Below are positions 1-64,000 of a stretch of DNA of 64,000 nucleotides, in pieces (positions within the stretch are counted from its first letter, which is position 1; every line of letters begins with the position of its first letter). The DNA is from Iocasia fonsfrigidae (GTDB lineage Bacteria; Bacillota; Halanaerobiia; Halanaerobiales; DTU029). The position numbers and the translations under genes are program-made. The notes under the pieces are model-generated. The model was not told the origin of the DNA. It was given only the letters and a program-made list of their open reading frames with translations, and searched no databases. The stretch covers positions 2,336,137 to 2,400,136 of the forward strand of contig NZ_CP046640.1 of the NCBI RefSeq assembly GCF_017751145.1. Direction: 5' to 3'.

Positions 1-222
1 CTTACTGCCTATCATATCATCTAGCAAACTCACTGAGGCAATTATCACTACTAGAAATATTAACCTATCTAAGCCAGTTATTGGGCTAATAAAAAAAAGA
101 AAAAGCCAGTAGAAAAGAAGTGATATACTATAGATTATACCACCTATCACCAGTACCGGCTCACCCCTGTAGTTATTCTTCAGAAGATTTGTCTTTACAT
201 AAAATTTGTTCAATCGCATCAT
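1..222 (-). CDS. MraY-like (GT4 family) glycosyl-phosphate transferase, N-terminal part only
   Basis: The minus-strand frame opens with two consecutive ATG codons ending at 222 and 219 and stays open to base 1, giving the first 74 residues of a protein whose remainder lies outside the window. Seen: a basic start followed by NNYRGEPVLVIGG, which matches the N-terminal K-N-x-RG-x-P-x-x-GG signature of polyprenyl-phosphate sugar-1-phosphate transferases (MraY/WecA family), one long hydrophobic segment at about residues 31-48, and then SLLDDMIG, the LDDxxG motif of the catalytic loop. Known of the family: these membrane enzymes move a sugar phosphate from a UDP-sugar onto undecaprenyl phosphate. 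It follows the GT2 gene directly, ten bases after its stop, in the same SteA/SteB cluster, so a lipid-linked glycan step is likely. Substrate unknown. Confidence 0.75.
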   Translation of the reverse strand, partial: MMRLNKFYVKTNLLKNNYRGEPVLVIGGIIYSISLLFYWLFLFFISPITGLDRLIFLVVIIASVSLLDDMIGSK

Positions 223-231
223 CCCTGACTA

Positions 232-897
232 TTAGACTATATTATTTTTAAAAGACCATAAAACAGATAATACTTCTTTAAACTGTTTACCCCGGTGGAT
301 AAATCCTGACAAGTCTTTACCACTTACTCTATGTTTAAAATTACAGGGTACTTCTTTATACTGGATATTATTTTTTAAAATAAGCAGATCCATACCTATT
401 TCTAAACCATAACCATTATAAAATGGGGTTATCAAGGGTAAAATTTTGCGTTTAAAAGCTCTCTGTCCGGATAGTGGGGCTTTCATCGCTAACCCAGTTA
501 TAGTTTTTAAACTGAAATCAGCAAACTTCCTGAGCAGGCCAACACCACCACCTTTAATTGTTAATAAGGCAATAGTCAAGTCTACTTCCCCAGCTATAAT
601 TGGTTTAGCTAATTTTTCTACCTCCCGGGCACTATCACCCAAGTCTGCATCAAGCAAGACAATTATATCACCCTGTGATTCCCTTACACCTACTTCAACC
701 GCACGTCCTTTACCCTGATTTTGCACCAGATTAATTAACCTCACCCTATTCCTATTACATAACAGTGGCGTATTATCTGTAGAACCATCATCAACAACAA
801 TGATTTCAGTTATATTGTTTATTTTTTCCAGAGCATCAAGGGTTTTACCGATTATGTCTTCCTCATTATATGCTGGAATAATAATAGAGATATTCAT
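232..897 (-). CDS. Family 2 glycosyltransferase (GT-A fold)
   Basis: A 221-residue soluble protein of the GT2 family. The N-terminal Rossmann-like half carries SIIIPAYNEEDIIGKTL, then VVDDGSTDNT for nucleotide binding and LLDADLG, the DxD metal and UDP-sugar site. There is no C-terminal membrane segment, unlike full dolichol-phosphate mannose synthases, but the general architecture is similar to them. The ATG at 897 overlaps the stop codon of the SteB-like gene by four bases, so the two are translationally coupled. Together with the MraY-like gene that follows, it probably acts in building a lipid-linked envelope glycan at division sites or in the cell wall. The donor and acceptor cannot be read from sequence. 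Confidence 0.85.
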   Translation of the reverse strand: MNISIIIPAYNEEDIIGKTLDALEKINNITEIIVVDDGSTDNTPLLCNRNRVRLINLVQNQGKGRAVEVGVRESQGDIIVLLDADLGDSAREVEKLAKPIIAGEVDLTIALLTIKGGGVGLLRKFADFSLKTITGLAMKAPLSGQRAFKRKILPLITPFYNGYGLEIGMDLLILKNNIQYKEVPCNFKHRVSGKDLSGFIHRGKQFKEVLSVLWSFKNNIV

Positions 898-1442
898 GTT
901 TTTTCTTCCTTCAGAAGGGTAAGGATTAAACCTAATAAGTCTTCTTGGTTATAAAATAAATATTTTTCTTGCTGAACACCTTCAACAGCTTCATTTTTAA
1001 TTTGATCACAATTCCAATATATTACCTTGTTTATCCCTTCTAAATCATCATTGTTAATGGGTCCATCTATTATATTAATCCAGGCTCCAGCCTTGTTTAA
1101 AATTTCCTTTAATTCATTCTTAAATTCAAGAGAAATACTCCCCTGATCTACCATATAATATTTTTTTTCTTTTAAGCTATCTTTTAAGAGAAGGGATAAA
1201 ATCTCTTTTTCCATCTTCTGACGGTACTCAATTTCTTTCTCCAGCTCAACAAGCTTATCCTGTAAAGAAAGATTCTTATTCTTAATATTATTAATATCAC
1301 TCCCAATTTTTGTTATTATACGCTTTTGCTCTTCAACGATTCCCTGATCAGCTACAAAACTTGAACCAATTAAAATTCCTATACCTAGAGCAGCAAAAAT
1401 TGCAGTAATAGTGAAGATATGATAACGAAAGTTTATAATCAT
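894..1442 (-). CDS. SteB/MctB-like membrane-anchored coiled-coil protein (copper transporter family name)
   Basis: About 182 residues. The N-terminus NFRYHIFTITAIFAALGIG is the signature of the MctB/SteB family, one membrane segment at about residues 8-28. It is followed by a charged coiled coil (about 30-75) and a small alpha/beta domain. The family is called copper transporter in Mycobacterium (MctB), whereas in Corynebacterium SteB works with SteA in envelope integrity and cytokinesis. The gene next to SteA and the glycosyltransferases here argues for the SteB role. An earlier ATG at 1457 exists, but AGGG five bases before the ATG at 1442 and the family N-terminus favour the later start. 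Function in this organism is inferred from neighbourhood. Confidence 0.75.
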   Translation of the reverse strand: MIINFRYHIFTITAIFAALGIGILIGSSFVADQGIVEEQKRIITKIGSDINNIKNKNLSLQDKLVELEKEIEYRQKMEKEILSLLLKDSLKEKKYYMVDQGSISLEFKNELKEILNKAGAWINIIDGPINNDDLEGINKVIYWNCDQIKNEAVEGVQQEKYLFYNQEDLLGLILTLLKEEKT

Positions 1443-1453
1443 ACTATCCCTTC

Positions 1454-2569
1454 TCATAAATGAAATATTATTCTGAATCTTAAGGCTAATAGCTGTAGCA
1501 ATTGTTTTATATGGGGCGAAAAAAAGACTACAATACTTAAAGGGAGTAATATTGCCAGAAAGACCTGTAACCAGTAGTGATAATATATTTTACTATGATA
1601 TAGTTTGCTGACACCCTTAGCATCTACCAGTTTATCACCAACCTTTAATCTAGCCAAGAATGTACTGGCCATCCCTGGCCTCCCCTTTTCTAAAAAATCA
1701 ATCATATTTGTATGGGTACCTACTGCAGTAATTAATTCTGCTCCCTTTTCATAAGCAAGTAGCATTGCTATATCTTCACTGGTTCCAGGGGCAGGAAATA
1801 ATTCATAATCCAGACCTAATTTTTTTACCCTTTTTAAACCTGGTGCCTTTCCATCAGAATAAGCATGTACTAGAATCACCTTTGCTTTTTTTAAAGAATA
1901 ATCTGTAACACTATCCATGTCTCCAATTATAATATCAGGGAGATATCCCCTTTCTAAACAGGCATCTGCACCACCATCTACGGCAATAATAATGGGATTC
2001 ATTTCACGGATATATGATTTAATTGCTGACAGGTCATCTTTATAATCTACCCCCCTGACAACAATAAGCACATGTTTGCCGTTAAAATCAATCCCTAGTT
2101 CTGGTGTTTTGATATTGAAAAACTCATTCTTCTCTTTATCAATATAGGAAAGGGTATTATCAAGAAATTTGCTTAATTCCTTTTCCAGATTAGTCCGCGC
2201 CTGATTATTTTTATTTTTTACCTGCTCTCTACTTAATTCCTCACCCTTGGCTATTATCTGCCCAGATTTGTAAACTAATCCTTTCTTAAAAAGAATTTCA
2301 TCACCATTATTCAAGGTTGAAAATAGATCCCCGTCAGATATATCAATTACTGGTATTCCAGCCAGCAATAATATTTCCGGACCAACATTAGGATATCTTC
2401 CACTAATTGAAGGTGATAAATTAATAATCGCTTTAACCTGTTTTTCCACAAGTGAGCTGGCGGCAATTTGGTCTACATCTCTATGGTCAATAACGGCAAT
2501 TTCATTGACCTTTATTTCCTTAACCAGATCTTTAGTCTTTTTATTAAGGATAACCCTTCCTTTTATCAT
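1454..2569 (-). CDS. steA: SteA-like cytokinetic ring protein with thiamine pyrophosphokinase-like domain
   Basis: About 371 residues. The middle contains a ThiN-like fold with VRGVDYKDDL, then AVDGGADACLERGYLPDIII and GDMDSV, resembling the catalytic region of thiamine pyrophosphokinase. The C-terminus has a hydrophobic hairpin (about residues 335-365) that would anchor the protein in the membrane. This domain order is that of SteA, a protein linked to cell division in Actinobacteria and widespread in Firmicutes. The start is the ATG at 2569, preceded by GGAGGAG at six bases. An in-frame TTG lies directly upstream but is too close to that site. The gene heads the SteA-SteB-GT2-MraY-like cluster. 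Real pyrophosphokinase activity is doubtful; a structural or regulatory role is more likely. Confidence 0.8.
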   Translation of the reverse strand: MIKGRVILNKKTKDLVKEIKVNEIAVIDHRDVDQIAASSLVEKQVKAIINLSPSISGRYPNVGPEILLLAGIPVIDISDGDLFSTLNNGDEILFKKGLVYKSGQIIAKGEELSREQVKNKNNQARTNLEKELSKFLDNTLSYIDKEKNEFFNIKTPELGIDFNGKHVLIVVRGVDYKDDLSAIKSYIREMNPIIIAVDGGADACLERGYLPDIIIGDMDSVTDYSLKKAKVILVHAYSDGKAPGLKRVKKLGLDYELFPAPGTSEDIAMLLAYEKGAELITAVGTHTNMIDFLEKGRPGMASTFLARLKVGDKLVDAKGVSKLYHSKIYYHYWLQVFLAILLPLSIVVFFSPHIKQLLQLLALRFRIIFHL

Positions 2570-2652
2570 CAAAAACTCCTCCAGGGCTTTTCCTTATTAT
2601 ATGATAGTAGATTCCTTATCATACTGGTATTTTAATACATCTATACTGATAA

Positions 2653-3441
2653 TTAACTGGCCCTTAACTCTAATCTGAGTTTGTCAGCTATTTTGGCTAT
2701 AAACTGTGAATTAGTAGGTTTACCACTATTAGCAGAAACAGTTGAGCCAAAATATTTGTTTAAGGCAGTTATATTACCACGGTCCCATGAGACCTCAATT
2801 GCATGTCGAATCGCCCTCTCTACCCTACTTGGTGTGGTATGAAATTTATTAGCAACTGTTGGATATAATTCTTTAGTAACTGCACCTAAAAATTCAATAT
2901 CATTAATAACCAGTTCAATGGCTTCTCTTAAATATATGTATCCCTTAATATGGGCGGGAACACCCAGATGATGCATTACCTCAGTAATCCTGACATTTAA
3001 ATCTACTTTTTTATTACTATTCTGATTACCAGTCAGGACATAGCCATTACTGGAGCTGGTAGGCGGAGTCATCAACTGATCAATTCTTTCCACAAGTTTG
3101 TCAAGATCAAATGGTTTCATAATATAATAATTTGCTCCCAGTTCAACAACTCTTTTGGTAACCTCTTCCTGACCAAAAGCAGTCAAGATTATAGTTTTAA
3201 TGTCTCTGGTCAAATTTAGGTTGTTCATCTCTTCCATAACACCAATACCATCTAAATGAGGCATAATCAGATCGAGTACTAAGACATCTGGTTCTTTTTC
3301 TTTAATTAGTCCTAAACCCTCTACACCATTATAAGCTACTCCTACCACATCATAATTTTCCTGTTCATTTAAGTATTCCTCCAACAACTGACAGAACTCC
3401 CTATTATCATCAACTAGCACAATTCTAACATTTTCTTCCAT
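2653..3441 (-). CDS. spo0A: Spo0A, master response regulator of sporulation
   Basis: 262 residues from the ATG at 3441, the usual Spo0A length. The N-terminal receiver domain has the acidic pair in VLVDDN, the phosphoacceptor Asp in [13 protein letters not shown], and the conserved Lys in IMKPF. The C-terminal Spo0A DNA-binding domain starts at [17 protein letters not shown] and contains [18 protein letters not shown], the recognition-helix region. Known role: phosphorylated by a phosphorelay, it binds 0A boxes and starts the sporulation programme. The reading frame extends upstream to a TTG at 3489, but the ATG gives the standard N-terminus and has GGGGGAG 12 bases upstream, a slightly long spacing. 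It follows spoIVB in the classic order recN-spoIVB-spo0A, but a terminator after spoIVB and a likely own promoter suggest independent transcription. Confidence 0.97.
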
Positions 3442-3508
3442 AGAATTATCAAACTCCCCCTTTATAATTTTACATAATTTCTCTGACAATAATTAACTTC
3501 TACATTAA

Positions 3509-3536
3509 ATTCTAAACACCTGCTTAATAAAGTAAA
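3509..3536 (-). promoter_or_regulatory. Possible sigma-A promoter of spo0A
   Basis: On the minus strand TTTACT (3531-3536) and TAGAAT (3509-3514) are separated by 16 bases and lie 68 bases upstream of the spo0A ATG. A 9-bp perfect inverted repeat of TATATTATA with a 5-base spacer lies further upstream at 3559-3581 and could be an operator or simply AT-rich sequence. The promoter match is moderate. No clear 0A box or sigma-H site was recognised. Confidence 0.35.
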
Positions 3537-3620
3537 ATTTTATTATTTTTCCATATTTTATATTATACTCCTTATAATATATATTATTTCTTTTTTTATC
3601 TAACTTATTGCAGTATATCT

Positions 3621-3660
3621 TATTTTTTAAAAAACCGGACTAAAAATTACTAGCCCGGTT
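3621..3660 (-). terminator. Rho-independent terminator overlapping the end of spoIVB
   Basis: On the minus strand AACCGG pairs with CCGGTT across a loop that contains the spoIVB stop codon, and a run of six T follows. It separates spoIVB from spo0A. Confidence 0.75.
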
Positions 3661-4950
3661 CATTTCATAAATACCTGTTTGAAGAAGCATCCATTCTGCA
3701 AAAACACCATATCCTTTAGTAGGCTCATTAACAAAAACATGAGTTACTGCACCAACCATCCTACCATTTTGAACAATTGGGCTGCCGCTCATTCCCTGTA
3801 TTATACCACCAGTCATTTCTTTTAATCTCTGGTCAATAATACTAATAATCAACCCTTTATCACCTGGATAACTCTGCTGATAAATTCTCTCAATATTAAC
3901 ATCAAATTCTTCAATTACTCCATCATTTACAACTGTATACATCTTTGCTGGACCTATCTTGACCTGTGAAATTGCTGCTACTGGAACCGGCTCAGAAAAG
4001 TAAGGATTGTTAGGTATAGTATGAAGGTTTCCATAGATACCAAATTTATTATTTGTAACGATATCTCCGATCACATTATCAGTTTGAAAGAAGGTTCCTA
4101 ATTTTTCACCTGGCAAACCCTTTTTCCCTGAATTTATACCTGATATTTTAGCCTCAATGATTTTGCCTTCCCTGACCTCTATTCTGTTATTACTATTAGC
4201 TTCAGTAATTTCATGACCGAGGGCTCCATATTCCTTTTTTTCTGTTTCATAAAATGTTAATGTTCCTACACCTGCAACCCCATCATCAACATAAAGACCA
4301 ATCATGTAGATTCCCTGTTTATTTTCTACTGCTTTTAAATTTACAGCCCTTAATTTCCCCTGCTGGGTTTTTATCTTTAAAGAAAGTGGTAAACCCTGTT
4401 CTGCTATTTTTTGAATATTTGAAGCCAGTTTTAATTTGTCGTTTATCTCACTCCCATTAATCTCCAGTATTGTATCACCTACTTCGATACCTGCTTCCCG
4501 GGCAGGATAATAACGATGACCATTCTTGCTCTCCACAAAAGATTTACCAACCACCATAACCCCCTTACTCCTTAATAAAACGCCAATAGCCTGACCTCCA
4601 GGAAAAACTTTAATCTCAGGTAAAACATTAACTGTAATACTTTTAAAAGGAAAAATACCAAATAATTTTAAATCCATTGATACCTTACCAATTTGATTGG
4701 CTTTAACTTTAAGACCGTTACCAGGATTAAGAGAAATATCATCAATATCATTAATCGTCCTACCATTAATCTCTAAACTAATATCCCTCTCTCCATTAAT
4801 TGATAAATTAAAAGGAAACTCAAATAAAAATGTCTCTTCTCCCTTTATTAATGAAAAAGAACCCGGTATTTGATAAAATAAAATAAAATAAAATGAAATT
4901 AAAAATAAAATAAGTCCAAATAAAAAAACAATCCCTATTTTTTTCCGCAA
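3640..4950 (-). CDS. spoIVB: SpoIVB peptidase (S55 family), sigma-K checkpoint protease
   Basis: About 436 residues. An N-terminal membrane anchor (about 5-28) is followed by a beta-rich region, a PDZ domain around AREAGIEVGDTILEINGSEI, and a C-terminal S55 serine protease domain with the catalytic His in YGALGHEITE and the catalytic Ser in GGIIQGMSGSPIVQNG. In Bacillus SpoIVB is secreted from the forespore and cleaves SpoIVFA, releasing processing of pro-sigma-K; sigK is present at 58 kb. The start is uncertain: GTG at 4959 and ATG at 4956 abut the AGGAG ribosome site, whereas TTG at 4950 sits eight bases after it and is preferred here. Position between recN and spo0A is the standard Firmicute order. 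Confidence 0.95.
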   Translation of the reverse strand: MRKKIGIVFLFGLILFLISFYFILFYQIPGSFSLIKGEETFLFEFPFNLSINGERDISLEINGRTINDIDDISLNPGNGLKVKANQIGKVSMDLKLFGIFPFKSITVNVLPEIKVFPGGQAIGVLLRSKGVMVVGKSFVESKNGHRYYPAREAGIEVGDTILEINGSEINDKLKLASNIQKIAEQGLPLSLKIKTQQGKLRAVNLKAVENKQGIYMIGLYVDDGVAGVGTLTFYETEKKEYGALGHEITEANSNNRIEVREGKIIEAKISGINSGKKGLPGEKLGTFFQTDNVIGDIVTNNKFGIYGNLHTIPNNPYFSEPVPVAAISQVKIGPAKMYTVVNDGVIEEFDVNIERIYQQSYPGDKGLIISIIDQRLKEMTGGIIQGMSGSPIVQNGRMVGAVTHVFVNEPTKGYGVFAEWMLLQTGIYEMNRASNF

Positions 4951-4971
4951 AGACATCACTCCTAAGATAAA

Positions 4972-5008
4972 TATAAAATAGGCGCCTCTATATCTTAGAG
5001 TAGCCTAT
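4972..5008 (-). terminator. Terminator-like hairpin downstream of recN
   Basis: On the minus strand ATAGGC pairs with GCCTAT and inside it CTCTA with TAGAG, separated by a two-by-two mismatch, followed by TTTTATATTT. It stands between recN and the spoIVB ribosome site. Confidence 0.6.
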
Positions 5009-5046
5009 GGGATTGCTTGTTATTCAGTTATATATTGCCAGGATAA

Positions 5047-6744
5047 TTAAATCATTTTAGACTTTTTATCATCAGCTAAAGTAAGCATTTCTTCAGCATG
5101 CTTCATAGTTGTATCAGTTAATGTAACACCACCCAGCATCCTGGCCAGTTCTTCTTTTTGCCCCATCTGGTCAAGGGAATATATATCTGTATAGGTATGA
5201 TTGACATCTGTTTTTTTACTAATAAAGAAATGATTATCAGCCATGCTGGCAATCTGGGGTAGATGGGTAATACAAATAACCTGTCGTTTTTGACTAATTA
5301 AGGCCAGTTTTTCTGCCATCATCTGAGCTGTTTTGCCGCCAACACCACTATCTACCTCATCAAAAATTAGTGTATCAACCTGGTCAATATGGGCAATAAT
5401 AGTTTTAAGGGCCAACATTATCCTTGATAGTTCACCCCCAGAGGCAATTTTAGCAAGTGGTTTTAACTCCTCCCCACGATTAGTAGAAATCATAAATTCA
5501 ACCCGATCTATACCATTGTCAGCTAGTTTTTTTTCTTTAAATTTAATTTTTAAAATCGTATCCTTCATAGCTAGATCTATTAACTCCTGAGAAATCATCT
5601 CTTCTAATTTTACAGCCTTAGCCTGTCGAATTTTAGATAATTTCCGGGCCGTTTCATAATAATTTTCTTCAATTTCATGTAATTCTTTTCTTAATTTCTT
5701 TATTAGTAAATCCTGGGATTTTAAATCACTTAAGCTCTGCTTTATTTCATCTTTATAAGTTAGTATTTCTGAAACAGTTTTTCCGTATTTCCTCTGCAGA
5801 GCAGTTATCTGGGAAATTCTGCTTTCGACAATTTTCAATCTATGATCATCATATTCTAAGCTATCATAATAATTATGTAGCTGAAAACCCAATTCTTCAA
5901 GTTGATAATAGATATCTTTAATAATATCATAAAATTCTTCAAGATTGGAATCATAATCTTTGATATTTTCCATCTCTTTCATAAAAAAACCAATTTCTTC
6001 TAGTGTCGAATGTTTATTATAATCTTCCCCATTAATTGCATTATAGATACTCCCAACACTAGTATAAATGTCTTCCATATTTGTTAAAATCTTGTATTCC
6101 TTCTCCAATCCTTCCATTTCATCTTCTTGAAGACCTGCATTTTCTATTTCTGAAATTTGAAATTCCAGTAAATCTATCTGCCTGGCTTTTTCCGTTTCAT
6201 CTATTTCAATCTCCAATAATTTATTTCTTAATTCTTTTATCCTGGCAAATTTTTCGGCAACCATATCCTTGAGTTTAGACTCCTTATCAACAATAAATTC
6301 ATCAAGCAGATCAAGTTGAGAAGTCGAATCCAGAATCAATTGATGTTCATGTTGACCATGAATATCAACTAAATACCTGCTTATCTCTTTAATCATACCA
6401 GCCGTAGCCAGTTGGCCATTTATTCTATTACGGTTCCGACCATTTTCCCTTATTTCCCTGGACAAAAGAATCATCTTTTCTTCTGGCTCAATCCCTACTT
6501 CCATAAGATAGCTGTTAATTTCTTTAAGTTTACGCGGCTCAAAAACAGCTTCAATATAGGCTGTTTCCTGACCAGTTCTTATTAAATCAGAAGAGGCACG
6601 GGCTCCCAGTAATATTTCAAGGGCTCCTATGATAATAGATTTACCAGCACCAGTCTCTCCTGTTAAAACATTAAGACCATCCCTAAATTGTATTTCAAGC
6701 TCATCTATCAAAGCATAGTTTTTGACCCGAAAATCAACTAACAT
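5047..6744 (-). CDS. recN: DNA repair protein RecN (SMC-like ATPase)
   Basis: 565 residues, normal for RecN. The N-terminal Walker A is GETGAGKSIIIGAL. Long coiled-coil stretches fill roughly residues 155-370, and the C-terminal half carries the ABC signature in KIASGGELSRIMLALKT and the Walker B DTLIFDEVDSGVGG. RecN is an SMC-family ATPase that gathers at double-strand breaks and helps recombinational repair. It lies 26 bases downstream of argR in the conserved order dxs-tlyA-nadK-argR-recN-spoIVB. The ATG at 6744 has a GGGAG ribosome site and matches the standard N-terminus. Nothing unusual was seen in the sequence. Confidence 0.97.
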   Translation of the reverse strand: MLVDFRVKNYALIDELEIQFRDGLNVLTGETGAGKSIIIGALEILLGARASSDLIRTGQETAYIEAVFEPRKLKEINSYLMEVGIEPEEKMILLSREIRENGRNRNRINGQLATAGMIKEISRYLVDIHGQHEHQLILDSTSQLDLLDEFIVDKESKLKDMVAEKFARIKELRNKLLEIEIDETEKARQIDLLEFQISEIENAGLQEDEMEGLEKEYKILTNMEDIYTSVGSIYNAINGEDYNKHSTLEEIGFFMKEMENIKDYDSNLEEFYDIIKDIYYQLEELGFQLHNYYDSLEYDDHRLKIVESRISQITALQRKYGKTVSEILTYKDEIKQSLSDLKSQDLLIKKLRKELHEIEENYYETARKLSKIRQAKAVKLEEMISQELIDLAMKDTILKIKFKEKKLADNGIDRVEFMISTNRGEELKPLAKIASGGELSRIMLALKTIIAHIDQVDTLIFDEVDSGVGGKTAQMMAEKLALISQKRQVICITHLPQIASMADNHFFISKKTDVNHTYTDIYSLDQMGQKEELARMLGGVTLTDTTMKHAEEMLTLADDKKSKMI

Positions 6745-6770
6745 AATACACTCTCCCTTCTCTAAAGAAA

Positions 6771-7223
6771 TCAGGCTAAAAAATTCTGTAATTTTTCAAA
6801 TAATCCCCTGGTTCTCTCCTTCGGTTTAATAATTAACAATAATGTATCATCACCAGCAACTGTACCAATAACATCTTCCCAGTCTATGTTATCAATAGCT
6901 GAAGCTAAACCCATTGCAGTTCCAGGTAGTGTTTTAAGGACAATAAGATTCTCACTATAATCCATATCAACTACAAAATCCTGAAACATTCTTTTTAACC
7001 AGTCATAGATGTCTGTCTGTTTACGCTCATTGGCCAGTGAATATTTATAACCACCATAACCATCCGGAACCTTGATCAGGCCCAATTTTTTTATATCACG
7101 TGATATAGTAGCCTGAGTAACATCTATTCCTTCCTGCTCCAGTCTGGCAACTAATTCCTCCTGGGTGCTTATATCATAAGTTTTTATAAGATTTAATATC
7201 CTTAAATGGCGCTTACTCTTCAT
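6771..7223 (-). CDS. argR: Arginine repressor ArgR/AhrC
   Basis: 150 residues. The N-terminal winged helix contains VTQATISRDIKKLGLIKVP, the ArgR recognition helix. The C-terminal oligomerisation and arginine-binding domain has VIGTVAGDDTLLLI, where the GDD motif contacts arginine. As a hexamer with bound arginine it represses arginine synthesis genes and can activate catabolic ones. The gene starts with ATG after AAGGAGG and lies between nadK and recN, as in Bacillus ahrC. No ARG box was searched for in detail. Confidence 0.96.
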   Translation of the reverse strand: MKSKRHLRILNLIKTYDISTQEELVARLEQEGIDVTQATISRDIKKLGLIKVPDGYGGYKYSLANERKQTDIYDWLKRMFQDFVVDMDYSENLIVLKTLPGTAMGLASAIDNIDWEDVIGTVAGDDTLLLIIKPKERTRGLFEKLQNFLA

Positions 7224-7235
7224 CTAATACCTCCT

Positions 7236-8108
7236 TTATACCAGACCTAGCTTCATTTTTTTATGAAGAATTGTATAAAAGGTTTTTTCAGGCATTCTTA
7301 TAATTGATAACTCTTTTTCTGAGGCAGACAGACAGATTTCATCTTCGGCCTCTAATAAACAATTAGCTCTACCATCAGCAGTTAATCTCATGCTTTCATC
7401 ACCTTCAACCTTAACCTTTAAACTCTCCTGATCAGATATTACCATAGGTCTCATAAAAAGTGTATGTGGACAGATAGGTGTTAGAATTATAGCCCTGACC
7501 TGAGGGTTAACTATTGGCCCTCCAGCAGATAATGAATAGGCAGTTGAACCAGTGGGAGTCGTTATTATTAAACCATCTGCCCTATAAGAATGGACTATCT
7601 CATTATTAATATATAATTCAAGGGAAATCATTTTTAATTTTCCACCACGGTGGATAACAAGATCATTAAGAGCAGTACTATTAAATATTTCTTTAGCACT
7701 ACGAAAAACACTAACATTTAACATCATTCTTTTTTCTATTTTATAATTCCCTTTTAATAGATTGCTCAAAGCTACTGTCAACTCATCTGTTTCTATCTCT
7801 GTTAAAAAGCCTAAATGTCCAATATTTATCCCCAGTAAAGGAATATCAGTATTAAAAAAATGATGTGAGGCATGAAGAAAGGTCCCATCACCACCAAAGA
7901 CAATTACAAGGTCTACCTTTTCTTTCAAAAGCTTATAATCTGCCCGTTTGTCCTCTCTTCCCAGTAATAAAGCAGCATTCTCTTCAATTAAATAATCAGC
8001 CTCATTTTTTTCTAAAAAAGTAATTACATTATTAACTACTGGATATGCCTCTTCTTTTAATGTGTTCATATATAGGCCAAAAATTTGAATAAAATCAACC
8101 CCTCTCAA
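7236..8108 (-). CDS. nadK: NAD kinase
   Basis: About 286-290 residues of the NAD kinase/diacylglycerol kinase-like fold. Visible motifs are VFGGDGTFLHAS (GGDG, nucleotide site), NIGHLGFLTE, and TPTGSTAYSLSAGGPI, the conserved glycine-rich NAD-binding block. It phosphorylates NAD to NADP with ATP or polyphosphate. The start is unusual: tlyA ends at TGA inside the region, GAGAGGGG would be its ribosome site, and no ATG or GTG is correctly spaced. Candidates are the TTG at 8108, which precedes that site, and an ATT about eight bases after it; the first in-frame ATG, at 8069, would cut the first beta strand. The overlap with tlyA suggests coupled translation. Confidence 0.93.
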   Translation of the reverse strand: MRGVDFIQIFGLYMNTLKEEAYPVVNNVITFLEKNEADYLIEENAALLLGREDKRADYKLLKEKVDLVIVFGGDGTFLHASHHFFNTDIPLLGINIGHLGFLTEIETDELTVALSNLLKGNYKIEKRMMLNVSVFRSAKEIFNSTALNDLVIHRGGKLKMISLELYINNEIVHSYRADGLIITTPTGSTAYSLSAGGPIVNPQVRAIILTPICPHTLFMRPMVISDQESLKVKVEGDESMRLTADGRANCLLEAEDEICLSASEKELSIIRMPEKTFYTILHKKMKLGLV

Positions 8109-8916
8109 ACTGGCTGTGTGCTGTCTCTACTATTTTTTCTATCTTACGCTGCCACAAGATTGGATCTATTTCTTCCCTTGTTTTTTTCAAATGTATCAAA
8201 AATTCTATGTTTTTACTGCTAGCACCAGTTATTGGCGAATAATTCAAATTCATTAGAGCCAGACCCTCTCCCTGAAAAAAGGAACTGAGTTCATTAATTA
8301 CCTCTCTATGTAGCTTACTATCTCTTACCACACCATTCTTACCAACCCTATCTGGTCCAGCTTCAAACTGTGGTTTTACCAAAGCAACAATATCTCCCTC
8401 TTCTTGTAAAAACTGTACAGCCGGTGGAATGATAAGGCGTAAAGAGATAAAAGAAACATCTGTCACTATCAGAGGAACCTTAATTTTTAACTGATCAGGG
8501 GTAAGATACCTGAAGTTTGTCCGTTCAATAACTTCAACCCGGTCATCCTGTCGTAATTCCCAGGCAAGCTGACCATAACCAACATCTATTGCATAAACCT
8601 GTTTAACACCATTTTGTAAGAGACAATCTGTAAAACCACCTGTTGATGCACCAATATCAATGGCTTCTTTCCCCAGGGTATCTATTGCAAATACACGAAG
8701 GGCTTTCTCCAGTTTTAGACCTCCACGGCTTACATAAGGGGATTCCTTACCTTTAAGTTCGATTTTAGCTGTCAATTTTATTCTGGTACCTGCTTTATCT
8801 ACTACCTCACCATCAACTAATACCTTACCAGCCATAATAGACCTTTTAGCCTGGCTCCTGCTGGAAACCAGTCCCCGTTCAGTTAGCAAAATATCTAGGC
8901 GTTCTTTCTTGGCCAT
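8095..8916 (-). CDS. tlyA: TlyA family rRNA 2'-O-methyltransferase / hemolysin-like protein
   Basis: 273 residues. An N-terminal S4 RNA-binding domain (about 5-65, with LLTERGLVSSRSQAKRSIMA) is joined to an FtsJ-type methyltransferase domain with the SAM motif AIDIGASTGGFTDCLLQNG and VTDVSFISLRLI. In Mycobacterium TlyA methylates 16S and 23S rRNA ribose; the haemolysin name is historical. It sits between dxs and nadK as Bacillus yqxC does. The ATG at 8916 lies inside the 3' end of dxs (22-base overlap), and its 3' end overlaps nadK by 14 bases, so the three are an operon. Confidence 0.93.
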   Translation of the reverse strand: MAKKERLDILLTERGLVSSRSQAKRSIMAGKVLVDGEVVDKAGTRIKLTAKIELKGKESPYVSRGGLKLEKALRVFAIDTLGKEAIDIGASTGGFTDCLLQNGVKQVYAIDVGYGQLAWELRQDDRVEVIERTNFRYLTPDQLKIKVPLIVTDVSFISLRLIIPPAVQFLQEEGDIVALVKPQFEAGPDRVGKNGVVRDSKLHREVINELSSFFQGEGLALMNLNYSPITGASSKNIEFLIHLKKTREEIDPILWQRKIEKIVETAHSQFERG

Positions 8917-10805
8917 ACAGCAACCCCCATATCTGTAGCAGAAAACTCAAGTACTGTATCTACAATACCTGAGGTATCAATTCCGTAAAGTGATCTCATC
9001 ATCTCCTGAGAACCATGTGGTATAAAACTGTCTGGCAGACCAAGTCTCTTTAAGGAAATACCCTCCAGTTGTTCTTTATTAATTAATTCCAGCACTGCTG
9101 TACCAAATCCTCCATTTAAAACCTGTTCTTCTACTGTTACTACCTTTTTAAATTTCTTAATCTTAGCAACTAACAAATCCTTATCAAGGGGTTTAATAAA
9201 CCTGGCATTAATAACTTCAGCCTCTATTCCCTGTTCAGCAAGTTGGCGAGCAGCCTCTAAAGAAGGGTAAACACGGGAACCAATTGCTATTATCAAAATA
9301 TCTTTACCTTCCTTAACCACCTCAGCCTTACCGACCTCAAGCTTATTTAGGTCTTGATCAATTTTTACACCATAGATGTCTCCACGGGGGTATCTGATTG
9401 CTGCCGGACTATCTAAGTTAACAGCAGTATATAACATATGCTGTAATTCATTTTCATCCTTTGGTGCCATAAGGGTAAGATTCGGTATCGGTCTTAAAAA
9501 AGAAATATCAAAGGTACCCTGATGTGTTTCACCATCATTCCCTACAATACCACTCCTGTCAATGGCAAATACAACTGGTAAGTTCTGAATACATGTATCA
9601 TGGATAATCTGGTCATATGCCCTCTGTAAAAAAGAGGAATAAATGGCTACGACAGGTTTTTTGCCTCCCCTGGCCAGTCCAGTTGCCAGTGTTACAGCAT
9701 GTTGTTCAGCAATTCCAACATCATAAAAACGGTCTGAAAATTTTTCTTTAAAAATATTCAAACCTGTTCCCTCTGGCATTGCTGCAGTAATCCCGATCAA
9801 ATCATTATCAAGCTGGCCTATCTTAATCATAGCCCGGCCGAAAACCTCACTATAGGAAGGCAGTGCCCTTTCCTTCTTTCTTTCTCCATTACCTATTTTA
9901 AATGGACTTACCCCATGATATTTACTGGGTTGGTTTTCAGCAGGTTGATAACCCTTTCCCTTAATTGTGTTAACATGTATCAAAACCGGACCTTTAATCA
10001 TATCAGCCTTTTTAAAGTTATTAAGCAATTCTTCTATATTATGTCCATTAAGTGGTCCAATATAGGTAAATCCCATTTCCTCAAATAATATCCCGGTTAA
10101 TACTGTATATTTAAGTCCGTCCTTTACCCTTTCAATAGTCCTGGACATAACTGAACCTATCCTAGGTATTCTGCTTATTATAAATTCTATATCTTCCTTT
10201 AATTTATGAAGACGTGGATCTATTCTGATATTAGAAAGATAATGTGATAAGGCCCCTACATTTGGCGAAATAGACATATTGTTATCATTTAGAATTACAG
10301 TCATATCCCTGCCCAGATGACCAGCATGATTCAAGGCCTCAAAGGCCATACCAGCAGTTAAAGAACCATCACCAATAACAGCATATACCCTGTCTTTTCT
10401 CTGCTCATGGTCCCTGGCCAGAGCAAGACCAAGAGCTGATCCTATTGAAGTACTACTATGACCAGTCTCAATAATATCGTGAACACTCTCACTTCGTTTG
10501 GGATATCCACTCAAACCCTCATACTGTCTAATTGTTTTAAACTCATTTTTCCTACCGGTTATTATTTTATGAATATAGGACTGATGACCAACATCCCAAA
10601 TTATTTTATCCTGAGGACTATTCAAATGATAATGAAGGGCCAGGGTAAGCTCAACAACACCTAGATTAGAAGCTAAATGTCCCCCAGTATCAGCAACCGT
10701 TTTAATAATAAAATCCCTTATTTCAAAGGCAAGTCTATCCATTTCCTCATAGGATAAAACCTTAATATCATCTGGTGAATAAACATCATCCAATATCCGT
10801 CTCAT
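8895..10805 (-). CDS. dxs: 1-deoxy-D-xylulose-5-phosphate synthase
   Basis: 636 residues, typical for DXS. The thiamine diphosphate domain has YAVIGDGSLTAGMAFEALNH and the asparagine region ILNDNNMSISPNVGALS. The central transketolase domain has the catalytic Glu region DVGIAEQHAVTLATGLA and the C-terminal domain follows. It condenses pyruvate and glyceraldehyde-3-phosphate, the first step of the MEP isoprenoid route. ispA, which makes farnesyl diphosphate, lies upstream in the same cluster, so isoprenoid precursors and prenyl chains are made from adjacent genes. The ATG at 10805 is the base next to the oapA stop codon, indicating coupling with the OLE/oapA unit. Confidence 0.98.
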   Translation of the reverse strand: MRRILDDVYSPDDIKVLSYEEMDRLAFEIRDFIIKTVADTGGHLASNLGVVELTLALHYHLNSPQDKIIWDVGHQSYIHKIITGRKNEFKTIRQYEGLSGYPKRSESVHDIIETGHSSTSIGSALGLALARDHEQRKDRVYAVIGDGSLTAGMAFEALNHAGHLGRDMTVILNDNNMSISPNVGALSHYLSNIRIDPRLHKLKEDIEFIISRIPRIGSVMSRTIERVKDGLKYTVLTGILFEEMGFTYIGPLNGHNIEELLNNFKKADMIKGPVLIHVNTIKGKGYQPAENQPSKYHGVSPFKIGNGERKKERALPSYSEVFGRAMIKIGQLDNDLIGITAAMPEGTGLNIFKEKFSDRFYDVGIAEQHAVTLATGLARGGKKPVVAIYSSFLQRAYDQIIHDTCIQNLPVVFAIDRSGIVGNDGETHQGTFDISFLRPIPNLTLMAPKDENELQHMLYTAVNLDSPAAIRYPRGDIYGVKIDQDLNKLEVGKAEVVKEGKDILIIAIGSRVYPSLEAARQLAEQGIEAEVINARFIKPLDKDLLVAKIKKFKKVVTVEEQVLNGGFGTAVLELINKEQLEGISLKRLGLPDSFIPHGSQEMMRSLYGIDTSGIVDTVLEFSATDMGVAVWPRKNA

Positions 10806-11366
10806 TTATTTGTCACCTCTTAATTTAGCAGCGATTACTAGCCTGATTAAAATAAAGCCAGCAATAATTTTTCCTACAAAAAAAATAATTTCATCTGCGC
10901 TTTTAATTCCATAAGTCTTAAAAAATGACTTACCACCAACTGTTAAAGCAGCTACCAATCCTATGACAATAAGATTAATAAAACCCTCGGAACCACCCCA
11001 GACAGCAATTATTCTAAGAACAATAATTGCCCCGGTAGCACCACTAACAGTCCCACAGATATCACCGACAATATCACACATGAGACTTGCTACCCTGTCA
11101 GCGTGTTTAACCAGAAACAAAGCCTCTTTAGCCCCAAATAAACGTTTAGCAGCACGGGCATTAAAGGTTTTTATGTTGGCAGCTGTAGCAGCAACACCAA
11201 TCATATCACTTATAATCCCTATAAAAATTATTATTAATAATATTATTATTGCAGGAATCAAAGATACATGTTCTATCTGTAACTGTGAACCTAGTGTAAC
11301 CAGAATAGCAATCAAAAATGTAAGAATAGCAATTAATAGACTTCCTTTTATATTCTCAATATCCAA
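10806..11366 (-). CDS. oapA: OapA, OLE RNA-associated membrane protein (CNNM/CorB-like)
   Basis: About 186 residues with four predicted membrane segments: about 10-31, 36-58, and two in the C-terminal half around IVLRIIAVWGGSEGFINLIV and FVGKIIAGFILIRLVIA. The loop with IGVAATAANIKTFNARAAKR resembles the DUF21/CNNM-CorB core, and annotation pipelines often call such proteins Mg/Co transporter CorB. The decisive evidence is context: the gene lies directly after an OLE RNA and directly before dxs, the position described for OapA in Bacillus halodurans. Known: OapA binds OLE RNA and brings it to the membrane; the complex is tied to cold, short-chain alcohol and Mg tolerance. The start is TTG at 11366 seven bases after AAGGGTG, rather than a TTG 18 bases earlier that lies before this site. 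Confidence 0.85.
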   Translation of the reverse strand: MDIENIKGSLLIAILTFLIAILVTLGSQLQIEHVSLIPAIIILLIIIFIGIISDMIGVAATAANIKTFNARAAKRLFGAKEALFLVKHADRVASLMCDIVGDICGTVSGATGAIIVLRIIAVWGGSEGFINLIVIGLVAALTVGGKSFFKTYGIKSADEIIFFVGKIIAGFILIRLVIAAKLRGDK

Positions 11367-11394
11367 ATCTTTTTCACCCTTCAAGATTAATTAT

Positions 11395-11975
11395 CTTAGA
11401 CTGGATGGTAATATAACAGGTAAACACTGCGGCATAGGTCCAGTTGGTTTTCCCCTAGAATAACCTACTGTCACCAGTTAGGCGGTTTCCCTTTATTATT
11501 CCAACTGTAAGGTCACCCTATACAGGACTGGACTACCACTAAGACCACACTTTAATCCCTATTATACCTGAACAAATTGTTCAGCAGCCTAGAAGTTTTC
11601 CTTGACAATACATACCCATTTCCTAGCTTCTTTTGCAGTTCAGGTTTCCAGTAGAAGGAGGTATTTGTACCTGGTTCCTTGATATAAATACATTACTACT
11701 GTCCCCTGCACCACTTCAAAGCAGGCTACACTGCATCCATCTTGCAACAGATACAGGTTCACCAAAACACTGTTCCCACAAGCATTTTGGCCTCCACGGG
11801 AAAGGGGTCAACGCCCACATGCCATTGTGGATCGCCCCAAGCCCTTAACTCCCAGCACCAGCCCCCGACTGGGCGTCAGCAGCCAGCACCAGGAACTTCA
11901 TCGATATGCCCTTGACGGATTTTTAGGCCCGCCTTCAGAAATAGAGTATTGACTAGGATACTGCACCATCCGTAA
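11395..11975 (-). ncRNA. ole: OLE RNA (ornate large extremophilic RNA)
   Basis: The 626 bases between ispA and oapA hold no plausible gene but are clearly richer in G and C than neighbouring spacers and full of pairing. On the minus strand the transcript would start near ACGGATGG (11966-11973), whose complement CCATCC-A-GT appears at the far end (about 11400-11408), closing the whole molecule with one bulged A. Internal hairpins are visible, for example CTGAACA/TGTTCAG around 11570-11590 and CAGTTGG/CCAACTG across 11440-11510. Length near 580 nt, location between ispA and dxs, and an adjacent OapA-type gene together match OLE RNA, an abundant, highly structured RNA of extremophilic and anaerobic Firmicutes that forms a membrane ribonucleoprotein with OapA and other proteins. 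A covariance-model match was not run; the call rests on context, length and structure. Confidence 0.88.
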
Positions 11976-11980
11976 AAGAT

Positions 11981-12010
11981 ATTATAACACATATTATATC
12001 CAACTTTCAA
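11981..12010 (-). promoter_or_regulatory. Sigma-A promoter for OLE RNA
   Basis: On the minus strand TTGAAA (12005-12010) and TATAAT (11981-11986) are 18 bases apart. The -35 box ends exactly against the ispA stop codon, and the predicted start, about 7 bases after the -10 box, falls at the base of the closing OLE helix. This supports transcription of OLE-oapA independent of the upstream folD-xseAB-ispA genes. Confidence 0.75.
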
Positions 12011-12895
12011 TCAAGACTGTCTGATTAGAATATAGTCTATCAACTGTAGTAGATTATCTGCCTTTTCGCCAAACATATTCAGTGCTTCCCGGGCTAAAGT
12101 TGCTGTATTCTCAGCCTCAGCTCGCGCCTGATCAAGACCAATTAATTTTGGATAAGTAGCTTTATTAAGCTCTTCATCACTACCAGTTTTTTTCCCAAGT
12201 TTATCTTCATCACCAATAACATCAAGTATATCATCAACTATCTGAAAGGTTAAGCCAAGATAATTGGCGTATTTTCTCAGAGCATCTATTTCCTTATCTT
12301 CTGGGTCAGCACAAAAAGCACCAGCCAGTATCGCTGTTCTAAATAAAGCCCCTGTTTTAGCCCGGTGTATTTCCTTAAGTTCCTTAAGACCTATTTTCCT
12401 GTCTTCAGCTTCCAGATCTAGGACCTGACCAGCTACCATTCCATTTATCCCTGCCCCATCACTTATTAATTGAATTATCCTAACAATCCTCTCGGCTGGT
12501 AAGGAAAGATTAGCTAAAATATTAAAGGCATAGGTTAGCAAACCATCACCTGCTAGAATTGCAATACCTTCTCCGTAAACCCTGTGATTTGTAGCCTTAC
12601 CGCGGCGGAAATCATCATTATCCATACTGGGAAGGTCATCATGGATAAGTGAGTATGTATGTATCATCTCCAGAGCTGCCCCAACTTTAAGGGCAGAAAC
12701 TACATCACCTGCCAGTAATTCAGCTGTCATCCTTGTCAGGATAGGTCTTAGCCTTTTACCACCGGAAAACAGGGTATATCTCATAGCAGTGAGGAGTTTT
12801 GGTGCTATTATATTCTCTTCTAAATCCATTAGTTCATTAAGTACTCTATCTGAATCAGCAGCATAATCCTTTAATAACTGTGTAATATCAGTCAA
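12011..12895 (-). CDS. ispA: Polyprenyl synthetase, farnesyl diphosphate synthase
   Basis: 294 residues of the trans-prenyltransferase fold. The first aspartate-rich motif is in HDDLPSMDNDDFRRGK, the second in IVDDILDVIGDEDKLGKKTG; both bind Mg-diphosphate. FSGGKRLRP near the N-terminus binds isopentenyl diphosphate. It extends dimethylallyl/geranyl diphosphate with isopentenyl diphosphate, most likely to the C15 product. The ATG at 12895 overlaps the end of xseB by four bases. In Bacillus the same order xseA-xseB-ispA-dxs occurs, but here OLE RNA and oapA stand between ispA and dxs. Its stop codon abuts the OLE promoter. Confidence 0.96.
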   Translation of the reverse strand: MTDITQLLKDYAADSDRVLNELMDLEENIIAPKLLTAMRYTLFSGGKRLRPILTRMTAELLAGDVVSALKVGAALEMIHTYSLIHDDLPSMDNDDFRRGKATNHRVYGEGIAILAGDGLLTYAFNILANLSLPAERIVRIIQLISDGAGINGMVAGQVLDLEAEDRKIGLKELKEIHRAKTGALFRTAILAGAFCADPEDKEIDALRKYANYLGLTFQIVDDILDVIGDEDKLGKKTGSDEELNKATYPKLIGLDQARAEAENTATLAREALNMFGEKADNLLQLIDYILIRQS

Positions 12896-13134
12896 TTTAT
12901 TTCCTCCTCATTCTTATAGGGAACTATATTATTTAAGTCATCTGCTTCTTTTAAGACAATCTCTATCTTTTCTTCAGCAGCAGCTAACTCCTGGTTACAG
13001 AATTTAATCAGCTTGACACCTTCGGTGAATTTTTCCAAGGACTCATCCAGAGAAAGACCACCTGATTCTAGTTTTTCTACAATATCTTCTAATTTTTCCA
13101 GTGCTTTCTCGAATTTCATTTCATTCTCAGACAC
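12892..13134 (-). CDS. xseB: Exodeoxyribonuclease VII small subunit
   Basis: 80 residues, a helical hairpin typical for XseB: FEKALEKLEDIVEKLESGGL, then SLDESLEKFTEGVKL and a C-terminal helix with CNQELAAAEEKIEIV. Several copies bind one XseA to form the exonuclease that degrades single-stranded DNA from both ends. The frame can be extended to GTG at 13143, but GTG at 13134 lies six bases after GAAGGTG and is preferred. The gene overlaps the end of xseA by eight bases and the start of ispA by four, so it is translationally coupled to both. Confidence 0.92.
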   Translation of the reverse strand: MSENEMKFEKALEKLEDIVEKLESGGLSLDESLEKFTEGVKLIKFCNQELAAAEEKIEIVLKEADDLNNIVPYKNEEEIN

Positions 13135-14344
13135 TAAATTCACCTTCTTTCTCTGTTTCCTCTACAATACTCTTTATAGTTCCATTACTAAGTCTTATAT
13201 CCAGATAGTCACCCTTTTTAATACCAGAAACATCCCTGATTAATTTGCCTCTGGAACTTACTATAGAATAACCACGTTCCAACGTTTTAAGTGGGCTAAG
13301 ACTATTCAGTTTACTATTTACTAAAGTAAATCTCTCCTTATAACTCCCAATACTCTTTTCCATGGCCCATTCAAACCTCTTTACCAGTTCATCCCTTTCC
13401 TGTATCTGGGCAGCATATAACTCTTCAGGTAGGGAAAAGACCCTGTTATTTTTCAGGGTAATAAGATTTTCTCTGTATCTCTCCATCTTATAATTTACTG
13501 CGTTTTTCAACCTACTAAATAGACCAGTTATATTCTTCTCTATCTCTTCTCTGGAAGAAATAGCCAATTCGGCAGCAGCAGATGGTGTCGGTGCCCGCAG
13601 ATCCGCCACAAAATCACTTATCGTAAAATCAGTTTCATGACCAACACCACTGATAATCGGTTTTTTCGAGTGATAAATAGCTCTGGCCACTATCTCCTCA
13701 TTAAAGGGCCAGAGGTCTTCAATCGACCCACCACCGCGGCTAATTATAATCAAGTCTATATCACTACGTTTATTTAAATAATCAATACCACTAATTAATT
13801 CATCTTTGGCCATATCACCCTGCACCCTTGATGGTACTATCAAAACAGATACACCAGCAAAACGTCTTTTTACCACTGATAAAATATCCCTGATTGCTGC
13901 ACCTGTAGGTGAAGTTACAATACCTATTTTTTTAGGAAGCATCGGTATTTTTTTCTTAGATTCACTAGCAAAAAGACCTTCTTTTTCCAGTTTCTCTTTT
14001 AATTGTTCAAAAGCCAGATAAAGGGCCCCTTTACCAGCTGGTTCAATCTTATCAATATAAAACTGGTAACTCCCCCGTGGTTTGTATAAATCAATATACC
14101 CATGGGCATTTACCTTCATACCATCTTCCAGTTTATATTTTAAATACCTATTATAACCCTTGAACATTAAAGAATTTAAACAAGTATTACTATCCTTTAA
14201 GGTAAAATACATATGCCCGGAACTGTGGTGGTGAAAGTTAGAAATCTCTCCAACTACCCATATATCATTGAGCAAGTTGTCTCCGGCAAATAAATCCTTA
14301 ATATAATCTGTTATCCTGGAAACACTATAAATTTTTCTATCCAT
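13127..14344 (-). CDS. xseA: Exodeoxyribonuclease VII large subunit
   Basis: 405 residues. The N-terminal OB-fold (about 1-100) contains IWVVGEISNFHHHSSGHMYF, the single-strand DNA binding signature. The catalytic domain has VTSPTGAAIRDIL, ISRGGGSIEDLWPFNEEIVA, and GHETDFTISDFVADLRAPTP, all conserved in XseA. A long helical region follows and the C-terminus ends with the usual small beta domain around LERGYSIVSSRGK. With XseB it forms exonuclease VII. It lies nine bases downstream of folD, same operon. Confidence 0.97.
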   Translation of the reverse strand: MDRKIYSVSRITDYIKDLFAGDNLLNDIWVVGEISNFHHHSSGHMYFTLKDSNTCLNSLMFKGYNRYLKYKLEDGMKVNAHGYIDLYKPRGSYQFYIDKIEPAGKGALYLAFEQLKEKLEKEGLFASESKKKIPMLPKKIGIVTSPTGAAIRDILSVVKRRFAGVSVLIVPSRVQGDMAKDELISGIDYLNKRSDIDLIIISRGGGSIEDLWPFNEEIVARAIYHSKKPIISGVGHETDFTISDFVADLRAPTPSAAAELAISSREEIEKNITGLFSRLKNAVNYKMERYRENLITLKNNRVFSLPEELYAAQIQERDELVKRFEWAMEKSIGSYKERFTLVNSKLNSLSPLKTLERGYSIVSSRGKLIRDVSGIKKGDYLDIRLSNGTIKSIVEETEKEGEFSV

Positions 14345-14352
14345 AATAACTA

Positions 14353-15207
14353 TTAGACCCCATGATATTCTCTAGCTTTAATAGTATTTTTCATTAACAT
14401 TGCTATTGTCATCGGCCCAACACCACCAGGGACAGGTGTAATATAGGCTGCCTTTTCCTTAACTTCATCAAAAGCAACATCTCCAGTCAGTTTGCCGTTA
14501 ACACGATTAGTCCCTACATCAATAACAACAACACCCTCTTTAACCATATCAGCTGTTATTAAATTAGGACGACCAACAGCAGCAATTAAAATATCGGCCT
14601 GTCTGGTTTCAGCAGCTAAATTGGCAGTCCTGGAATGACAGATAGTAACAGTAGCGTTTCTCTCTAAAAGGAGATGAGCCACCGGTTTACCCACAATAAT
14701 ACTTCTGCCAACTACAACGGCTTTTTTACCCTCAATCGTAATCCCTTTTCTATCCAGGAGCTCGATAACTCCCATTGGTGTACAGGCATCAAACCTTGTC
14801 CTATTCTGCTGACCACTAAACAATCTACCGGTATTTATGGGATGAAAACCATCTACATCTTTTGTAGGAGCAATCGCTTCTATAATTACCTTTTCATTTA
14901 TATGTTCTGGTAGAGGAAGTTGTACCAAAATACCATCAACCCCATCATCAAGATTTAATCTATCAATAAGTTCCAATAATTCCTGCTGATTTATATTTTG
15001 GCTGAGCCTGACTATTTCTGAAGAAATCCCAAGTTCAGTAGCAGCCCTTTCTTTAAATTTAACATATGTTTGTGAAGCCGGGTCATCACCTACCAAAACA
15101 ACTGTTAAACCAGGCTTTCTACCCTCTCCGGCAAATTCCTTAACCCTTTCTTTATATTCATTCCTTATTTCTTCAGCAATCGCTTTACCATCTATCAAAT
15201 TACTCAA
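14353..15207 (-). CDS. folD: Bifunctional methylenetetrahydrofolate dehydrogenase/cyclohydrolase
   Basis: 284 residues. YVKFKERAATELGI carries the catalytic lysine and tyrosine region, VDGILVQLPLPEHI is the conserved substrate loop, KKAVVVGRSIIVGKPVAHLL the NADP Rossmann motif, and PGGVGPMTIAMLMKNTI the C-terminal signature. It interconverts methylene-, methenyl- and formyl-tetrahydrofolate. It overlaps nfnB by four bases. Its NADPH exchange fits with the adjacent NfnAB transhydrogenase, an association that could supply NADPH for one-carbon metabolism, but this functional link is inference. Confidence 0.97.
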   Translation of the reverse strand: MSNLIDGKAIAEEIRNEYKERVKEFAGEGRKPGLTVVLVGDDPASQTYVKFKERAATELGISSEIVRLSQNINQQELLELIDRLNLDDGVDGILVQLPLPEHINEKVIIEAIAPTKDVDGFHPINTGRLFSGQQNRTRFDACTPMGVIELLDRKGITIEGKKAVVVGRSIIVGKPVAHLLLERNATVTICHSRTANLAAETRQADILIAAVGRPNLITADMVKEGVVVIDVGTNRVNGKLTGDVAFDEVKEKAAYITPVPGGVGPMTIAMLMKNTIKAREYHGV

Positions 15208-16610
15208 TTTTTACCACTCCATTCCTTACTTGTCAGGTAATCAATAATACTCCGGGCTGCTTTTTTTCCGGCCCCCATTGCCTGGATGACAGTCGCAGCA
15301 CCTGTTACTATGTCACCACCTGCAAAAACCCCTTCACGACTGGTTGCCAGCCTATCATCTACCATAATTCCTCCCCAGGACTCAGTCTTCAGGTTTTCAG
15401 TATTACTCGTCAGTAATGGATTTGGTGTCTGACCAATAGCTACAATTACTGTATCAACTTCCATTGTCCAGTTTGACCCCTCAATGGGAACAGGCCTCCT
15501 TCTACCTGAATCATCCTCATCACCCAACTCCATCTTAATACATTCCATACTGAAAACACGACCCTCCTGACCATCAATTTTAACTGGATTATTTAATAAT
15601 TTAAAGATTACGCCTTCTTCCCTGGCGTGCTCTATCTCTTCATCCCGAGCAGGCATCTCTTCTTCAGACCGTCTATAAACTATAACCACCTCATCAGCCC
15701 CCAGCCTCCTGGCAGTCCTTGCTGAATCCATAGCTACATTACCAGCCCCAATAACAGCTACCCTATTACCAATCTTAACAGGGGTTCTATAATCAGGATA
15801 TTTATAGGCCTTCATAAGATTTACCCTGGTTAAAAACTCATTAGCAGAATAAACACCATTAAGATTTTCACCTGGAATATTCATAAAACGCGGTAGCCCA
15901 GCACCTGTACCAATAAAGATAGCCTGATAATCTTCGGCAAAGAGCTCATCAATTGTAACACTCTTACCTACTATAACATTAACCCTTATATCTACACCAA
16001 GGGCTCTTACACTCTCAACCTCTTTATCAAGTATCTTTTTAGGCAGACGAAACTCAGGTATACCATAACGGAGAACCCCACCAGTATCATGTAAGGCTTC
16101 AAAGATAGTCACCTGATAACCCTCTTTAGCCAGATCAGCAGCAGCAGTTAAACCAGCTGGTCCTGCTCCTATTACTGCAACCTTTTCCTTACTAACTTTA
16201 TCTGCTACAGCATCAGCAGAGGTGTTCACCTTGTCTAACATAGAATCTGCAACAAACCTCTCCAGACGGCCTATAGCCACTGGTTCATTCTTGGCTCCCA
16301 TAACACAGACTTTTTCACACTGACTTTCCTGTGGACAGACCCTACCACAGATTGCAGGTAAATTGTTTTTGCTTTTTATTATATCATTGGCTTCTTCGAT
16401 CTTTCCTTTTTTTAATGCCTTAATAAAATCTGGAATAGGAACATTAACAGGACAACCATTTACACAAGGCGACTTAGGACACTGTAAACACCTTTCAGCT
16501 TCATTGATGGCCTCTTCTTTATTATAACCATAAGGTACTTCTTTAAAATTGTTTATTCGTTCAGTTGGATCCTGATTGCGCATTTCTGTCTTCTTTTTCT
16601 GTAAGGCCAT
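15204..16610 (-). CDS. nfnB: NfnB: NADPH-binding subunit of ferredoxin-NAD(P) transhydrogenase (GltA-like)
   Basis: 468 residues, related to the small subunit of glutamate synthase and usually annotated as NADPH-dependent glutamate synthase, homotetrameric type. The N-terminus has two 4Fe-4S cluster sets: CLQCPKSPCVNGCPVNVPIP and then CGRVCPQESQCEKVC. An FAD site is at VIGAGPAGLTAAADLA and an NADPH site at VIGAGNVAMDSARTARRLG followed by VIVYRRSEEEMPA. The C-terminal FAD motif is VFAGGDIVTGAATVIQAMGA. Because an NfnA gene precedes it with stop and start overlapping as TAATG, the pair is most likely NfnAB, which couples NADH and reduced ferredoxin to NADP reduction by electron bifurcation, rather than true glutamate synthase. 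Confidence 0.9.
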   Translation of the reverse strand: MALQKKKTEMRNQDPTERINNFKEVPYGYNKEEAINEAERCLQCPKSPCVNGCPVNVPIPDFIKALKKGKIEEANDIIKSKNNLPAICGRVCPQESQCEKVCVMGAKNEPVAIGRLERFVADSMLDKVNTSADAVADKVSKEKVAVIGAGPAGLTAAADLAKEGYQVTIFEALHDTGGVLRYGIPEFRLPKKILDKEVESVRALGVDIRVNVIVGKSVTIDELFAEDYQAIFIGTGAGLPRFMNIPGENLNGVYSANEFLTRVNLMKAYKYPDYRTPVKIGNRVAVIGAGNVAMDSARTARRLGADEVVIVYRRSEEEMPARDEEIEHAREEGVIFKLLNNPVKIDGQEGRVFSMECIKMELGDEDDSGRRRPVPIEGSNWTMEVDTVIVAIGQTPNPLLTSNTENLKTESWGGIMVDDRLATSREGVFAGGDIVTGAATVIQAMGAGKKAARSIIDYLTSKEWSGKN

Positions 16611-17443
16611 TATTTATTCACCTCTTCATCCAGTCTACATTGATGCACTTCTTCTTCATCTTTATAAAAACTAAGCCTATTTATTAATTCATTAAAATCT
16701 ACCTGGTGTCCGTCAAAGGCAGGTCCATCTACACAGGTAAACTTTGTTTCACCACCAACAGTGACCCGACATCCACCACACATCCCAGTTCCATCAACCA
16801 TCAATGAATTAAGACTCACTATTGTCTCTACACCATATGCTGCTGTCATATCAGCTACCGCTTTCATCATGGGAACAGGACCAATAGCAACAACCAGGTC
16901 AATCTCCTGATCTTCTTCCAATAGATCTTTAAGAATGTCTGTTACAAAACCATGATGGCCATAACTACCATCATCAGTAGCAATATATAATTTATTACTT
17001 ATCTCAGCCAGCTCATCCTCTAAAATAATCAAATCCTTTGTCCGGGCACCGGTAATAGCAATTACCTCTGACCCCTTATTGTAAAAAGCCTTGACCTTGG
17101 GATAAAGCAAAGCCGTTCCAGAACCACCTCCAAGACAAACAACTTTTTTATAACCCTCAAGTTCAATATGTTTACCTAAAGGACCCACAATATCTTTAAT
17201 ATGCTCACCAACCTCCAGGCTACCTAACTGTTTGGTTGTATAACCAACCTCCTGAAATATAATGGAGATTATACCGGTCTCTCTGTCATAGTCAGCAACC
17301 GTTAAAGGAATCCTTTCACCCTTCTCATCAATCCTTAGAATAATAAAATTCCCTGCTTTTGTTTTATTAGCAATCATAGGAGCCTTTACATTTATCCTTT
17401 TTATTCCCTTAGCTAATACTTCTTTTTCTAAAATTTTGAACAT
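16610..17443 (-). CDS. nfnA: NfnA: FAD/2Fe-2S NAD-binding subunit of ferredoxin-NAD(P) transhydrogenase
   Basis: 277 residues, ferredoxin-NADP reductase fold like the PyrK subunit of dihydroorotate dehydrogenase B and sulfide dehydrogenase beta. The FAD-binding barrel has IPLTVADYDRETGIISI, the NAD site is VVCLGGGSGTALLYPKVKAF, and the C-terminal 2Fe-2S ligands lie in DGTGMCGGCRVTVGG and KFTCVDGPAFDG. Such proteins next to a GltA-like partner form NfnAB or SudAB complexes. It is the first gene of the nfnAB-folD-xseAB-ispA unit, with AGGGG before the ATG at 17443. No promoter with consensus quality was recognised in the 114 bases upstream. Confidence 0.9.
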   Translation of the reverse strand: MFKILEKEVLAKGIKRINVKAPMIANKTKAGNFIILRIDEKGERIPLTVADYDRETGIISIIFQEVGYTTKQLGSLEVGEHIKDIVGPLGKHIELEGYKKVVCLGGGSGTALLYPKVKAFYNKGSEVIAITGARTKDLIILEDELAEISNKLYIATDDGSYGHHGFVTDILKDLLEEDQEIDLVVAIGPVPMMKAVADMTAAYGVETIVSLNSLMVDGTGMCGGCRVTVGGETKFTCVDGPAFDGHQVDFNELINRLSFYKDEEEVHQCRLDEEVNK

Positions 17444-17557
17444 AAAACCCCTCCAATTTCCCTTTTACTACCTCTACTTTATTTTTTAATTCCTTTTTTA
17501 TAATTATTCTTTAACTTGACTTAAAATCCTGCAAAAACTTTTTATATTCCTGTTAAA

Positions 17558-17767
17558 TTAACATGGGGGACTTGGCTCATCATCAGGTATAAGGCTGATC
17601 AGTCCCTGCTCTTTTAGCAGCTGTGTAACCTCTGCCATACTGCTCTTCTTGTCTTCAGGCAAACCTTCTACAAAGTCATTAATCTCTTCAGTCGAAACAT
17701 TATTAATATACTTTATTCCTCCATACTTAATAGTACGAACTCGCTGTGGAAAATGCCTGTTTTCCAC
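17558..17767 (-). CDS. Small hypothetical protein, 69 residues
   Basis: I do not recognise this family. The protein is soluble, begins basic (about residues 4-16) and ends acidic and proline-rich with a terminal cysteine (DDEPSPPC). The middle has two likely helices, STEEINDFVEGLPEDKKSS and MAEVTQLLKEQGLISLIP. The reading frame is supported by a GTG start seven bases after GGGGG and by a sigma-A-like TATAAT about 35 bases further upstream. It stands alone between nfnA and the tRNA-Leu gene, on the minus strand. The gene is probably real because of the good ribosome site; function unknown. Confidence 0.6.
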   Translation of the reverse strand: MENRHFPQRVRTIKYGGIKYINNVSTEEINDFVEGLPEDKKSSMAEVTQLLKEQGLISLIPDDEPSPPC

Positions 17768-17931
17768 TATTTAACCCCCTTTTTTCTGGATTATCTATAT
17801 TATATCCACTTTTATAAAAAATAAAGGTTTTATAGAAATATTTAATAAGAAATTTAACCGATAATATTAAATTTTCTAAATATACAAAAACTTAAAATTT
17901 ATCTTTTTTCAAAATAACTTCATTTGAAGTA

Positions 17932-17960
17932 TTGACATATAAGCTATGAAGTATTATACT
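17932..17960 (+). promoter_or_regulatory. Sigma-A promoter of tRNA-Leu
   Basis: Consensus TTGACA (17932-17937) and TATACT (17955-17960) with 17 bases between them, about 34 bases before the mature tRNA 5' end. Confidence 0.85.
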
Positions 17961-17993
17961 ATATAAAGTGTCAAGATAAACAGCAAAATATAT

Positions 17994-18080
17994 GCTGAAG
18001 TGGCGGAACTGGCAGACGCGCATGATTCAGGGTCATGTGGACTTCGGTTCATGTGGGTTCGACTCCCACCTTCAGCACCA
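17994..18080 (+). tRNA. tRNA-Leu (anticodon CAG)
   Basis: An 87-base class II tRNA. The acceptor stem GCTGAAG pairs with CTTCAGC and encoded CCA follows the discriminator A. The D arm contains GGCGGAACTGGCAGACGC, the anticodon stem is CATGA/TCATG with loop TTCAGGG reading anticodon CAG, a long variable arm TGGACTTCGGTTCA follows, and the T arm is GTGGGTTCGACTCCCAC. It is a single-gene unit with its own promoter and terminator on the plus strand, in an otherwise minus-strand region. Confidence 0.97.
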
Positions 18081-18087
18081 TTGAAAC

Positions 18088-18110
18088 AACGGGCGTTAAG
18101 CCCGTTTCTT
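18088..18110 (+). terminator. Terminator of the tRNA-Leu unit
   Basis: AACGGGC pairs with GCCCGTT around a GTTAA loop, followed by TCTT. It lies eight bases after the tRNA CCA end. Confidence 0.8.
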
Positions 18111-18207
18111 TATGCTTGGCGGTCAAATTTCATGTTGGTAAAAGTGTCCGGAAAGTGTTCAGAAAAACCAAATAAAAAATAACCCCCGTTAAGGGTGGAT
18201 TTAATTT

Positions 18208-18550
18208 TTAAAATACCACATCACATCCTAAATAAAAACCATCATAATCATTATCCCTATCTTCAGCAACTCCCTCATCTTCATCTTTTTCATATGTAAA
18301 ATGTTTATCCATATAACCAATTACAAAACTAACCTTTTCATTAATTTTTTGTTTAAAACTAATATCAAAACCATAACCATCAAAATCATCACTAGGTTCA
18401 AATCCTAAATCACTATCTCCAGAATATTTACCAATAAGAATATAATCAGCTCTTAACCTTAAAAATGTGCCTTCCCTTATTTTAGCCCTTGCCGCAACTG
18501 AAATAGGTAGTTTATACTTATCACTTTTAACATCAATGTCATAACCCCAA
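18208..18550 (-). pseudogene. 3' remnant of an outer-membrane beta-barrel protein gene
   Basis: The minus strand encodes about 113 residues up to a TAA at 18208, without a start codon or ribosome site. The sequence alternates polar and hydrophobic or aromatic residues, as in FLRLRADYILIGKYSGD, KVSFVIGYMDKHFTYEK and DGFYLGCDVVF, with the terminal Phe typical of outer-membrane barrels and acidic turns between strands. It seems to be the last four to six strands of a barrel. The coding frame stops matching near 18550, where AT-rich sequence upstream of the next gene begins. A second, shorter copy lies at 19163-19263, sharing 53 bases with one mismatch. I read this as the truncated end of a deleted or rearranged gene. 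If a start exists elsewhere it was not found. Confidence 0.7.
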
Positions 18551-18671
18551 AAATAGCACAGAAAAACTCGGACATGATATAATAAAAAAATAATATATAA
18601 ATTGAAATTATATACTCCCCAAGAAGGAATTGCTCAAATAATCAAGAACAATATAATAAGGAGTTGATAGT

Positions 18672-18902
18672 ATGAATGAATTAGAAAAAAAGATTGACAA
18701 TTTAGAAGGAAAGATAGATATATTTCTGGAAGGTTTCGGTAATTTTAAGATTGATGTTGACCAAAGACTTTCTAATATTGAAAATGACATTAGTCAAATC
18801 AAAGACGATATAAAAAGTCTTAACAATAAAACAGAACTTGCATTAGATTTTATTGCACAGAACAGGCTTGATATAAGTAGCTTAAAGAAAAAAGCAAAAT
18901 AA
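18672..18902 (+). CDS. Small coiled-coil protein, 76 residues
   Basis: A hydrophilic heptad-repeat protein: ELEKKIDNLEGKIDIF, then QRLSNIENDISQIKDDIKSL and a C-terminal basic tail. Leu/Ile at a and d positions of heptads suggest a long parallel coiled coil over most of the length. The ATG at 18672 follows AAGGAG at eight bases, and a strong terminator follows the stop. It resembles small phage- or plasmid-associated coiled-coil proteins and bacterial DUF proteins of the same composition, but no family can be assigned. It is one of only three plus-strand proteins in the window and sits between two remnants of the same beta-barrel gene, so it may have arrived with the rearrangement. Confidence 0.7.
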   Translation: MNELEKKIDNLEGKIDIFLEGFGNFKIDVDQRLSNIENDISQIKDDIKSLNNKTELALDFIAQNRLDISSLKKKAK

Positions 18903-18906
18903 ATAA

Positions 18907-18939
18907 AAACCCACGGGAAACTGAACCTGTGGGTTTTTT
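18907..18939 (+). terminator. Terminator of the coiled-coil gene
   Basis: AAACCCAC pairs with GTGGGTTT, with an additional GG/CC inside, followed by TTT. It starts five bases after the stop codon. Confidence 0.85.
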
Positions 18940-19162
18940 AGCAATATATCATTTCCTGTTTTAAGAGCTTAAACCTAAAGTTGATTATACAATTATCATA
19001 AATCTCCTTAAAAAAAGTGACAGCTACGACGATTTAAAAGGATAAAATAAGTTTAACAGTTGGAAATTATTGTTTACAAAAATATACCTGATAATCTATT
19101 TATCAAGGGTTTTATTAACAAGATTTATCTATATTTAACTAGATAAAATACATAACGGTAAT

Positions 19163-19263
19163 TCAGGGTAAATAAAAACCATCATAGTCGTTCTTAAAAT
19201 CATCATATAATCCCTCATCTACATCTTTTTCATATGTAAAATGTTTATCCATATAACCAATTA
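19163..19263 (-). pseudogene. Second short remnant of the same beta-barrel gene
   Basis: The minus strand encodes IGYMDKHFTYEKDVDEG and then DYDGFYLP before a TGA, clearly homologous to the C-terminus encoded at 18208-18550, but the final strand is replaced by a premature stop. Bases 19211-19263 equal 18271-18323 except for one position, and 42 of these bases in a row are identical. Sequence on both sides is unrelated to the first copy. The high identity implies a recent duplication followed by deletion. Confidence 0.7.
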
Positions 19264-19500
19264 AACACCAGAAATGAAAGAATTATTGAAAATACTAAGT
19301 TCAAATCATAAGTAGTCAATTAGAATTATAAAATATAATTGAATTAACCATATAGCATGTGTTAAAATAAATTAAAGGGGCTGATACTTATGGCCAATAT
19401 GCTATTATATTAGAGCTGGTTTTCAAGACTAGAATAAGGGTTTTCTGTTACGCCTGTTGCTTTTAGTTTTCATTTTGAGCGGGAGGATTCAATCAGTTCT
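19264..19500. other. Non-coding stretch without a recognised feature
   Basis: AT-rich sequence followed by a mixed-composition segment (about 19375-19500). No open frame of note. A stem-loop CTGGT/ACTAG with loop TTTCAAG near 19415-19432 resembles an anticodon arm reading TCA, but no full tRNA can be folded. The segment 18941-19162 likewise holds nothing I recognise. Confidence 0.5.
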
Positions 19501-19851
19501 CTAAGGGGCTACTTTTTCATCCTTTTTTAAGTATAAATGAAAGAAATACTCTGCTATCCCAATTAATATAGCAAACCACAATAATGTTGACCAGCTTGTA
19601 GTAAAGGCAGGAATTAAAAGATCAAAAATATAAGCTGTTATTGCAGCAAGAAGACCATCACCAATAGAAGCTATCATATTACCCTTTGCCGGTAATACCA
19701 TTAAATCCCCTATTAGATAATTAATTAACATAGCCACCAAACTCAGTAATAAGATCCAGGAGATATCATTATTTAATAATAAATCGAAAGCAATAAAAGC
19801 TGATACAAACGTTAAAATAAATTTTATCAATAGGGTCATACCTGTTCTCAT
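19501..19851 (-). CDS. DUF2512 (YndM-like) membrane protein
   Basis: 116 residues with four membrane segments: about 5-22, 29-48, 58-77 and 83-105. The positions of LIKFILTFVSAFIAFDLLL and INYLIGDLMVLPAKGN match the YndM/DUF2512 family of Firmicutes, where LGDLxxLP between the second and third segments is conserved. The function of the family is unknown; in spore formers it is found at the periphery of envelope genes. The ATG follows GGAGGG at six bases. The gene appears to be a single unit, with the cupin gene upstream cut off by a strong terminator at 19956-19992. Confidence 0.75.
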   Translation of the reverse strand: MRTGMTLLIKFILTFVSAFIAFDLLLNNDISWILLLSLVAMLINYLIGDLMVLPAKGNMIASIGDGLLAAITAYIFDLLIPAFTTSWSTLLWFAILIGIAEYFFHLYLKKDEKVAP

Positions 19852-19955
19852 TATTATCCCTCCAGTAATTATTCTCTTGAATTTATATTATATAATATAA
19901 CTAAATTTGTAACTTTTATACATAGAGTTCTTATAATTATTTCTGCTCCAACAAC

Positions 19956-19992
19956 AAAAAACCCCTTTTATATAAATATAAAGGGGTTTTTA
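19956..19992 (-). terminator. Terminator downstream of the cupin gene (also T-rich on the plus strand)
   Basis: A 16-base stem AAAAACCCCTTTTATA with the complementary arm, TAAA-type loop, and T runs on both strands. It lies 90 bases after the cupin stop codon. Confidence 0.8.
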
Positions 19993-20083
19993 TTTTTGTG
20001 ACAAAATAATACCATAAGTTTTCCTGTTATTATTACAAAGTAGATTTACTATTTGTTTATTCATTAATTAACTAAGTACCTGT

Positions 20084-20410
20084 TTATTCCACAAAATCTT
20101 CTCTGATTGGTGTGAAAATGTCCAATATTACTCCATCTTCCAGAGCTTTAACACCATGTTCAACGTTTTTATCAGCATAAAAACTATCTCCACTCTTTAA
20201 AACCTTCTTTTCATCATCACAGCTTATCTCAAAACTACCACCGACTACATAACTCACTTGCTCATGTTCTTCATGACTATGTACCTGACCTATACCACCT
20301 TTTTTAAAATATACCTCAACCATCATCAATGATTCACCATTAACAAGAATTTTTCTGGCAACTTTTTCTTCCAATTGATTAAGTTCGATTTCTTTATTGA
20401 TAGTAATCAT
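20084..20410 (-). CDS. Cupin-domain protein
   Basis: 108 residues forming one cupin barrel. Cupin motif 1 is GGIGQVHSHEEHEQVSYVVG with His, His and Glu metal ligands, and motif 2 is KSGDSFYADKNVEHGVKA with the second-shell His. Such single-barrel cupins act as metal-binding isomerases, dioxygenases or sugar-binding sensors; nothing here points to one substrate. The start at 20410 is ATG with AAAGGGG upstream. It is followed by a strong terminator and preceded by about 150 bases from the ACT-domain gene, so it is probably monocistronic. Confidence 0.85.
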   Translation of the reverse strand: MITINKEIELNQLEEKVARKILVNGESLMMVEVYFKKGGIGQVHSHEEHEQVSYVVGGSFEISCDDEKKVLKSGDSFYADKNVEHGVKALEDGVILDIFTPIREDFVE

Positions 20411-20561
20411 TAAATCTCCCCTTTTTTAAATATCAAAAGAATCAATATATGTATAACTATAGACCATCTACAAATCTAATTTATACTATTTAACCTGGCA
20501 AGACAGCCGCCATTAAGAGCAATAAGTATAGATATTACCCTGAATATCTAGTTTTCACAAC

Positions 20562-20990
20562 TTATAGACTATAAACAGAATCAGAGGGCAACACTTTGAT
20601 ATTATAGCTCAAAAGTAAATTCACAGCTTTATCAGCATCTTCAACACGCAAAATTATCAAGGCCTCTTCCGTCTTTTTACCGATAGCATACATGTACTCT
20701 ATACCTATTCCTTTATCAGCCAGAAGGTCTAATGCCTCTGCTAGTCCACCAGGTTTATTTTTTACAGATATTGCAATCACAGCTGTACAGCTAACTGTTA
20801 AACCAGCTTTCTGTAAAACCTCTTCTGCCTCTTCTGGTTTATTCACTATCATTCTTAAAATACCAAAATCTGTAGTGTCAGAAATAGATACTGCACTGAT
20901 ATCAATATTGTTCTCAGCTAAAATCTTGGTAATCTCAGCCAGACGTCCTGATTTATTTTCAACAAAAACTGAAATCTGTTTTATTAACAC
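20562..20990 (-). CDS. Tandem ACT-domain regulatory protein
   Basis: 142 residues with two ACT domains: the first about 1-65 (ISVFVENKSGRLAEITKILA), the second about 70-140 (VIAISVKNKPGGLAEALDLL). Each shows the glycine before Leu-Ala-Glu that forms the amino-acid binding turn. Stand-alone double ACT proteins are commonly encoded with phenylacetate-CoA ligase and indolepyruvate oxidoreductase genes in anaerobes, as here, and probably sense aromatic or branched amino acids. It follows iorB by 24 bases and shares the direction of paaK-iorA-iorB, so it is the last gene of that operon. Confidence 0.88.
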   Translation of the reverse strand: MLIKQISVFVENKSGRLAEITKILAENNIDISAVSISDTTDFGILRMIVNKPEEAEEVLQKAGLTVSCTAVIAISVKNKPGGLAEALDLLADKGIGIEYMYAIGKKTEEALIILRVEDADKAVNLLLSYNIKVLPSDSVYSL

Positions 20991-21014
20991 CCCTATACCC
21001 CCTTTAATATACCC

Positions 21015-21587
21015 CTAATAGTTATATCCAGCCTCAAAGGCCTTTATATTCACCTCAATAAACTTCTCAGGAACCATTTCTTTGATAGATATAAACCAAT
21101 CTTCCTTCTCAAAATCTAGTGACCTGGCCATTAACCCTATCATCACTGTATTAACCGTTTTAATATTTCCAGATTCTTTAGCAATCTTAAAAGCATCTAT
21201 TACCCTTATGTTTGGGTATTTATCTCTTAATTTTTCTATTATATTATCAGGGTATTTTGCATTTTCTATTATTACAGGCATAGGGTCAATTTGTTGATTA
21301 TTAATTAATAATCTTCCAGCTGGTTTTAAATACTCTATCCAACGAAGAGCCTCCAGCTGTTCAAAGGCAAGAATTATATCTGCTTCTCCCTTTTCAACAA
21401 TAGGAGAATATACCTTTTCAGCCAGTTTAACATAGGTAACTACACTCCCGCCCCGCTGGGCCATACCATGAACCTCAGACATTTTTACATCATATGATTT
21501 ATTTAACGCAACATTACCAATAACTTTACTGGCTAATAAAGTCCCCTGGCCACCAACACCAACAATCATAATATTGAGCTTATTCAT
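21015..21587 (-). CDS. iorB: Indolepyruvate:ferredoxin oxidoreductase beta subunit
   Basis: 190 residues, gamma-domain fold of the 2-oxoacid:ferredoxin oxidoreductases. GVGGQGTLLASKVIG and SEVHGMAQRGGSVVTYVKL are the conserved motifs for binding CoA and the partner. With IorA it oxidises aryl pyruvates formed from aromatic amino acids to aryl-acetyl-CoA with reduction of ferredoxin. A longer frame reaches 21614, but the ATG at 21587 has GGTGAT five bases upstream and overlaps the iorA stop by eight bases, which fits coupled translation. Confidence 0.95.
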   Translation of the reverse strand: MNKLNIMIVGVGGQGTLLASKVIGNVALNKSYDVKMSEVHGMAQRGGSVVTYVKLAEKVYSPIVEKGEADIILAFEQLEALRWIEYLKPAGRLLINNQQIDPMPVIIENAKYPDNIIEKLRDKYPNIRVIDAFKIAKESGNIKTVNTVMIGLMARSLDFEKEDWFISIKEMVPEKFIEVNIKAFEAGYNY

Positions 21588-23322
21588 TACTATCACCAGC
21601 CTTTTCAAAAGCATTAGCCGGACAAACCTCTGTACATAACATACAAGCTACACATAATGCCTCATTTACTTCCATATGATCACCCTTATCCACAATAGCC
21701 GGACAACCTAATGACATACAGAGTTTACAATCAACACACTTATCTGTATTGATTTCCAGCACACCTTCATAATTTACATCTTTTAATAAAGCACAGGGGC
21801 GCTGAGCTATAACTACCGACGGTTCAGCTGCCTGAACCTCTTCCCGAACAACAGCCTCAAATTCCTTCAGATTAAAGGGATCGGCAATTCTAACCCTTTC
21901 TATTCCAACAGCCTCAGCTAATTTTACAAGGTCTACCTGTTTAGTTACTTCACCCTTTATTGTATAACCAGTAAGTGGGTTATCCTGATGACCTGTCATT
22001 CCGGTTATAGAGTTATCCAGGATAATTACTGTAGAATTACCCTGATTATATACAATATCAATTAAACCAGTTACACCTGAATGCATAAAGGTTGAATCCC
22101 CAAGAACAGCAACTGTTTTCCGAGCAAAGTCTTTTCCCCTGGCTTTTTCCATACCATGAGCCATACCAATACTGGCTCCCATACAGATACAGGTATCCAT
22201 GGACTGCGCAGGTGGTAACGCCCCCAGGGTATAACAACCAATATCTCCAGTAACAGTCAAACCAAGTTTACCGAGGACATAATATGTCCCTCGATGAGGA
22301 CAACCGGGACACATTACAGGTGGTCTAAGTGGAAGTTCATTTTTAAAGGGTTTATTTGTATTATTTTCATTTAACATTTTATCTTTAATAATTTCAGCAC
22401 TGAGCTCACCAGTAATAGGCAGCTTTTCTTTGCCGATTACTTTTATGCCCATTGTTTTAATATGTTTTTCAAAAAATGGCTCTAATTCCTCAACAACATA
22501 TAACTTATCTACCTTATCAGCAAATTCACTTATCAATTTATCTGGTAGTGGATAGACCATACCCAGTTTTAAATATGAAGCATCACTAAAGGCCTCTCTA
22601 GCATACTGATAAGCAATCCCACTACTTATAACACCAATTCTCTTGCTGCCCCATTCAATCCTGTTCAAAGTTGTCTTATCAGCAAAATCTTTTAAAGAAT
22701 CCATTCTTTTTTCTAATACAAGATGCCTTTTCCTACCCATGGCAGGCATCATAACATATTTTTGAAAATCCTTTTTATAATCCTTCAAATCTACTTCTTC
22801 TCTATCTTTTAATTCCACAATACCCCTGGAATGAGAGATTCTAGTTGATAAACGAACTAAAACAGGTGTATCAAACTCCTCACTAACTGCAAAGGCTTCT
22901 TTAACAAAGTCCTTACTCTCCTGACTATCAGCCGGCTCAAACATCGGCATCTTGGCAGCTCGGGCATAATTACGACTGTCCTGTTCATTCTGAGAACTAT
23001 GCATACCCGGGTCATCCGCAACAACAATTACCAGTCCTCCATTTACCCCTGTATAAGAAGCTGTAAATAATGGATCAGCTGCCACATTTAAACCAACATG
23101 TTTCATTGCACAAATTGATCTAGCACCTGCTATTGCAGACCCACAGACTACCTCTAATGATACCTTTTCATTGGGAGCCCATTCAGCATATATTTCATCA
23201 TATTCTGCTATACTTTCCGTAATTTCAGTACTCGGTGTCCCTGGATAAGATGAGGCTACCCTGACACCAGCCTCATAAGCACCCCTGGCAACAGCCTCAT
23301 TACCAAGCATTAGTCTCTTCAC
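21580..23322 (-). CDS. iorA: Indolepyruvate:ferredoxin oxidoreductase alpha subunit
   Basis: 580 residues. The N-terminal pyrimidine-binding domain has LGNEAVARGAYEAGVRVASS and YPGTPSTEI. The thiamine diphosphate domain contains CPGCPHRGTYYVL, GDIGCYTLGALPP and GDSTFMHSGVTGLID. The C-terminal ferredoxin domain carries two 4Fe-4S sets in CVDCKLCMSLGCPAIV and CVACMLCTEVCPANAF. It performs the decarboxylation of indolepyruvate and related acids. It lies 38 bases after paaK. Together paaK, iorA, iorB and the ACT protein form an aryl-amino-acid fermentation unit: the CoA ligase run in reverse can conserve energy as ATP, an inference from other anaerobes. Confidence 0.97.
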   Translation of the reverse strand: MKRLMLGNEAVARGAYEAGVRVASSYPGTPSTEITESIAEYDEIYAEWAPNEKVSLEVVCGSAIAGARSICAMKHVGLNVAADPLFTASYTGVNGGLVIVVADDPGMHSSQNEQDSRNYARAAKMPMFEPADSQESKDFVKEAFAVSEEFDTPVLVRLSTRISHSRGIVELKDREEVDLKDYKKDFQKYVMMPAMGRKRHLVLEKRMDSLKDFADKTTLNRIEWGSKRIGVISSGIAYQYAREAFSDASYLKLGMVYPLPDKLISEFADKVDKLYVVEELEPFFEKHIKTMGIKVIGKEKLPITGELSAEIIKDKMLNENNTNKPFKNELPLRPPVMCPGCPHRGTYYVLGKLGLTVTGDIGCYTLGALPPAQSMDTCICMGASIGMAHGMEKARGKDFARKTVAVLGDSTFMHSGVTGLIDIVYNQGNSTVIILDNSITGMTGHQDNPLTGYTIKGEVTKQVDLVKLAEAVGIERVRIADPFNLKEFEAVVREEVQAAEPSVVIAQRPCALLKDVNYEGVLEINTDKCVDCKLCMSLGCPAIVDKGDHMEVNEALCVACMLCTEVCPANAFEKAGDSNE

Positions 23323-23360
23323 TACTATTACCCCCTCTAGTATATTTATCTATCATTTAT

Positions 23361-24659
23361 TTATTTATCCCTTAGATCAATTACCCGCTTAGCCTTACCT
23401 AAGGACCTTTCCAATGACTTAGGCTCAACAAGCCTTACTTTAGCTTCTATCTGGAGTGTAGTCCTCAACTCTGCTTTAATACCTTTTTCAAGTTTTTCTA
23501 ATTCACTAAATTTCTCCAACATCTTACCATCAACCAACTCAACCTGAACCTCTATATCATCCATATAACCCTTTTTTCGGACAAGTATCTGGTAATGGGG
23601 ACCAATATGCTCCATCCCTACCAACACACTTTCGATCTGTGAAGGAAAAACATTTACTCCCCTAATAATTAACATATCATCAGTTCTACCTAGAATTTTT
23701 TTCATCCTTACATTTGTCCTTCCACACTGACAAGGCTCAGGGTCAAGGATTGTTATATCTTTAGTTCTGTATCTCAACATGGGAATCCCCTCTTTAGTAA
23801 GGGTAGTCAAAACCAGTTCACCCCTTTCACCATAGCCCTTTGTTTTGCCAGTTTCAGGATCTATAATCTCTGGATAAAAGTGGTCTTCATTAATATGCAT
23901 CCCAGTATGGCATAAGCATTCACCTGCAACCCCAGGACCAACTATCTCACTTAAGCCATAATTTTCAGTTGCCTGGATACCCCACCTTTTCTCAATTTCT
24001 TCTCGGAGTTCATCAGTATGTCCTTCACCACCAAAAAGACCTAACCTTAATTTATGTTTATTACTATTCAAACCCATTTCTTCTGCAAGTTCGGCCAGAT
24101 ATACTGCATATGATGGAGTACCGACAATTATAGTAGAACCAAAATCCTCCATTAACATTAACTGCCTTTTAGAATTACCACTTGAAGCAGGAACAACAGT
24201 AATACCAACTTTTTCCAAACCATAATGAAGTCCAAAACCGCCAGTAAACATACCATAACCGAAAACAACCTGGGCAATATCATCCTTACATCCACCAGCT
24301 GCCTTTATTATCCTTGCCACACATTCAGACCAGTTTTCCATATCTTGACGAGTATATCCTACTACAATGGGTTTTCCGGTTGTACCAGAAGAAGCATGTA
24401 AGCGAATAATCTCTTTAATAGGAACAGCAAATAGGCCATAAGGATAATTGTCTCTCAAGTCATCCTTGGTAGTAAATGGAATTTTTTCTATATCCTTCAG
24501 TAATTTTATATCTGCTGGCTTCAAACCAACTTTGTCAAACTTCTTTCTATAAAAAGGCACATTATTATATGCCCTCTTAACAGCTTTTTTTAGATTTTTT
24601 AACTGCAATTCAGCCATTTCATTTCTACCTATACATTCTATATCTTTATTCCAGATCAT
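23361..24659 (-). CDS. paaK: Phenylacetate-CoA ligase (aryl-acid:CoA ligase, AMP-forming)
   Basis: About 432 residues. The adenylate-forming motif is LHASSGTTGKPIVVGYT, with ENYGLSEIVGPGVAGEC and LRYRTKDITILDPEPC in the acyl-adenylate domain, and GRTDDMLIIRGVNVFPSQI at the hinge to the C-terminal domain. It links aryl-acetates and CoA via AMP. The frame extends to 24758, but residues before IWNKDIECIGRNEMAELQL are not family-like, and the ATG at 24659 has AGGAGG 11 bases upstream. A good promoter (24693-24722) is located within the longer frame, which also supports the shorter start. First gene of the paaK-iorA-iorB-ACT operon. Confidence 0.93.
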   Translation of the reverse strand: MIWNKDIECIGRNEMAELQLKNLKKAVKRAYNNVPFYRKKFDKVGLKPADIKLLKDIEKIPFTTKDDLRDNYPYGLFAVPIKEIIRLHASSGTTGKPIVVGYTRQDMENWSECVARIIKAAGGCKDDIAQVVFGYGMFTGGFGLHYGLEKVGITVVPASSGNSKRQLMLMEDFGSTIIVGTPSYAVYLAELAEEMGLNSNKHKLRLGLFGGEGHTDELREEIEKRWGIQATENYGLSEIVGPGVAGECLCHTGMHINEDHFYPEIIDPETGKTKGYGERGELVLTTLTKEGIPMLRYRTKDITILDPEPCQCGRTNVRMKKILGRTDDMLIIRGVNVFPSQIESVLVGMEHIGPHYQILVRKKGYMDDIEVQVELVDGKMLEKFSELEKLEKGIKAELRTTLQIEAKVRLVEPKSLERSLGKAKRVIDLRDK

Positions 24660-24692
24660 ATAAACATTATCCTCCTCAATATTACCCTTTAA

Positions 24693-24722
24693 GTTATATT
24701 TTAAAGAGTTAATACCTGTCAA
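24693..24722 (-). promoter_or_regulatory. Sigma-A promoter of paaK-iorAB
   Basis: On the minus strand TTGACA (24717-24722) and TATAAC (24693-24698) with an 18-base spacer, ending 34 bases before the chosen paaK ATG. Confidence 0.65.
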
Positions 24723-25225
24723 TAAAACTAAAACAGCATTAATCCTCCTTAGAGTCATAAGGTCCTTTGACTCATTTGCTTACTCAACCTCTATTTTAGA
24801 ACTACTCCCCCCATAGATGAAAAAACTTTTATTTAATTATTTCTTAACCATCCATTTCATTTGAAAATAATACACGTAAAACATTTATAATTATTCTATC
24901 ACATACAATAAATATTCTAGATTAAATATATATTTCCTTTAATTAAACTTCTTTTTATATCTGCTTATTACTCTTATTTAGTTTTCTACCACAAACTACC
25001 TGTCTAAATATTTTTTAATACTAAAAACTAGGTAATGATCCAAATACTTTAGGGGGTAATAATCTATTGTTATTTAATAGTAAAATACACAAATTATTTA
25101 TTCTATTCCTTATGTTCCTCTTGTGGTCTTTTCTTAAAATAAATAGGTTTATTTCCAGGATAATCGGTAAGAAATCATTCTTCAGATTATATTAAAAGGC
25201 ATCTTTATACACTGTTATAATTTAT
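24723..25225. other. Non-coding stretch, no feature recognised
   Basis: About 500 very AT-rich bases between paaK and the abrB terminator. No protein gene, riboswitch or RNA was recognised in either strand. A tiny frame with AAGGAGG followed by a three-codon ORF lies near 24735-24760 on the minus strand, upstream of the paaK promoter. Confidence 0.5.
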
Positions 25226-25265
25226 AAAAAACACAGCATGAATTAGTTAATTCATGCTGTGTTTT
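25226..25265 (-). terminator. Terminator downstream of abrB
   Basis: A 19-base near-perfect stem with AACACAGCATGAATTA and its complement around a two-base centre, with A/T runs at both ends. It follows abrB on the minus strand by about 65 bases. Confidence 0.85.
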
Positions 25266-25331
25266 TTTAATTCCTATAATCAAAATACCAAACTACAAAA
25301 AATTTTCTTTTGCTAATTCATCCCTTTATTT

Positions 25332-25586
25332 TTATGCAGTTTCTTCTTTGCCCAACATTTCTTTAAGACAACTCTTACATATTACCTTTTTCTTATATTC
25401 TATGGTATCTTCTGCATTCCCACAAAATAAACATGCTGGCTCATATTTTTTAAGTATTACAGTATCCTCATCAACATAAATTTCCATTGGATCTTTTCTG
25501 TCGATATGCATGGTTTTCCTTAATTCTTTAGGTAATACAATTCTTCCTAAATCGTCAATTTTCCTCACAATACCAGTTGCCTTCAT
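25332..25586 (-). CDS. abrB: AbrB-like transition-state regulator with C-terminal zinc ribbon
   Basis: 84 residues. The N-terminal swapped-hairpin AbrB domain is KATGIVRKIDDLGRIVLPKE followed by LRKTMHIDRKDPMEIYVDED. The C-terminal part has CLFCGN and CKSC, a four-cysteine knuckle that probably binds zinc, common in clostridial AbrB proteins. Bacillus AbrB represses post-exponential genes and is itself repressed by Spo0A. A second paralogue at 56380 shares most residues. The longer frame to 25640 is unlikely because the region is the promoter (25612-25640); the ATG at 25586 follows GGGGTGA. Monocistronic with own promoter and terminator. Confidence 0.93.
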   Translation of the reverse strand: MKATGIVRKIDDLGRIVLPKELRKTMHIDRKDPMEIYVDEDTVILKKYEPACLFCGNAEDTIEYKKKVICKSCLKEMLGKEETA

Positions 25587-25611
25587 ACATAAGTCACCCC
25601 TTTTTTTTATT

Positions 25612-25640
25612 ATTATAGCAAAATATGGATAACTTGTCAA
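25612..25640 (-). promoter_or_regulatory. Sigma-A promoter of abrB (25 kb copy)
   Basis: Perfect TTGACA (25635-25640) and TATAAT (25612-25617) on the minus strand with a 17-base spacer, 25 bases before the ATG. Confidence 0.85.
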
Positions 25641-25690
25641 TAAGTTTTTGTTTTCTTTTGGCGTATTATATAATAATTATTAGTTTTTTA

Positions 25691-25924
25691 TTATATTTCC
25701 ACTTTTTCGATAGCATTTACAGGACAGTCATTTAATGCTTTTTGGCATAATTTATCTTCTTCAACAGTCACAGGTTGTCTGTCAACAATAGCATGTTTAT
25801 CCCCTATAGTAAATTTAAAATTATACGGTGCAGTTGCCATACATTTGCCACAGCTAATACAGGCTTTGTTGACAAAAAATTCTCCTACTGCATTTTCTGG
25901 ATAGCCTTCTTTTATATTAAACAA
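25691..25924 (-). CDS. Ferredoxin, single 4Fe-4S type
   Basis: 77 residues. The cluster ligands are in CISCGKC near residue 22 and in DCPVNAIEKVEI near the C-terminus, giving the C-x2-C-x2-C and distant C pattern of monocluster ferredoxins; the usual Cys before Pro in the second set is replaced, as in that subfamily (MATAPYNF). A low-potential electron carrier, it could serve IorAB or NfnAB in the neighbourhood. Start is TTG at 25924 with GGTGTG seven bases upstream; no ATG candidates fit the family better. Single gene, upstream of abrB in transcription order. Confidence 0.88.
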   Translation of the reverse strand: MFNIKEGYPENAVGEFFVNKACISCGKCMATAPYNFKFTIGDKHAIVDRQPVTVEEDKLCQKALNDCPVNAIEKVEI

Positions 25925-26000
25925 TTTAATTCACACCCTATTTTATTTATAAAAAGCTACTGGCTTTATTATACTTAATACTATTCTTTTTATACAAAAA

Positions 26001-26036
26001 TAAAGACCTGGCTTTTCCTTAAAAGCCAGGTCTTTA
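26001..26036 (-). terminator. Terminator of the accB-accC-asp23-nusB operon
   Basis: Perfect 16-base stem TAAAGACCTGGCTTTT with its complement around a four-base loop, followed on the minus strand by TTTTT. It begins 11 bases after the nusB stop codon. Confidence 0.92.
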
Positions 26037-26047
26037 AAAATATGTTT

Positions 26048-26452
26048 TTATTTATTTACCTTACCTAAGATTCCATTAATAAAAGCAGGTGATTTATCAT
26101 CAGAAAACTCCTTGGCTAACTCTACTGCTTCATTAATCACTACCCCCTGTGCTAAACCTTCTTTCAATTCATAAAGGGCCATCCTGAGGATATTCCTATC
26201 AATATATGACATGCGTTCTACTTTCCAATCAATAGCTAGTTCATTTATTTTTCTATCATATTCTGCTAATCTTTTTACTACACCAATTACTATATCTTCA
26301 AAATAATAATGTTCATCACAAAGAACTTCACTGTCTATTAAATTAGCTATTCCTTTTTTTGCTTCTACTACTGATAGACTATCTAAAATATCCAGGCCGT
26401 ATAACACCTGAAGTGCCCAAATCCTTTCCTGGTGTCTTGAAACCTTCAACAT
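26048..26452 (-). CDS. nusB: Transcription antitermination factor NusB
   Basis: 134 residues, all-helical NusB fold: RHQERIWALQVLYGLDIL at the N-terminus and MSYIDRNILRMALYEL plus VVINEAVELAKEFSDDKSP and FINGILGKV at the C-terminus are family signatures. It binds boxA RNA with NusE for antitermination of rRNA operons. The ATG at 26452 follows GGGG by six bases; a TTG directly upstream is in frame. It is the last gene of the operon that begins with accB, in the Firmicute order accB-accC-asp23-nusB. Confidence 0.96.
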   Translation of the reverse strand: MLKVSRHQERIWALQVLYGLDILDSLSVVEAKKGIANLIDSEVLCDEHYYFEDIVIGVVKRLAEYDRKINELAIDWKVERMSYIDRNILRMALYELKEGLAQGVVINEAVELAKEFSDDKSPAFINGILGKVNK

Positions 26453-26466
26453 CAATATCCCCTTTT

Positions 26467-26703
26467 CTATTGTTTATATTGTGGTGGTAGTAGGCGGTCA
26501 AGAACCCTTTTGAAATCACCCTCCTGATCCCAGCGAGAACCAAGATAATAACCAACAAAAGAAAATACAACAACCAACAGAGCTTTAAAAAACCCAATGA
26601 TCAATATTAAGATAGCAAGGAAAAAACCCAGGAGAACTCCTGTGACTTTACCCTTATGATATGTTATAAGTTGAAGTAGTTTCTTCCATAATTCATTTTC
26701 CAT
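26467..26703 (-). CDS. DUF2273 small membrane protein (Asp23 cluster)
   Basis: 78 residues with two membrane segments (about 18-36 and 40-53) and a charged C-terminus (SRWDQEGDFKRVLDRLLPPQ). The DUF2273 family occurs next to Asp23 and AmaP genes in Firmicutes, as here, where AmaP precedes it by 11 bases. It may help anchor Asp23-type proteins in the membrane; this is context inference, since the family lacks a proven function. ATG start. A frame overlapping on the same strand at 26379-26597 is not a gene. Confidence 0.85.
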   Translation of the reverse strand: MENELWKKLLQLITYHKGKVTGVLLGFFLAILILIIGFFKALLVVVFSFVGYYLGSRWDQEGDFKRVLDRLLPPQYKQ

Positions 26704-26714
26704 TATAAACCACC

Positions 26715-27242
26715 CTATTTCACTAATTCCTGATCATTACTAACACCCTTAATAAGAACCTTAACACCTGCAACATTAACACCTGTTGTATCTTCAATAT
26801 ATGATTTAACAAGCATTTGTAAATCAGCTGTTAATTCAGGGATAGGGGTATCAGCTGAAACCTTTCCTTGTAAAAAAATAAATAATCCTTCATCCTTTAC
26901 TAACATCTTATTGCTAATCTCTGCAATGCCTTCCTGTTGTAACGCAACTGAATTAACTAAATTATCAAGGGCTTCAATTGTAATATCAACTTCCCCCAGG
27001 TCTGATCTACTAATTGGAGTAGTTTTAACTTCTCTTACGAAAAAAGGATAAATAATCCAGGCGCCAGCAATAAATAACAGCAAAAAGACTATACCTGCCT
27101 GCCATTGCTTATACATAGACTCAATTATATCGGGCAACAACCCAACTCTAGCAAAACCAAAAGCATAAATTGCAGTAAGCAGAGAAACAAGCATTAATAT
27201 TATTGACATAATAAATATGATAAACCGATAAAAAAGATTCAC
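26715..27242 (-). CDS. amaP: Alkaline shock response membrane anchor protein AmaP
   Basis: About 175 residues. Two membrane segments at about 5-30 and 48-68 are followed by an Asp23-like soluble domain with SRSDLGEVDITIEALDNLV and a C-terminal VNVAGVKVLIKGV. In Staphylococcus AmaP anchors the abundant Asp23 at the membrane. The open frame extends to TTG at 27275, but GGGGGG seven bases before GTG at 27242 and the family start NLFYRFIIFIM support the shorter form. Located between asp23 and the DUF2273 gene, same operon. Confidence 0.88.
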   Translation of the reverse strand: MNLFYRFIIFIMSIILMLVSLLTAIYAFGFARVGLLPDIIESMYKQWQAGIVFLLLFIAGAWIIYPFFVREVKTTPISRSDLGEVDITIEALDNLVNSVALQQEGIAEISNKMLVKDEGLFIFLQGKVSADTPIPELTADLQMLVKSYIEDTTGVNVAGVKVLIKGVSNDQELVK

Positions 27243-27292
27243 TACCTTTCCCCCCATTCCCGGATTAAATTCCAAAAGTTAAAAGAGTCTAT

Positions 27293-27673
27293 CTAATTAA
27301 GCCCGGTCTCTTCTACACTCTCTTGCTCATTATCCTCATTAGCAAAATGAACCCCTTGAACATGAATGTTAACCTCTTCAACATCAAGACCTGTCATGCT
27401 TTCAATAGCATCTTTCACATTTTCCTGAATACCTTCAGCAACATCAGGGATAGCATAACCATAATCAATAATAACCGTTAGCTCTACAACACATTCACTC
27501 TCACTGGCTTCAACCTTAACTCCCTTTTTATGCCCAAGCATCTCAGCAATTCCACTACCAACACCACCACTCATACCTGATACACCATCAACTTCAGTTG
27601 CAGCCAGACTGGCGATAATAGCTATAACTTCATTAGCAATCTTAATTGAACCTATATTAGCTTTATCTTCCAT
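27293..27673 (-). CDS. Asp23/Gls24 family envelope stress response protein
   Basis: 126 residues, one Asp23 domain: GSIKIANEVIAIIASLAATE, then GVSGMSGG and VELTVIIDYGYAIPDVAEGI, closing with VEEVNIHVQGVHF. In Bacillus the gene in this place is yqhY, associated with acetyl-CoA carboxylase. The protein oligomerises at the membrane through AmaP in other Firmicutes. ATG start with a ribosome site GGGG. The position after accC suggests a role in matching lipid synthesis to envelope state, which is an inference. Confidence 0.93.
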   Translation of the reverse strand: MEDKANIGSIKIANEVIAIIASLAATEVDGVSGMSGGVGSGIAEMLGHKKGVKVEASESECVVELTVIIDYGYAIPDVAEGIQENVKDAIESMTGLDVEEVNIHVQGVHFANEDNEQESVEETGLN

Positions 27674-27688
27674 AAAAACTCACCCCTT

Positions 27689-29038
27689 TTATTTTTCGTT
27701 ATTAAGCCTCCGATGAATAAAATTAGTATGATAATTACCTTTCCTAAAGTAGGCATTATTTAATATACGTAGATGGTAGGGTATTGTTGTCTTAATACCA
27801 TCAATAAAGAATTCATCTAAGGCCCTTTCCATCCTTGATAAAGCCTTTTCCCTATCCTCTTCCCAGACAATTAACTTGGCAACCATTGAATCATAATTTG
27901 GTGGAATAAAATAACCAGGATAGACACCACTATCAATTCTTACTCCAGGACCTCCAGGAATAATATATTCTTCCAACCTACCTGGTGAAGGAATAAAGCC
28001 TTTTTCCGGGTCTTCCGCATTAATCCTACATTCCAGAGCAACACCCTTAAGTTTAATATCATCCTGATTAAAAACCAGTTTTTCACCAGCAGCAATTCTG
28101 ATCTGTTCTTTAATTATATCAATTCCAGTAACATATTCAGTAACAGGGTGTTCAACCTGTACCCTGGTATTCATCTCTATAAAGTAATAATTATTATCCT
28201 TATCAAGCAAAAATTCAACTGTACCGGCATTGGCATATGAAACTGCTTTAGCAACCTTTACTGCCTTCTGACCCATTTCATACCTGAGCCCTTCTTCCAG
28301 GGCAGGAGAGGGTGACTCCTCAACTATTTTTTGATGTCTGCGTTGGATCGAACAATCCCTTTCCCCCAGATGGATAACATTGCCATGTTCATCAGCCAGG
28401 ATTTGAAACTCAATATGTCTGGGCTCTTCAACATATTTCTCCATATATACCTCAGCATTACCAAAAGCAGCTTCAGCTTCTCTCTGAGCAGTCTGAATAG
28501 CCTTTTTCAGATCCTTAGCATTCTGAGCAATACGCATCCCTTTCCCACCACCACCTGCAGCGGCTTTAACGATAACAGGATAACCAATTTCTTCTGCAAG
28601 TTCCAGGGTTTTTTCAATATCTGTAAGACTCTGTTCAGTACCTGGTACAACAGGTACCCCGGCCTTAATCATTGTTTCTCTGGCCTTAACTTTGTCACCC
28701 ATCAAAGCTATTATCTCAGAAGAAGGCCCTATAAACTTAACCCCACTACTTTCACATACTTCAGCAAAATGGGCATTCTCTGCTAAAAAACCATATCCTG
28801 GATGAATGGCATCAGCATCTGTCACCTCAGCTACACTCATAATAGCAGGTATATTAAGGTAACTCTGGTTAGAATTAGCTGGACCAATACAATAGGCCTC
28901 ATCAGCCAGCTTAACATGTAAAGAATCTCTATCAACCTCCGAATAAACAGCTACCGAAGGTATTGATAATTCCTTTAGAGCACGAATAATACGAACAGCA
29001 ATTTCTCCTCTATTTGCAACTAAAACCTTATTAAACAT
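27689..29038 (-). CDS. accC: Biotin carboxylase subunit of acetyl-CoA carboxylase
   Basis: 449 residues of the ATP-grasp superfamily. Seen: [20 protein letters not shown] at the start, the glycine-rich ATP loop [36 protein letters not shown], and [14 protein letters not shown] with catalytic Glu and Arg. It carboxylates biotin on AccB with bicarbonate and ATP, the first half of malonyl-CoA synthesis. It follows accB by 17 bases. The carboxyltransferase subunits are not in the window. Confidence 0.98.
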
Positions 29039-29055
29039 CTATTTACTCCCCCTCT

Positions 29056-29502
29056 TTAAAGTGGCTCTATTACGAAGAGGGGCTCTCCGTATTCAACTGC
29101 TTGTCCATTTTCTACTAATATCTCAACAATCTTACCCCTGGTCTCTACTTCTATTTCATTCATTAGTTTCATAGCCTCGATAATACACAGTGTATCACCG
29201 GGATTGACTATATCTCCTTTTGCTACAAAGGGATCAACATCAGGGGCAGGAGCCCTATAAAATGTCCCTACCATTGGAGCAACAATTTCTTCTCTGTTTG
29301 AATCAACAATATCCTCCTTCTCCTGATTTCCCTGATCTTCAATTTGAGAAGGTCTCCGCTGTATATCAATAAATTGTTCTGCCTCACTAGCCTGAAAACC
29401 CCGTTTTATACTTATTTTAGTTTCCTTTTCTTCCACATTAATTTCTGTGATATCTGTCTCCTTAATTAATTCTATTAATGCCTTTATTTCGTCCAGATTC
29501 AT
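29056..29502 (-). CDS. accB: Biotin carboxyl carrier protein of acetyl-CoA carboxylase
   Basis: 148 residues. The N-terminal helix ([20 protein letters not shown]) is followed by an acidic linker, and the C-terminal lipoyl-like domain carries the biotinylation site [10 protein letters not shown]. The domain start [20 protein letters not shown] is typical. ATG at 29502 with AAGGGGG upstream. First gene of the operon running to nusB. The 140 bases upstream are AT-rich; no FapR site was seen. Confidence 0.97.
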
Positions 29503-29641
29503 CGTATTTCCCCCTTATTTACAACAATATTTTACCACCTGTCTATTAATTTTATCCAATTAATGGTTTAAAAACAAGCAGTTTTTAGTGCTTCTTTATA
29601 TTTTTATTCTCTATTAATCCTAAAAATCCTTTTTAAAAAAG

Positions 29642-29671
29642 AAAACTGTTGGCAATATTACCAACAGTTTT
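29642..29671 (-). terminator. Terminator of the spoIIIA operon, displaced from it by the palindromic element
   Basis: AAAACTGTTGG pairs with CCAACAGTTTT around an eight-base loop, followed on the minus strand by CTTTTTT. It now lies 220 bases after the spoIIIAH stop, with the 203-base element between. Confidence 0.7.
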
Positions 29672-29690
29672 TGATAAATAAGACTCTTTC

Positions 29691-29893
29691 ATAATAGCCC
29701 TTTTGCATAATTGAATTGTTATCCAGACGATTAAAACGGAGCAGAATTTAGTAAAGACAATTATGAAAAAGGCTGTTTTGCTGTTTGACCGTAGGGAGTT
29801 TAAAACAGCCCATAATTGGCTGATACTAAATTCGTTGCGGAGTTTTTGTATGGGAACAATCAATTATGCAAGACACTTAAATAAGGCTATTAT
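29691..29893. mobile_element. MITE-like nested palindromic element, 203 bp
   Basis: Terminal inverted repeats ATAATAGCC (29691-29699) and GGCTATTAT (29885-29893) enclose further, correctly nested complementary pairs: TTGCATAATTGAATTGTT (29703-29720) with 29855-29871; GAATTTAGTA (29744-29753) with TACTAAATTC (29824-29833); CAATTATG (29758-29765) with CATAATTG (29811-29818); GGCTGTTTT (29771-29779) with AAAACAGCC (29802-29810). The whole folds as one long imperfect hairpin with its centre near 29790. No transposase is encoded. The right end overlaps the spoIIIAH stop codon. Alternatives: a structured RNA or 3' regulatory hairpin. A target duplication is not clear. Confidence 0.65.
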
Positions 29894-30459
29894 CCTGTCT
29901 CAATTTTCTTTTCAATTATGGTTACATCCTCAAAATTGAACCCGGTTATCTTGACAATAATATCACCTATTTTAGCAACATCACTTTTATTAAGTCCGTT
30001 TGTATGTACAATCACATCAACTGCTTCTTCATGAATATACGCCAGTGATTCTTTATAACCCCTGGCCCTGATTAAACTCTCTATCTCTAACTCTTTTTCC
30101 ATCTTATCGGTCAATGCCAGCATCTTTTTCTGTGCTTCTTTTTTGGTTATTTCATCAGAGTTGGGATTATTAATCATCTCTCTGAATATATTTATCTGTT
30201 CACTCCTGGCCTTATCTCTTTCAAGACGATATTCTATAAAGAAATCCTCTTCATTCTGAGAATCTTTTGCCTTAGTATAATTTATGTCATCAACCTTTCC
30301 CCCTCCCTGAGATTTAGACTCCTCAATCACTTCAATATTCTCTGATACCGTCTCTTCCACTGCCAGATAATCACCACCTTGGTAGACAATAATTGAAGTT
30401 ACCATCCCAACCCACACCATCATAATCATCAACCAGAGAATTTTCCTCCTTATCATCAT
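29890..30459 (-). CDS. spoIIIAH: SpoIIIAH, mother-cell component of the feeding-tube channel
   Basis: 189 residues. An N-terminal membrane segment (about 6-25) precedes a linker and a coiled-coil plus EscJ/YscJ-like domain: EEDFFIEYRLERDKARSEQI, then ITKKEAQKKMLALTDKMEKE, and the C-terminal VIVHTNGLNKSDVAKIGDII. SpoIIIAH meets forespore SpoIIQ across the intermembrane space to form a ring related to type III secretion rings. The ATG at 30459 follows GGAGGGGG at seven bases; the longer frame lacks support. The stop codon TAA lies within the terminal repeat of the palindromic element, so the native 3' end may have been altered by insertion. Confidence 0.93.
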   Translation of the reverse strand: MMIRRKILWLMIMMVWVGMVTSIIVYQGGDYLAVEETVSENIEVIEESKSQGGGKVDDINYTKAKDSQNEEDFFIEYRLERDKARSEQINIFREMINNPNSDEITKKEAQKKMLALTDKMEKELEIESLIRARGYKESLAYIHEEAVDVIVHTNGLNKSDVAKIGDIIVKITGFNFEDVTIIEKKIETG

Positions 30460-30463
30460 ACTT

Positions 30464-31054
30464 TTACCCCCTCCCATATGGTAGAACACTTATCTTATGA
30501 ACCGGCAAATTTAATAAACTCCTTACTGCGGTAATAATATTCATTTTAATTTTACTGTTTTCAGCCCCCTGAGCCACAATAAGAATACCTGAAATAGCAG
30601 GCTGTTGTTTTTTCCTTACTACAGGGCTCTCACCTCCACTAGCATCCCTGATAATTACTAATTCGTTCTCAAATCTATCTTCATCGATCTTCCTTTCACC
30701 ACCATTCTGGTCTATTTCGTCTGTCACTTTATTACTTCTGCTTTCATTATACTCATATTGATACTCCAGGGCAGAATCAGTATAAACCTTTACCCTTACC
30801 TTACCCACACCATTAACCAATGAGATAATCTCCTCTATCTCTCCTGCTATCCTCTCCTCATATAAAACCTTCACTTCATTATTTTTTGAACCATGAGAAA
30901 CCGGTGGAGATGTTTTATTCTCATTTGTAAAAAGACCTGTAAATAATAATAATAGAATTCCTATCATCCCAAGAATTATAATATTCCTCAAAATATTATG
31001 GCTACCTTTGTTCTCATTATTTAATATATTTTTAAGTTCATCCAGGATCCCCAT
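30464..31054 (-). CDS. spoIIIAG: SpoIIIAG
   Basis: 196 residues with one membrane segment at about 23-42 and an extracytoplasmic region: GKVRVKVYTDSALEYQYEYN, then a charged loop, and the ring-building end VRKKQQPAISGILIVAQGAE followed by VRSLLNLPVHKISVL. SpoIIIAG forms a large multimeric ring in the sporulation channel and resembles EscJ-type ring proteins. It precedes spoIIIAH by a four-base gap. ATG start. Confidence 0.95.
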   Translation of the reverse strand: MGILDELKNILNNENKGSHNILRNIIILGMIGILLLLFTGLFTNENKTSPPVSHGSKNNEVKVLYEERIAGEIEEIISLVNGVGKVRVKVYTDSALEYQYEYNESRSNKVTDEIDQNGGERKIDEDRFENELVIIRDASGGESPVVRKKQQPAISGILIVAQGAENSKIKMNIITAVRSLLNLPVHKISVLPYGRG

Positions 31055-31058
31055 TATA

Positions 31059-31655
31059 TTAATCCCCCCCTGCCTTAATTATTTTGATTTCCTTTTCACT
31101 CAATTGAAAAACCTTACTTAGATTATTTTTTAATTTTATACTATCAATCCCTATATTATTCTCATTTTTTTCCTTTAAACCACTCCTATCATTGTTAATA
31201 TCGACAGGGTCAATTTCTCTTACATTCTCTCTAATCCTGTGAAAAAATACGGTTATACCAGTAAGCTGATATTCATCATTAATATCCACCTGGATATCCC
31301 TGTTATACTGCTCACTATCATAATAAAGTTCAATTACCTCCTCAACGCGTCCCCTTACTTTTTCAGCATAGTAATCCTTGATTAAGGCCTTATTCTCATA
31401 TTCTATCTCAGCACCCTTTTCAATTATCCCTTCCCAGTTTCCGCTAATAATTTTCCCTGGTATAATATCCTGCATTACTGTCAGATCACCCTTTAAAATA
31501 GCAGATAAAGGAGAAATAAAAATAGAGATAATAAAAAACCCCATTACTACCCTGACATATTTTCGCATTTTATTACCAGGTAGGAACATCTCTAACAGGG
31601 TAGTAAACAGAATAATAAAAACCAGGTTTTTAACCCATCTTATAACTGCCTCCAT
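31059..31655 (-). CDS. spoIIIAF: SpoIIIAF
   Basis: 198 residues. Two N-terminal membrane segments (about 7-24 and 31-52, KYVRVVMGFFIISIFISPL) are followed by a soluble domain with a C-terminal KNNLSKVFQLSEKEIKIIKA helix. Typical for SpoIIIAF, a membrane component of the SpoIIIA complex with a mother-cell intermembrane domain. Genes AE and AG flank it with 4-base gaps. ATG with a GGTGAG ribosome site. Confidence 0.93.
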   Translation of the reverse strand: MEAVIRWVKNLVFIILFTTLLEMFLPGNKMRKYVRVVMGFFIISIFISPLSAILKGDLTVMQDIIPGKIISGNWEGIIEKGAEIEYENKALIKDYYAEKVRGRVEEVIELYYDSEQYNRDIQVDINDEYQLTGITVFFHRIRENVREIDPVDINNDRSGLKEKNENNIGIDSIKLKNNLSKVFQLSEKEIKIIKAGGD

Positions 31656-31659
31656 AAAC

Positions 31660-32838
31660 TCACCTCATCATTACAGTTAAGTTGGCTGCCCCAACAATTA
31701 CAGTTAAGGTTATAAAAAACATTAATGAAACTGCAGATACTGTTAAAAATACAAAAACAAGACTATTACCTACATCATTTAAAACATCTACTAACCTGGC
31801 ATCGGCTATTGGTTGAATAAGGGCACTGGCCAATTTATAGATAATAATCAAGGCAATAAGTTTTATAATTGGATAGGCAATTATCATTATAATAGCTATC
31901 ATCCCAAATAGATTAAGGGCGTTTTTAATAATTAAGGAACAACTTACTACCAAATCAACGGCATCAGAAAAAATGCCACCTATGACAGGTATAAACGTAC
32001 CTGTCAGATATTTGGCTGTCCTTAAAGAAAGACTGTCAGTCACCGCTGCCGCCCCACCCTGAATAAGCAAACCACCTGTAAATATTATCAAAATTAAACC
32101 AAGCAGCCCCATACTTGCTTCCTTAAAAAGACCTGCTAACCTTGATAGGGAGAACTCATCATTTAATCTGGTAACAATACATAGGACCGTTGACAGAAAA
32201 ATCATAGGTAAAACAATAAGTTTTACTATTGTCCCCAGCAGAGAGATTATTAAATATGTCAAGGGATTAAAGACTACTGCTGAGGTAAAAGCACCCATAC
32301 TAACCAGCAAACTCAGTAAAACAGGTAAAAGAGCCTGCATAAATGATACAATATTATCAACTGCATTTACCCCTATGTCTATAGCAATATGAAAAGACTG
32401 TAGTACCATTACAGCCAGGATCATAAATATCAACATATTTGATGTATTACTGATCATTGTACTGGAAAAAGAATCGTGAAATATATTTAAAATAGCACTT
32501 ATAGCTGCCAGAATTATTATCTGCCCCATAATACTCAAGTTGGCTGTTACCTCTTTACCAAGGTATTTAATTATTGATTTTAATAAATCTCTCCAATCTA
32601 ATTCAAGATTACCTTTTACCAGGTTTAACAGGATAGTTTTCAAGTTTAACTCTGGCAAATAATGCCCTGCACCTTTGTTTATCTTATTAACTTCCTGCTG
32701 AACTTTATTTATATCCAGTTTATTTAACTGTCTTAAAATAATCTCATCCTGATTCATCTGACTATTTTCAGCATAGCTTGGTAGCGCAAATAATAATAAA
32801 CAAGATATAATTACCAATAATATCCTTACTATATTCAT
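31660..32838 (-). CDS. spoIIIAE: SpoIIIAE, polytopic membrane protein
   Basis: 392 residues. A cleavable signal peptide or first membrane segment (1-23) precedes a helical region and seven or more membrane segments from about residue 85 onward, including GLLLIQGGAAAVTDSLSLRT-like sequence and the conserved FIPVIGGIFSDAVDLV. In Bacillus SpoIIIAE has a processed signal and possibly works as the permease-like part of the channel. ATG at 32838 with AGGAAG upstream. Between AD (16 bases) and AF (4 bases). Confidence 0.95.
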   Translation of the reverse strand: MNIVRILLVIISCLLLFALPSYAENSQMNQDEIILRQLNKLDINKVQQEVNKINKGAGHYLPELNLKTILLNLVKGNLELDWRDLLKSIIKYLGKEVTANLSIMGQIIILAAISAILNIFHDSFSSTMISNTSNMLIFMILAVMVLQSFHIAIDIGVNAVDNIVSFMQALLPVLLSLLVSMGAFTSAVVFNPLTYLIISLLGTIVKLIVLPMIFLSTVLCIVTRLNDEFSLSRLAGLFKEASMGLLGLILIIFTGGLLIQGGAAAVTDSLSLRTAKYLTGTFIPVIGGIFSDAVDLVVSCSLIIKNALNLFGMIAIIMIIAYPIIKLIALIIIYKLASALIQPIADARLVDVLNDVGNSLVFVFLTVSAVSLMFFITLTVIVGAANLTVMMR

Positions 32839-32854
32839 TTTTTACTTCCTCTCA

Positions 32855-33244
32855 CTATAAAGGAATAATCTCAAGAATGGTTTCTATCAAGGAAAGCATA
32901 ATTGGTACAGCCATAATCATAATTAATATCTTGGCCGCTATTTCTATTTTGCTGGCTAAGGCAGTTTCACCACTGTCTTTTGTAATCTCAGCCCCAAACT
33001 GCCCTATATAAGCAATACCTATTATTTTTACAATAGTATTAAAATACATTAAATCAATACCAGATTTCCTGGCAAGTTGATTAAGCAAATCAATTACCAC
33101 AGCAACCTGGTCTATAATTATAATTAAGATTATTATGCCGGTTAATAGACTAAGTATAAAAGCCATTTCAGGTTTAATCTGTTTAATAACTATAATCAAT
33201 ATAGTAGCCAGAATTGTAACACCTACTACCTGTATAATTGTCAT
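32855..33244 (-). CDS. spoIIIAD: SpoIIIAD
   Basis: 129 residues with four membrane segments (about 1-21, 27-50, 68-85 region, and 102-127). The conserved block SGIDLMYFNTIVKIIGIAYI and EITKDSGETALASKIEIAAK matches SpoIIIAD. Together with SpoIIIAC it resembles small membrane proteins of secretion exporters. ATG start, 10 bases after spoIIIAC. Confidence 0.95.
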   Translation of the reverse strand: MTIIQVVGVTILATILIIVIKQIKPEMAFILSLLTGIIILIIIIDQVAVVIDLLNQLARKSGIDLMYFNTIVKIIGIAYIGQFGAEITKDSGETALASKIEIAAKILIMIMAVPIMLSLIETILEIIPL

Positions 33245-33254
33245 AAGAAATCAC

Positions 33255-33449
33255 CTAGAACCTGAAAACCGTTCTTACATCATTAAATAACTGACTTATC
33301 AACTGTATTACTACTGTCATAACAATAATTACACTTACCAGGGTTATCATCTGGGCCTGCTCTTCTTTATCAGCCTGTTTTAGGACAATATTTATTATAG
33401 AAATAAAAATTCCAATACCAGCAATTTTAAATATCAAATTTACATCCAT
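33255..33449 (-). CDS. spoIIIAC: SpoIIIAC
   Basis: 64 residues, two membrane segments (about 4-22 and 34-55) connected by the cytoplasmic loop LKQADKEEQAQMITLVSV, the family signature. SpoIIIAC is a small component of the mother-cell SpoIIIA complex. The ATG at 33449 has AAGGGG upstream. Gaps of 16 bases from AB and 10 to AD. Confidence 0.95.
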   Translation of the reverse strand: MDVNLIFKIAGIGIFISIINIVLKQADKEEQAQMITLVSVIIVMTVVIQLISQLFNDVRTVFRF

Positions 33450-33465
33450 TATTTAACACCCCTTA

Positions 33466-33987
33466 TCAATAGAATAAAATAATTATCATTAAACTTATTA
33501 AAACACCTGCATATCGTACTAATTTAACCTTCTTAGCAGCCTCTTTTTCTGCCTGTATTTTTTGCTGTCTGAGCCTCTTTAATATTAACTGATTGATATT
33601 GTTCTGATTATCAAGACTGGAGCTGCCGAGCTGGCGTCCCCAGCTATCAAGAATTTCAATATCTTCTTCCAGAAGACTATTATTTCTGTAATTAATCAGC
33701 AATCTTTCATGCCATATCTCATAAAAAACCTTATTATTACCCTTTTCTAATTCATATGCTGTCTCCCTAAATAGATTGGCCAGTGGGCTTTTAAAGGTGG
33801 CAGCTGTTCCCATTAACGCCTCTGCCATAAAAGACTGTTTATAGCTAATCTCTGTATTAAAAATATTTATACCCATCTCTAATTCTTCCAGTTCTTTAAC
33901 CCTTTTTTGATATGAGCTGCCTATAATCCAGCCGATAAAACTACCCGATACTAAGATCATTACTGCCCCAGTTAATTTTATCAACAA
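33466..33987 (-). CDS. spoIIIAB: SpoIIIAB
   Basis: About 173 residues. An N-terminal membrane segment with GAVMILVSGSFIGWIIGSSY is followed by a helical cytoplasmic region like GspF/TadC halves (LEELEMGINIFNTEISYKQS) and a C-terminal anchor YAGVLISLMIIILFY. The frame extends to ATG at 34008, but GGGAGGGAGG lies just after that ATG and nine bases before TTG at 33987; the family also begins near this point. The gene overlaps spoIIIAA by 47 bases, a long overlap suggesting strict translational coupling. Confidence 0.92.
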   Translation of the reverse strand: MLIKLTGAVMILVSGSFIGWIIGSSYQKRVKELEELEMGINIFNTEISYKQSFMAEALMGTAATFKSPLANLFRETAYELEKGNNKVFYEIWHERLLINYRNNSLLEEDIEILDSWGRQLGSSSLDNQNNINQLILKRLRQQKIQAEKEAAKKVKLVRYAGVLISLMIIILFY

Positions 33988-34951
33988 AACAAGAAACCTC
34001 CCTCCCATTTCTATCCCTGACCGCCTCTATTGTTCCAATCCCATCCCTATTACTAAGAAATACAAATCTCTCAAAGAGCCCTTTATCAATTAAATCTGCT
34101 ATCCCCGGCCGCCTTTTTATATCTGTAAAATCCCTGCCGTGGATAGTTGTAATAAGACTAACACCAGCATAAAGGGCCTCCTGTATAGCATTAATATCCT
34201 CATCCCTACCTATTTCATCTACAGCAATTACCTCAGGGGACATCGAACGTATTAATAACATCATTCCTTCTGCCTTAGGACAATTATCTAATAAGTCTGT
34301 CCTACTTCCTATATTATTCTGTGGCACTCCTTTATATGCCCCTGCTATTTCTGATCTTTCATCAACTAATCCAACTTTCTTTCCCTTTATACCCTTATCC
34401 AACATTCCTTGACTGAAAATACGAATTAAATCACGTAATAGAGTTGTTTTTCCACAGAGTGGAGGTGAAACAATAAGGGTATTTAAGACCAGGTCCCTTT
34501 CTATGTCATATAGATAAGTAACTACATCCTCAGCTGCCCCGGTAAATTCCCTACATATTCGATAATTTAAACTATTTATATTTTTAATAGTTTTAATCCT
34601 AGCATTTTCCACAACAACTTGACCAGTAAAACCCACCCGGTGACCGCCAGGTATAGTAATAAAGCCCTCCAACAGCTGCCTCTCAAGAGCATATATGGAA
34701 TTATGTGACAATAATAAAAAAGCCTTTTCCATCTCTTCCCTGTTTAATCCATAAAATCTATCACTATTTTTCAATCTTTTTCCATTGAGATCAATAAAAA
34801 AATCTATATTACTGCCGATAAGCTGAATAGCCTGATTTACTCTTAATCTTATTTCAACCAGCTTCTTATCTCTCCATTCGCTTAAACCTCCAATCAACAA
34901 AGCGGTCCTTTCTGGTAAATAGTCAAGAAGATTTTCCGACAACAGCCTCAC
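33941..34951 (-). CDS. spoIIIAA: SpoIIIAA, ATPase of the SpoIIIA channel
   Basis: 336 residues of the AAA/PilT-like secretion ATPase group. The Walker A motif is VSPPLCGKTTLLRDLIR, Walker B is VIAVDEIGRDEDINAIQEAL, followed by SLITTIHGRDFTDIKRRPGI, the His box region. The N-terminal domain has PGGHRVGFTGQVV. It powers the intercompartment channel of the developing spore. First gene of the spoIIIAA-AH operon; a sigma-E promoter is expected upstream but was not recognised with confidence. Confidence 0.96.
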   Translation of the reverse strand: MRLLSENLLDYLPERTALLIGGLSEWRDKKLVEIRLRVNQAIQLIGSNIDFFIDLNGKRLKNSDRFYGLNREEMEKAFLLLSHNSIYALERQLLEGFITIPGGHRVGFTGQVVVENARIKTIKNINSLNYRICREFTGAAEDVVTYLYDIERDLVLNTLIVSPPLCGKTTLLRDLIRIFSQGMLDKGIKGKKVGLVDERSEIAGAYKGVPQNNIGSRTDLLDNCPKAEGMMLLIRSMSPEVIAVDEIGRDEDINAIQEALYAGVSLITTIHGRDFTDIKRRPGIADLIDKGLFERFVFLSNRDGIGTIEAVRDRNGREVSCFVDKINWGSNDLSIG

Positions 34952-35086
34952 TCCCTAAAGTTTGTCCTATTTAATAAATATTGCCAGCAGCCAAAAATAT
35001 GCATGGATTCACTTTAAAAATAGAATTTATTTATGCTGTATAATTCTTCTTACTATATGAAATGATAAAAATGGAGGTGTTGCAAA

Positions 35087-35260
35087 ATAGATAATAAAGC
35101 CAAAACCACCAGTTATATTACTGCCGGGATCGGTGTAGCAGTTACAGCTTTAGGGTGGAGTTTACTTCCCTCCTTGTGGGGAGCCGGGATTCTAGGGTTT
35201 GGTGCAGCCCACATAGTCTTGGGCTTACTTGATACCCAGCGTCCTTCTATCAGGAAATAA
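35087..35260 (+). CDS. Unannotated small two-helix membrane protein with apparent ATA start, 57 residues
   Basis: A plus-strand frame of 57 codons ending in TAA at 35258. It encodes a polar start (DNKAKTTS), a Gly/Ala-rich segment YITAGIGVAVTALGWSLLP, a second one LWGAGILGFGAAHIVLGLL and a basic tail DTQRPSIRK. The ribosome site GGAGGTG at 35074-35080 lies seven bases before ATA at 35087, and no ATG, GTG or TTG is in frame downstream of that site before the hydrophobic region. So either ATA is used, or a sequence change converted ATG to ATA. A bidirectional terminator follows 15 bases after the stop. Higher GC than flanks and protein-like composition argue that it is a real gene. Function unknown; I do not recognise the family. 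Confidence 0.65.
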   Translation: MDNKAKTTSYITAGIGVAVTALGWSLLPSLWGAGILGFGAAHIVLGLLDTQRPSIRK

Positions 35261-35274
35261 ATTCACCTCCAATA

Positions 35275-35313
35275 AAAAAGAGATAAGGAGGGATAAAACT
35301 CCTTATCTCTTTT
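35275..35313. terminator. Bidirectional terminator between efp and the small membrane protein gene
   Basis: AAAAGAGATAAGGAG pairs with CTCCTTATCTCTTTT around an eight-base loop, with A/T runs at both ends. It serves efp on the minus strand and the 57-residue gene on the plus strand. Confidence 0.9.
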
Positions 35314-35342
35314 AATAGTAAATATTCAATTTTATTTATAAA

Positions 35343-35906
35343 TTATACCCTTTCCATATATTCCCCTGTCCTTGTATCTACCTTGACAATATCTCCTTCA
35401 CTAATAAACAAGGGAACCTGTACCACAGCACCACTCTCTAAGGAAGCAGGTTTAGAACCACCAGAAACAGTATTACCCTTTATACCTGGTTGAGTTTTAG
35501 CTACAGCCAGTTCCACAAAGGTTGGTAAATTAATATCAATCGGACGGCCTTCATAAACCGAAACCTCCAGAACCATATTCTCCTTAAGATAATCTATCTT
35601 TTCCCCCAACTGCTCCTGACTAAGAGCAATCTGTTCATATGTCTCAGTATCCATAAAAATATAATCATCACCATCACGGTAGAGATATTGTTTTTCCCGC
35701 TGTTCAACATGGGCCCTATTGACCTTTTCATTAGCACGAAAGGTCTTCTCAATAACACCACCATCTTCAACATTCTTAAGCTTTGACCTTACAAAAGCCC
35801 CACCCCTACCGGTCTTGGAATGCTGAAAGTCTACCACCTGATAAACAGTCCCATCCAGTTCAATAGTCAATCCATTATGAAAATCATTTGTTGATATCAC
35901 AGCCAT
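35343..35906 (-). CDS. efp: Elongation factor P
   Basis: 187 residues. Domain I (KOW-like, 1-65) has the loop [20 protein letters not shown], domains II and III follow and the C-terminus contains [20 protein letters not shown] and a final [17 protein letters not shown], the standard EF-P signature. It eases peptide bond formation at polyproline stretches. The tip of the domain I loop is Arg34, where many bacteria have the modified lysine. Its own promoter (35971-35999) separates it from papA. Strong AAGGAGGAC ribosome site. Confidence 0.98.
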
Positions 35907-35970
35907 ACAATGTCCTCCTTAAAATTCCTGTATAATTTTATTTAAACATTTTATTAAAAAAACCCATTAT

Positions 35971-35999
35971 ATTATAACATTTCTACTAAAACATAACAA
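35971..35999 (-). promoter_or_regulatory. Sigma-A promoter of efp
   Basis: TTGTTA (35994-35999) and TATAAT (35971-35976) on the minus strand with a 17-base spacer, 65 bases before the efp ATG. Confidence 0.7.
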
Positions 36000-36174
36000 A
36001 CTAGCAACAAAGTGGCCTAACAGTAGACTTAATCAAAAACTTCAGCTTTCTTAACTCAAAATACTAATTACACATAGTTAGTCAATAAACTATTAACCAG
36101 ACAAATATATTTGTCGACCTTTAAAGTTATCCCTAAACCCAACATAATTTCCTTTATATCATGTTGTGGCATAT

Positions 36175-37242
36175 TTAGACACTTATCAACTCAAGAGGAG
36201 AATCATTTAACACCTCACAACCATCTTCTGTAATTAATAGGTCATCCTCAATCCTGACCCCACCCCATTCCGGTATATAGATACCAGGTTCATCAGTGAT
36301 TACCATCCCATCTTCCAAAACTGTATCACTGGTATAAGAAACCCTTGGTTCTTCATGTACCTCAACACCTATTCCATGACCAAGACCATGACCAAACCTA
36401 CTTCCATAGCCTTTTTCTGTAATAATGTCCCGGGCAATCGCGTCAACATCCTTACAGAGCATACCTGCTTTAACCCTTTTTTTCACCTCTTGCTGGGCCT
36501 TTAAGACAATATTATAGATATCCCTCTGTTTTTTAGTAGGCTTTCCAACAACTATAGTCCGGGTCATATCGGAACAATAGCCATTATAAAAACAACCGAA
36601 ATCCATAGTAATAAAATCCCCATCTCTTATTACCTTATCACTGGCCACACCATGGGGTAAAGAAGACCTTTTACCAGAGGCTACAATAAAATCAAAGGCA
36701 TTTCTCTCTGCCCCCTGTTTTTTCATAAAAAACTCCAGCTCCAGTGCGACTTCTCTTTCAGTACAGCCGGGTTTAATAAAATCAAGAATATGGGTAAAGG
36801 CCAGGTCTGTAACAGCAGCAGCCGTTTTTATTCGGGATATTTCTTCCCTGTCTTTTTTAATTCTTAGTTTACTAATTAACCCAGTCACAGCTTCTAATTG
36901 GATTCCAGTTAGGGCTTTTTTATATTTCTCATACTGTTTATAATTTACTGCCTCTGCTTCAAAGCATAGTTTACTTACACCCTCTCTGTGCAAAAGCTTC
37001 GACAATTTCTTTTCTAAACCCTTATTTATCTTAATAATTTCATATCCCTCAAGCTGTTTTTCGGCCTGTTCAACATAACGAAAATCAGTTATAAAATAAT
37101 TATGATCAGGTGTAAAAAGAATTCTCCCGGCTGTACCGGTAAACCCACTCAAATAAAAACGGTTCTCCGCTCCATCAATGATTAGAGATTCTATCCCTGA
37201 TTCCTTGAGCAATCTTCTTAGCTGTTTTATTCTTTTATCCAT
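36175..37242 (-). CDS. papA: Xaa-Pro aminopeptidase (M24B)
   Basis: 355 residues with the N-terminal creatinase-like domain (1-125) and a C-terminal pita-bread metallopeptidase domain. Metal ligands are in FITMDFGCFYNGYCSDMTRT, FGHGLGHGIGVEVHEEP, MVITDEPGIYI and GVRIEDDLLI. It removes N-terminal residues preceding proline and is equivalent to Bacillus yqhT. The ATG at 37242 overlaps the aroQ stop by one base, so it ends the aro operon. It commonly neighbours efp in Firmicutes, as here. Confidence 0.95.
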   Translation of the reverse strand: MDKRIKQLRRLLKESGIESLIIDGAENRFYLSGFTGTAGRILFTPDHNYFITDFRYVEQAEKQLEGYEIIKINKGLEKKLSKLLHREGVSKLCFEAEAVNYKQYEKYKKALTGIQLEAVTGLISKLRIKKDREEISRIKTAAAVTDLAFTHILDFIKPGCTEREVALELEFFMKKQGAERNAFDFIVASGKRSSLPHGVASDKVIRDGDFITMDFGCFYNGYCSDMTRTIVVGKPTKKQRDIYNIVLKAQQEVKKRVKAGMLCKDVDAIARDIITEKGYGSRFGHGLGHGIGVEVHEEPRVSYTSDTVLEDGMVITDEPGIYIPEWGGVRIEDDLLITEDGCEVLNDSPLELISV

Positions 37243-37688
37243 TAAAAACTACCTTTCTTTATTATATTGACCACTGCCTCAAGAGCATAGATATACCCAT
37301 CAGGTCCCAGACCAGAGATCTGTCCTACTGCTATGGGAGCAATTACAGAGTTGTGCCTAAACTCCTCCCGCTGATAAATATTACTAATATGTACTTCAAC
37401 TACAGGTAACTTAACAGCAGCCAGGGCATCTCTTAGAACAATACTATAATGGGTTAACCCCCCGGGGTTTATAACAATACCCTTATAATCATTATATCCC
37501 TCATGTATAAAATCTACTATCTCTCCTTCATGATTACTCTGATAGATTTTTACCTCAACATTTAAAAAACCTGCCCTCTTATTTATCATATCATTAACCT
37601 GCTGAATACTCTCCATCCCATATACCTCAGGTTCACGAGTCCCCAGCATATTTAAATTAGGACCATGTATTACCGCAATTTTTAACAC
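37242..37688 (-). CDS. aroQ: 3-dehydroquinate dehydratase, type II
   Basis: 148 residues, flavodoxin-like fold of type II dehydroquinases. NLNMLGTREPEVYGMESI contains the catalytic Tyr and the flexible lid Arg, YQSNHEGEIVDFIHEG the substrate Asn and Glu, and VEVHISNIYQREEFRHNS the catalytic His. It dehydrates 3-dehydroquinate to 3-dehydroshikimate. Overlaps aroB by seven bases at its 5' end. The gene lies in the aroC-K-B-Q-papA transcription unit. Confidence 0.97.
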   Translation of the reverse strand: MLKIAVIHGPNLNMLGTREPEVYGMESIQQVNDMINKRAGFLNVEVKIYQSNHEGEIVDFIHEGYNDYKGIVINPGGLTHYSIVLRDALAAVKLPVVEVHISNIYQREEFRHNSVIAPIAVGQISGLGPDGYIYALEAVVNIIKKGSF

Positions 37689-38779
37689 AATAACCCCTCC
37701 AGTATCCTCTTAATCAAGCTATGGTCTATCCCTTCTCTAATAAAAGCATTCCCAATCCTATCAATAAGTACCCACCTTAAGCTATCATTCTTAACCTTTT
37801 TATCCCGGAAAAGTGCTGTAAAGATAGCCTCCGGGTCTTCTTGATGGCCAAGCGGTAAATCGTAAAGCCTGATTAATTCCTCAGTGAATTGCAGGTCAGA
37901 CTTTTCCAACAATCCCAAAGAATTTGCTAGACGAACAGCCCCCAGCATACCTATCGCAACTGCTTCACCATGGTTATACTTCTTATAAGCTGTTACCGCT
38001 TCCAGGGCATGACCAATAGTATGTCCGTAATTTAACAGAGCCCTCTTCCCTTTTTCTTTCTCATCCTCCATGACAATAGCTGCCTTAATCTGACATGAAC
38101 GGTAAATAATATGGCTAAGTTCATCTTTCTCCAGTTTAAAAACATTTTTTGACCTTTCAAACAGATAATCTGCCAGGCCTTGATCAGCAATCAAACCGTG
38201 TTTTATTATCTCGGCCATACCGGTTTTAAATTCCCTGGGAACCAGGGTCTTTAAAAAAACAGGATCAATCACTACCATCTCTGGTTGATAAAAAGCCCCA
38301 ATCATATTCTTGCCTGCTGGATGGTTAATAGCCGTCTTCCCGCCTACACTACTATCCACCTGAGCTAACAGACTTGTCGGCAGCTGTACAAAGGGAATAC
38401 CTCTCATAAAAGTGGCCGCCAGAAAACCAGCCAGATCTCCAACAACTCCACCCCCCAGAGCAATTATCAGATTATCTCTGTTAAAATTATTATCAACTAA
38501 AAGGTCATAACCCTTTCTCAAGTAATGGTAAGACTTGGATTTTTCACCAGCAGGAATAATATATTCCAGAACCTGATAACCAGCCTTTTCCAGAGACGAA
38601 ACAATACCAGCACCATATAATCCACTGACATTAGCATCAGAAAGGAGTAGTACTTTATTACCTCTATAACAGTCACTAATTAAGCTGCCTATTTGGGATG
38701 ATATATTGTTTGCAATAATAATAGGATAAGAACGCTTGGTTTCACTAATATTTACCTTAAGTTCCTGTCTACTCATCAT
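37682..38779 (-). CDS. aroB: 3-dehydroquinate synthase
   Basis: 365 residues. NAD site and glycine-rich motif IALGGGVVGDLAGFLAATF, then PTSLLAQVDSSVGGKTAIN and the zinc ligands in LLNYGHTIGHALEAVT and YNHGEAVAIGM. It converts DAHP to 3-dehydroquinate, the second step of the shikimate pathway. Overlaps aroK by 11 bases. Two adjacent ATG codons at the start; the first is annotated. Confidence 0.97.
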   Translation of the reverse strand: MMSRQELKVNISETKRSYPIIIANNISSQIGSLISDCYRGNKVLLLSDANVSGLYGAGIVSSLEKAGYQVLEYIIPAGEKSKSYHYLRKGYDLLVDNNFNRDNLIIALGGGVVGDLAGFLAATFMRGIPFVQLPTSLLAQVDSSVGGKTAINHPAGKNMIGAFYQPEMVVIDPVFLKTLVPREFKTGMAEIIKHGLIADQGLADYLFERSKNVFKLEKDELSHIIYRSCQIKAAIVMEDEKEKGKRALLNYGHTIGHALEAVTAYKKYNHGEAVAIGMLGAVRLANSLGLLEKSDLQFTEELIRLYDLPLGHQEDPEAIFTALFRDKKVKNDSLRWVLIDRIGNAFIREGIDHSLIKRILEGLLC

Positions 38780-39281
38780 TAATCTCTCCTATCAAATCAA
38801 GTATTTTTTTTACTACTACTTCTGGTTTTTTCCCCATAGTATCAATTTTATTAGTAAAGGCATTATAATATTCTGCCCGCCGTGATAGTAAGTTTCTAAT
38901 CTCATTCAGGGGGTCTGATACGCTAAGTAGTGGGCGCTTATTATCCCCCTTAACCCTTTGATAAATTTCCTCAGCTGAGGCAGTCAATAGAAAAGAAATT
39001 GTTCTGGAGAGGAGTAATTCCCTATTGAATCTAGAAACAACTATTCCACCCCCTGTAGAAATAACAATTTTATCCTTTTCAAGTATGTCTGCCAGACTCT
39101 CAGTTTCAACCCTGCGGAAATATTCTTCACCTTTTCTTTGAAAAATTTCCGGGATACTAAGACCTGTCTTCCTCTCTATTAATTCATCGGTATCAAAAAA
39201 TTGATAACCCAGATCATTTGCTAATAAACTACCGACTTTACTCTTGCCTGTAGCCATAAAACCTACTAACGAAATTTTCAA
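38769..39281 (-). CDS. aroK: Shikimate kinase
   Basis: 170 residues of the P-loop NMP kinase fold. Walker A is GFMATGKSKVGSLL, then FFDTDELIERKTG with the shikimate-binding Asp, FRRVETESLADIL, and STGGGIVV. It phosphorylates shikimate with ATP. The start is TTG at 39281 with GGGGG nine bases upstream; no ATG gives the first beta strand. It lies 17 bases after aroC and overlaps aroB. Confidence 0.96.
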   Translation of the reverse strand: MKISLVGFMATGKSKVGSLLANDLGYQFFDTDELIERKTGLSIPEIFQRKGEEYFRRVETESLADILEKDKIVISTGGGIVVSRFNRELLLSRTISFLLTASAEEIYQRVKGDNKRPLLSVSDPLNEIRNLLSRRAEYYNAFTNKIDTMGKKPEVVVKKILDLIGEINDE

Positions 39282-39298
39282 CTTAATTTACCCCCTGA

Positions 39299-40498
39299 TT
39301 AATCTATCATTTCAAGATATCCGCGATAATTATTGATAGTTTCCCTGATGCTATCTCCACCAAACTTTACTAGCATAGCCCTGGCCAGTATAAAAGCAAG
39401 CATGGCTTCTCCTACAACACCCGCAGCAGGTAGAGCCGTAACATCTGACCTCTCGATACTGGCTGTAAAAGGTTCTTTGGTCTTAATATCCACAGAACGT
39501 AAGGGCCTATAAAGGGTTGGTATTGGCTTCATCGCCATTCTAATTATCAGGGGTTCACCATTTGTTATACCGCCTTCCAGACCACCAGCCCTGTTGGTCT
39601 TTCTGTAATACCCTTTATCTGGCTGATAAAATATCTCGTCATGTACATCATGACCTGTCCGGGAAGAATTTTCAAAAGCCGGACCGATCTCAACCCCTTT
39701 AACCGCGGGAATACTCAATATCGCCTGAGCCAGTTCTCCATCCAGACGGCGATCCCACTGAACATGACTCCCCAGGCCAACAGGCAGGGGTGATGTTCTA
39801 AGTTCTACAACCCCTCCCAGACTGTCCCCTTTTTCTTTTATTCTATCTATATATTCTTTCATCTCCCGTTCTTTGTCTTGATCATAACAGGCCAGTTCAG
39901 AATCCCTGATCCCAGCCTTTAATTCTGCTAAACCTACCTCAGGAGAGCAGCTCTCTATCTCACCTAGCTGTATTACATGACTGATAATCTCAATGTCAAA
40001 ATAATGTAGGAAATTATCAAGCAGACCCCCAACCGCTGTCCGAGCCGCTGTTTCCCTGGCACTAGCCCTCTCCAGTATATTTCTAATATCATCCTGCTGA
40101 TATTTTAAAACACCTGCCAGATCAGCATGTCCAGGACGGGGGCGGGTTACTTCTTTATCAATCTTTCTGATCCTGCCGTCCTTTTTGATTACCACTTCTT
40201 TTTCTGTCGGATTAGTATCTTTATCAACAGACATTACACCCTGCCAGTTCTCCCAGTCCTTATTATGAATCAAGAGACCAACCGGACTCCCTATTGTTTT
40301 ACCATGTCTTAGACCACTAAACACCTCAACCCTGTCAGTTTCTATCTTCATCCTGCCACCGCGGCCGTAACCCTGTTGCCGCCGGGCCAGTTTCTCATTT
40401 ATCCTGGCAAAATCCACCTTAACCCCAGCTGGCAAACCATCAACTATCGCCATAACACCTTTACCATGTGATTCACCAGCTGTCTTAAATGTCAACAT
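39299..40498 (-). CDS. aroC: Chorismate synthase
   Basis: About 399 residues. TAGESHGKGVMAIVDGLPAG at the start, RRQQGYGRGGRMKIETDRVE, RPGHADLAGVLKYQ and GGLEGGITNGEPLIIRMAMK are chorismate synthase signatures with FMN and EPSP binding residues; SARETAARTAVGGL is also conserved. It makes chorismate from EPSP with reduced FMN. The frame can begin at GTG 40510, but ATG at 40498 fits GGGGTGAG at seven bases. First gene of the aro operon; aroE stands separately at 53 kb and the DAHP and EPSP synthases are not in the window. Confidence 0.97.
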   Translation of the reverse strand: MLTFKTAGESHGKGVMAIVDGLPAGVKVDFARINEKLARRQQGYGRGGRMKIETDRVEVFSGLRHGKTIGSPVGLLIHNKDWENWQGVMSVDKDTNPTEKEVVIKKDGRIRKIDKEVTRPRPGHADLAGVLKYQQDDIRNILERASARETAARTAVGGLLDNFLHYFDIEIISHVIQLGEIESCSPEVGLAELKAGIRDSELACYDQDKEREMKEYIDRIKEKGDSLGGVVELRTSPLPVGLGSHVQWDRRLDGELAQAILSIPAVKGVEIGPAFENSSRTGHDVHDEIFYQPDKGYYRKTNRAGGLEGGITNGEPLIIRMAMKPIPTLYRPLRSVDIKTKEPFTASIERSDVTALPAAGVVGEAMLAFILARAMLVKFGGDSIRETINNYRGYLEMID

Positions 40499-40532
40499 AG
40501 CTCTACTCACCCCACCAATTATTTTTCACTTT

Positions 40533-40541
40533 ATTATACCA
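40533..40541 (-). promoter_or_regulatory. Extended -10 promoter of the aro operon
   Basis: TGGTATAAT on the minus strand is an extended -10 element 35-40 bases before the aroC start; no convincing -35 box precedes it. Confidence 0.5.
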
Positions 40542-40600
40542 TTCTTAGTAAATTAATTTCTACATAAAAACAATATATCCTGCTCTTTTTGAAGAAATTA

Positions 40601-40626
40601 AAAGCCCCCCTATATCAGGAGGGCTT
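40601..40626 (-). terminator. Terminator of the type IV pilus operon
   Basis: On the minus strand AAGCCCTCCT pairs with AGGGGGGCTT around GATAT, followed by TTTAATTTC. It begins five bases after the pilQ stop codon. Confidence 0.85.
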
Positions 40627-40630
40627 AGAT

Positions 40631-42526
40631 CTATTCACCATTTTTAGTTTTATCACTCAAAATCTCTCTTAGCTCTTCATCAGTCAGACCAAAAACCTCA
40701 TTTTTAAATTCCTTATTTTCCAAGATTTCTTTTTGAGGTTTTTCATCTAGCTGACCTATTTTATTATCATCATCCTTTGCAGTATTAGAACTTATTTCTT
40801 TATCCAGATCATTAACAATATGTGGAGTAATAAAAATAATTAATTCTGTCCTGATATTTTCTATTTGCCTATTGCGAAACAACGACCCAAGTATTGGTAT
40901 ATCACTTAGATAAGGAACCTTTGATAAGGACTCCATTTCGTCCTCCTTAATAAGACCTCCAATAGCAAAAGTCTCTCCATCTTTCAGGCGTATTTTAGTA
41001 TAAACCTCCCTGGTATCTATTACATAATCCCCATTGGAATTTGTGCTAATAGTACTAACCTCCGGATTTACTTCTAAAGTTATTTTATTATCTTTAGTAA
41101 CCCAGGGGGTAAATATTAAATTAATACCAGCTTCAATATATTCTATACTATCATCATCATCGTCATCATCGTCATCATCGTCATCATCAGGGATGGCTAT
41201 TTTATCACCAATAAGCAATTCCGCTTTTTCACCACTGAGGGTCATTAACCTGGGATTTGCCAGATTATTAGTCTGTCCATTGGTTTCCAACATTTTAATA
41301 AATTCAGGAAAAGACATGTTTACTTCATGTATTTTACCATCATCATCTTCATTAACTATGATTTTCGCTAATTTCTCATCTATATCAAGACCCATTTCAC
41401 TAAGACCGTCTGTTGATACCTCTTCAACCCTGGCTTCAATAATAACCTGTTTCCTGGGCTTATCCAGCTTATTAACCAGTTCCAGCAATTCAGCAATATC
41501 CCTTTCTCTACCTCTGAAAACCAGTTCCTGCCTGGTTTTATTGGGCTGAATATTAATGTCAGGATGCAGATTGTTCAGTGTGTTCATTATCTCTTCAAGA
41601 TCTAGATAATCAATAACAGCAAGCCCTGTTATTATTTTACTCTCATTATCCAGGCTGTTAATCAATCTGGCAAGCCTATTAACTACTTCATCCCTGCCAC
41701 TAATCTCTAAAACCCCACTACCTTCATCAAAATCAAAAATAATCTCATCATAGTCCTCTAACTGTTCTTTAATTTCACTCAGTCCAATGTTCTTAATCTC
41801 AAGACTAACTGTCTTTACCTGCTGAGGAATATCCAATTTCTTGATTAGCTCCATTACCAGGTCGACTTCTTTTTCATCACCTTGAATAATCAGCTGTTTA
41901 TTGATTGTCTCTTCAGCTTTTACTTCAGGATATAAGTTTTCAATGTTAGTCAATAATATTCCAAGATCAATATGCTTAATCTGGACTGTTTTTATACTTA
42001 TCTCTTTTTTTACATCCATATTTTTAATTAATTCTTTAACACCACTGATCTCTTCAGCAACACCTTTTATAATCAGATTATTATTATTCCTGTCTATTTC
42101 TACCACTAAAGTCGGATAAATCCCTTCCAGGATCCCCTTAATTTCTTCTAAAGAAGCATATTTTATTTTGATAGTTTCTAAACTTCGTTCAAGGTATAAT
42201 TCCCTTATTTTCTCTGGAGGAGCAACAATTACTGTATTATTATCCCAGACATAATCCAGCCCCTGGGTCTGAGTAATCAGTTTTATTGCCTGTTTAAAGG
42301 TCATATCATTTAAACTAACTGTTATCTCTCCCTGAATACTACCATCTGTCAGCAGATTAATATCTGCTACCTCAGCAATAGTCCGCAGAACATCCCTGAT
42401 ATCAGCCCCTTTGAAATTCATATTAATAATATCTTTATCCCCGGCTGCTAACAGGGCTGAACCGTAACTAATTAATAATATCAAAATTAAAGTTAAGATT
42501 ATAAGATTTTTTCTAGATATACCCAT
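40631..42526 (-). CDS. pilQ: PilQ-like secretin of the type IV pilus
   Basis: 631 residues. A signal peptide (about 1-29) precedes a STN-like domain (INMNFKGADIRDVLRTIAEV) and a series of secretin N domains with repeated VKELIKNMD, VMELIKKLD, LARLINSLD and LLELVNKLD ends. The secretin core follows, with QVIIEARVEEV, ANPRLMTLSGEKAELLIGDK, VYTKIRLKDGETFAIGGLIK and VPYLSDIPILGSLFRNR. It forms the outer-membrane pore for the pilus, hence strong evidence for an outer membrane. A loop of 13 aspartates encoded by GAT/GAC repeats lies before the last secretin strands. Start ATG at 42526 after GAGGAG. Final gene of the pil operon. Confidence 0.93.
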   Translation of the reverse strand: MGISRKNLIILTLILILLISYGSALLAAGDKDIINMNFKGADIRDVLRTIAEVADINLLTDGSIQGEITVSLNDMTFKQAIKLITQTQGLDYVWDNNTVIVAPPEKIRELYLERSLETIKIKYASLEEIKGILEGIYPTLVVEIDRNNNNLIIKGVAEEISGVKELIKNMDVKKEISIKTVQIKHIDLGILLTNIENLYPEVKAEETINKQLIIQGDEKEVDLVMELIKKLDIPQQVKTVSLEIKNIGLSEIKEQLEDYDEIIFDFDEGSGVLEISGRDEVVNRLARLINSLDNESKIITGLAVIDYLDLEEIMNTLNNLHPDINIQPNKTRQELVFRGRERDIAELLELVNKLDKPRKQVIIEARVEEVSTDGLSEMGLDIDEKLAKIIVNEDDDGKIHEVNMSFPEFIKMLETNGQTNNLANPRLMTLSGEKAELLIGDKIAIPDDDDDDDDDDDDDSIEYIEAGINLIFTPWVTKDNKITLEVNPEVSTISTNSNGDYVIDTREVYTKIRLKDGETFAIGGLIKEDEMESLSKVPYLSDIPILGSLFRNRQIENIRTELIIFITPHIVNDLDKEISSNTAKDDDNKIGQLDEKPQKEILENKEFKNEVFGLTDEELREILSDKTKNGE

Positions 42527-43070
42527 CTGTCTCACTCCTCATCTCTATAGTAAATTGCCAGCCTTGATAGCTCATTAGCAAATCCCTTTCCCTTATTTTA
42601 AGAACCCTAAACTCATCAACAGTATCATTAACTGTAATAAGTCTGGTTCTATCACCTGTATCAATGATGGCAATCTTCTTATCCCGACCAGTAATAATAC
42701 CCTTTAATTCAAAAGAAATCATCTCCCTAATATCTTTAAGAGAGAGCTGGGGACTGGATTTTTCAGAGTCAATCCCATAGTTTTGAAAAGGGTCACGGAA
42801 ATTACTGCGGTATAGATACCTGATCACTGGTTTTTCATCATTACTTAGCTCTTTATCTTCTATCAATGGCTTTGCTGCCATATTACCCTGGGCTGCAGAA
42901 TTTTTTTTAAGTGCAGAACCCTCGGTAACAAACCCTTCGACAGGCTGGCCAACCGCTTTATGCTCGACAACTGCTGGTTCCTTGTATCTATAGAAAGCAA
43001 AATAATATACCCCGACAGACAGGAGAAAAACGGTGACGACTATGATAACAATCAAATATGGTTTTTTCAT
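42513..43070 (-). CDS. pilP: PilP-like pilus assembly protein
   Basis: 185 residues. One N-terminal membrane segment (about 7-28) replaces the lipoprotein signal of classical PilP. A disordered linker is followed by a beta domain with YRSNFRDPFQNYG, whose RDPF is the PilP/GspC-like hallmark, then ISFELKGIITGRDKKIAIID and RLITVNDTV. PilP joins the PilNO inner-membrane complex to the secretin. Overlaps pilO by four bases upstream and pilQ by 14 bases downstream. Confidence 0.8.
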   Translation of the reverse strand: MKKPYLIVIIVVTVFLLSVGVYYFAFYRYKEPAVVEHKAVGQPVEGFVTEGSALKKNSAAQGNMAAKPLIEDKELSNDEKPVIRYLYRSNFRDPFQNYGIDSEKSSPQLSLKDIREMISFELKGIITGRDKKIAIIDTGDRTRLITVNDTVDEFRVLKIRERDLLMSYQGWQFTIEMRSETDGYI

Positions 43071-43603
43071 GGTTTGTCACCACCAGTCAGTAAATCATCA
43101 TGATAGATAATGATTCCAGATGCCTCTAAAAGATTGTTTTCAGCAATCCTGGCTATTCTCATATTACTAAACTCAGCCTGTCCATTAAGTTTTTCTATCC
43201 CTTCAAGGAATTTGATAAGCTGATTGTAATTACCCTTAAGTAGAATACTTATCTCAACCTCTTTTTCATCTTCTTCAGGGATGAAGGAACTAATCTTAAT
43301 ACCAGATTTGCCAGCTTCCTCTTCCAGCACTGCCAGCATTTCATCTGCTGAATTAATTTTGTTTTTATTAAGCTCTTTCTCAATATATTGCAATTGATCA
43401 TACCTATCCTGTAGAACAGGTAGTTTTCTAAGGGTGGCGGTGGTTTTATTAATTTGTAACTCCTTATTTATTTTTAACTGGCTTAGATTAGCTATATTTT
43501 CCTCTAAGGGCTGGTAAATATAGAAATAATAGCCTGCCCCAAGGGCAAAAAATATCAGGAATATTAGCATTACCCGTTCCCTACGGCTTAAACTGCTCAG
43601 CAC
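43067..43603 (-). CDS. pilO: PilO-like pilus assembly protein
   Basis: About 178 residues. N-terminal membrane segment (about 14-31, MLIFLIFFALGAGYYFYIY) followed by a coiled coil with LQDRYDQLQYIEKELNKNK and a ferredoxin-like domain with ISFSFIP-type and VEISILLKGNYNQLIKFLEG motifs characteristic of PilO. It forms heterodimers with PilN. The frame starts at GTG 43612, but AGAGG touches that codon; GTG at 43603, nine bases downstream of it, is preferred. It overlaps pilN by 23 bases. Confidence 0.85.
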   Translation of the reverse strand: MLSSLSRRERVMLIFLIFFALGAGYYFYIYQPLEENIANLSQLKINKELQINKTTATLRKLPVLQDRYDQLQYIEKELNKNKINSADEMLAVLEEEAGKSGIKISSFIPEEDEKEVEISILLKGNYNQLIKFLEGIEKLNGQAEFSNMRIARIAENNLLEASGIIIYHDDLLTGGDKP

Positions 43604-44120
43604 GCTGATCACCCTCTCTATTAACTAAAGCCTGTAGTCTAAATTCAACATCATTATTCTCTCTCAAATTAAGTAATTTAACCCCTTTGAAAAAGGGAGA
43701 TAACTTCATATTATTGATCAACTCTAATACCCGCAAATTATTCTCTGCCCGACCGAAGAGCTGCAGGATATCACCCTCTATCTCCATTGTCTCCAGCATA
43801 GTCTTCTGGGGAATAAGATAACCCTGTTCCCTGATAATATCATTCCAGATATACCTTAATGCTGCCATCTTTGCTTCTATTTCTTCCAGTTCTTTAACTC
43901 GCTTTTCCAGACTATGGTATTCATTTAAGCTGATACTTAATTTAGCCAACTGCCTATCCAGTCTATTCACCTCAGCTTTTAAGCTCTTTTGCCCGGTATA
44001 GAGGAAATAGTAGTTTAATCCAAGGGCAGTTATAAATATTAATAAAGAGATAATAAATATTGTTTCACCCCAATTTATAGCACTACTTTGCTTTTTTTCC
44101 TCAAGTAGGTTTACCCTCAT
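43581..44120 (-). CDS. pilN: PilN-like pilus assembly protein
   Basis: 179 residues. The short cytoplasmic N-terminus MRVNLLEEKKQ is the PilM-binding motif of PilN, followed by one membrane segment (about 21-40), a coiled coil (about 45-75) and a small alpha/beta domain with LIPQKTMLETMEIEGDILQL. Overlaps pilM by four bases and pilO by 23-32. Together these build the alignment complex. Confidence 0.88.
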   Translation of the reverse strand: MRVNLLEEKKQSSAINWGETIFIISLLIFITALGLNYYFLYTGQKSLKAEVNRLDRQLAKLSISLNEYHSLEKRVKELEEIEAKMAALRYIWNDIIREQGYLIPQKTMLETMEIEGDILQLFGRAENNLRVLELINNMKLSPFFKGVKLLNLRENNDVEFRLQALVNREGDQRAEQFKP

Positions 44121-45178
44121 CTAGCTAACACCTCACTTGCAGCAAGCCCCACTGTTACAGCAAATTCCTCTAATTTGGAATCCTTTTCCCCCTTATACTT
44201 TATTCCCTCAAAAGGATTTAATGGATAGAGATCTCTCCCTATAGTCTCTGTTATTAACTCCGGGAGATTCTTTAATCTGGAACTACCACCAGTCAAAAAA
44301 ACCTCGTTCACATCTTCTCTATATTCCATTTGATAATAGTCCAGACTACGCTTGATTTCCTCGGCTAGATTATTAGCTGCTGAAAAAAGAAAATGAGCTT
44401 CTGACCCTGAACTGGCTGCCTGAGAAATAAGACGTTCCAGCTCAAGGTCTTTTTCCCCTCTCAGCTGGATACCATTTTCTCCTTTAAATCTCTCTGCCTC
44501 ATTATATCTCAGATTTTTTCCCTCCATAAGTGTGCTGCTGAAATCATTACCACCAACAGCTATCACCCTGGAAAGAAAGATATTCTTACTACTGCCAATA
44601 ATAATTCTGGTTCCTGAGGCACCGATATCAATCACAGCTGCTGTAGAATCATCCAGCTTATTTTGAAAATCCAGCAGGGAGAGCAGGGCCATGGGTTGTA
44701 TGTTTATAACAGAGGGAGTTAAGTTTATCCTTCTAAAAACACTTTTAATACTGGCTATAATATCACTCTTAACGGCAAGCAGTAAAATCCCCAGCTTATC
44801 CCTTTCCTGTGAGATGATTTTGTAATCAAGGACAGCATTTTCTACAGGGTAGGGCAGGTAATCAGCTGCCTCCCATTTTAAGGCCTCTGCCAGTTCATCA
44901 GCACCCATCACAGGGAGCTCTATCTTTCTGATGATAAGGTTATTGACTGGTATAGTAGTAACTATCTCATCCCTTTTACCATTAAGCTCCTCTAACAGTT
45001 CTGCCAATCTAGCTGCCACAACAGCCTCATCAATAATCCGCCCATCTTTAATACTTTCATATGGCAGTTTCTTTAAGGAAATACCCTCCAGCATCAAATC
45101 AGAATCATTAATAAACCTGGCTGCCTTAATACTATCTGTTCCTATATCTACTGTAGTAAACCTCTTTTTAAACAGCAA
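44117..45178 (-). CDS. pilM: PilM, actin-like cytoplasmic pilus assembly protein
   Basis: 353 residues of the actin/FtsA fold. VDIGTDSIKAARF and AVIDIGASGTRIIIGSSK are the phosphate-binding loops, EVFLTGGSSRLKNLPELI the adenosine motif, and NVIPVNNLIIRKIELPV-like sequence is the 1C-domain region. PilM binds ATP and the PilN tail. First of the pilM-N-O-P-Q block, 27 bases after pilX. ATG at 45178. Confidence 0.93.
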   Translation of the reverse strand: MLFKKRFTTVDIGTDSIKAARFINDSDLMLEGISLKKLPYESIKDGRIIDEAVVAARLAELLEELNGKRDEIVTTIPVNNLIIRKIELPVMGADELAEALKWEAADYLPYPVENAVLDYKIISQERDKLGILLLAVKSDIIASIKSVFRRINLTPSVINIQPMALLSLLDFQNKLDDSTAAVIDIGASGTRIIIGSSKNIFLSRVIAVGGNDFSSTLMEGKNLRYNEAERFKGENGIQLRGEKDLELERLISQAASSGSEAHFLFSAANNLAEEIKRSLDYYQMEYREDVNEVFLTGGSSRLKNLPELITETIGRDLYPLNPFEGIKYKGEKDSKLEEFAVTVGLAASEVLAR

Positions 45179-45204
45179 TTTTTATCACCTCACAGTTTTT
45201 AATT

Positions 45205-46239
45205 TTAAAATTCCTGCCAGTCAGTTATTTTTCTCGTACATGCATTGGAACCTGTTCCAGGTATAAGGATACCCATCTTGCTAAAAACATCCAAATACCC
45301 CCTATCCTGTGTTAATTCAAATTTATTATTAACTTGTATCGTATCCCTGGAAATTATCGTACCCTTCATATCAACTTGCTCTTTAAAATGAATATGCCCC
45401 TCAGCATATAATAGAAAATTACCTTCCAACTTAGCGCTTTCCTCAAATAGAACATTATCAGAACAGATAATAATAAAAAAATCATCTGAATTTTTGTTGA
45501 TTTTAGTATGTTTTTTAAAAGTTAAATGACCTTTAACAACCAGAATACCCTCTCCTAGAATTGTAAGTTCTTTATCAAAAACAACACCGTAATCTATATC
45601 TTTTATTTCCTGATTGAAATTTAAGGTGTTCTGGCTATTTTGATCAAAAACTAAATCTGTATAATCCGTTGTAAAAAAATCATTATAATCAGGAATAAAT
45701 TCCGGATCTTGACCTTCAATCCACTCACCATTAAACACCATATCTGACCCTGCTTGCACATCTTCAATTTTTCCCGCAGTTTTTATATTACCGTTTATTT
45801 CACCTTTTTCATTACCATTAAAATGAATATTACTATAATTAGCTATGGCATTATTATATACATCATCAAATATAATTTTATAAGTAACACTAAGTTTTCT
45901 ACTTACACTATTATATTTTATAACTGAATCAATAATATACTCATCACCACTTATATTCCGTGATAACTTTTCTATATCTAAACCATTCAATAAATTCACT
46001 ATTTTAGCCTTTTCTTCATTGATTAATTCATTATCATCCCATTTACTATCATCAGCAAGCAGATAACTGGCATATTCAACAGCTGACTCAGCATAGTAAT
46101 CTGCCTGAAGCATATTTTCTTCATACCTGGAGATATGTATCTCATTATTAATGGTAACTGCCATTCCAGCAGCTAACACAATCAAAGTCAGCATTAAGAC
46201 CATACTTAAAACCAGCACAGAACCACCCTGCTTCCCCAT
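45205..46239 (-). CDS. PilX-like minor pilin/pilus assembly protein
   Basis: About 344 residues. The N-terminus GKQGGSVLVLSMVLMLTLIV resembles PilX, a hydrophobic helix without the Gly-Phe-Thr-Leu-Ile-Glu prepilin motif, followed by NEIHISRYEENMLQADYYAE and a long repeat-like beta domain (for example GEGILVVKGHLTFKKHTKIN) that looks like a bactofilin/beta-helix or DUF7305 region. It may initiate or cap the pilus. The frame begins at ATG 46263, but AAGGAGG eight bases before the ATG at 46239 supports this start. Between pilW and pilM. Confidence 0.75.
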   Translation of the reverse strand: MGKQGGSVLVLSMVLMLTLIVLAAGMAVTINNEIHISRYEENMLQADYYAESAVEYASYLLADDSKWDDNELINEEKAKIVNLLNGLDIEKLSRNISGDEYIIDSVIKYNSVSRKLSVTYKIIFDDVYNNAIANYSNIHFNGNEKGEINGNIKTAGKIEDVQAGSDMVFNGEWIEGQDPEFIPDYNDFFTTDYTDLVFDQNSQNTLNFNQEIKDIDYGVVFDKELTILGEGILVVKGHLTFKKHTKINKNSDDFFIIICSDNVLFEESAKLEGNFLLYAEGHIHFKEQVDMKGTIISRDTIQVNNKFELTQDRGYLDVFSKMGILIPGTGSNACTRKITDWQEF

Positions 46240-46255
46240 CAACTGTCCCTCCTTT

Positions 46256-46795
46256 TTAACCATTATTGTCAGTTATTCTGCGGTAGAACTCCTCGACAAA
46301 GGTATAACTCTCTCCATCCTTTTTCTCAAGCTCTACTGTAATAGTGATCATCTTATTATTTTCGCTTAGCTCAAATTTATTTGCCTTGCTACTAATAAAA
46401 GTAATCCGGTTACCCCAGTTAAAATTACCCTCACTGTATGCAATTTTTTTTCTATAATATAATTCTCCATCATTTTTGATACCAAAACCAATACCATTAT
46501 AATCCCCACTACCTGCCTCAATTGTTGAAAAGGTAAACCTGACTTTATCCTGGTTAGAATTATAACTGTTATTAATAGTAACTGTTTTTGCCATTCGTAT
46601 ATATGGGGCTATTCTATCGACAATAATCCTATGATCCTGCTGGATATTCACTTTTTCTCGATTAAAATCAAGGACTACAGTACTGCTCAAAAAAGCACTA
46701 TAAATAAGAGTAGTTAATAAAGCAATTATAGCCACTGCCAGCAGAACCTCAATGAGTGTAAAAGCACTCTCGGAATTGTTTTTTATAACCCTCAC
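46256..46795 (-). CDS. PilW/GspJ-like minor pseudopilin
   Basis: 179 residues. The prepilin signal SESAFTLIEVLLAVAIIAL has Ala instead of Gly at the -1 cleavage position, then Phe and Glu5, which still allows processing by PilD. A beta-rich C-terminal domain follows, with NGIGFGIKNDGELYYRKKIA. PilW/GspJ-type proteins form the tip of pili. The start is GTG at 46795 after GGTG. Gene order pilV-pilW-pilX matches minor pilin operons. Confidence 0.8.
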   Translation of the reverse strand: MRVIKNNSESAFTLIEVLLAVAIIALLTTLIYSAFLSSTVVLDFNREKVNIQQDHRIIVDRIAPYIRMAKTVTINNSYNSNQDKVRFTFSTIEAGSGDYNGIGFGIKNDGELYYRKKIAYSEGNFNWGNRITFISSKANKFELSENNKMITITVELEKKDGESYTFVEEFYRRITDNNG

Positions 46796-47211
46796 TTTTT
46801 CACCACCAGTGACTTCAATTCTATTTCTTTTTTGGAGCCATCCCAGCTAATAACAACAGTAATTAACCGTCCATCATTATTACCATCACCATCAATATCA
46901 ATATTGCCAGTTATCCGGGAATTAATCTTAAAATCATCAGCCTTAAGACTGTAATCACTATCAATCAAGTTATCTATTTCACTATAATAGCTGAGGTTCA
47001 AGGTATCCCAATCATTTATACAGGCCAGTTTTATATTTTCCATTGTATCTGCTGCAATCTTTACAGCCTGAGCACGTTTTCCTGCCTGATGGGTATAAAT
47101 TACACTATTGGCAAAATATCCCGAAATAGAGATAAAAACAACAGCTATAATCACTATAGTCAATAAAACCTCAATTAGTGTAAAACCAGTATCTCGCTTT
47201 AAACCAAGCAT
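46792..47211 (-). CDS. PilV/GspI-like minor pseudopilin
   Basis: 139 residues. The prepilin signal KRDTGFTLIEVLLTIVIIAV is canonical (Gly-Phe, Glu5). The following domain is short, with AVKIAADTMENIKLACINDW, NTLNLSYYSEIDN-like sequence, and VVISWDGSKKEIELKSLVV. The earlier GTG at 47220 is not needed; ATG at 47211 lies after AGAGGGTG at six bases. Overlaps pilW by four bases. Confidence 0.85.
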   Translation of the reverse strand: MLGLKRDTGFTLIEVLLTIVIIAVVFISISGYFANSVIYTHQAGKRAQAVKIAADTMENIKLACINDWDTLNLSYYSEIDNLIDSDYSLKADDFKINSRITGNIDIDGDGNNDGRLITVVISWDGSKKEIELKSLVVKK

Positions 47212-47227
47212 ATTACCCACCCTCTAG

Positions 47228-47647
47228 TTATTCTTTATGAATAAAACCAGTCCCTGTAACAACTACTTTAAGACTATTAACACCATCTGATAATATAAGG
47301 GTTCCCCCGTCAGCAGTCCCCAGTGGTTTAAATCTAAGCTGATTATCATTACGACTACAGCTAATTGTAAATCTATTGCCTACTTCAATAACCTTATTAT
47401 AAAAACTCTCACCATCTTTTTTTACAGCTAATTTCTTGCTGGATAATAGTTCCACCAGATAATCCTCTGATTCAATAATTGCAGTCTGTCGCACCTTTCT
47501 TAATGTCGAGTAAATAATCTCTCTATAATTTTTCATTTCCAATGAATTAAAATTAACAGCGGGAAAAATAAAAGAAATACTGAGACTTAGTATAGCAATC
47601 ACAAGTAAGAGCTCAAGCAGCGAAAAACCCCCTTCACCACAAAACAT
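47228..47647 (-). CDS. GspH/FimT-like minor pseudopilin
   Basis: 139 residues. Prepilin motif GEGGFSLLELLLVIAILSL, then a short domain of GspH-type with EIIYSTLRKVRQTAIIESED and LSDGVNSLKVVVTGTGFIHK. Such proteins are minor pilins that help initiate fibre assembly. Start ATG at 47647, with GTG three bases earlier as an alternative. Located between pilD and the PilV-like gene, 21 bases after pilD's stop. Confidence 0.85.
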   Translation of the reverse strand: MFCGEGGFSLLELLLVIAILSLSISFIFPAVNFNSLEMKNYREIIYSTLRKVRQTAIIESEDYLVELLSSKKLAVKKDGESFYNKVIEVGNRFTISCSRNDNQLRFKPLGTADGGTLILSDGVNSLKVVVTGTGFIHKE

Positions 47648-47670
47648 CACAACTCATCCCTTTCTTATGA

Positions 47671-48417
47671 TTAATAAAGACTCATTAAAATAGAAAACAA
47701 TTCTTCTCCATAAAACAGACTAATAATGGTACCAAGACCAATAAAAGGGGCAAATGGTATCCTGGTCTTTCTATCCATTATCCCAGCAATCATTAACACC
47801 AAACCAGTAATCGAACCAATTAAGGAAGCCAGAAAAATACCTATTAAGGTAAATTGCCAGCCTATAACGGCACCAATAACAGCAACCAGTTTAACATCCC
47901 CCATACCAAGGCCTTTACCATAGAGCAAGGCTAACAATAAAAACAATCCTCCGGGAACTAAAATACCTGTTAATGAACCCATCAAAGAAATATGATTCAA
48001 AAATATGGATGAGATAAGGGCAGTAATTAACGCCGGGTAAGTTAGTTTATTGGGAATAATCTTGTATTGTAAATCAATTAATGAACAGACAATTAGTATA
48101 CAGATTAAGATGCTGTAGATTATAAAGGATATATTAAGACCATAGTTATGATATAAAATAGTAAGCAAAAAAGCCGTTAATACTTCAACTACAGGATACT
48201 GCCAGCTGATAGCCTTAGCACAATACCTGCACTTACCCCTGTTCAAGAGGAAACTAAGCATGGGGATAAGGTCTCTTACCTTTAGATACTCACCACATTC
48301 TGGACAGTGGGAAGGTGGAGCAATTATTGATTCCTGACGGGGTAGACGGTAGATAAGCACATTGAGGAAACTACCGATTACTGTCCCCAGTAAAAAGATA
48401 AAGCTGTATAATAACAT
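47671..48417 (-). CDS. pilD: Prepilin peptidase / N-methyltransferase PilD
   Basis: 248 residues, eight membrane segments. The N-terminal methylase domain has the four-cysteine motif CPECGEYLKVRDLIPMLSF and KCRYCAKAISWQYPVVE. The aspartyl peptidase residues are in CSLIDLQYKIIPN and GKGLGMGDVKLVAVIGAVIG. It cleaves and methylates the pilin and four minor pilins of this cluster. ATG at 48417. Separated from the pilin gene by a strong hairpin. Confidence 0.95.
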   Translation of the reverse strand: MLLYSFIFLLGTVIGSFLNVLIYRLPRQESIIAPPSHCPECGEYLKVRDLIPMLSFLLNRGKCRYCAKAISWQYPVVEVLTAFLLTILYHNYGLNISFIIYSILICILIVCSLIDLQYKIIPNKLTYPALITALISSIFLNHISLMGSLTGILVPGGLFLLLALLYGKGLGMGDVKLVAVIGAVIGWQFTLIGIFLASLIGSITGLVLMIAGIMDRKTRIPFAPFIGLGTIISLFYGEELFSILMSLY

Positions 48418-48465
48418 AGATTCATCAACTCTTTTAAGATTTAGTTTAATATTAATTTTGTTTAT

Positions 48466-48496
48466 GGAACCAGGTTGGTGATATTAACCTGGTTCC
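48466..48496 (-). repeat. 11-bp perfect stem-loop after the major pilin gene, no U-tract
   Basis: GGAACCAGGTT and AACCTGGTTCC enclose a nine-base loop. On the minus strand it is followed by ATAAACAAAA, not by a T run, so it is unlikely to be an efficient terminator. It may act as an mRNA-stabilising or processing site that raises pilin expression over that of the downstream genes. Confidence 0.6.
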
Positions 48497-48532
48497 GAAT
48501 CTACACATGAAACATATTAACAATCCCTAACA

Positions 48533-48979
48533 TTAATCTTCTTCAGTAATTATTTCATAACCATCATCATTTTTCCTTAATACAACATCATTAATACCTT
48601 TTGCTGATCCTTTATATTTCATTGTTACTGTAATCTCATAACTATCTTCACCAGGGTTTTCATTATATGCATAACTAAACGACCAGTCATCTGTTACTTC
48701 ATTAAAATTATCAATATATTGTCCTAAATAATCATCTGATGTTAAATCGACCTCATTACCTGACGGATATTTATTTCCATTCTCTATATAATACATCTCC
48801 AATGAAGTCTTAACTGAGCCCAGAAAGGATACTGCTTCAGTCTGAATAGCTTTTTCATTAACCCCGGTTAACCTGGGAACAGCTATTGCAGCCAGTACAC
48901 TTATCACCGCAATGACAACCAGTAACTCAATTAAAGTAAAACCACTTTCACTCCTGAAAACCTCTCTAAATCTCTTCAT
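48533..48979 (-). CDS. pilA: Major type IV pilin
   Basis: 148 residues. A short basic leader ends in ESGFTLIELLVVIAVISVLA, the canonical class IVa cleavage (Gly-Phe) with Glu5; the hydrophobic helix is followed by VPRLTGVNEKAIQTEAVSFL and a small acidic globular domain ending with KNDDGYEIITEED. No disulfide cysteines are seen, which is common in Firmicute pilins. Acidic composition suits a saline habitat. Frame begins at GTG 48991, but ATG at 48979 fits AAGGGGTG at nine bases. Confidence 0.9.
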   Translation of the reverse strand: MKRFREVFRSESGFTLIELLVVIAVISVLAAIAVPRLTGVNEKAIQTEAVSFLGSVKTSLEMYYIENGNKYPSGNEVDLTSDDYLGQYIDNFNEVTDDWSFSYAYNENPGEDSYEITVTMKYKGSAKGINDVVLRKNDDGYEIITEED

Positions 48980-49109
48980 AATTTCAAACACCCCTTGTTA
49001 AATAAATTTTTATAAAAATATTCCTTTTTATAATATTACCAATTTTCACCCCCTTTTTCTTCTACTTTAGACCCAACTAAATATTTTCCTATCTCTGACA
49101 TCCTGGCTC

Positions 49110-50321
49110 CTAAAAATACTGATACATATCAAACATCGGCATCACAATAGATATTACTATAAAACCTACTACCAGGGCCAGCAGGACTATCATCATTGGT
49201 TCTATTAGGGAAATAGAGGCATCAATACTACTCTCTACCTCCTGTTCATAGAAAATATTGATCTTCTGCAGCATCTTTTCCAGTGAACCCGATTCTTCAC
49301 CAATCCTGACCATCTGAACAACCATCCCCGGGAATTCAGGTGCTTCAGCCAAGAGATGGGATAGATTGACACCCTCCCTGATCTGTCCCCGTGCTTCAAG
49401 TAAAAGATCAGCATAGACCTTGTTATTAAGCACCTCCTCAACAACAGCTAATGAAGCTAGTAGGTCAATACCACTCCCCAGTAGAACCGCCAGGGTACTG
49501 GCAAAACGTGAGACTATAATCTTTTTTATCATCTTACCAAGCACTGGAATCTTAAGAATAAATCTATCCAAGCTATATTTCCCTTTTGCTGTTTTAAGAT
49601 ATTTATATAATATTAAAATCAGTAATACCATAATAATCAGCAAAATCCACCAGTAAGCCTGGACAAAAGCACTTAGTCCCAGTAAAATTCTGGTAGGCCA
49701 GGGTAATTCGGCCCCAAACCCGGCAAACATAGTGACAAACATAGGTACTATCCTGACCAGTAGAAAAATAACAACTAATATGGCCACAACTAATATGGTA
49801 AAAGGATAATAGAGGGCTGACTTTATCTTGCGGTTTATTTCATCCTGTCTCTCATAATGATTAACCAGTTGATTAAGTATTTTATCCAGCACACCACCGG
49901 TTTCACCAGCCTTAATTAATTGACAGTAGAGTGTGGGGAAAACAGCCGGGTATTTCATCATTGTTTCTGAAAGACTCATCCCGGTTTCTATATCCTCCTG
50001 CATACCACGAATAACTTCCTTTAACCGTGAGTGTTCAGTTTCCTGGTAAAGGATATTTAGACAATCAACCAGGCTGATCCCGGCATCGATCATGGCAGCA
50101 AACTGCTGGCTGAAAATCATCAAATCTTTAGTTTTAACCCTTTTATTCCCTGTCAGGTAATCAGCAAGTTTCTTTTTCTCTTTTTTTTCATTAATAGCAG
50201 TAGGATAATACCCCTTTTCCTTCAGTTGTTTAGCTGCGAGATCAGCAGCTTCAACCTCAATAGTCCCACTTATCTTATTACCACTATGATTAACAGCCTC
50301 ATATTCATAGAGTGGAGACAT
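49110..50321 (-). CDS. pilC: PilC, inner-membrane platform protein
   Basis: 403 residues with two GspF domains. YEYEAVNHSGNKISGTIEVE at the start, then KTKDLMIFSQQFAAMIDAGI and ETGMSLSETMMKYPAVFPTL in the first domain, GVNLSHLLAEAPEFPGMVVQ in the second. Three to four membrane segments (about 168-190, 219-238 and 370-395). PilC converts ATPase motion into pilus assembly. Follows pilT by 25 bases and lies upstream of the pilin gene. Confidence 0.97.
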   Translation of the reverse strand: MSPLYEYEAVNHSGNKISGTIEVEAADLAAKQLKEKGYYPTAINEKKEKKKLADYLTGNKRVKTKDLMIFSQQFAAMIDAGISLVDCLNILYQETEHSRLKEVIRGMQEDIETGMSLSETMMKYPAVFPTLYCQLIKAGETGGVLDKILNQLVNHYERQDEINRKIKSALYYPFTILVVAILVVIFLLVRIVPMFVTMFAGFGAELPWPTRILLGLSAFVQAYWWILLIIMVLLILILYKYLKTAKGKYSLDRFILKIPVLGKMIKKIIVSRFASTLAVLLGSGIDLLASLAVVEEVLNNKVYADLLLEARGQIREGVNLSHLLAEAPEFPGMVVQMVRIGEESGSLEKMLQKINIFYEQEVESSIDASISLIEPMMIVLLALVVGFIVISIVMPMFDMYQYF

Positions 50322-50346
50322 AAACTTCCCCCCCTTTATTCGTTAC

Positions 50347-51423
50347 TTAGCCAAACCTGGTGATGCCCTTTTTGATATATTCAGGATTAGTAGAACGCCT
50401 GACTGCAGTTTCCATACTGATCAATCCCTTTTCGTAAAGTGATATCAGGTAATTATTCATCACTATCATACCGTATTTCGCACCTGTCTGCATAATTGAT
50501 TCCAGTTGTGAACTTTTACCCTCGCGAATAATATTGCGTACAGCTGGAGTACCAATTAACACCTCCAGCCCAGCCACCATTCCCTCCATATCTGCCCGGG
50601 GCAAAAGCTGTTGAGCAATAATCCCGTTAAGTACAGAAGATAACTGGATTCGAACCTGCTGTTGTTGATGAGCTGGAAAAACATCAATAATTCTATCAAC
50701 AGTCTTGGGGGCATCAGTTGTATGGAGAGTAGCCAGCACCAGATGACCGGTCTCAGCAGATTCCAGAGCAATAGAAATAGTCTCCAGGTCACGCATCTCA
50801 CCTACCAATATTACATCTGGGTCCTGACGCAGGGCAGCCCGCAGTCCTGCAGCAAATGATCTGGTATCAATCCCTACCTCCCTTTGATGAACAATTGAAT
50901 TATTATGTTGATGGAGGTATTCAATCGGGTCCTCCAGGGTCAGGATATGACATTTCCTCTCTTGATTAATCTCATTGATCATTGAGGCCAGGGTAGTTGA
51001 TTTACCACTACCGGTTGGCCCAGTACATAAGACCAAGCCTCTGCGCTGAACCGCCATTTTTTTGAGTATTTCCGGCAACCCCAGGTCATCAATTGTCGGT
51101 ATCTCTGTCGGAATAATTCGCAGGGCCAGACTAACAGCCCCCCTCTGGCGATAGGCATTTACCCTGAAACGGGAAAAACCGGGAACACTATAAGAAAAAT
51201 CAAGTTCCCCTTGTTCCTGAAAGGTCTTCCACTGATCCTCATCCATCAGATACCGACATATCTCAATCAGGTCAGCGAAAGTAAATTTATGAGAATATTG
51301 TTCATAAGCCCTTAATACCCCGGTAGTCCTGACAACAGCCTGAGAATTTACCGTTAAATGGAGATCAGAAATATTAGCATCTTCAACAACACTCTTTAAT
51401 AATCCTATTATATCCAGGTCCAT
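50347..51423 (-). CDS. pilT: PilT, pilus retraction ATPase
   Basis: About 358 residues. Walker A GPTGSGKSTTLASMINEI, Asp box TLEDPIEYLHQHNNSIVHQR, Walker B DVILVGEMRDLETISIALES, and His box ATLHTTDAPKTVDRIIDVF. The presence of a retraction ATPase indicates dynamic pili able to support twitching or DNA uptake. Start ATG at 51423 after GGGTG; GTG at 51432 in frame is an alternative. Between pilB and pilC. Confidence 0.96.
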   Translation of the reverse strand: MDLDIIGLLKSVVEDANISDLHLTVNSQAVVRTTGVLRAYEQYSHKFTFADLIEICRYLMDEDQWKTFQEQGELDFSYSVPGFSRFRVNAYRQRGAVSLALRIIPTEIPTIDDLGLPEILKKMAVQRRGLVLCTGPTGSGKSTTLASMINEINQERKCHILTLEDPIEYLHQHNNSIVHQREVGIDTRSFAAGLRAALRQDPDVILVGEMRDLETISIALESAETGHLVLATLHTTDAPKTVDRIIDVFPAHQQQQVRIQLSSVLNGIIAQQLLPRADMEGMVAGLEVLIGTPAVRNIIREGKSSQLESIMQTGAKYGMIVMNNYLISLYEKGLISMETAVRRSTNPEYIKKGITRFG

Positions 51424-51439
51424 AATATTCACCCACCCC

Positions 51440-53116
51440 TTAGATTATTACCCGCATTAGTTCATCAATTGATGTAAGACCCTGTTTTACTTTGGCCACT
51501 CCATCCTGATGGAGTGTTGTCATATCGCAGGAAACAGCATACTTTTTAAGCTCATCCTCCATGATACCCCTGCTAAGCATTTTCTTTAGCTTATCATCAA
51601 CTACTAAAACTTCATGGACAGCCAGTCTTCCCCGGTAACCAGTAGAACTACACTTATCACAGTGCCGAGCCTGATAAACAGCAGCATCAAGTTCTTCAAT
51701 CCCTAGTATTTCTTTTTCCTCTTCCAAAAGGAATTTTTTCTCTTTACAGGAACTGCAAAGTCTCCTCAATAACCTCTGTGCTACCACCCCAATAAGAGTT
51801 GAGGAGACTAAATAAGGGGGGATACCCATATCTATTAATCGAGTAATCGAGCTTACTGCATCATTGGTATGTAGGGTACTTAAAACCAGGTGACCGGTCA
51901 AGGCAGCCCTGACAGCTATCTGGGCTGTCTCTTTATCCCTGATTTCCCCAATCATAATAATATCAGGGTCCTGTCTCAGAATTGACCTTAAAGTACTGGC
52001 AAAGGTCAGGCCTGTTCTGGGATCAGCCTGGATCTGATTAATCCCCTTAATCTGGTATTCAACAGGGTCCTCAACTGTCACAATATTTTTAGTTACCGAG
52101 TTTAAATAATTTAAAGCTGCAAATAGTGTGGTGGATTTACCACTACCAGTTGGTCCTGTAACGAGTAAAATACCGTGGGGCTGCTCAATTAAGGCTTTAA
52201 AACAGGAATAATTATCATCACTAAAACCCAGCTTATTAATATCAAGCAATGAATCATCTTTATTTAATAAGCGAATAACCAGTTTTTCCCCAAATACAGT
52301 GGGCAGAGTGGAAACCCTCATATCCAGCTTAACCCCTTTAACATTCATAGTTATCCTACCGTCCTGTGGTATCCTCCTTCTGGTAATATCCAGGTCGGCA
52401 ATAATCTTAAACCGGGAAATTAAAGCAGCCTGAGTATATTTAGGAGGGGTCATCTCTTCCCTTAAAACACCATCAATCCGATAGCGAACCCTTACCTCCT
52501 GTTCCTGTGGCTCAATATGGATATCACTGGCCCTCATCTGAAGAGCCTGGGTGATTATCAAGTTACTCAGTTTGACAATGGGGGCATCTTCTACCATCTC
52601 TTTTAACTGATCAAGTTCTGGTTCCTGCTTGTCCTGATAGCTGTCAAGACTATCAAAAATCTCAGCAGTATCCCCTTTATCCATCGAATAGATTGTATTA
52701 ATGGCCTTCTTAATTAACTTTGCAGCAGCAATACAGCTTTCCACCCTCATACCAGAAGTCAATTCAAGGTCATCAATAGCTACCAGGTCTGTGGGATCAC
52801 TCATAGCCACCCTTAATTTATTCTTCCTCACCTCAAGTGGTATAACATTATGACGGCGGGCAATATTCTCTGGTATATAATCAGCCAAACGGGGATTAAT
52901 TATATAATTTGACAGGTCAACATGAGGTATACCCAGCTGAAACTCCAGAACCTGAATCAGGTCTTTTTCCTTTAAGTAATTTAAGTCAATCAGTATCTGT
53001 CCCAGCCTCTTACCTGTTTCCTGCTGGACCTTCATAGCCTCCTGCAGTTGTTTTTCTGTCACAAAGTTAAAATTAACAAGTAATTCACCTAATTTTAAAC
53101 GTCCCTTATTTTTCAT
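51440..53116 (-). CDS. pilB: PilB, pilus extension ATPase
   Basis: About 558 residues. The N-terminal MshEN domain (LGELLVNFNFVTEKQLQEAM and KDLIQVLEFQLGIPHVDL) is a c-di-GMP or nucleotide sensor in related ATPases. The core has LVTGPTGSGKSTTLFAALN, VTVEDPVEYQIKGINQIQ, PDIIMIGEIRDKETAQIAVR and STLHTNDAVSSITRLIDMG. A zinc module CSSCKE and CDKCSSTGYRGR is present. ATG at 53116 is favoured over GTG 53125. First gene of the pil operon; see the direct repeat upstream. Confidence 0.97.
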   Translation of the reverse strand: MKNKGRLKLGELLVNFNFVTEKQLQEAMKVQQETGKRLGQILIDLNYLKEKDLIQVLEFQLGIPHVDLSNYIINPRLADYIPENIARRHNVIPLEVRKNKLRVAMSDPTDLVAIDDLELTSGMRVESCIAAAKLIKKAINTIYSMDKGDTAEIFDSLDSYQDKQEPELDQLKEMVEDAPIVKLSNLIITQALQMRASDIHIEPQEQEVRVRYRIDGVLREEMTPPKYTQAALISRFKIIADLDITRRRIPQDGRITMNVKGVKLDMRVSTLPTVFGEKLVIRLLNKDDSLLDINKLGFSDDNYSCFKALIEQPHGILLVTGPTGSGKSTTLFAALNYLNSVTKNIVTVEDPVEYQIKGINQIQADPRTGLTFASTLRSILRQDPDIIMIGEIRDKETAQIAVRAALTGHLVLSTLHTNDAVSSITRLIDMGIPPYLVSSTLIGVVAQRLLRRLCSSCKEKKFLLEEEKEILGIEELDAAVYQARHCDKCSSTGYRGRLAVHEVLVVDDKLKKMLSRGIMEDELKKYAVSCDMTTLHQDGVAKVKQGLTSIDELMRVII

Positions 53117-53181
53117 TCGACCCACCCTGACTCTCCTACAATTTTATAAATAATCCTTTTATCTGTCTATACAGAAAAATC

Positions 53182-53220
53182 TAGGACTAAAGTATGATAA
53201 GCATAGGACTAAAGTATCAT
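53182..53220 (-). promoter_or_regulatory. Two 17-bp direct repeats upstream of the pil operon
   Basis: TAGGACTAAAGTAT occurs at 53182-53195 and again at 53204-53217, with three further bases matching except one (GAT/CAT). The period is 22 bases, about two helical turns. The repeats lie 66-105 bases before the pilB start. A tandem operator for a transcription factor is the simplest reading; on the minus strand TTTACA and TACTTT, 17 bases apart, also overlap the repeat. I do not recognise the binding protein. Confidence 0.5.
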
Positions 53221-53274
53221 AAAATCCGCCCTTTGTAAATATATTTCTATAAAATTCGTAAAACTCCTGCTTTT

Positions 53275-54138
53275 TTAGAAATTTTTTCTTTTCTTTAGTA
53301 TTTCTTTCCATTTGGTTACTTCGGGTTCATGTCCTGTCCATAACTTAAATGACTCTATTCCCTGATAAAGAAGCATTCCTTCACCATTCAAGCATGATGC
53401 ATTTACATCCCGGGCAGCCTTCAACAAAACAGTCTCTGCCGGATTATATACCAGATCAATTACCAATAAATCCCTGTGCAAAGCCTGGGGCTCTATGACT
53501 GGGCTAACCTTTATCTCTGGTGCCATCCCTATTGGTGTAGTATCAATTAAAAGGTCAGCCTCCTTAATCACATTATAATACTGATCAACTGATAGTTCTA
53601 CATATCCTATGGATAAATTACTATAAGTTTTTTCCAGAAAATCAGCCAGCAGTTTAGCCTTTTTATGGGTCCGGTTAATAATAGTAATTCCTGCTGCCCC
53701 ACTCTCACAAACTGCTACTCCTACTGCCCTGGCTGCACCACCTGCTCCTACAATAACTACATTTTTTTCTTCAATCATAAAACCTGCATCTTCCTCTATC
53801 ATCCTTTTTATACCAATTACATCTGTATTATACCCCTTTAAAATACCCTCATCATTTACAATTGTATTAACTGCACCAACCCTTTCTGCCAAAGGGTCAA
53901 TTTTATCCAGTAGGGATATAACCTCTTCCTTATAAGGAATTGTTACATTAACACCCCTGATATTTAAGGAGCGTATACCCACAACAGCATCTGCTAACTC
54001 CCCAGGTTTTACCGAAAATGCCAGATAAACATAGTTTAGTCCTAGTCTCCTTAAAGTACTATTATGAAGTAGTGGTGAATAAGAATGACCTATCGGATAA
54101 CCAATTAAACCAAGTAAAGTTGTTTTTATATTAACCAT
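53275..54138 (-). CDS. aroE: Shikimate dehydrogenase
   Basis: 287 residues. Substrate site YPIGHSYSPLLHN and GVNVTIPYKEEVISLLD with the catalytic Lys, NAVNTI-type AVNTIVNDEGILKGYNTD, and the NADP motif VVIVGAGGAARAVGVAVCES. It reduces dehydroshikimate with NADPH. ATG at 54138 overlaps the EamA transporter gene by eight bases. The gene is separated from the other aro genes by the 12.5-kb pil operon, so the two aro units are not one transcript. Confidence 0.96.
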   Translation of the reverse strand: MVNIKTTLLGLIGYPIGHSYSPLLHNSTLRRLGLNYVYLAFSVKPGELADAVVGIRSLNIRGVNVTIPYKEEVISLLDKIDPLAERVGAVNTIVNDEGILKGYNTDVIGIKRMIEEDAGFMIEEKNVVIVGAGGAARAVGVAVCESGAAGITIINRTHKKAKLLADFLEKTYSNLSIGYVELSVDQYYNVIKEADLLIDTTPIGMAPEIKVSPVIEPQALHRDLLVIDLVYNPAETVLLKAARDVNASCLNGEGMLLYQGIESFKLWTGHEPEVTKWKEILKKRKNF

Positions 54139-55021
54139 TACTTAACCTCCTTTTTTTCTTTATACCTGGCTTCAATTCAGCCAGTAACATACCAAATATA
54201 ATAAAAAATCCACCTGTCAAACCATTTCTTCCTAGTGCTTCCCCCAGAAAAAGGAATGAAAAAAGTGCACCAAAAACCGGCTCAAGGGTAAAAACCAGAG
54301 CTGCATGGGTAGGTGTTGTATACTGTTGTGCACAACTCTGTAAATAATAAGCCAGCGCTGTTGCCAGTAAACCAGTATATAAAATAACAGCTGCTGAAAT
54401 ATAATCTATCCTGCCAATACCATTGTCAAAATATGCTAATAAATAAGCGGCAATAGCAGTCACAGCCAGTTGAATAAAAGTCAAAATGAACGGATCTTCT
54501 TTTTTAAGATATTTATCCAGTAAGACAATATGTAAAGCAAAAAAAAATGAACAAAGTACTGTTAAAAAGTCACCATAATTAAACCCTTGATTACCATTTG
54601 TCTCTGTTAAAAGAAAAAGGCCAATAATTGATAATATTATCCCCAGACAACTAAACAAATCCGGTATTTTTTTTAACATAAATACCAGGATTAAGGGAAC
54701 TATAACTACCGCAAGTCCAGTAATAAGACTTGACCTTGAAGCTGTAGTAAACTTAAGTCCAATCACCTGCAAACAATACCCACTAAATAACAAAAGACCC
54801 AGCATCAGGCCCTTTTTAATGCTATGGTGGCTTACATTTGCTACCCTGTTTTTCAGAAAAAAAAGCAGGGCCAGCAGAGCAACTGTAAACCTAACTGCAA
54901 TTAAAAAAAAGGGGTTAATACCTTCTATAATATATTTCATAATAGGAAAAGTACTCCCCCAGAGCATCACAACAATTATTAATAAAAGGTCACCCTTATA
55001 TTGTTTATTTTTTAAAATCAT
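54131..55021 (-). CDS. EamA/DMT family transporter
   Basis: 296 residues with ten membrane segments and two EamA repeats. The first ends near residue 135 (ILSIIGLFLLTETN) and the second has YTGLLATALAYYLQSCAQQY and PTHAALVFTLEPVFGALFSF, the conserved EamA motif. Such transporters export amino acids, nucleosides or metabolites; the substrate cannot be predicted. ATG at 55021; follows the Crp-type regulator by 15 bases. In an operon with Fur, Crp and aroE. Confidence 0.9.
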   Translation of the reverse strand: MILKNKQYKGDLLLIIVVMLWGSTFPIMKYIIEGINPFFLIAVRFTVALLALLFFLKNRVANVSHHSIKKGLMLGLLLFSGYCLQVIGLKFTTASRSSLITGLAVVIVPLILVFMLKKIPDLFSCLGIILSIIGLFLLTETNGNQGFNYGDFLTVLCSFFFALHIVLLDKYLKKEDPFILTFIQLAVTAIAAYLLAYFDNGIGRIDYISAAVILYTGLLATALAYYLQSCAQQYTTPTHAALVFTLEPVFGALFSFLFLGEALGRNGLTGGFFIIFGMLLAELKPGIKKKRRLSNG

Positions 55022-55036
55022 CTATTTCCTCCCGGA

Positions 55037-55729
55037 TTATTTGTAAATTTCTATCTTCTCCTCCAGTTTACTTCGTTTAATAATTACTATCTTTCTTTTA
55101 TATTTTTTTATTATCCCTTCATCTGTCAATCTGTTCAATAATTTGGTAACAGTGACCCTGGAAGCCCCCAACAGATTAGCGATCTCCTGATGTGTCAGAA
55201 CAATATCAATCATCTGACCACTCTTTACCCGAACACCAAACTCATCAGCAAATCTGAGCAAAAGGCTTGCCAGCCGACCCTCAGCATCCTGAAAAACAAG
55301 CTCTCTGATCTGACTTGTCAGCAGGCGAGATTTCTTAGCCAGGGCTTCAATAATCTTAATAGCCACTCCTGGATTTTTCATAATAATGGACTCTAGGTCA
55401 GCTAGCGAGATAATTACCAGTCTGGCATCTTCTATTACCTCTGCTGTCATTGGATGAGCATCCTGGGCAAAAAGGGATATTTCCCCAAAGATATCACCCT
55501 CCTGAAGTATAGTAAGGGATTTTTCCTTACCATCAGGTGACAGCAGAGATAGCTTTACCCTACCAGCTACCAGGATATAGAGCTTATCATCATCATTCCT
55601 TTCAAAGAAAATAACCTCATCCTTTAAATATTTCTTCTCATAGGCCTTCTCACAGATCAGTTTTACTTCATCCCAGTTAAGCCTGGAAAAAACAGCTAGT
55701 TCTTTTAAACACCTCTGCCTCTCCTCCAT
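55037..55729 (-). CDS. Crp/Fnr family transcriptional regulator
   Basis: 230 residues. The cNMP-binding barrel (about 12-120) has VAGRVKLSLLSPDGKEKSLT and GDIFGEISLFAQDAHPMTAE; the dimer helix follows and the C-terminal Crp helix-turn-helix is IANLLGASRVTVTKLLNRL. No cysteine cluster of the Fnr type is visible, so it likely binds a small molecule. It lies 9 bases after a Fur-family gene and could respond to metabolic or oxidative state. Ligand not predictable. Confidence 0.93.
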   Translation of the reverse strand: MEERQRCLKELAVFSRLNWDEVKLICEKAYEKKYLKDEVIFFERNDDDKLYILVAGRVKLSLLSPDGKEKSLTILQEGDIFGEISLFAQDAHPMTAEVIEDARLVIISLADLESIIMKNPGVAIKIIEALAKKSRLLTSQIRELVFQDAEGRLASLLLRFADEFGVRVKSGQMIDIVLTHQEIANLLGASRVTVTKLLNRLTDEGIIKKYKRKIVIIKRSKLEEKIEIYK

Positions 55730-55738
55730 ATAAAAAAC

Positions 55739-56206
55739 CTACCCTTCAAAATCTTTATCTTTTTGACAATCAGCACAAATGCCATAAAATTTTATCCGAT
55801 GCTCTTTAATGATAAAATCATAATTTTCTTCTAATTTATTTTCAAAACTCTCCAAATCATCATCATTAAACTCTATAATACGACCACATTCCTTGCAAAT
55901 AAGGTGATGATGATGTCTCCCATCTTCCAAATTCAACTCATAACGGCGGTAATTACTATCAAAATCAAGCTGGTAAGCTATCCCCAGCTCACACAATATC
56001 TCCAGACTACGGTATATCGTTGCCAGTCCTACATCAGGGTTTATCTCCTTTACTTGATCATATAATTCCTCTGCACTATAATGTTTGTCACTATTTTCTA
56101 CCAACACCTCCAGGATTAACCTGCGTTGGGATGTTAATTTGTAATTGTTATTTACCAGTTTAGCTGTTAAACTCTCCAACAGTTGATCAGTCAATCTCTT
56201 CACCAC
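55739..56206 (-). CDS. Fur family metal-dependent regulator
   Basis: 155 residues. Winged helix with LTSQRRLILEVLVENSDKHY and GLATIYRSLEILCELGIAYQ; metal-binding motif HHHHLICKECGRII and C-terminal structural zinc ligands CADCQKD. The family includes Fur, PerR and Zur; the sequence does not decide between them. An Asp/His-rich site with four His resembles PerR or Fur. The start ATG at 56206 lies upstream of a promoter region facing the divergent abrB copy. First gene of the Fur-Crp-EamA-aroE unit. Confidence 0.93.
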   Translation of the reverse strand: MVKRLTDQLLESLTAKLVNNNYKLTSQRRLILEVLVENSDKHYSAEELYDQVKEINPDVGLATIYRSLEILCELGIAYQLDFDSNYRRYELNLEDGRHHHHLICKECGRIIEFNDDDLESFENKLEENYDFIIKEHRIKFYGICADCQKDKDFEG

Positions 56207-56301
56207 CCTATTTAAATAGTTAAATATATTTTACCAGTCCAGAGTAAATAATACAAATTAAACTTAATTGAAATATTACTCAAAAAAGTTAGTATTTACT
56301 A

Positions 56302-56330
56302 TTGACTCTTTTTGGAATTAATAGTATAAT
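56302..56330 (+). promoter_or_regulatory. Sigma-A promoter of abrB (56 kb copy)
   Basis: TTGACT (56302-56307) and TATAAT (56325-56330) with a 17-base spacer on the plus strand, 49 bases before the ATG. Confidence 0.85.
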
Positions 56331-56379
56331 AATTTTATCATCATTTGTCGTTTTATGTAAAAAGAAGGGAGGATTTTAT

Positions 56380-56619
56380 ATGAAATCTACTGGCATAGTC
56401 AGGAAGATTGACGATTTAGGCAGAATGGTCATACCCATTGAACTGCGCAAGACAATGAATATCGATAAAAAAGACCCAATGGAGATCTATGTCGATGAAG
56501 AAAAAATTATACTTAAAAAATATGAACCAGCTTGTATCTTCTGTGGCAATGCAGATGACACCTTTGAATTTAAAGGAAAGGTTATCTGTCATGATTGTGC
56601 AGAAAGCATGTCTGAGTAA
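56380..56619 (+). CDS. abrB: AbrB-like transition-state regulator, second copy
   Basis: 79 residues. KSTGIVRKIDDLGRMVIPIE and LRKTMNIDKKDPMEIYVDEE form the AbrB DNA-binding domain, then CIFCGN and CHDC give the zinc ribbon. It is close to the copy at 25332-25586 along its whole length, with differences mainly at the C-terminus. ATG at 56380 has GGGAGG seven bases upstream; a longer frame reaching 56302 would run through the promoter. It is one of the few plus-strand genes and is divergent to the Fur-family gene. The pair may have separate roles or different expression. Confidence 0.93.
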   Translation: MKSTGIVRKIDDLGRMVIPIELRKTMNIDKKDPMEIYVDEEKIILKKYEPACIFCGNADDTFEFKGKVICHDCAESMSE

Positions 56620-56653
56620 CAGATCTCAGTAATTTTGTTAATGTTTACATAAA

Positions 56654-56687
56654 TTAGCACCCTTACGTTCAGGGTGCTAATTTTTTT
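56654..56687 (+). terminator. Terminator of the 56 kb abrB copy
   Basis: TTAGCACCCT pairs with AGGGTGCTAA around TACGTTC, followed by seven T. Confidence 0.9.
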
Positions 56688-56701
56688 ATTTATTTTTTTA
56701 T

Positions 56702-57394
56702 TTATCTAGCAAAAATATGATCCCCAATACTGGCGACTACCGGTCTTGTTGAAATCCACTGAACATTGGTAGCAACTTTAGGATTATAGAAAAACAATGA
56801 ACCATATGTTGGGTCATAGCCTAGCAGAGCCGCCCGGGCCGCATCAATAGAACTCTTCTGTGGATAGAAATTAGCCTGCCCATCTAAAAGACAGCTAAAC
56901 TGATTCCTCTGTAAGATAACCTCCCTAATACTATTAGGAAAACTATCACTCTCAACACGATTAATAATAACCGCCCCAACAGCAACCTTACCCCTGAAAC
57001 TCTCACCCCTAGCCTCACCATTAATAATACGGGCCAATAGAATTATTTCCTCTCTGGAAACATCCATTCTGCTTTCTAGACTACCTTTAGGCAAAGCCTG
57101 ATAGGTTTCATCTCCAACAATCCCATCAGTCATTAAGCCCTTATCTCTTTGAAATAATTTAACAGCATTAGTGGTACCTTTTCCATATAAACCATCAATG
57201 ACCCCATTATAATAAGATAATTCCTTTAATTTCCTCTGTAAAATAGCTACATCTGCTCCTTCATCACCATCCTTTAGTATCCTTTCACCAAAGATAAGAT
57301 TATAGGCGGCAGATACCTCTAGTTGATAGACAACTACAAATAGACAGATCAGGAATATAAATAATATTTTCTTTTTCAAAGTCTTTAAAGTCAT
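56702..57394 (-). CDS. sleB: SleB-type cell wall hydrolase with peptidoglycan-binding domain
   Basis: 230 residues. A signal peptide (about 1-30) is followed by a PG_binding_1 domain (about 40-95, GADVAILQRKLKELSYYNG and GLYGKGTTNAVKLFQRDKG), and a hydrolase_2 domain with IINGEARGESFRGKVAVGAV, where the Glu is the lytic transglycosylase catalytic residue, and VILQRNQFSCLLDGQANF. Same architecture as SleB, the spore cortex-lytic enzyme, though YpeB is not encoded nearby. A vegetative wall role cannot be excluded. Its ATG overlaps the yqeG stop by four bases. Confidence 0.88.
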   Translation of the reverse strand: MTLKTLKKKILFIFLICLFVVVYQLEVSAAYNLIFGERILKDGDEGADVAILQRKLKELSYYNGVIDGLYGKGTTNAVKLFQRDKGLMTDGIVGDETYQALPKGSLESRMDVSREEIILLARIINGEARGESFRGKVAVGAVIINRVESDSFPNSIREVILQRNQFSCLLDGQANFYPQKSSIDAARAALLGYDPTYGSLFFYNPKVATNVQWISTRPVVASIGDHIFAR

Positions 57395-57885
57395 TTTTCT
57401 TCCCCCCTTTTAAAAAACATCCTTTCTAATAACCTCATTATACGGGTAGTAAAAAACTCCCTGCTGTTCATGGGGTCAACCAGTATAGTTACAAAACCCA
57501 TTCGATTACCTCCAAACACATCAGTAAAAAGCTGGTCACCTATAACAACAATCTCCGATGAATTAAGTGCCATTACAGTTTGAGCCTTTCTAAAAGCCTT
57601 TCCTGCTGGTTTAACAGCCTGTCCAAAGGCAGGTAAATCAAGTTTCTCACTAAAATAATTAACTCTTTTAGCTGTACCATTAGAAACAAGGCAGATTTGA
57701 AAACCCCTATCTTTAATCTCACTAAACCAGTCGATAATCTCCTGTAATATCTCTTCCTCTGACCAGGGTACTATCGTATTATCTATATCACAGATAACCC
57801 CCTTAATACCCTGTTTTTTTAATAAGTCAAAATCAATTAAGAAAACATCCTGATAGTACTGATCTGGTTTTAACTTGTTAATCAT
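57391..57885 (-). CDS. yqeG: YqeG family HAD phosphatase
   Basis: 164 residues of the HAD superfamily IIIA type. The nucleophile motif is GVICDIDNTIVPW, motif II is LVSNGTAKRVNYFSEKL, and motif IV GDQLFTDVFGGNRMGFVTIL. In Bacillus yqeG precedes yqeH and aroE; here it precedes a SleB-like gene instead. Related enzymes dephosphorylate phosphatidylglycerol phosphate or phosphoglycolate; substrate here is unknown. ATG at 57885. Confidence 0.92.
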   Translation of the reverse strand: MINKLKPDQYYQDVFLIDFDLLKKQGIKGVICDIDNTIVPWSEEEILQEIIDWFSEIKDRGFQICLVSNGTAKRVNYFSEKLDLPAFGQAVKPAGKAFRKAQTVMALNSSEIVVIGDQLFTDVFGGNRMGFVTILVDPMNSREFFTTRIMRLLERMFFKRGEEK

Positions 57886-58005
57886 TATACAGCACCTACT
57901 ATTTTTTTATTATATACCATTTAGAATATTTTTATACATATCTTCTATATTACCTATATCATAAAATAAATCAAGTGAAATGTCAAATTAGTAAAAAAGA
58001 ACCAT

Positions 58006-58031
58006 AAATAGACCGGATATCCGGTCTATTT
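58006..58031 (-). terminator. Palindromic terminator overlapping the end of sigK
   Basis: AAATAGACCGG pairs with CCGGTCTATTT around ATAT, including the sigK stop codon. On the minus strand TTTATGGTTCTTTTTTAC follows. Confidence 0.7.
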
Positions 58032-58709
58032 ATTAAACAATCTGGCAAGCTCTTCTATTGCTTTTTTTTCTATTCTTGAAACATATGAGCGGGATATTCC
58101 CAGTATGGCTGCTACCTCCCGCTGTGTCAACTGCTCTCCATCAAGCAAGCCGTAACGTAATTGAATAACCTTTTTCTCTCTTTCTGATAAATTCTCCAAT
58201 TTATAATATAGTTTCTCTTCATTAATCGTTTTCTCAACCTTATTAATAACTGAATCTTCATTACCTTCCAGAATATCTAATAGGGTTATTTCATTGCCTT
58301 CACGATCAGAACCAATTGATTCCTGCAATAACATTTCATGACTGAGCTTTTTAGTTGATCTTAGATGCATCAATATCTCATTTTCTATACATCTGGCCGC
58401 ATAGGTAGCAAGTTTGGTTTTTTTAGTACCGTCATAGGTATTAATCCCCTTAATTAAACCAATAGTACCAATAGAAATTAAGTCCTCATTATCAGTATGT
58501 GTTGAATCATATTTTTTAACAATATGGGCAACCAATCTTAAATTGTGCTCTATCAGTATATTACGGGCCTTTTCATCACCTTTAGTCATTAGCTCTAGAT
58601 ATTTCTGTTCATCCTCACGTGAAAGGGGTTCTGGAAAAACCTTTCCACTTCTGAGATAAGATACTAATATCAGGTAACCCTTTATCAGTCCAACCAAAAG
58701 AGATAACAA
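58026..58709 (-). CDS. sigK: RNA polymerase sporulation sigma factor sigma-K
   Basis: 227 residues. The N-terminal hydrophobic pro-sequence (LSLLVGLIKGYLILVSYL) is characteristic for sigma-K and would be removed by the SpoIVFB protease. Region 2 includes NLRLVAHIVKKY and DLISIGTIGLIKGINTYDGT; region 4 has LTQREVAAILGISRSYVSRI. The reading frame is uninterrupted, so no skin element splits the gene. The start is TTG at 58709, eight bases after AGGGGGTG. sigma-K directs late mother-cell genes; spoIVB at 4 kb is the matching checkpoint protease. Confidence 0.95.
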   Translation of the reverse strand: MLSLLVGLIKGYLILVSYLRSGKVFPEPLSREDEQKYLELMTKGDEKARNILIEHNLRLVAHIVKKYDSTHTDNEDLISIGTIGLIKGINTYDGTKKTKLATYAARCIENEILMHLRSTKKLSHEMLLQESIGSDREGNEITLLDILEGNEDSVINKVEKTINEEKLYYKLENLSEREKKVIQLRYGLLDGEQLTQREVAAILGISRSYVSRIEKKAIEELARLFNK

Positions 58710-58779
58710 AAATAGTTCACCCCCTGAAATAATCCTAAACTATATATATGAGGTGAACTAGAAAAAAGTGAATAAAATT

Positions 58780-59004
58780 TTATTTTATTATTTGTAGAGG
58801 AATTTTTTCCTGAAGGTTTTTAAGTATCCCTAGAACATCATCTTTAGTCCCCTCTGTTACATCCAGAATAATAAGGCCTTCTTCCTTTTTATCTACTGTG
58901 ACCATAGCCAGTCCCTCATAGGCCTTAAATAACATATCGATAAAAACTATTTCTTTACGGGGAACTTTGATCATAACCTCCCTGGTATCTGGCATGTCAC
59001 TCAT
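58780..59004 (-). CDS. DUF4911 domain protein
   Basis: 74 residues, one small alpha/beta domain: REVMIKVPRKEIVFIDMLFK, then YEGLAMVTVDKKEEGLIILD and a C-terminal helix. It resembles DUF4911 proteins that sit next to the U32 peptidase gene in Halanaerobiales and clostridia. The function is unknown. The start overlaps the U32 gene stop by eight bases. Family assignment from memory of context and fold, moderately sure. Confidence 0.75.
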   Translation of the reverse strand: MSDMPDTREVMIKVPRKEIVFIDMLFKAYEGLAMVTVDKKEEGLIILDVTEGTKDDVLGILKNLQEKIPLQIIK

Positions 59005-60223
59005 CAGCTTTTTCTCTCCTTAGAATGTAATACGGCTTAACAGGTCTACTGACAGGAATCCTAATTAGTTCTTTAGGATGAGGGGCTTCATTAACCATTT
59101 CACCATCTTCACTAATGATATAATCTATTTTATTAAGAAAGGATTTAATCCCTGGACCCATTATCTCTATAAGATCACCTTTAAAAAACTTGTGACGCAC
59201 CTCAATCACAGCCTCTGACTCCTCTGGCAGGTACTGACGTACCATGCCCATAAAATCATAACTCCGCTGGTAGGCAGATGACTGATAATTATGGTCCCCG
59301 GCAGAGGGTTTTCTGTGGAAAAAACCAGTGGTATAATCACGATGGCTTACTTTTCTCAACTCTGCCAGCCATTCTTCCTTAAAAACATAATTTTGGGGAT
59401 CAAGCAGGTAAGTATCAAGGGCTTTTCTATAAACAGAGGTCACTGTAGATACATAATGAAGGCTTTTCATCCGTCCCTCAATCTTAAGGCTGTCAACCCC
59501 TGTTTCAATAATATCCGGTATCTCATTAATTAAACATAGGTCCTTTGAATTCATGATATGTGTCCCTGATTCATCCTCATAAATAGGATAATACTCACCA
59601 GGTCTCTGTTCTTCCATTAAATAATACTGCCAGCGGCAGGAATGGGCACAGCGCCCTCTATTGGCATCACGATTTGCCATATAATTACTCAGTAAACAGC
59701 GCCCTGAATATGAAATACACATTGCTCCATGGATAAACATTTCCAGTGATATAGAACTTTTATCCTTGATTTCCATAATCTCATCTTTTGATAGTTCCCT
59801 GGCCAGGATAATCCTCTCAACACCCTGTTCCTGCCAGAAAGAAATACTGGCCCAGTTAACAGCATTTGCCTGGGTACTGAGGTGAACCGGAATTTCTATT
59901 CCTTCTAGCTGTAGTATTCTCAAAATACCAGGATCTGATATTATCAGAGCATCTACTCCAATATCTTCTAACTGCTGAAGATATTCCTCAATCCCAATCA
60001 GATCATCATTATGTGGTATCATATTAACAGTTACATATATTTTACTATCATTATTATGACTAAATTCTACTGCTTCTTTTAGTTCCTCAAGGCTGAAATT
60101 ATCGGCTCCTTCTCTCAATCCATAGTTATGACCACCGCAGTAAACTGCATCAGCACCATACAGTATAGCAAGTTTTAATTTCTCCAGATTTCCAGCAGGA
60201 GCCAGTAGTTCTGGTTTTTTCAA
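58997..60223 (-). CDS. Peptidase U32 family protein (YrrO/RlhA-like)
   Basis: 408 residues. KPELLAPAGNLEKLKLAILY, GADAVYCGGHNYGLREGADN, then the conserved four-cysteine 4Fe-4S set beginning with CISYSGRCLLSNYMANRDAN and GRCAHSCRWQYYLM, and C-terminal SLKIEGRMKSLHYVSTVTSV. The family was first called a collagenase, but characterised members are involved in tRNA or rRNA hydroxylation (TrhP, RlhA). Gene order O-methyltransferase-U32 matches Bacillus yrrM-yrrN-yrrO; here one U32 gene remains. Overlap of eight bases with the next gene. Confidence 0.93.
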   Translation of the reverse strand: MKKPELLAPAGNLEKLKLAILYGADAVYCGGHNYGLREGADNFSLEELKEAVEFSHNNDSKIYVTVNMIPHNDDLIGIEEYLQQLEDIGVDALIISDPGILRILQLEGIEIPVHLSTQANAVNWASISFWQEQGVERIILARELSKDEIMEIKDKSSISLEMFIHGAMCISYSGRCLLSNYMANRDANRGRCAHSCRWQYYLMEEQRPGEYYPIYEDESGTHIMNSKDLCLINEIPDIIETGVDSLKIEGRMKSLHYVSTVTSVYRKALDTYLLDPQNYVFKEEWLAELRKVSHRDYTTGFFHRKPSAGDHNYQSSAYQRSYDFMGMVRQYLPEESEAVIEVRHKFFKGDLIEIMGPGIKSFLNKIDYIISEDGEMVNEAPHPKELIRIPVSRPVKPYYILRREKADE

Positions 60224-60229
60224 CTTCCC

Positions 60230-60826
60230 TTACCTCCTAACACTAATAGCAAGACCATCCCCCCATGGGAGTATAGTAGATTCCAGTAATTCATGGTTCA
60301 TAATTACATCAATATATTCTTTGAGTCTATTTACCATTGTCCTTCTTTTATGTTTAATCAAACCCTTTTTTCTTACATAACCGCGGTAAAGTACATTATC
60401 AGCTATGATCACCCCACCAGAAGGTAGCAGTTCTAATACCGCTTCCAAATAATTTAAATACTGACCCTTGGCTGCATCAATAAATACCATATCAAAACTG
60501 CGCCTTAAAAGTGGCAGGATTTCAAGGGCATCACCTATCTTCAAATTTACCTGTCCCGAAATCCCGGCTTTATGGAAATTTTTTTTTGCCCTTTCTGCCC
60601 TTTCTTCATCCCTCTCTATCGTAACAAGTTCAACACCCTGACCTGCGGCCCTGGCCAGCCAGATAGTAGAATACCCAGTTGCTGTACCCACCTCCAGAAT
60701 CCTTTCTGGTCTCTTAATTTGTACCAATATCCTTAAAAACTTACCCACCTCAGGGCTTATAATCGGGAGATATTCCTGGCGGGCCTTTTCCTCTATATCC
60801 CTTAATACATAGGTAAGATCATCCAT
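60230..60826 (-). CDS. SAM-dependent O-methyltransferase (YrrM-like)
   Basis: 198 residues. The SAM motif is RILEVGTATGYSTIWLARAA, then VELVTIERDEERAERAKKNF, and FDMVFIDAAKGQYLNYLEAV with the metal-binding Asp; ADNVLYRGYV completes the O-methyltransferase family 3 signature. In Bacillus TrmR (YrrM) methylates 5-hydroxyuridine of tRNA, which pairs logically with the U32 hydroxylase. Overlaps mltG by one base at its start. Confidence 0.92.
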   Translation of the reverse strand: MDDLTYVLRDIEEKARQEYLPIISPEVGKFLRILVQIKRPERILEVGTATGYSTIWLARAAGQGVELVTIERDEERAERAKKNFHKAGISGQVNLKIGDALEILPLLRRSFDMVFIDAAKGQYLNYLEAVLELLPSGGVIIADNVLYRGYVRKKGLIKHKRRTMVNRLKEYIDVIMNHELLESTILPWGDGLAISVRR

Positions 60827-61824
60827 CAGTTACCCTTCAACTCCTGTTGTAGTTTAATATGTTTATGATAGGTTCTGGAGAACTTATGACTGCCGTCTTC
60901 CAGGGCAAAATAAAAGAGATAATTTTTCTCAGCTGGTTTCAGAGCAGCCTCAATAGAATCATCACCTGGGCTGCATATCGGCCCAGGGGGCAAACCATAA
61001 TGGCGGTAAGTATTATATCTTGATACCACCTGTAAATCTGAATACAAGACCCTTTCTTTACGGGCAGGAAGACTATATTGAATACTGGCATCTATCTGCA
61101 GTGGCATTCTCTTTTTAAGTCTATTATATATCACAGCAGAAACCAGGGGTTTTTCTTCCTTGATTCTAGCCTCTTCTTCTATTAGAGAAGCAATAATCAT
61201 TATTTCATATGGTGAATATTTACTGGCTAGAGAGCTGTCCTGTAATTTGTCCCACCAGCGCCGTTCAAATTCTTCCAGCATAAGTTTAAATATCTGTTCA
61301 GGTTTATATTCCCGGGGAATAACATAGGTATCTGGATAGAGAAAACCTTCAAGTACATACCGGATATTACTGGTAGATTCCTGTAAATATGGTTTATTAA
61401 ATGACAAATTAGCTTTCTGGAGAAATGTTTCTTTATTATATAATGTTACCTCTGCCAATCGCTCAGCTATCTCTTCAACAGAAAAGCCTTCCGGAATAGT
61501 TACTTTATATGTTGCAATCCTACCTTCAACAAGTAAAGAAATTATCTCCATCATATTATATGATGGTTTAATATCATATAAGCCTGCCTTCAATTTACTA
61601 TCATAACCAGTCAGGGCCATTACTACATTATAAAACAATTTTGACCTTATAAGCCCGAGATTCTCAAGTATCTCCCCCAGTTCCCGGCTTGTTGTACCCG
61701 GTTTAACCCTTAAAGAAATAAACCTTTCAGCATTTCTATCTACCGGTCCCATCAAATAACTTATTTGAAATACCACAGTAATTAAGATCACAAATAAAAA
61801 GAATATTATACCAGCTCTTTTCAC
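60826..61824 (-). CDS. mltG: Endolytic transglycosylase MltG
   Basis: 332 residues. One N-terminal membrane anchor (about 5-25), a LysM-like subdomain (about 35-100, FISLRVKPGTTSRELGEILE), and the YceG domain: VTIPEGFSVEEIAERLAEVT, FLYPDTYVIPRE, IASLIEEEARIKEEKP with the catalytic Glu, VIYNRLKKRMPLQIDASIQY, and NTYRHYGLPPGPICSPGDDS. It cuts nascent glycan strands and sets their length. GTG start at 61824 after GGGAGAGGG. Part of the ruvX-DUF1292-(DUF4258)-mltG region. Confidence 0.96.
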   Translation of the reverse strand: MKRAGIIFFLFVILITVVFQISYLMGPVDRNAERFISLRVKPGTTSRELGEILENLGLIRSKLFYNVVMALTGYDSKLKAGLYDIKPSYNMMEIISLLVEGRIATYKVTIPEGFSVEEIAERLAEVTLYNKETFLQKANLSFNKPYLQESTSNIRYVLEGFLYPDTYVIPREYKPEQIFKLMLEEFERRWWDKLQDSSLASKYSPYEIMIIASLIEEEARIKEEKPLVSAVIYNRLKKRMPLQIDASIQYSLPARKERVLYSDLQVVSRYNTYRHYGLPPGPICSPGDDSIEAALKPAEKNYLFYFALEDGSHKFSRTYHKHIKLQQELKGN

Positions 61825-61879
61825 TATTCCCTCTCCCTTTTAACTCTGGAATAGGAATATTATATCAAAGCTGCGCTCT

Positions 61880-62179
61880 TCATGCAATTTGTTCTAAAAG
61901 TGTTCCTTCTTTAATATGTATATTAGACCTATCAATTACTGTAATAACCACTACTTTATACAATCTAACCTCTATTATCACCGCAATATCATGCCCCTTA
62001 TCAATTATAGCTATCTCTTCACCACTATTATTATAAAACATAATCTTATAATCAAGTCCTTTAATTACCTCTCCTACCACAGCCGGATTAATATCCCTCT
62101 CCTTCATCCTTCTTAAAGCATGTGTAGTAGTTTCAATCCTGAAACCATAATCAATAATACTAAACTCAGCCAATAACAT
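61880..62179 (-). CDS. Small protein of DUF4258 type, 99 residues
   Basis: The protein has ETTTHALRRMKERDINPAVV, where the His and Arg/Lys spacing with VxE-type following helix matches DUF4258, a family with a toxin-like RelE fold, and a beta-strand end AVIIEVRLYKVVVITVIDRS. The longer frame to 62257 is not favoured: the ATG at 62179 follows GGGGGG by six bases. No antitoxin partner is adjacent. The gene stands alone between the terminator at 62278 and mltG. The family call is moderate, function unclear. Confidence 0.6.
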   Translation of the reverse strand: MLLAEFSIIDYGFRIETTTHALRRMKERDINPAVVGEVIKGLDYKIMFYNNSGEEIAIIDKGHDIAVIIEVRLYKVVVITVIDRSNIHIKEGTLLEQIA

Positions 62180-62277
62180 AATTAGCCCCCCTCTAGTTTC
62201 TCTTAATAACATTATTTCCAGATAAGAAAAACTTATACTGTCAAAAATTGAGAGCAATTAACTATGCTATTGAGGAA

Positions 62278-62302
62278 CAAAAAAGAGCCCCTTAAGGACT
62301 CC
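62278..62302 (-). terminator. Terminator downstream of the ruvX-DUF1292 unit
   Basis: On the minus strand GAGTCC pairs with GGGCTC around TTAAG, with one T-G pair, followed by eight T. It lies 27 bases after the DUF1292 stop. Confidence 0.85.
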
Positions 62303-62328
62303 AATTATTAGTCTATTATGTAATTTTA

Positions 62329-62598
62329 CTATAACTCTAAATAAGCCTGTCTCACTTTAGCAAATTCTTCATCATTATCAATATGTGCTAAAACCTCTTC
62401 ACCTTCGTTACCAATCAATTTCATAACAAAGGCTTCCTGTTCTTCATCATCCGCATTTTCAGCCGGGACCATAATAAAATAGCGCTGACTGTCAAGATTT
62501 AACTCCTCTTCTATCACATATTTTTCTTCATTTTCTCCATCATTTATAATTAATTGTCCTTCTTTTTCATTGATCCAAAAAGTCCCTTCTTTATTCAT
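62329..62598 (-). CDS. DUF1292 protein (YrzB-like)
   Basis: 89 residues and very acidic, with LDSQRYFIMVPAENADDEEQ and AFVMKLIGNEGEEVLAHIDN, the DUF1292 core. The family accompanies ruvX in Firmicutes (Bacillus yrzB) and has no known activity. The start overlaps the ruvX stop as ATGA. Acid-rich composition agrees with other proteins of this genome (halophilic signature). Confidence 0.9.
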   Translation of the reverse strand: MNKEGTFWINEKEGQLIINDGENEEKYVIEEELNLDSQRYFIMVPAENADDEEQEAFVMKLIGNEGEEVLAHIDNDEEFAKVRQAYLEL

Positions 62599-63041
62599 AT
62601 ACTCTTCCCCCTCTTTTCCTTGTTTTTTTTCCTATTCTTCAAGTCAAGATAACCCTGTAATATCAGGGCTGCTGCCACAGCATCAATTACATCCTTACGC
62701 TTACTCCGGCTTAAGTCTGCCTCCAGAAGTACTCTTTCTGCTGCTACAGTAGTCAGCCTTTCATCCCATAAGTTGACTGGAATATCTACCCTTTTCCGTA
62801 GAAAATTTACAAATTGATTTGTCTTTTCTACCCTTGGACCCAGGGTTCCATTCATATTTATAGGAAAGCCTACCACAATCTCTGTTATTTGATACTCCTC
62901 AAGATAGTCCTGTAATTTAATAAAGTCTTCTGTAAGATTTTTGCGCCGAATAACCCCTTTACTCTGGGCTGTCAGACCCAGGACATCACTAATTGCCACA
63001 CCTATTGTTTTATCACCATAATCAAGACCCATTATCCGCAA
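62595..63041 (-). CDS. ruvX: Holliday junction resolvase RuvX (YqgF)
   Basis: 148 residues of the RNase H fold. MRIMGLDYGDKTIGVAISDV has the catalytic Asp, TEIVVGFPINMNGTLGPRV the conserved strand, VNLWDERLTTVAAERVLLEA the DER motif, and KRKDVIDAVAAALILQGYL the last catalytic Asp. It acts in 16S rRNA maturation (YqgF) and has resolvase similarity. The start is TTG at 63041 after GGGGG at nine bases, because the family begins MRIxGLD; ATG at 63032 would remove this. Downstream of the baseplate-J-like gene. Confidence 0.95.
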   Translation of the reverse strand: MRIMGLDYGDKTIGVAISDVLGLTAQSKGVIRRKNLTEDFIKLQDYLEEYQITEIVVGFPINMNGTLGPRVEKTNQFVNFLRKRVDIPVNLWDERLTTVAAERVLLEADLSRSKRKDVIDAVAAALILQGYLDLKNRKKNKEKRGKSI

Positions 63042-63068
63042 TTACTATAACCCCCAAAATTCTTATAA

Positions 63069-64000
63069 CTATTGCAAACCAAAAACCGCCAGACTATCAG
63101 GCTCCATAACCACAACTTTAATAGCAAAACCAAGCCTTGGTAATTTACTCTGCTCTGTCTTAATATTGAAATCATTTATATTAGAATATCCTTTTAAGAA
63201 ATCCCTGGCAGCGGCAATATCCATACCAAGTAAACTATCAGCTAAATCATCTGTATCAATAGCAGGTATAACAGGTGCCAGTAACCCCATTGTTATATTA
63301 TACATTCCCTGACCAGCATCTTCAAGTTTAAGTTCAGTAATATTAACACCTGAACTCATTAACTGCATATTATTATCTAGTTTATCCTGGATTATTCTGG
63401 TGGCCAGCCTATCTAATTCATTATTCCTTATTAAATACCCACTAGCGGTTAAACTCGCTGTTGCCTTAAGTGTGTCAGCCTCATCACCTACCTGATGATT
63501 AAAATTAATCTCAGGTTTAGAATAGCTCAAGCCCTCTTCAATGATGTAATAATTCCCTCCCAATTTTTTATACATCCTGGTAACCAGTTTTGATTCTAAT
63601 TCTTCTTTAATACTTGACTTTAAACTAGCTAGATCATTTTCAGTAACAAAGGGTATCCTTTTATCCCTACCACCACTTGTCGGTTCAGGGTTAATAACAT
63701 GGATGTCTTCTAATTTATGGACAAAGGTATTAATTCTCCCAATACCAACATTAGCAGTACTACCTTTTTCTAAGGCCTCAATTCTAACCTCACCCATACC
63801 AGCCTTCATACCTACAGCTACATCCATTAAATAATCCACTGTTAGCTTTGGTACGACAAGCTCCTCTAAAGTCTGATATTTTTTTCCGTCAGAGGTACTT
63901 AGCCAAGTAGCAGCCGGTATTCTTACATCCTCAGACCGCTCATTAATAATTTTAACTATACCTGATGATTTTGTCTCCCCAAGAAGTCTAATTCCAGTAG
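63069..64000 (-). CDS. Baseplate J/gp47-like protein, 5' end outside window
   Basis: The frame stays open from the TAA at 63069 to the window end (310 codons), so this is the C-terminal part of a larger gene; a GTG at 63839 is not the true start. The sequence has TWLSTSDGKKYQTLEELVVP, EALEKGSTANVGIGRINTFV, INPEPTSGGRDKRIPFVTEN, which follow the baseplate J pattern (threshold strand, Asn-Pro, then a double Gly and acidic pair). Baseplate J proteins belong to phage tails and contractile injection systems, but copies encoded near alaS and ruvX occur as chromosomal genes in anaerobes. Phage or secretion function here is unproven; family call moderately sure. Confidence 0.65.
   Translation of the reverse strand, partial: TGIRLLGETKSSGIVKIINERSEDVRIPAATWLSTSDGKKYQTLEELVVPKLTVDYLMDVAVGMKAGMGEVRIEALEKGSTANVGIGRINTFVHKLEDIHVINPEPTSGGRDKRIPFVTENDLASLKSSIKEELESKLVTRMYKKLGGNYYIIEEGLSYSKPEINFNHQVGDEADTLKATASLTASGYLIRNNELDRLATRIIQDKLDNNMQLMSSGVNITELKLEDAGQGMYNITMGLLAPVIPAIDTDDLADSLLGMDIAAARDFLKGYSNINDFNIKTEQSKLPRLGFAIKVVVMEPDSLAVFGLQ

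Follow-up and report, generated by a model that had tools for sequence, protein, structure and literature searches.

A full-length OLE RNA locus with oapA in the LPS-diderm bacterium Iocasia fonsfrigidae

OLE RNAs are among the largest conserved bacterial RNAs, and their biochemical function is not established. The initial annotation of a 64,000-nt stretch of the Iocasia fonsfrigidae genome (contig NZ_CP046640.1; hereafter, the window) placed a structured non-coding region of about 580 nt between ispA and oapA and called it an OLE RNA in a diderm host, which raises the question of whether the locus is a genuine member of this RNA class and, if so, how its particle would operate in such a cell. 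The covariance-model scan that the annotation had suggested as a check returned a significant match: using cmscan, the Rfam OLE model RF01071 (gathering score, 50 bits) aligns over its full length (model positions 1-616) to window positions 11985-11389 on the minus strand, with 481.6 bits and an E value of 3.8e-139. The likely mature RNA of ~575 nt would span positions 11974-11400 of the same strand. Besides OLE, a single Rfam match exceeds the threshold in the window, a tRNA gene at 17994-18077 on the plus strand, and a covariance-model search of the 3.93-Mb single-contig genome yielded one OLE copy. The minus-strand gene order is xseA-xseB-ispA-OLE-oapA-dxs-tlyA-nadK-argR-recN, with the polyprenyl synthetase gene ispA (12011-12895; PF00348, E 3.4e-61) upstream of the RNA and dxs (8895-10805; PF13292, E 5.1e-116), which is probably cotranscribed with oapA, farther downstream. 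The full-length RNA, the ispA-OLE-oapA-dxs neighborhood, an OapA with the DxxxD motif, and genes for OapB and OapC are all shared with Halalkalibacterium halodurans. Judged by sequence, the locus is a genuine, intact OLE copy of an already known class. As an instance it is unremarkable; what is surprising is the spread of OLE among diderms, together with a particle lacking bS21 and an excision scar in relatives. Among openly readable papers, we found none pairing OLE RNA with Halanaerobiales or Halothermothrix, and the 2006 discovery paper may already list such a case.

The Rfam model leaves the RNA ends unpaired, so that the closing helix P1 was tested separately. In I. fonsfrigidae, GGATGGT (11971-11965) pairs with ACCATCC (11409-11403), followed by bulged A11402 and then by the AC/GT pairs, so that the 5' arm ACGGATGGT occupies 11965-11973 and the 3' arm ACCATCC-A-GT occupies 11400-11409, both on the minus strand. 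Both anchors were present in 49 genomes, representing 39 distinct arm pairs, and in 47 of these genomes exactly 25 nt separate the 3' arm from a preceding GGACCTA-type anchor. Across the distinct arm pairs, 303 of the 312 cells for the first eight P1 positions (97%) hold a standard pair; 16 further pair types occur, and position 7 alone displays five (A-U, G-U, G-C, C-G, and U-A). In the controls, sliding the arms by one or two bases lowers pairing to 22-36% of cells, and re-dealt 3' arms reach 81% on average and 86% at most. Within the class, taken here as Halanaerobiia, the arms read GCGCATCGGCGGT/ACCGCCGATGCGC in members of family f89 and CAGATGGT/ACCATCTG in Halanaerobium-like members. The comparison shows that P1 is a real helix with compensatory changes; the arms and the bulged A are as the initial annotation had drawn them.

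The gene immediately downstream of the RNA was assigned to oapA on several grounds. Its listed open reading frame covers 10806-11384 on the minus strand, although the TTG at 11366, which follows AAGGGTG and matches the starts in relatives, is more likely to be the initiation codon than 11384. None of the Pfam and NCBIfam models matches OapA at the thresholds used, so the protein was judged on synteny, alignment, and fold. OapA is up to 75% identical to its relatives within the family, and the DxxxD aspartates D104 and D108, together with K152 and K156, do not vary across 37 aligned proteins. Among 59 genomes of the class, OapA is encoded in all 32 that carry OLE, whereas the 27 without OLE contain fragments of it at most. 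The AlphaFold2 model, run without one row originating from a plasmid record, has a mean pLDDT of 92.4 and includes long helices at residues 5-37, 42-68, 95-129, 133-161, and 163-189. It superimposes on the CNNM protein MtCorB over 130 residues with an rmsd of 2.4 and a Z score of 13.3, compared with 6.8 for the next unrelated entry, although mostly helical models easily reach middling Z scores and the Foldseek E value of the CNNM match is weak (0.05). Together, the model comparisons support a CNNM-like fold. OapA would thus share the transmembrane fold of the MpfA/CorB/CorC Mg2+ transporters but, unlike these, possesses the DxxxD motif and has neither CBS nor CorC_HlyC domains. The synteny, the invariant aspartates, and the predicted fold uphold the original assignment of the gene.

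The genes for two further OLE partners are located elsewhere in the genome. OapB is a 94-aa protein encoded between map and infA, with OapB itself (7k9b) as the best PDB match (E 1.4e-10); OapC is an 89-aa YbxF homolog encoded between rpoC and rpsL, with YbxF (4lck) as the best match. A search for the KOW domain (PF00467) was rejected as a route to OapB, as its three matches were interpreted as L24, NusG, and one further marginal hit, and gene position was used instead. In the class, OapB tracks OLE, being found in 25 of the 32 genomes with OLE and in 3 of the 27 without it (Fisher P 2e-7, with no tree correction). Within the genus Halanaerobium, four genomes (G165, G166, G168, and G169) combine OLE with no OapB match, whereas their sister genomes within it do encode OapB.

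Transcription of the RNA appears to begin at a dedicated promoter. A -35 element TTGAAA (12010-12005) directly follows the ispA stop codon and is separated by 18 nt from TATAAT (11986-11981), which is preceded by TG; the two elements match the consensus at 11 of 12 bases. The -35 element is conserved in relatives, with a TTG-type hexamer at a fitting distance in 25 of 28 class loci, and the extended -10 element TGTTATAAT (11981-11989, minus strand) recurs as TGnTATAAT upstream of OLE in all 28, compared with 0.4 expected and a maximum of 4 in 300 rounds of first-order shuffling. These data support an OLE promoter and bear out its early description as TTGAAA-18-TATAAT starting at the ispA stop. 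The start of the RNA would then fall near 11974, on the first pair of P1. A search of the minus strand between OLE and oapA turned up no terminator, so that read-through into oapA-dxs is likely beside the start that the RNA has of its own. The claim of a promoter belonging to OLE therefore holds as far as the conserved elements are concerned, but the same promoter probably serves oapA as well. In H. halodurans, by comparison, the cluster has been described as one polycistronic transcript (PMC12265935), whereas I. fonsfrigidae has a strong promoter of its own at P1.

This arrangement could also be taken to mean that OLE is mainly a cis-acting leader controlling oapA-dxs expression, with no trans-acting particle: the RNA lies directly upstream of oapA and dxs, and a promoter with no intervening terminator would drive the RNA and the genes together. 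However, P1 closes OLE before oapA, all the domain features are kept over great evolutionary distances, and OapB, a phylogenetic partner, is encoded elsewhere and yet tracks the RNA. Furthermore, in Halalkalibacterium, OLE is an abundant RNA residing in a large particle (PMC12265935). We consider a mere leader very unlikely.

We favor instead, with a probability of roughly 85%, the explanation that I. fonsfrigidae, an LPS-diderm, encodes OLE in full length along with OapA, the membrane partner of the RNA, with the particle working as follows. Transcription would start at the extended -10 promoter on the first P1 pair and could continue into oapA-dxs. The RNA would fold into domain 1 (P3-P9), which forms the dimer, and domain 2 (P1, P2, and P10-P15), and would be held at the inner membrane by the CNNM-like OapA, with OapC bound to the k-turn near P5 and OapB to P13. 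The particle would tune divalent-ion transport and stress responses, overlapping in function with MpfA/CorB-type Mg2+ transporters, and in I. fonsfrigidae would do so in the absence of bS21. By analogy with the work on Halalkalibacterium, we infer membrane attachment, dimerization, and a stress role for the I. fonsfrigidae RNA.

The elements implicated in dimerization and OapA binding are conserved to different degrees. The A-rich L4 loop CUAAAAAU (11919-11926, minus strand), corresponding to dimer bridge B1, is invariant in the class (30 of 30 members), and the AUCGAU palindrome near P4a (11900-11905, minus strand), which we assign to the published OapA-binding region, is present in 28 of 30. 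In the genus represented by loci L045 and L050 (G179 and G180), whose OLE-bearing genomes have neither OapB nor CorC_HlyC matches, this AUCGAU is lost. The L4 loop, the L5/L6 loop sequences, and the P3 stem are all shared with the OLE RNAs of Clostridium acetobutylicum and Clostridium botulinum, the dimers of which have been determined by cryo-EM. In contrast to these RNAs, the L9.3 loop of I. fonsfrigidae (11673-11678, minus strand; bridge B3) reads GGAACC, an imperfect self-kissing palindrome, and the same-family relative G163 has no distal P9 arm. Read from the alignment, because folding P9 from single sequences sometimes missed the loop, L9.3 alternates among GGAUCC, GGUACC, GGGCCC, and GGCC in relatives and is GGUUCC in G158, which extends the palindrome switching reported earlier (PMC12286853). 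I. fonsfrigidae thus departs from the perfectly self-complementary kissing loop, which is a feature of the cryo-EM dimers and not a condition of RF01071, and natural variants with shortened P7-P9 are still accepted as OLE (PMC11332333). The L9.3 contact appears to be relaxed in this family, and because the loop is imperfect, dimerization may lean on other contacts. Beside the P13 region, where OapB binds, lies the element GGGAAACC (11484-11491, minus strand), which is unpaired in the Rfam model. The Halanaerobium family has GAGAAATC in its place, and GGGGAACC is found elsewhere, a pattern expected of a 2-bp stem capped by a GNRA loop.

The I. fonsfrigidae genome also encodes a CorB-type Mg2+ transporter (L083 4306-5571), so that the OLE particle is not the sole candidate for Mg2+ handling in this organism. 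Of the 59 class genomes, OLE and a CorC_HlyC protein occur together in 21, OLE alone in 11, and CorC alone in 27, and every genome has at least one of the two; this complementarity has a P value of 5e-4 without tree correction and of 0.007 in genomes at least 90% complete. A simple division of the CorC proteins into OLE-linked types was considered and discarded, as most CorB-type genes follow the species in the tree and only those of G159 and G160 are far off.

The genus g128 illustrates a natural exchange. G158 has the ispA-OLE-oapA-dxs arrangement and lacks a CorC protein. Between ispA and dxs, G160 and G159 have a gap of 288 and 295 nt, respectively, and DNA comparison with G158 (L108 3428-4683) reveals a scar (L106 5666-5953 in G160; L107 4985-5279 in G159) in which the surroundings of the OLE promoter are kept, over 44 nt (95%) in G160 and 58 nt (86%) in G159, after which come an N-terminal remnant of oapA and its final codons, with the RNA missing altogether. 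The covariance model found no OLE remnants in these two genomes. Both encode a CorC-type protein far removed from the type inherited elsewhere in the class (branch 3.39, support 100/100). The two assemblies are 72% (G159) and 90% (G160) complete, and OLE loss may have preceded or followed the gain of the transporter. The exchange agrees with the published suggestion that OLE/OapA and MpfA overlap in function (PMC11332333), and a clean natural excision of OLE accompanied by a different CorC-type transporter offers a ready comparison for that proposal.

Such losses invite the thought that the I. fonsfrigidae OLE is itself a decaying copy, its function having passed to a CorB/MpfA-type transporter. 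The CorB-type gene is present, the L9.3 palindrome is broken, and relatives have lost the RNA. However, the match is full-length at 481.6 bits, and P1, P3, L4, P6, the P4a palindrome, the promoter, and all of oapA, oapB, and oapC are intact, whereas in G159 and G160, where loss is real, the RNA is missing and oapA is truncated. Decay of the I. fonsfrigidae copy is barely credible.

The composition of this particle likely differs from that in H. halodurans, where bS21 is a reported OLE partner that binds at P6 and is not needed for all functions (PMC12054373). The bS21 family (PF01165) had no match in a total of 52 of the 59 class genomes, I. fonsfrigidae among them; 25 of these 52 belong to the 32 genomes that carry OLE. 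The same search detected bS21 at ~1e-19 in the seven class genomes that have it and was positive in 6 of 14 control genomes. The P6 GGGG/CCCC stem and loop (11804-11838, minus strand), the counterpart of the bS21 site, retains its three inner G-C pairs in every one of the 23 OLE RNAs tested from genomes lacking bS21, with G151/G152 and C182/C183 of H. halodurans mapped onto the P6 pairs by us from spacing. A CCUCC anti-Shine-Dalgarno mimic occurs in P6 in none of these 23 RNAs, including that of I. fonsfrigidae, and in two of seven from bS21-bearing genomes. Thus, in contrast to H. halodurans, I. fonsfrigidae is an LPS-diderm with no bS21 gene found and no such mimic in P6, and its OLE particle would have to work without bS21. 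The earlier study (PMC12054373) left the question of whether it is bS21 or the particle as a whole that keeps the P6 nucleotides conserved. The bS21-less members bear on this: their P6 G-C pairs persist without the protein, which favors conservation for the particle as a whole.

The second peculiarity of the host is its envelope. Halanaerobiales are LPS-diderms (PMC5007114), and in agreement with this and with the diderm label of the initial annotation, the I. fonsfrigidae genome encodes LpxC and Omp85; LpxC is found in 55 of the 59 class genomes, I. fonsfrigidae included. OLE has been called mostly Gram-positive and is absent from Negativicutes, which led to the suggestion of a cell-wall link (PMC11332333), and the transmembrane proposal places domain 2 within reach of the Gram-positive wall (PMC12265935). 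In a phylum sample of 149 spread genomes, some of them metagenome assemblies, with the envelope scored by marker-gene presence rather than micrographs, OLE was found in 24 of 29 LpxC-bearing genomes and 87 of 120 others (P 0.34) and in 30 of 36 Omp85-bearing genomes and 81 of 113 others (P 0.19), with no association in either case. OLE is thus as frequent in the outer-membrane-bearing lineages as in the others and is not a Gram-positive feature. These counts do not back a restriction of OLE by envelope type and weaken the published hint of a link to the Gram-positive wall.

The question of how OLE is placed relative to the membrane centers on P3, the proposed membrane-spanning stem that joins domains 1 and 2. 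In I. fonsfrigidae, the P3/P3.1 helix (5' strand, 11938-11951; 3' strand, 11606-11622; minus strand) consists of CAAUAC/GUAUUG and UCUAUUUC/GAAAUGGG. Among 28 distinct class sequences it is 97% paired, compared with 34-44% for slid strands, with changes on both sides. From CTAGTC to the base of P4, 29 of 30 class members have a spacing of 14 nt, and genomes elsewhere, with LpxC or without it, mostly have 15 or 14. Alternatively to a membrane-spanning stem, domain 2 could be cytoplasmic, with OLE simply anchored to the cytoplasmic side of the inner membrane, a possibility that concerns this one step and not the identity of the RNA. OapB, which binds domain 2, has no signal peptide by eye and is encoded in a ribosomal-protein cluster, and in a diderm, domain 2 of a spanning RNA would face the periplasm; the occurrence of OLE irrespective of envelope type points in the same direction. 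Modeling based on cryo-EM, however, favors a bilayer-spanning P3 (PMC12265935), and the near-constant length of the 5' strand combined with its covarying sequence fits a length constraint, which is no proof of spanning. We place the odds of the tethered arrangement at even.

More broadly, it is possible, with odds that we put somewhat short of even, that OLE ribonucleoproteins are ordinary constituents of LPS-diderm Bacillota, that bS21 is dispensable to them, and that, should P3 span the membrane as modeled, they expose a structured RNA domain to the periplasm. If so, the role of OLE in stress would be independent of a thick Gram-positive wall. Diderm hosts also make the sidedness of OLE accessible to ordinary periplasm methods. 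The RNA is also encountered on a replicon of another kind: a full-length OLE (399.8 bits; L085 5118-5782), accompanied by oapA-dxs-tlyA-nadK-argR-recN, is carried by pMM59_01 of Pusillibacter faecalis (NZ_AP023421.1), a 504-kb plasmid record typed as conjugative and possibly a secondary chromosome.
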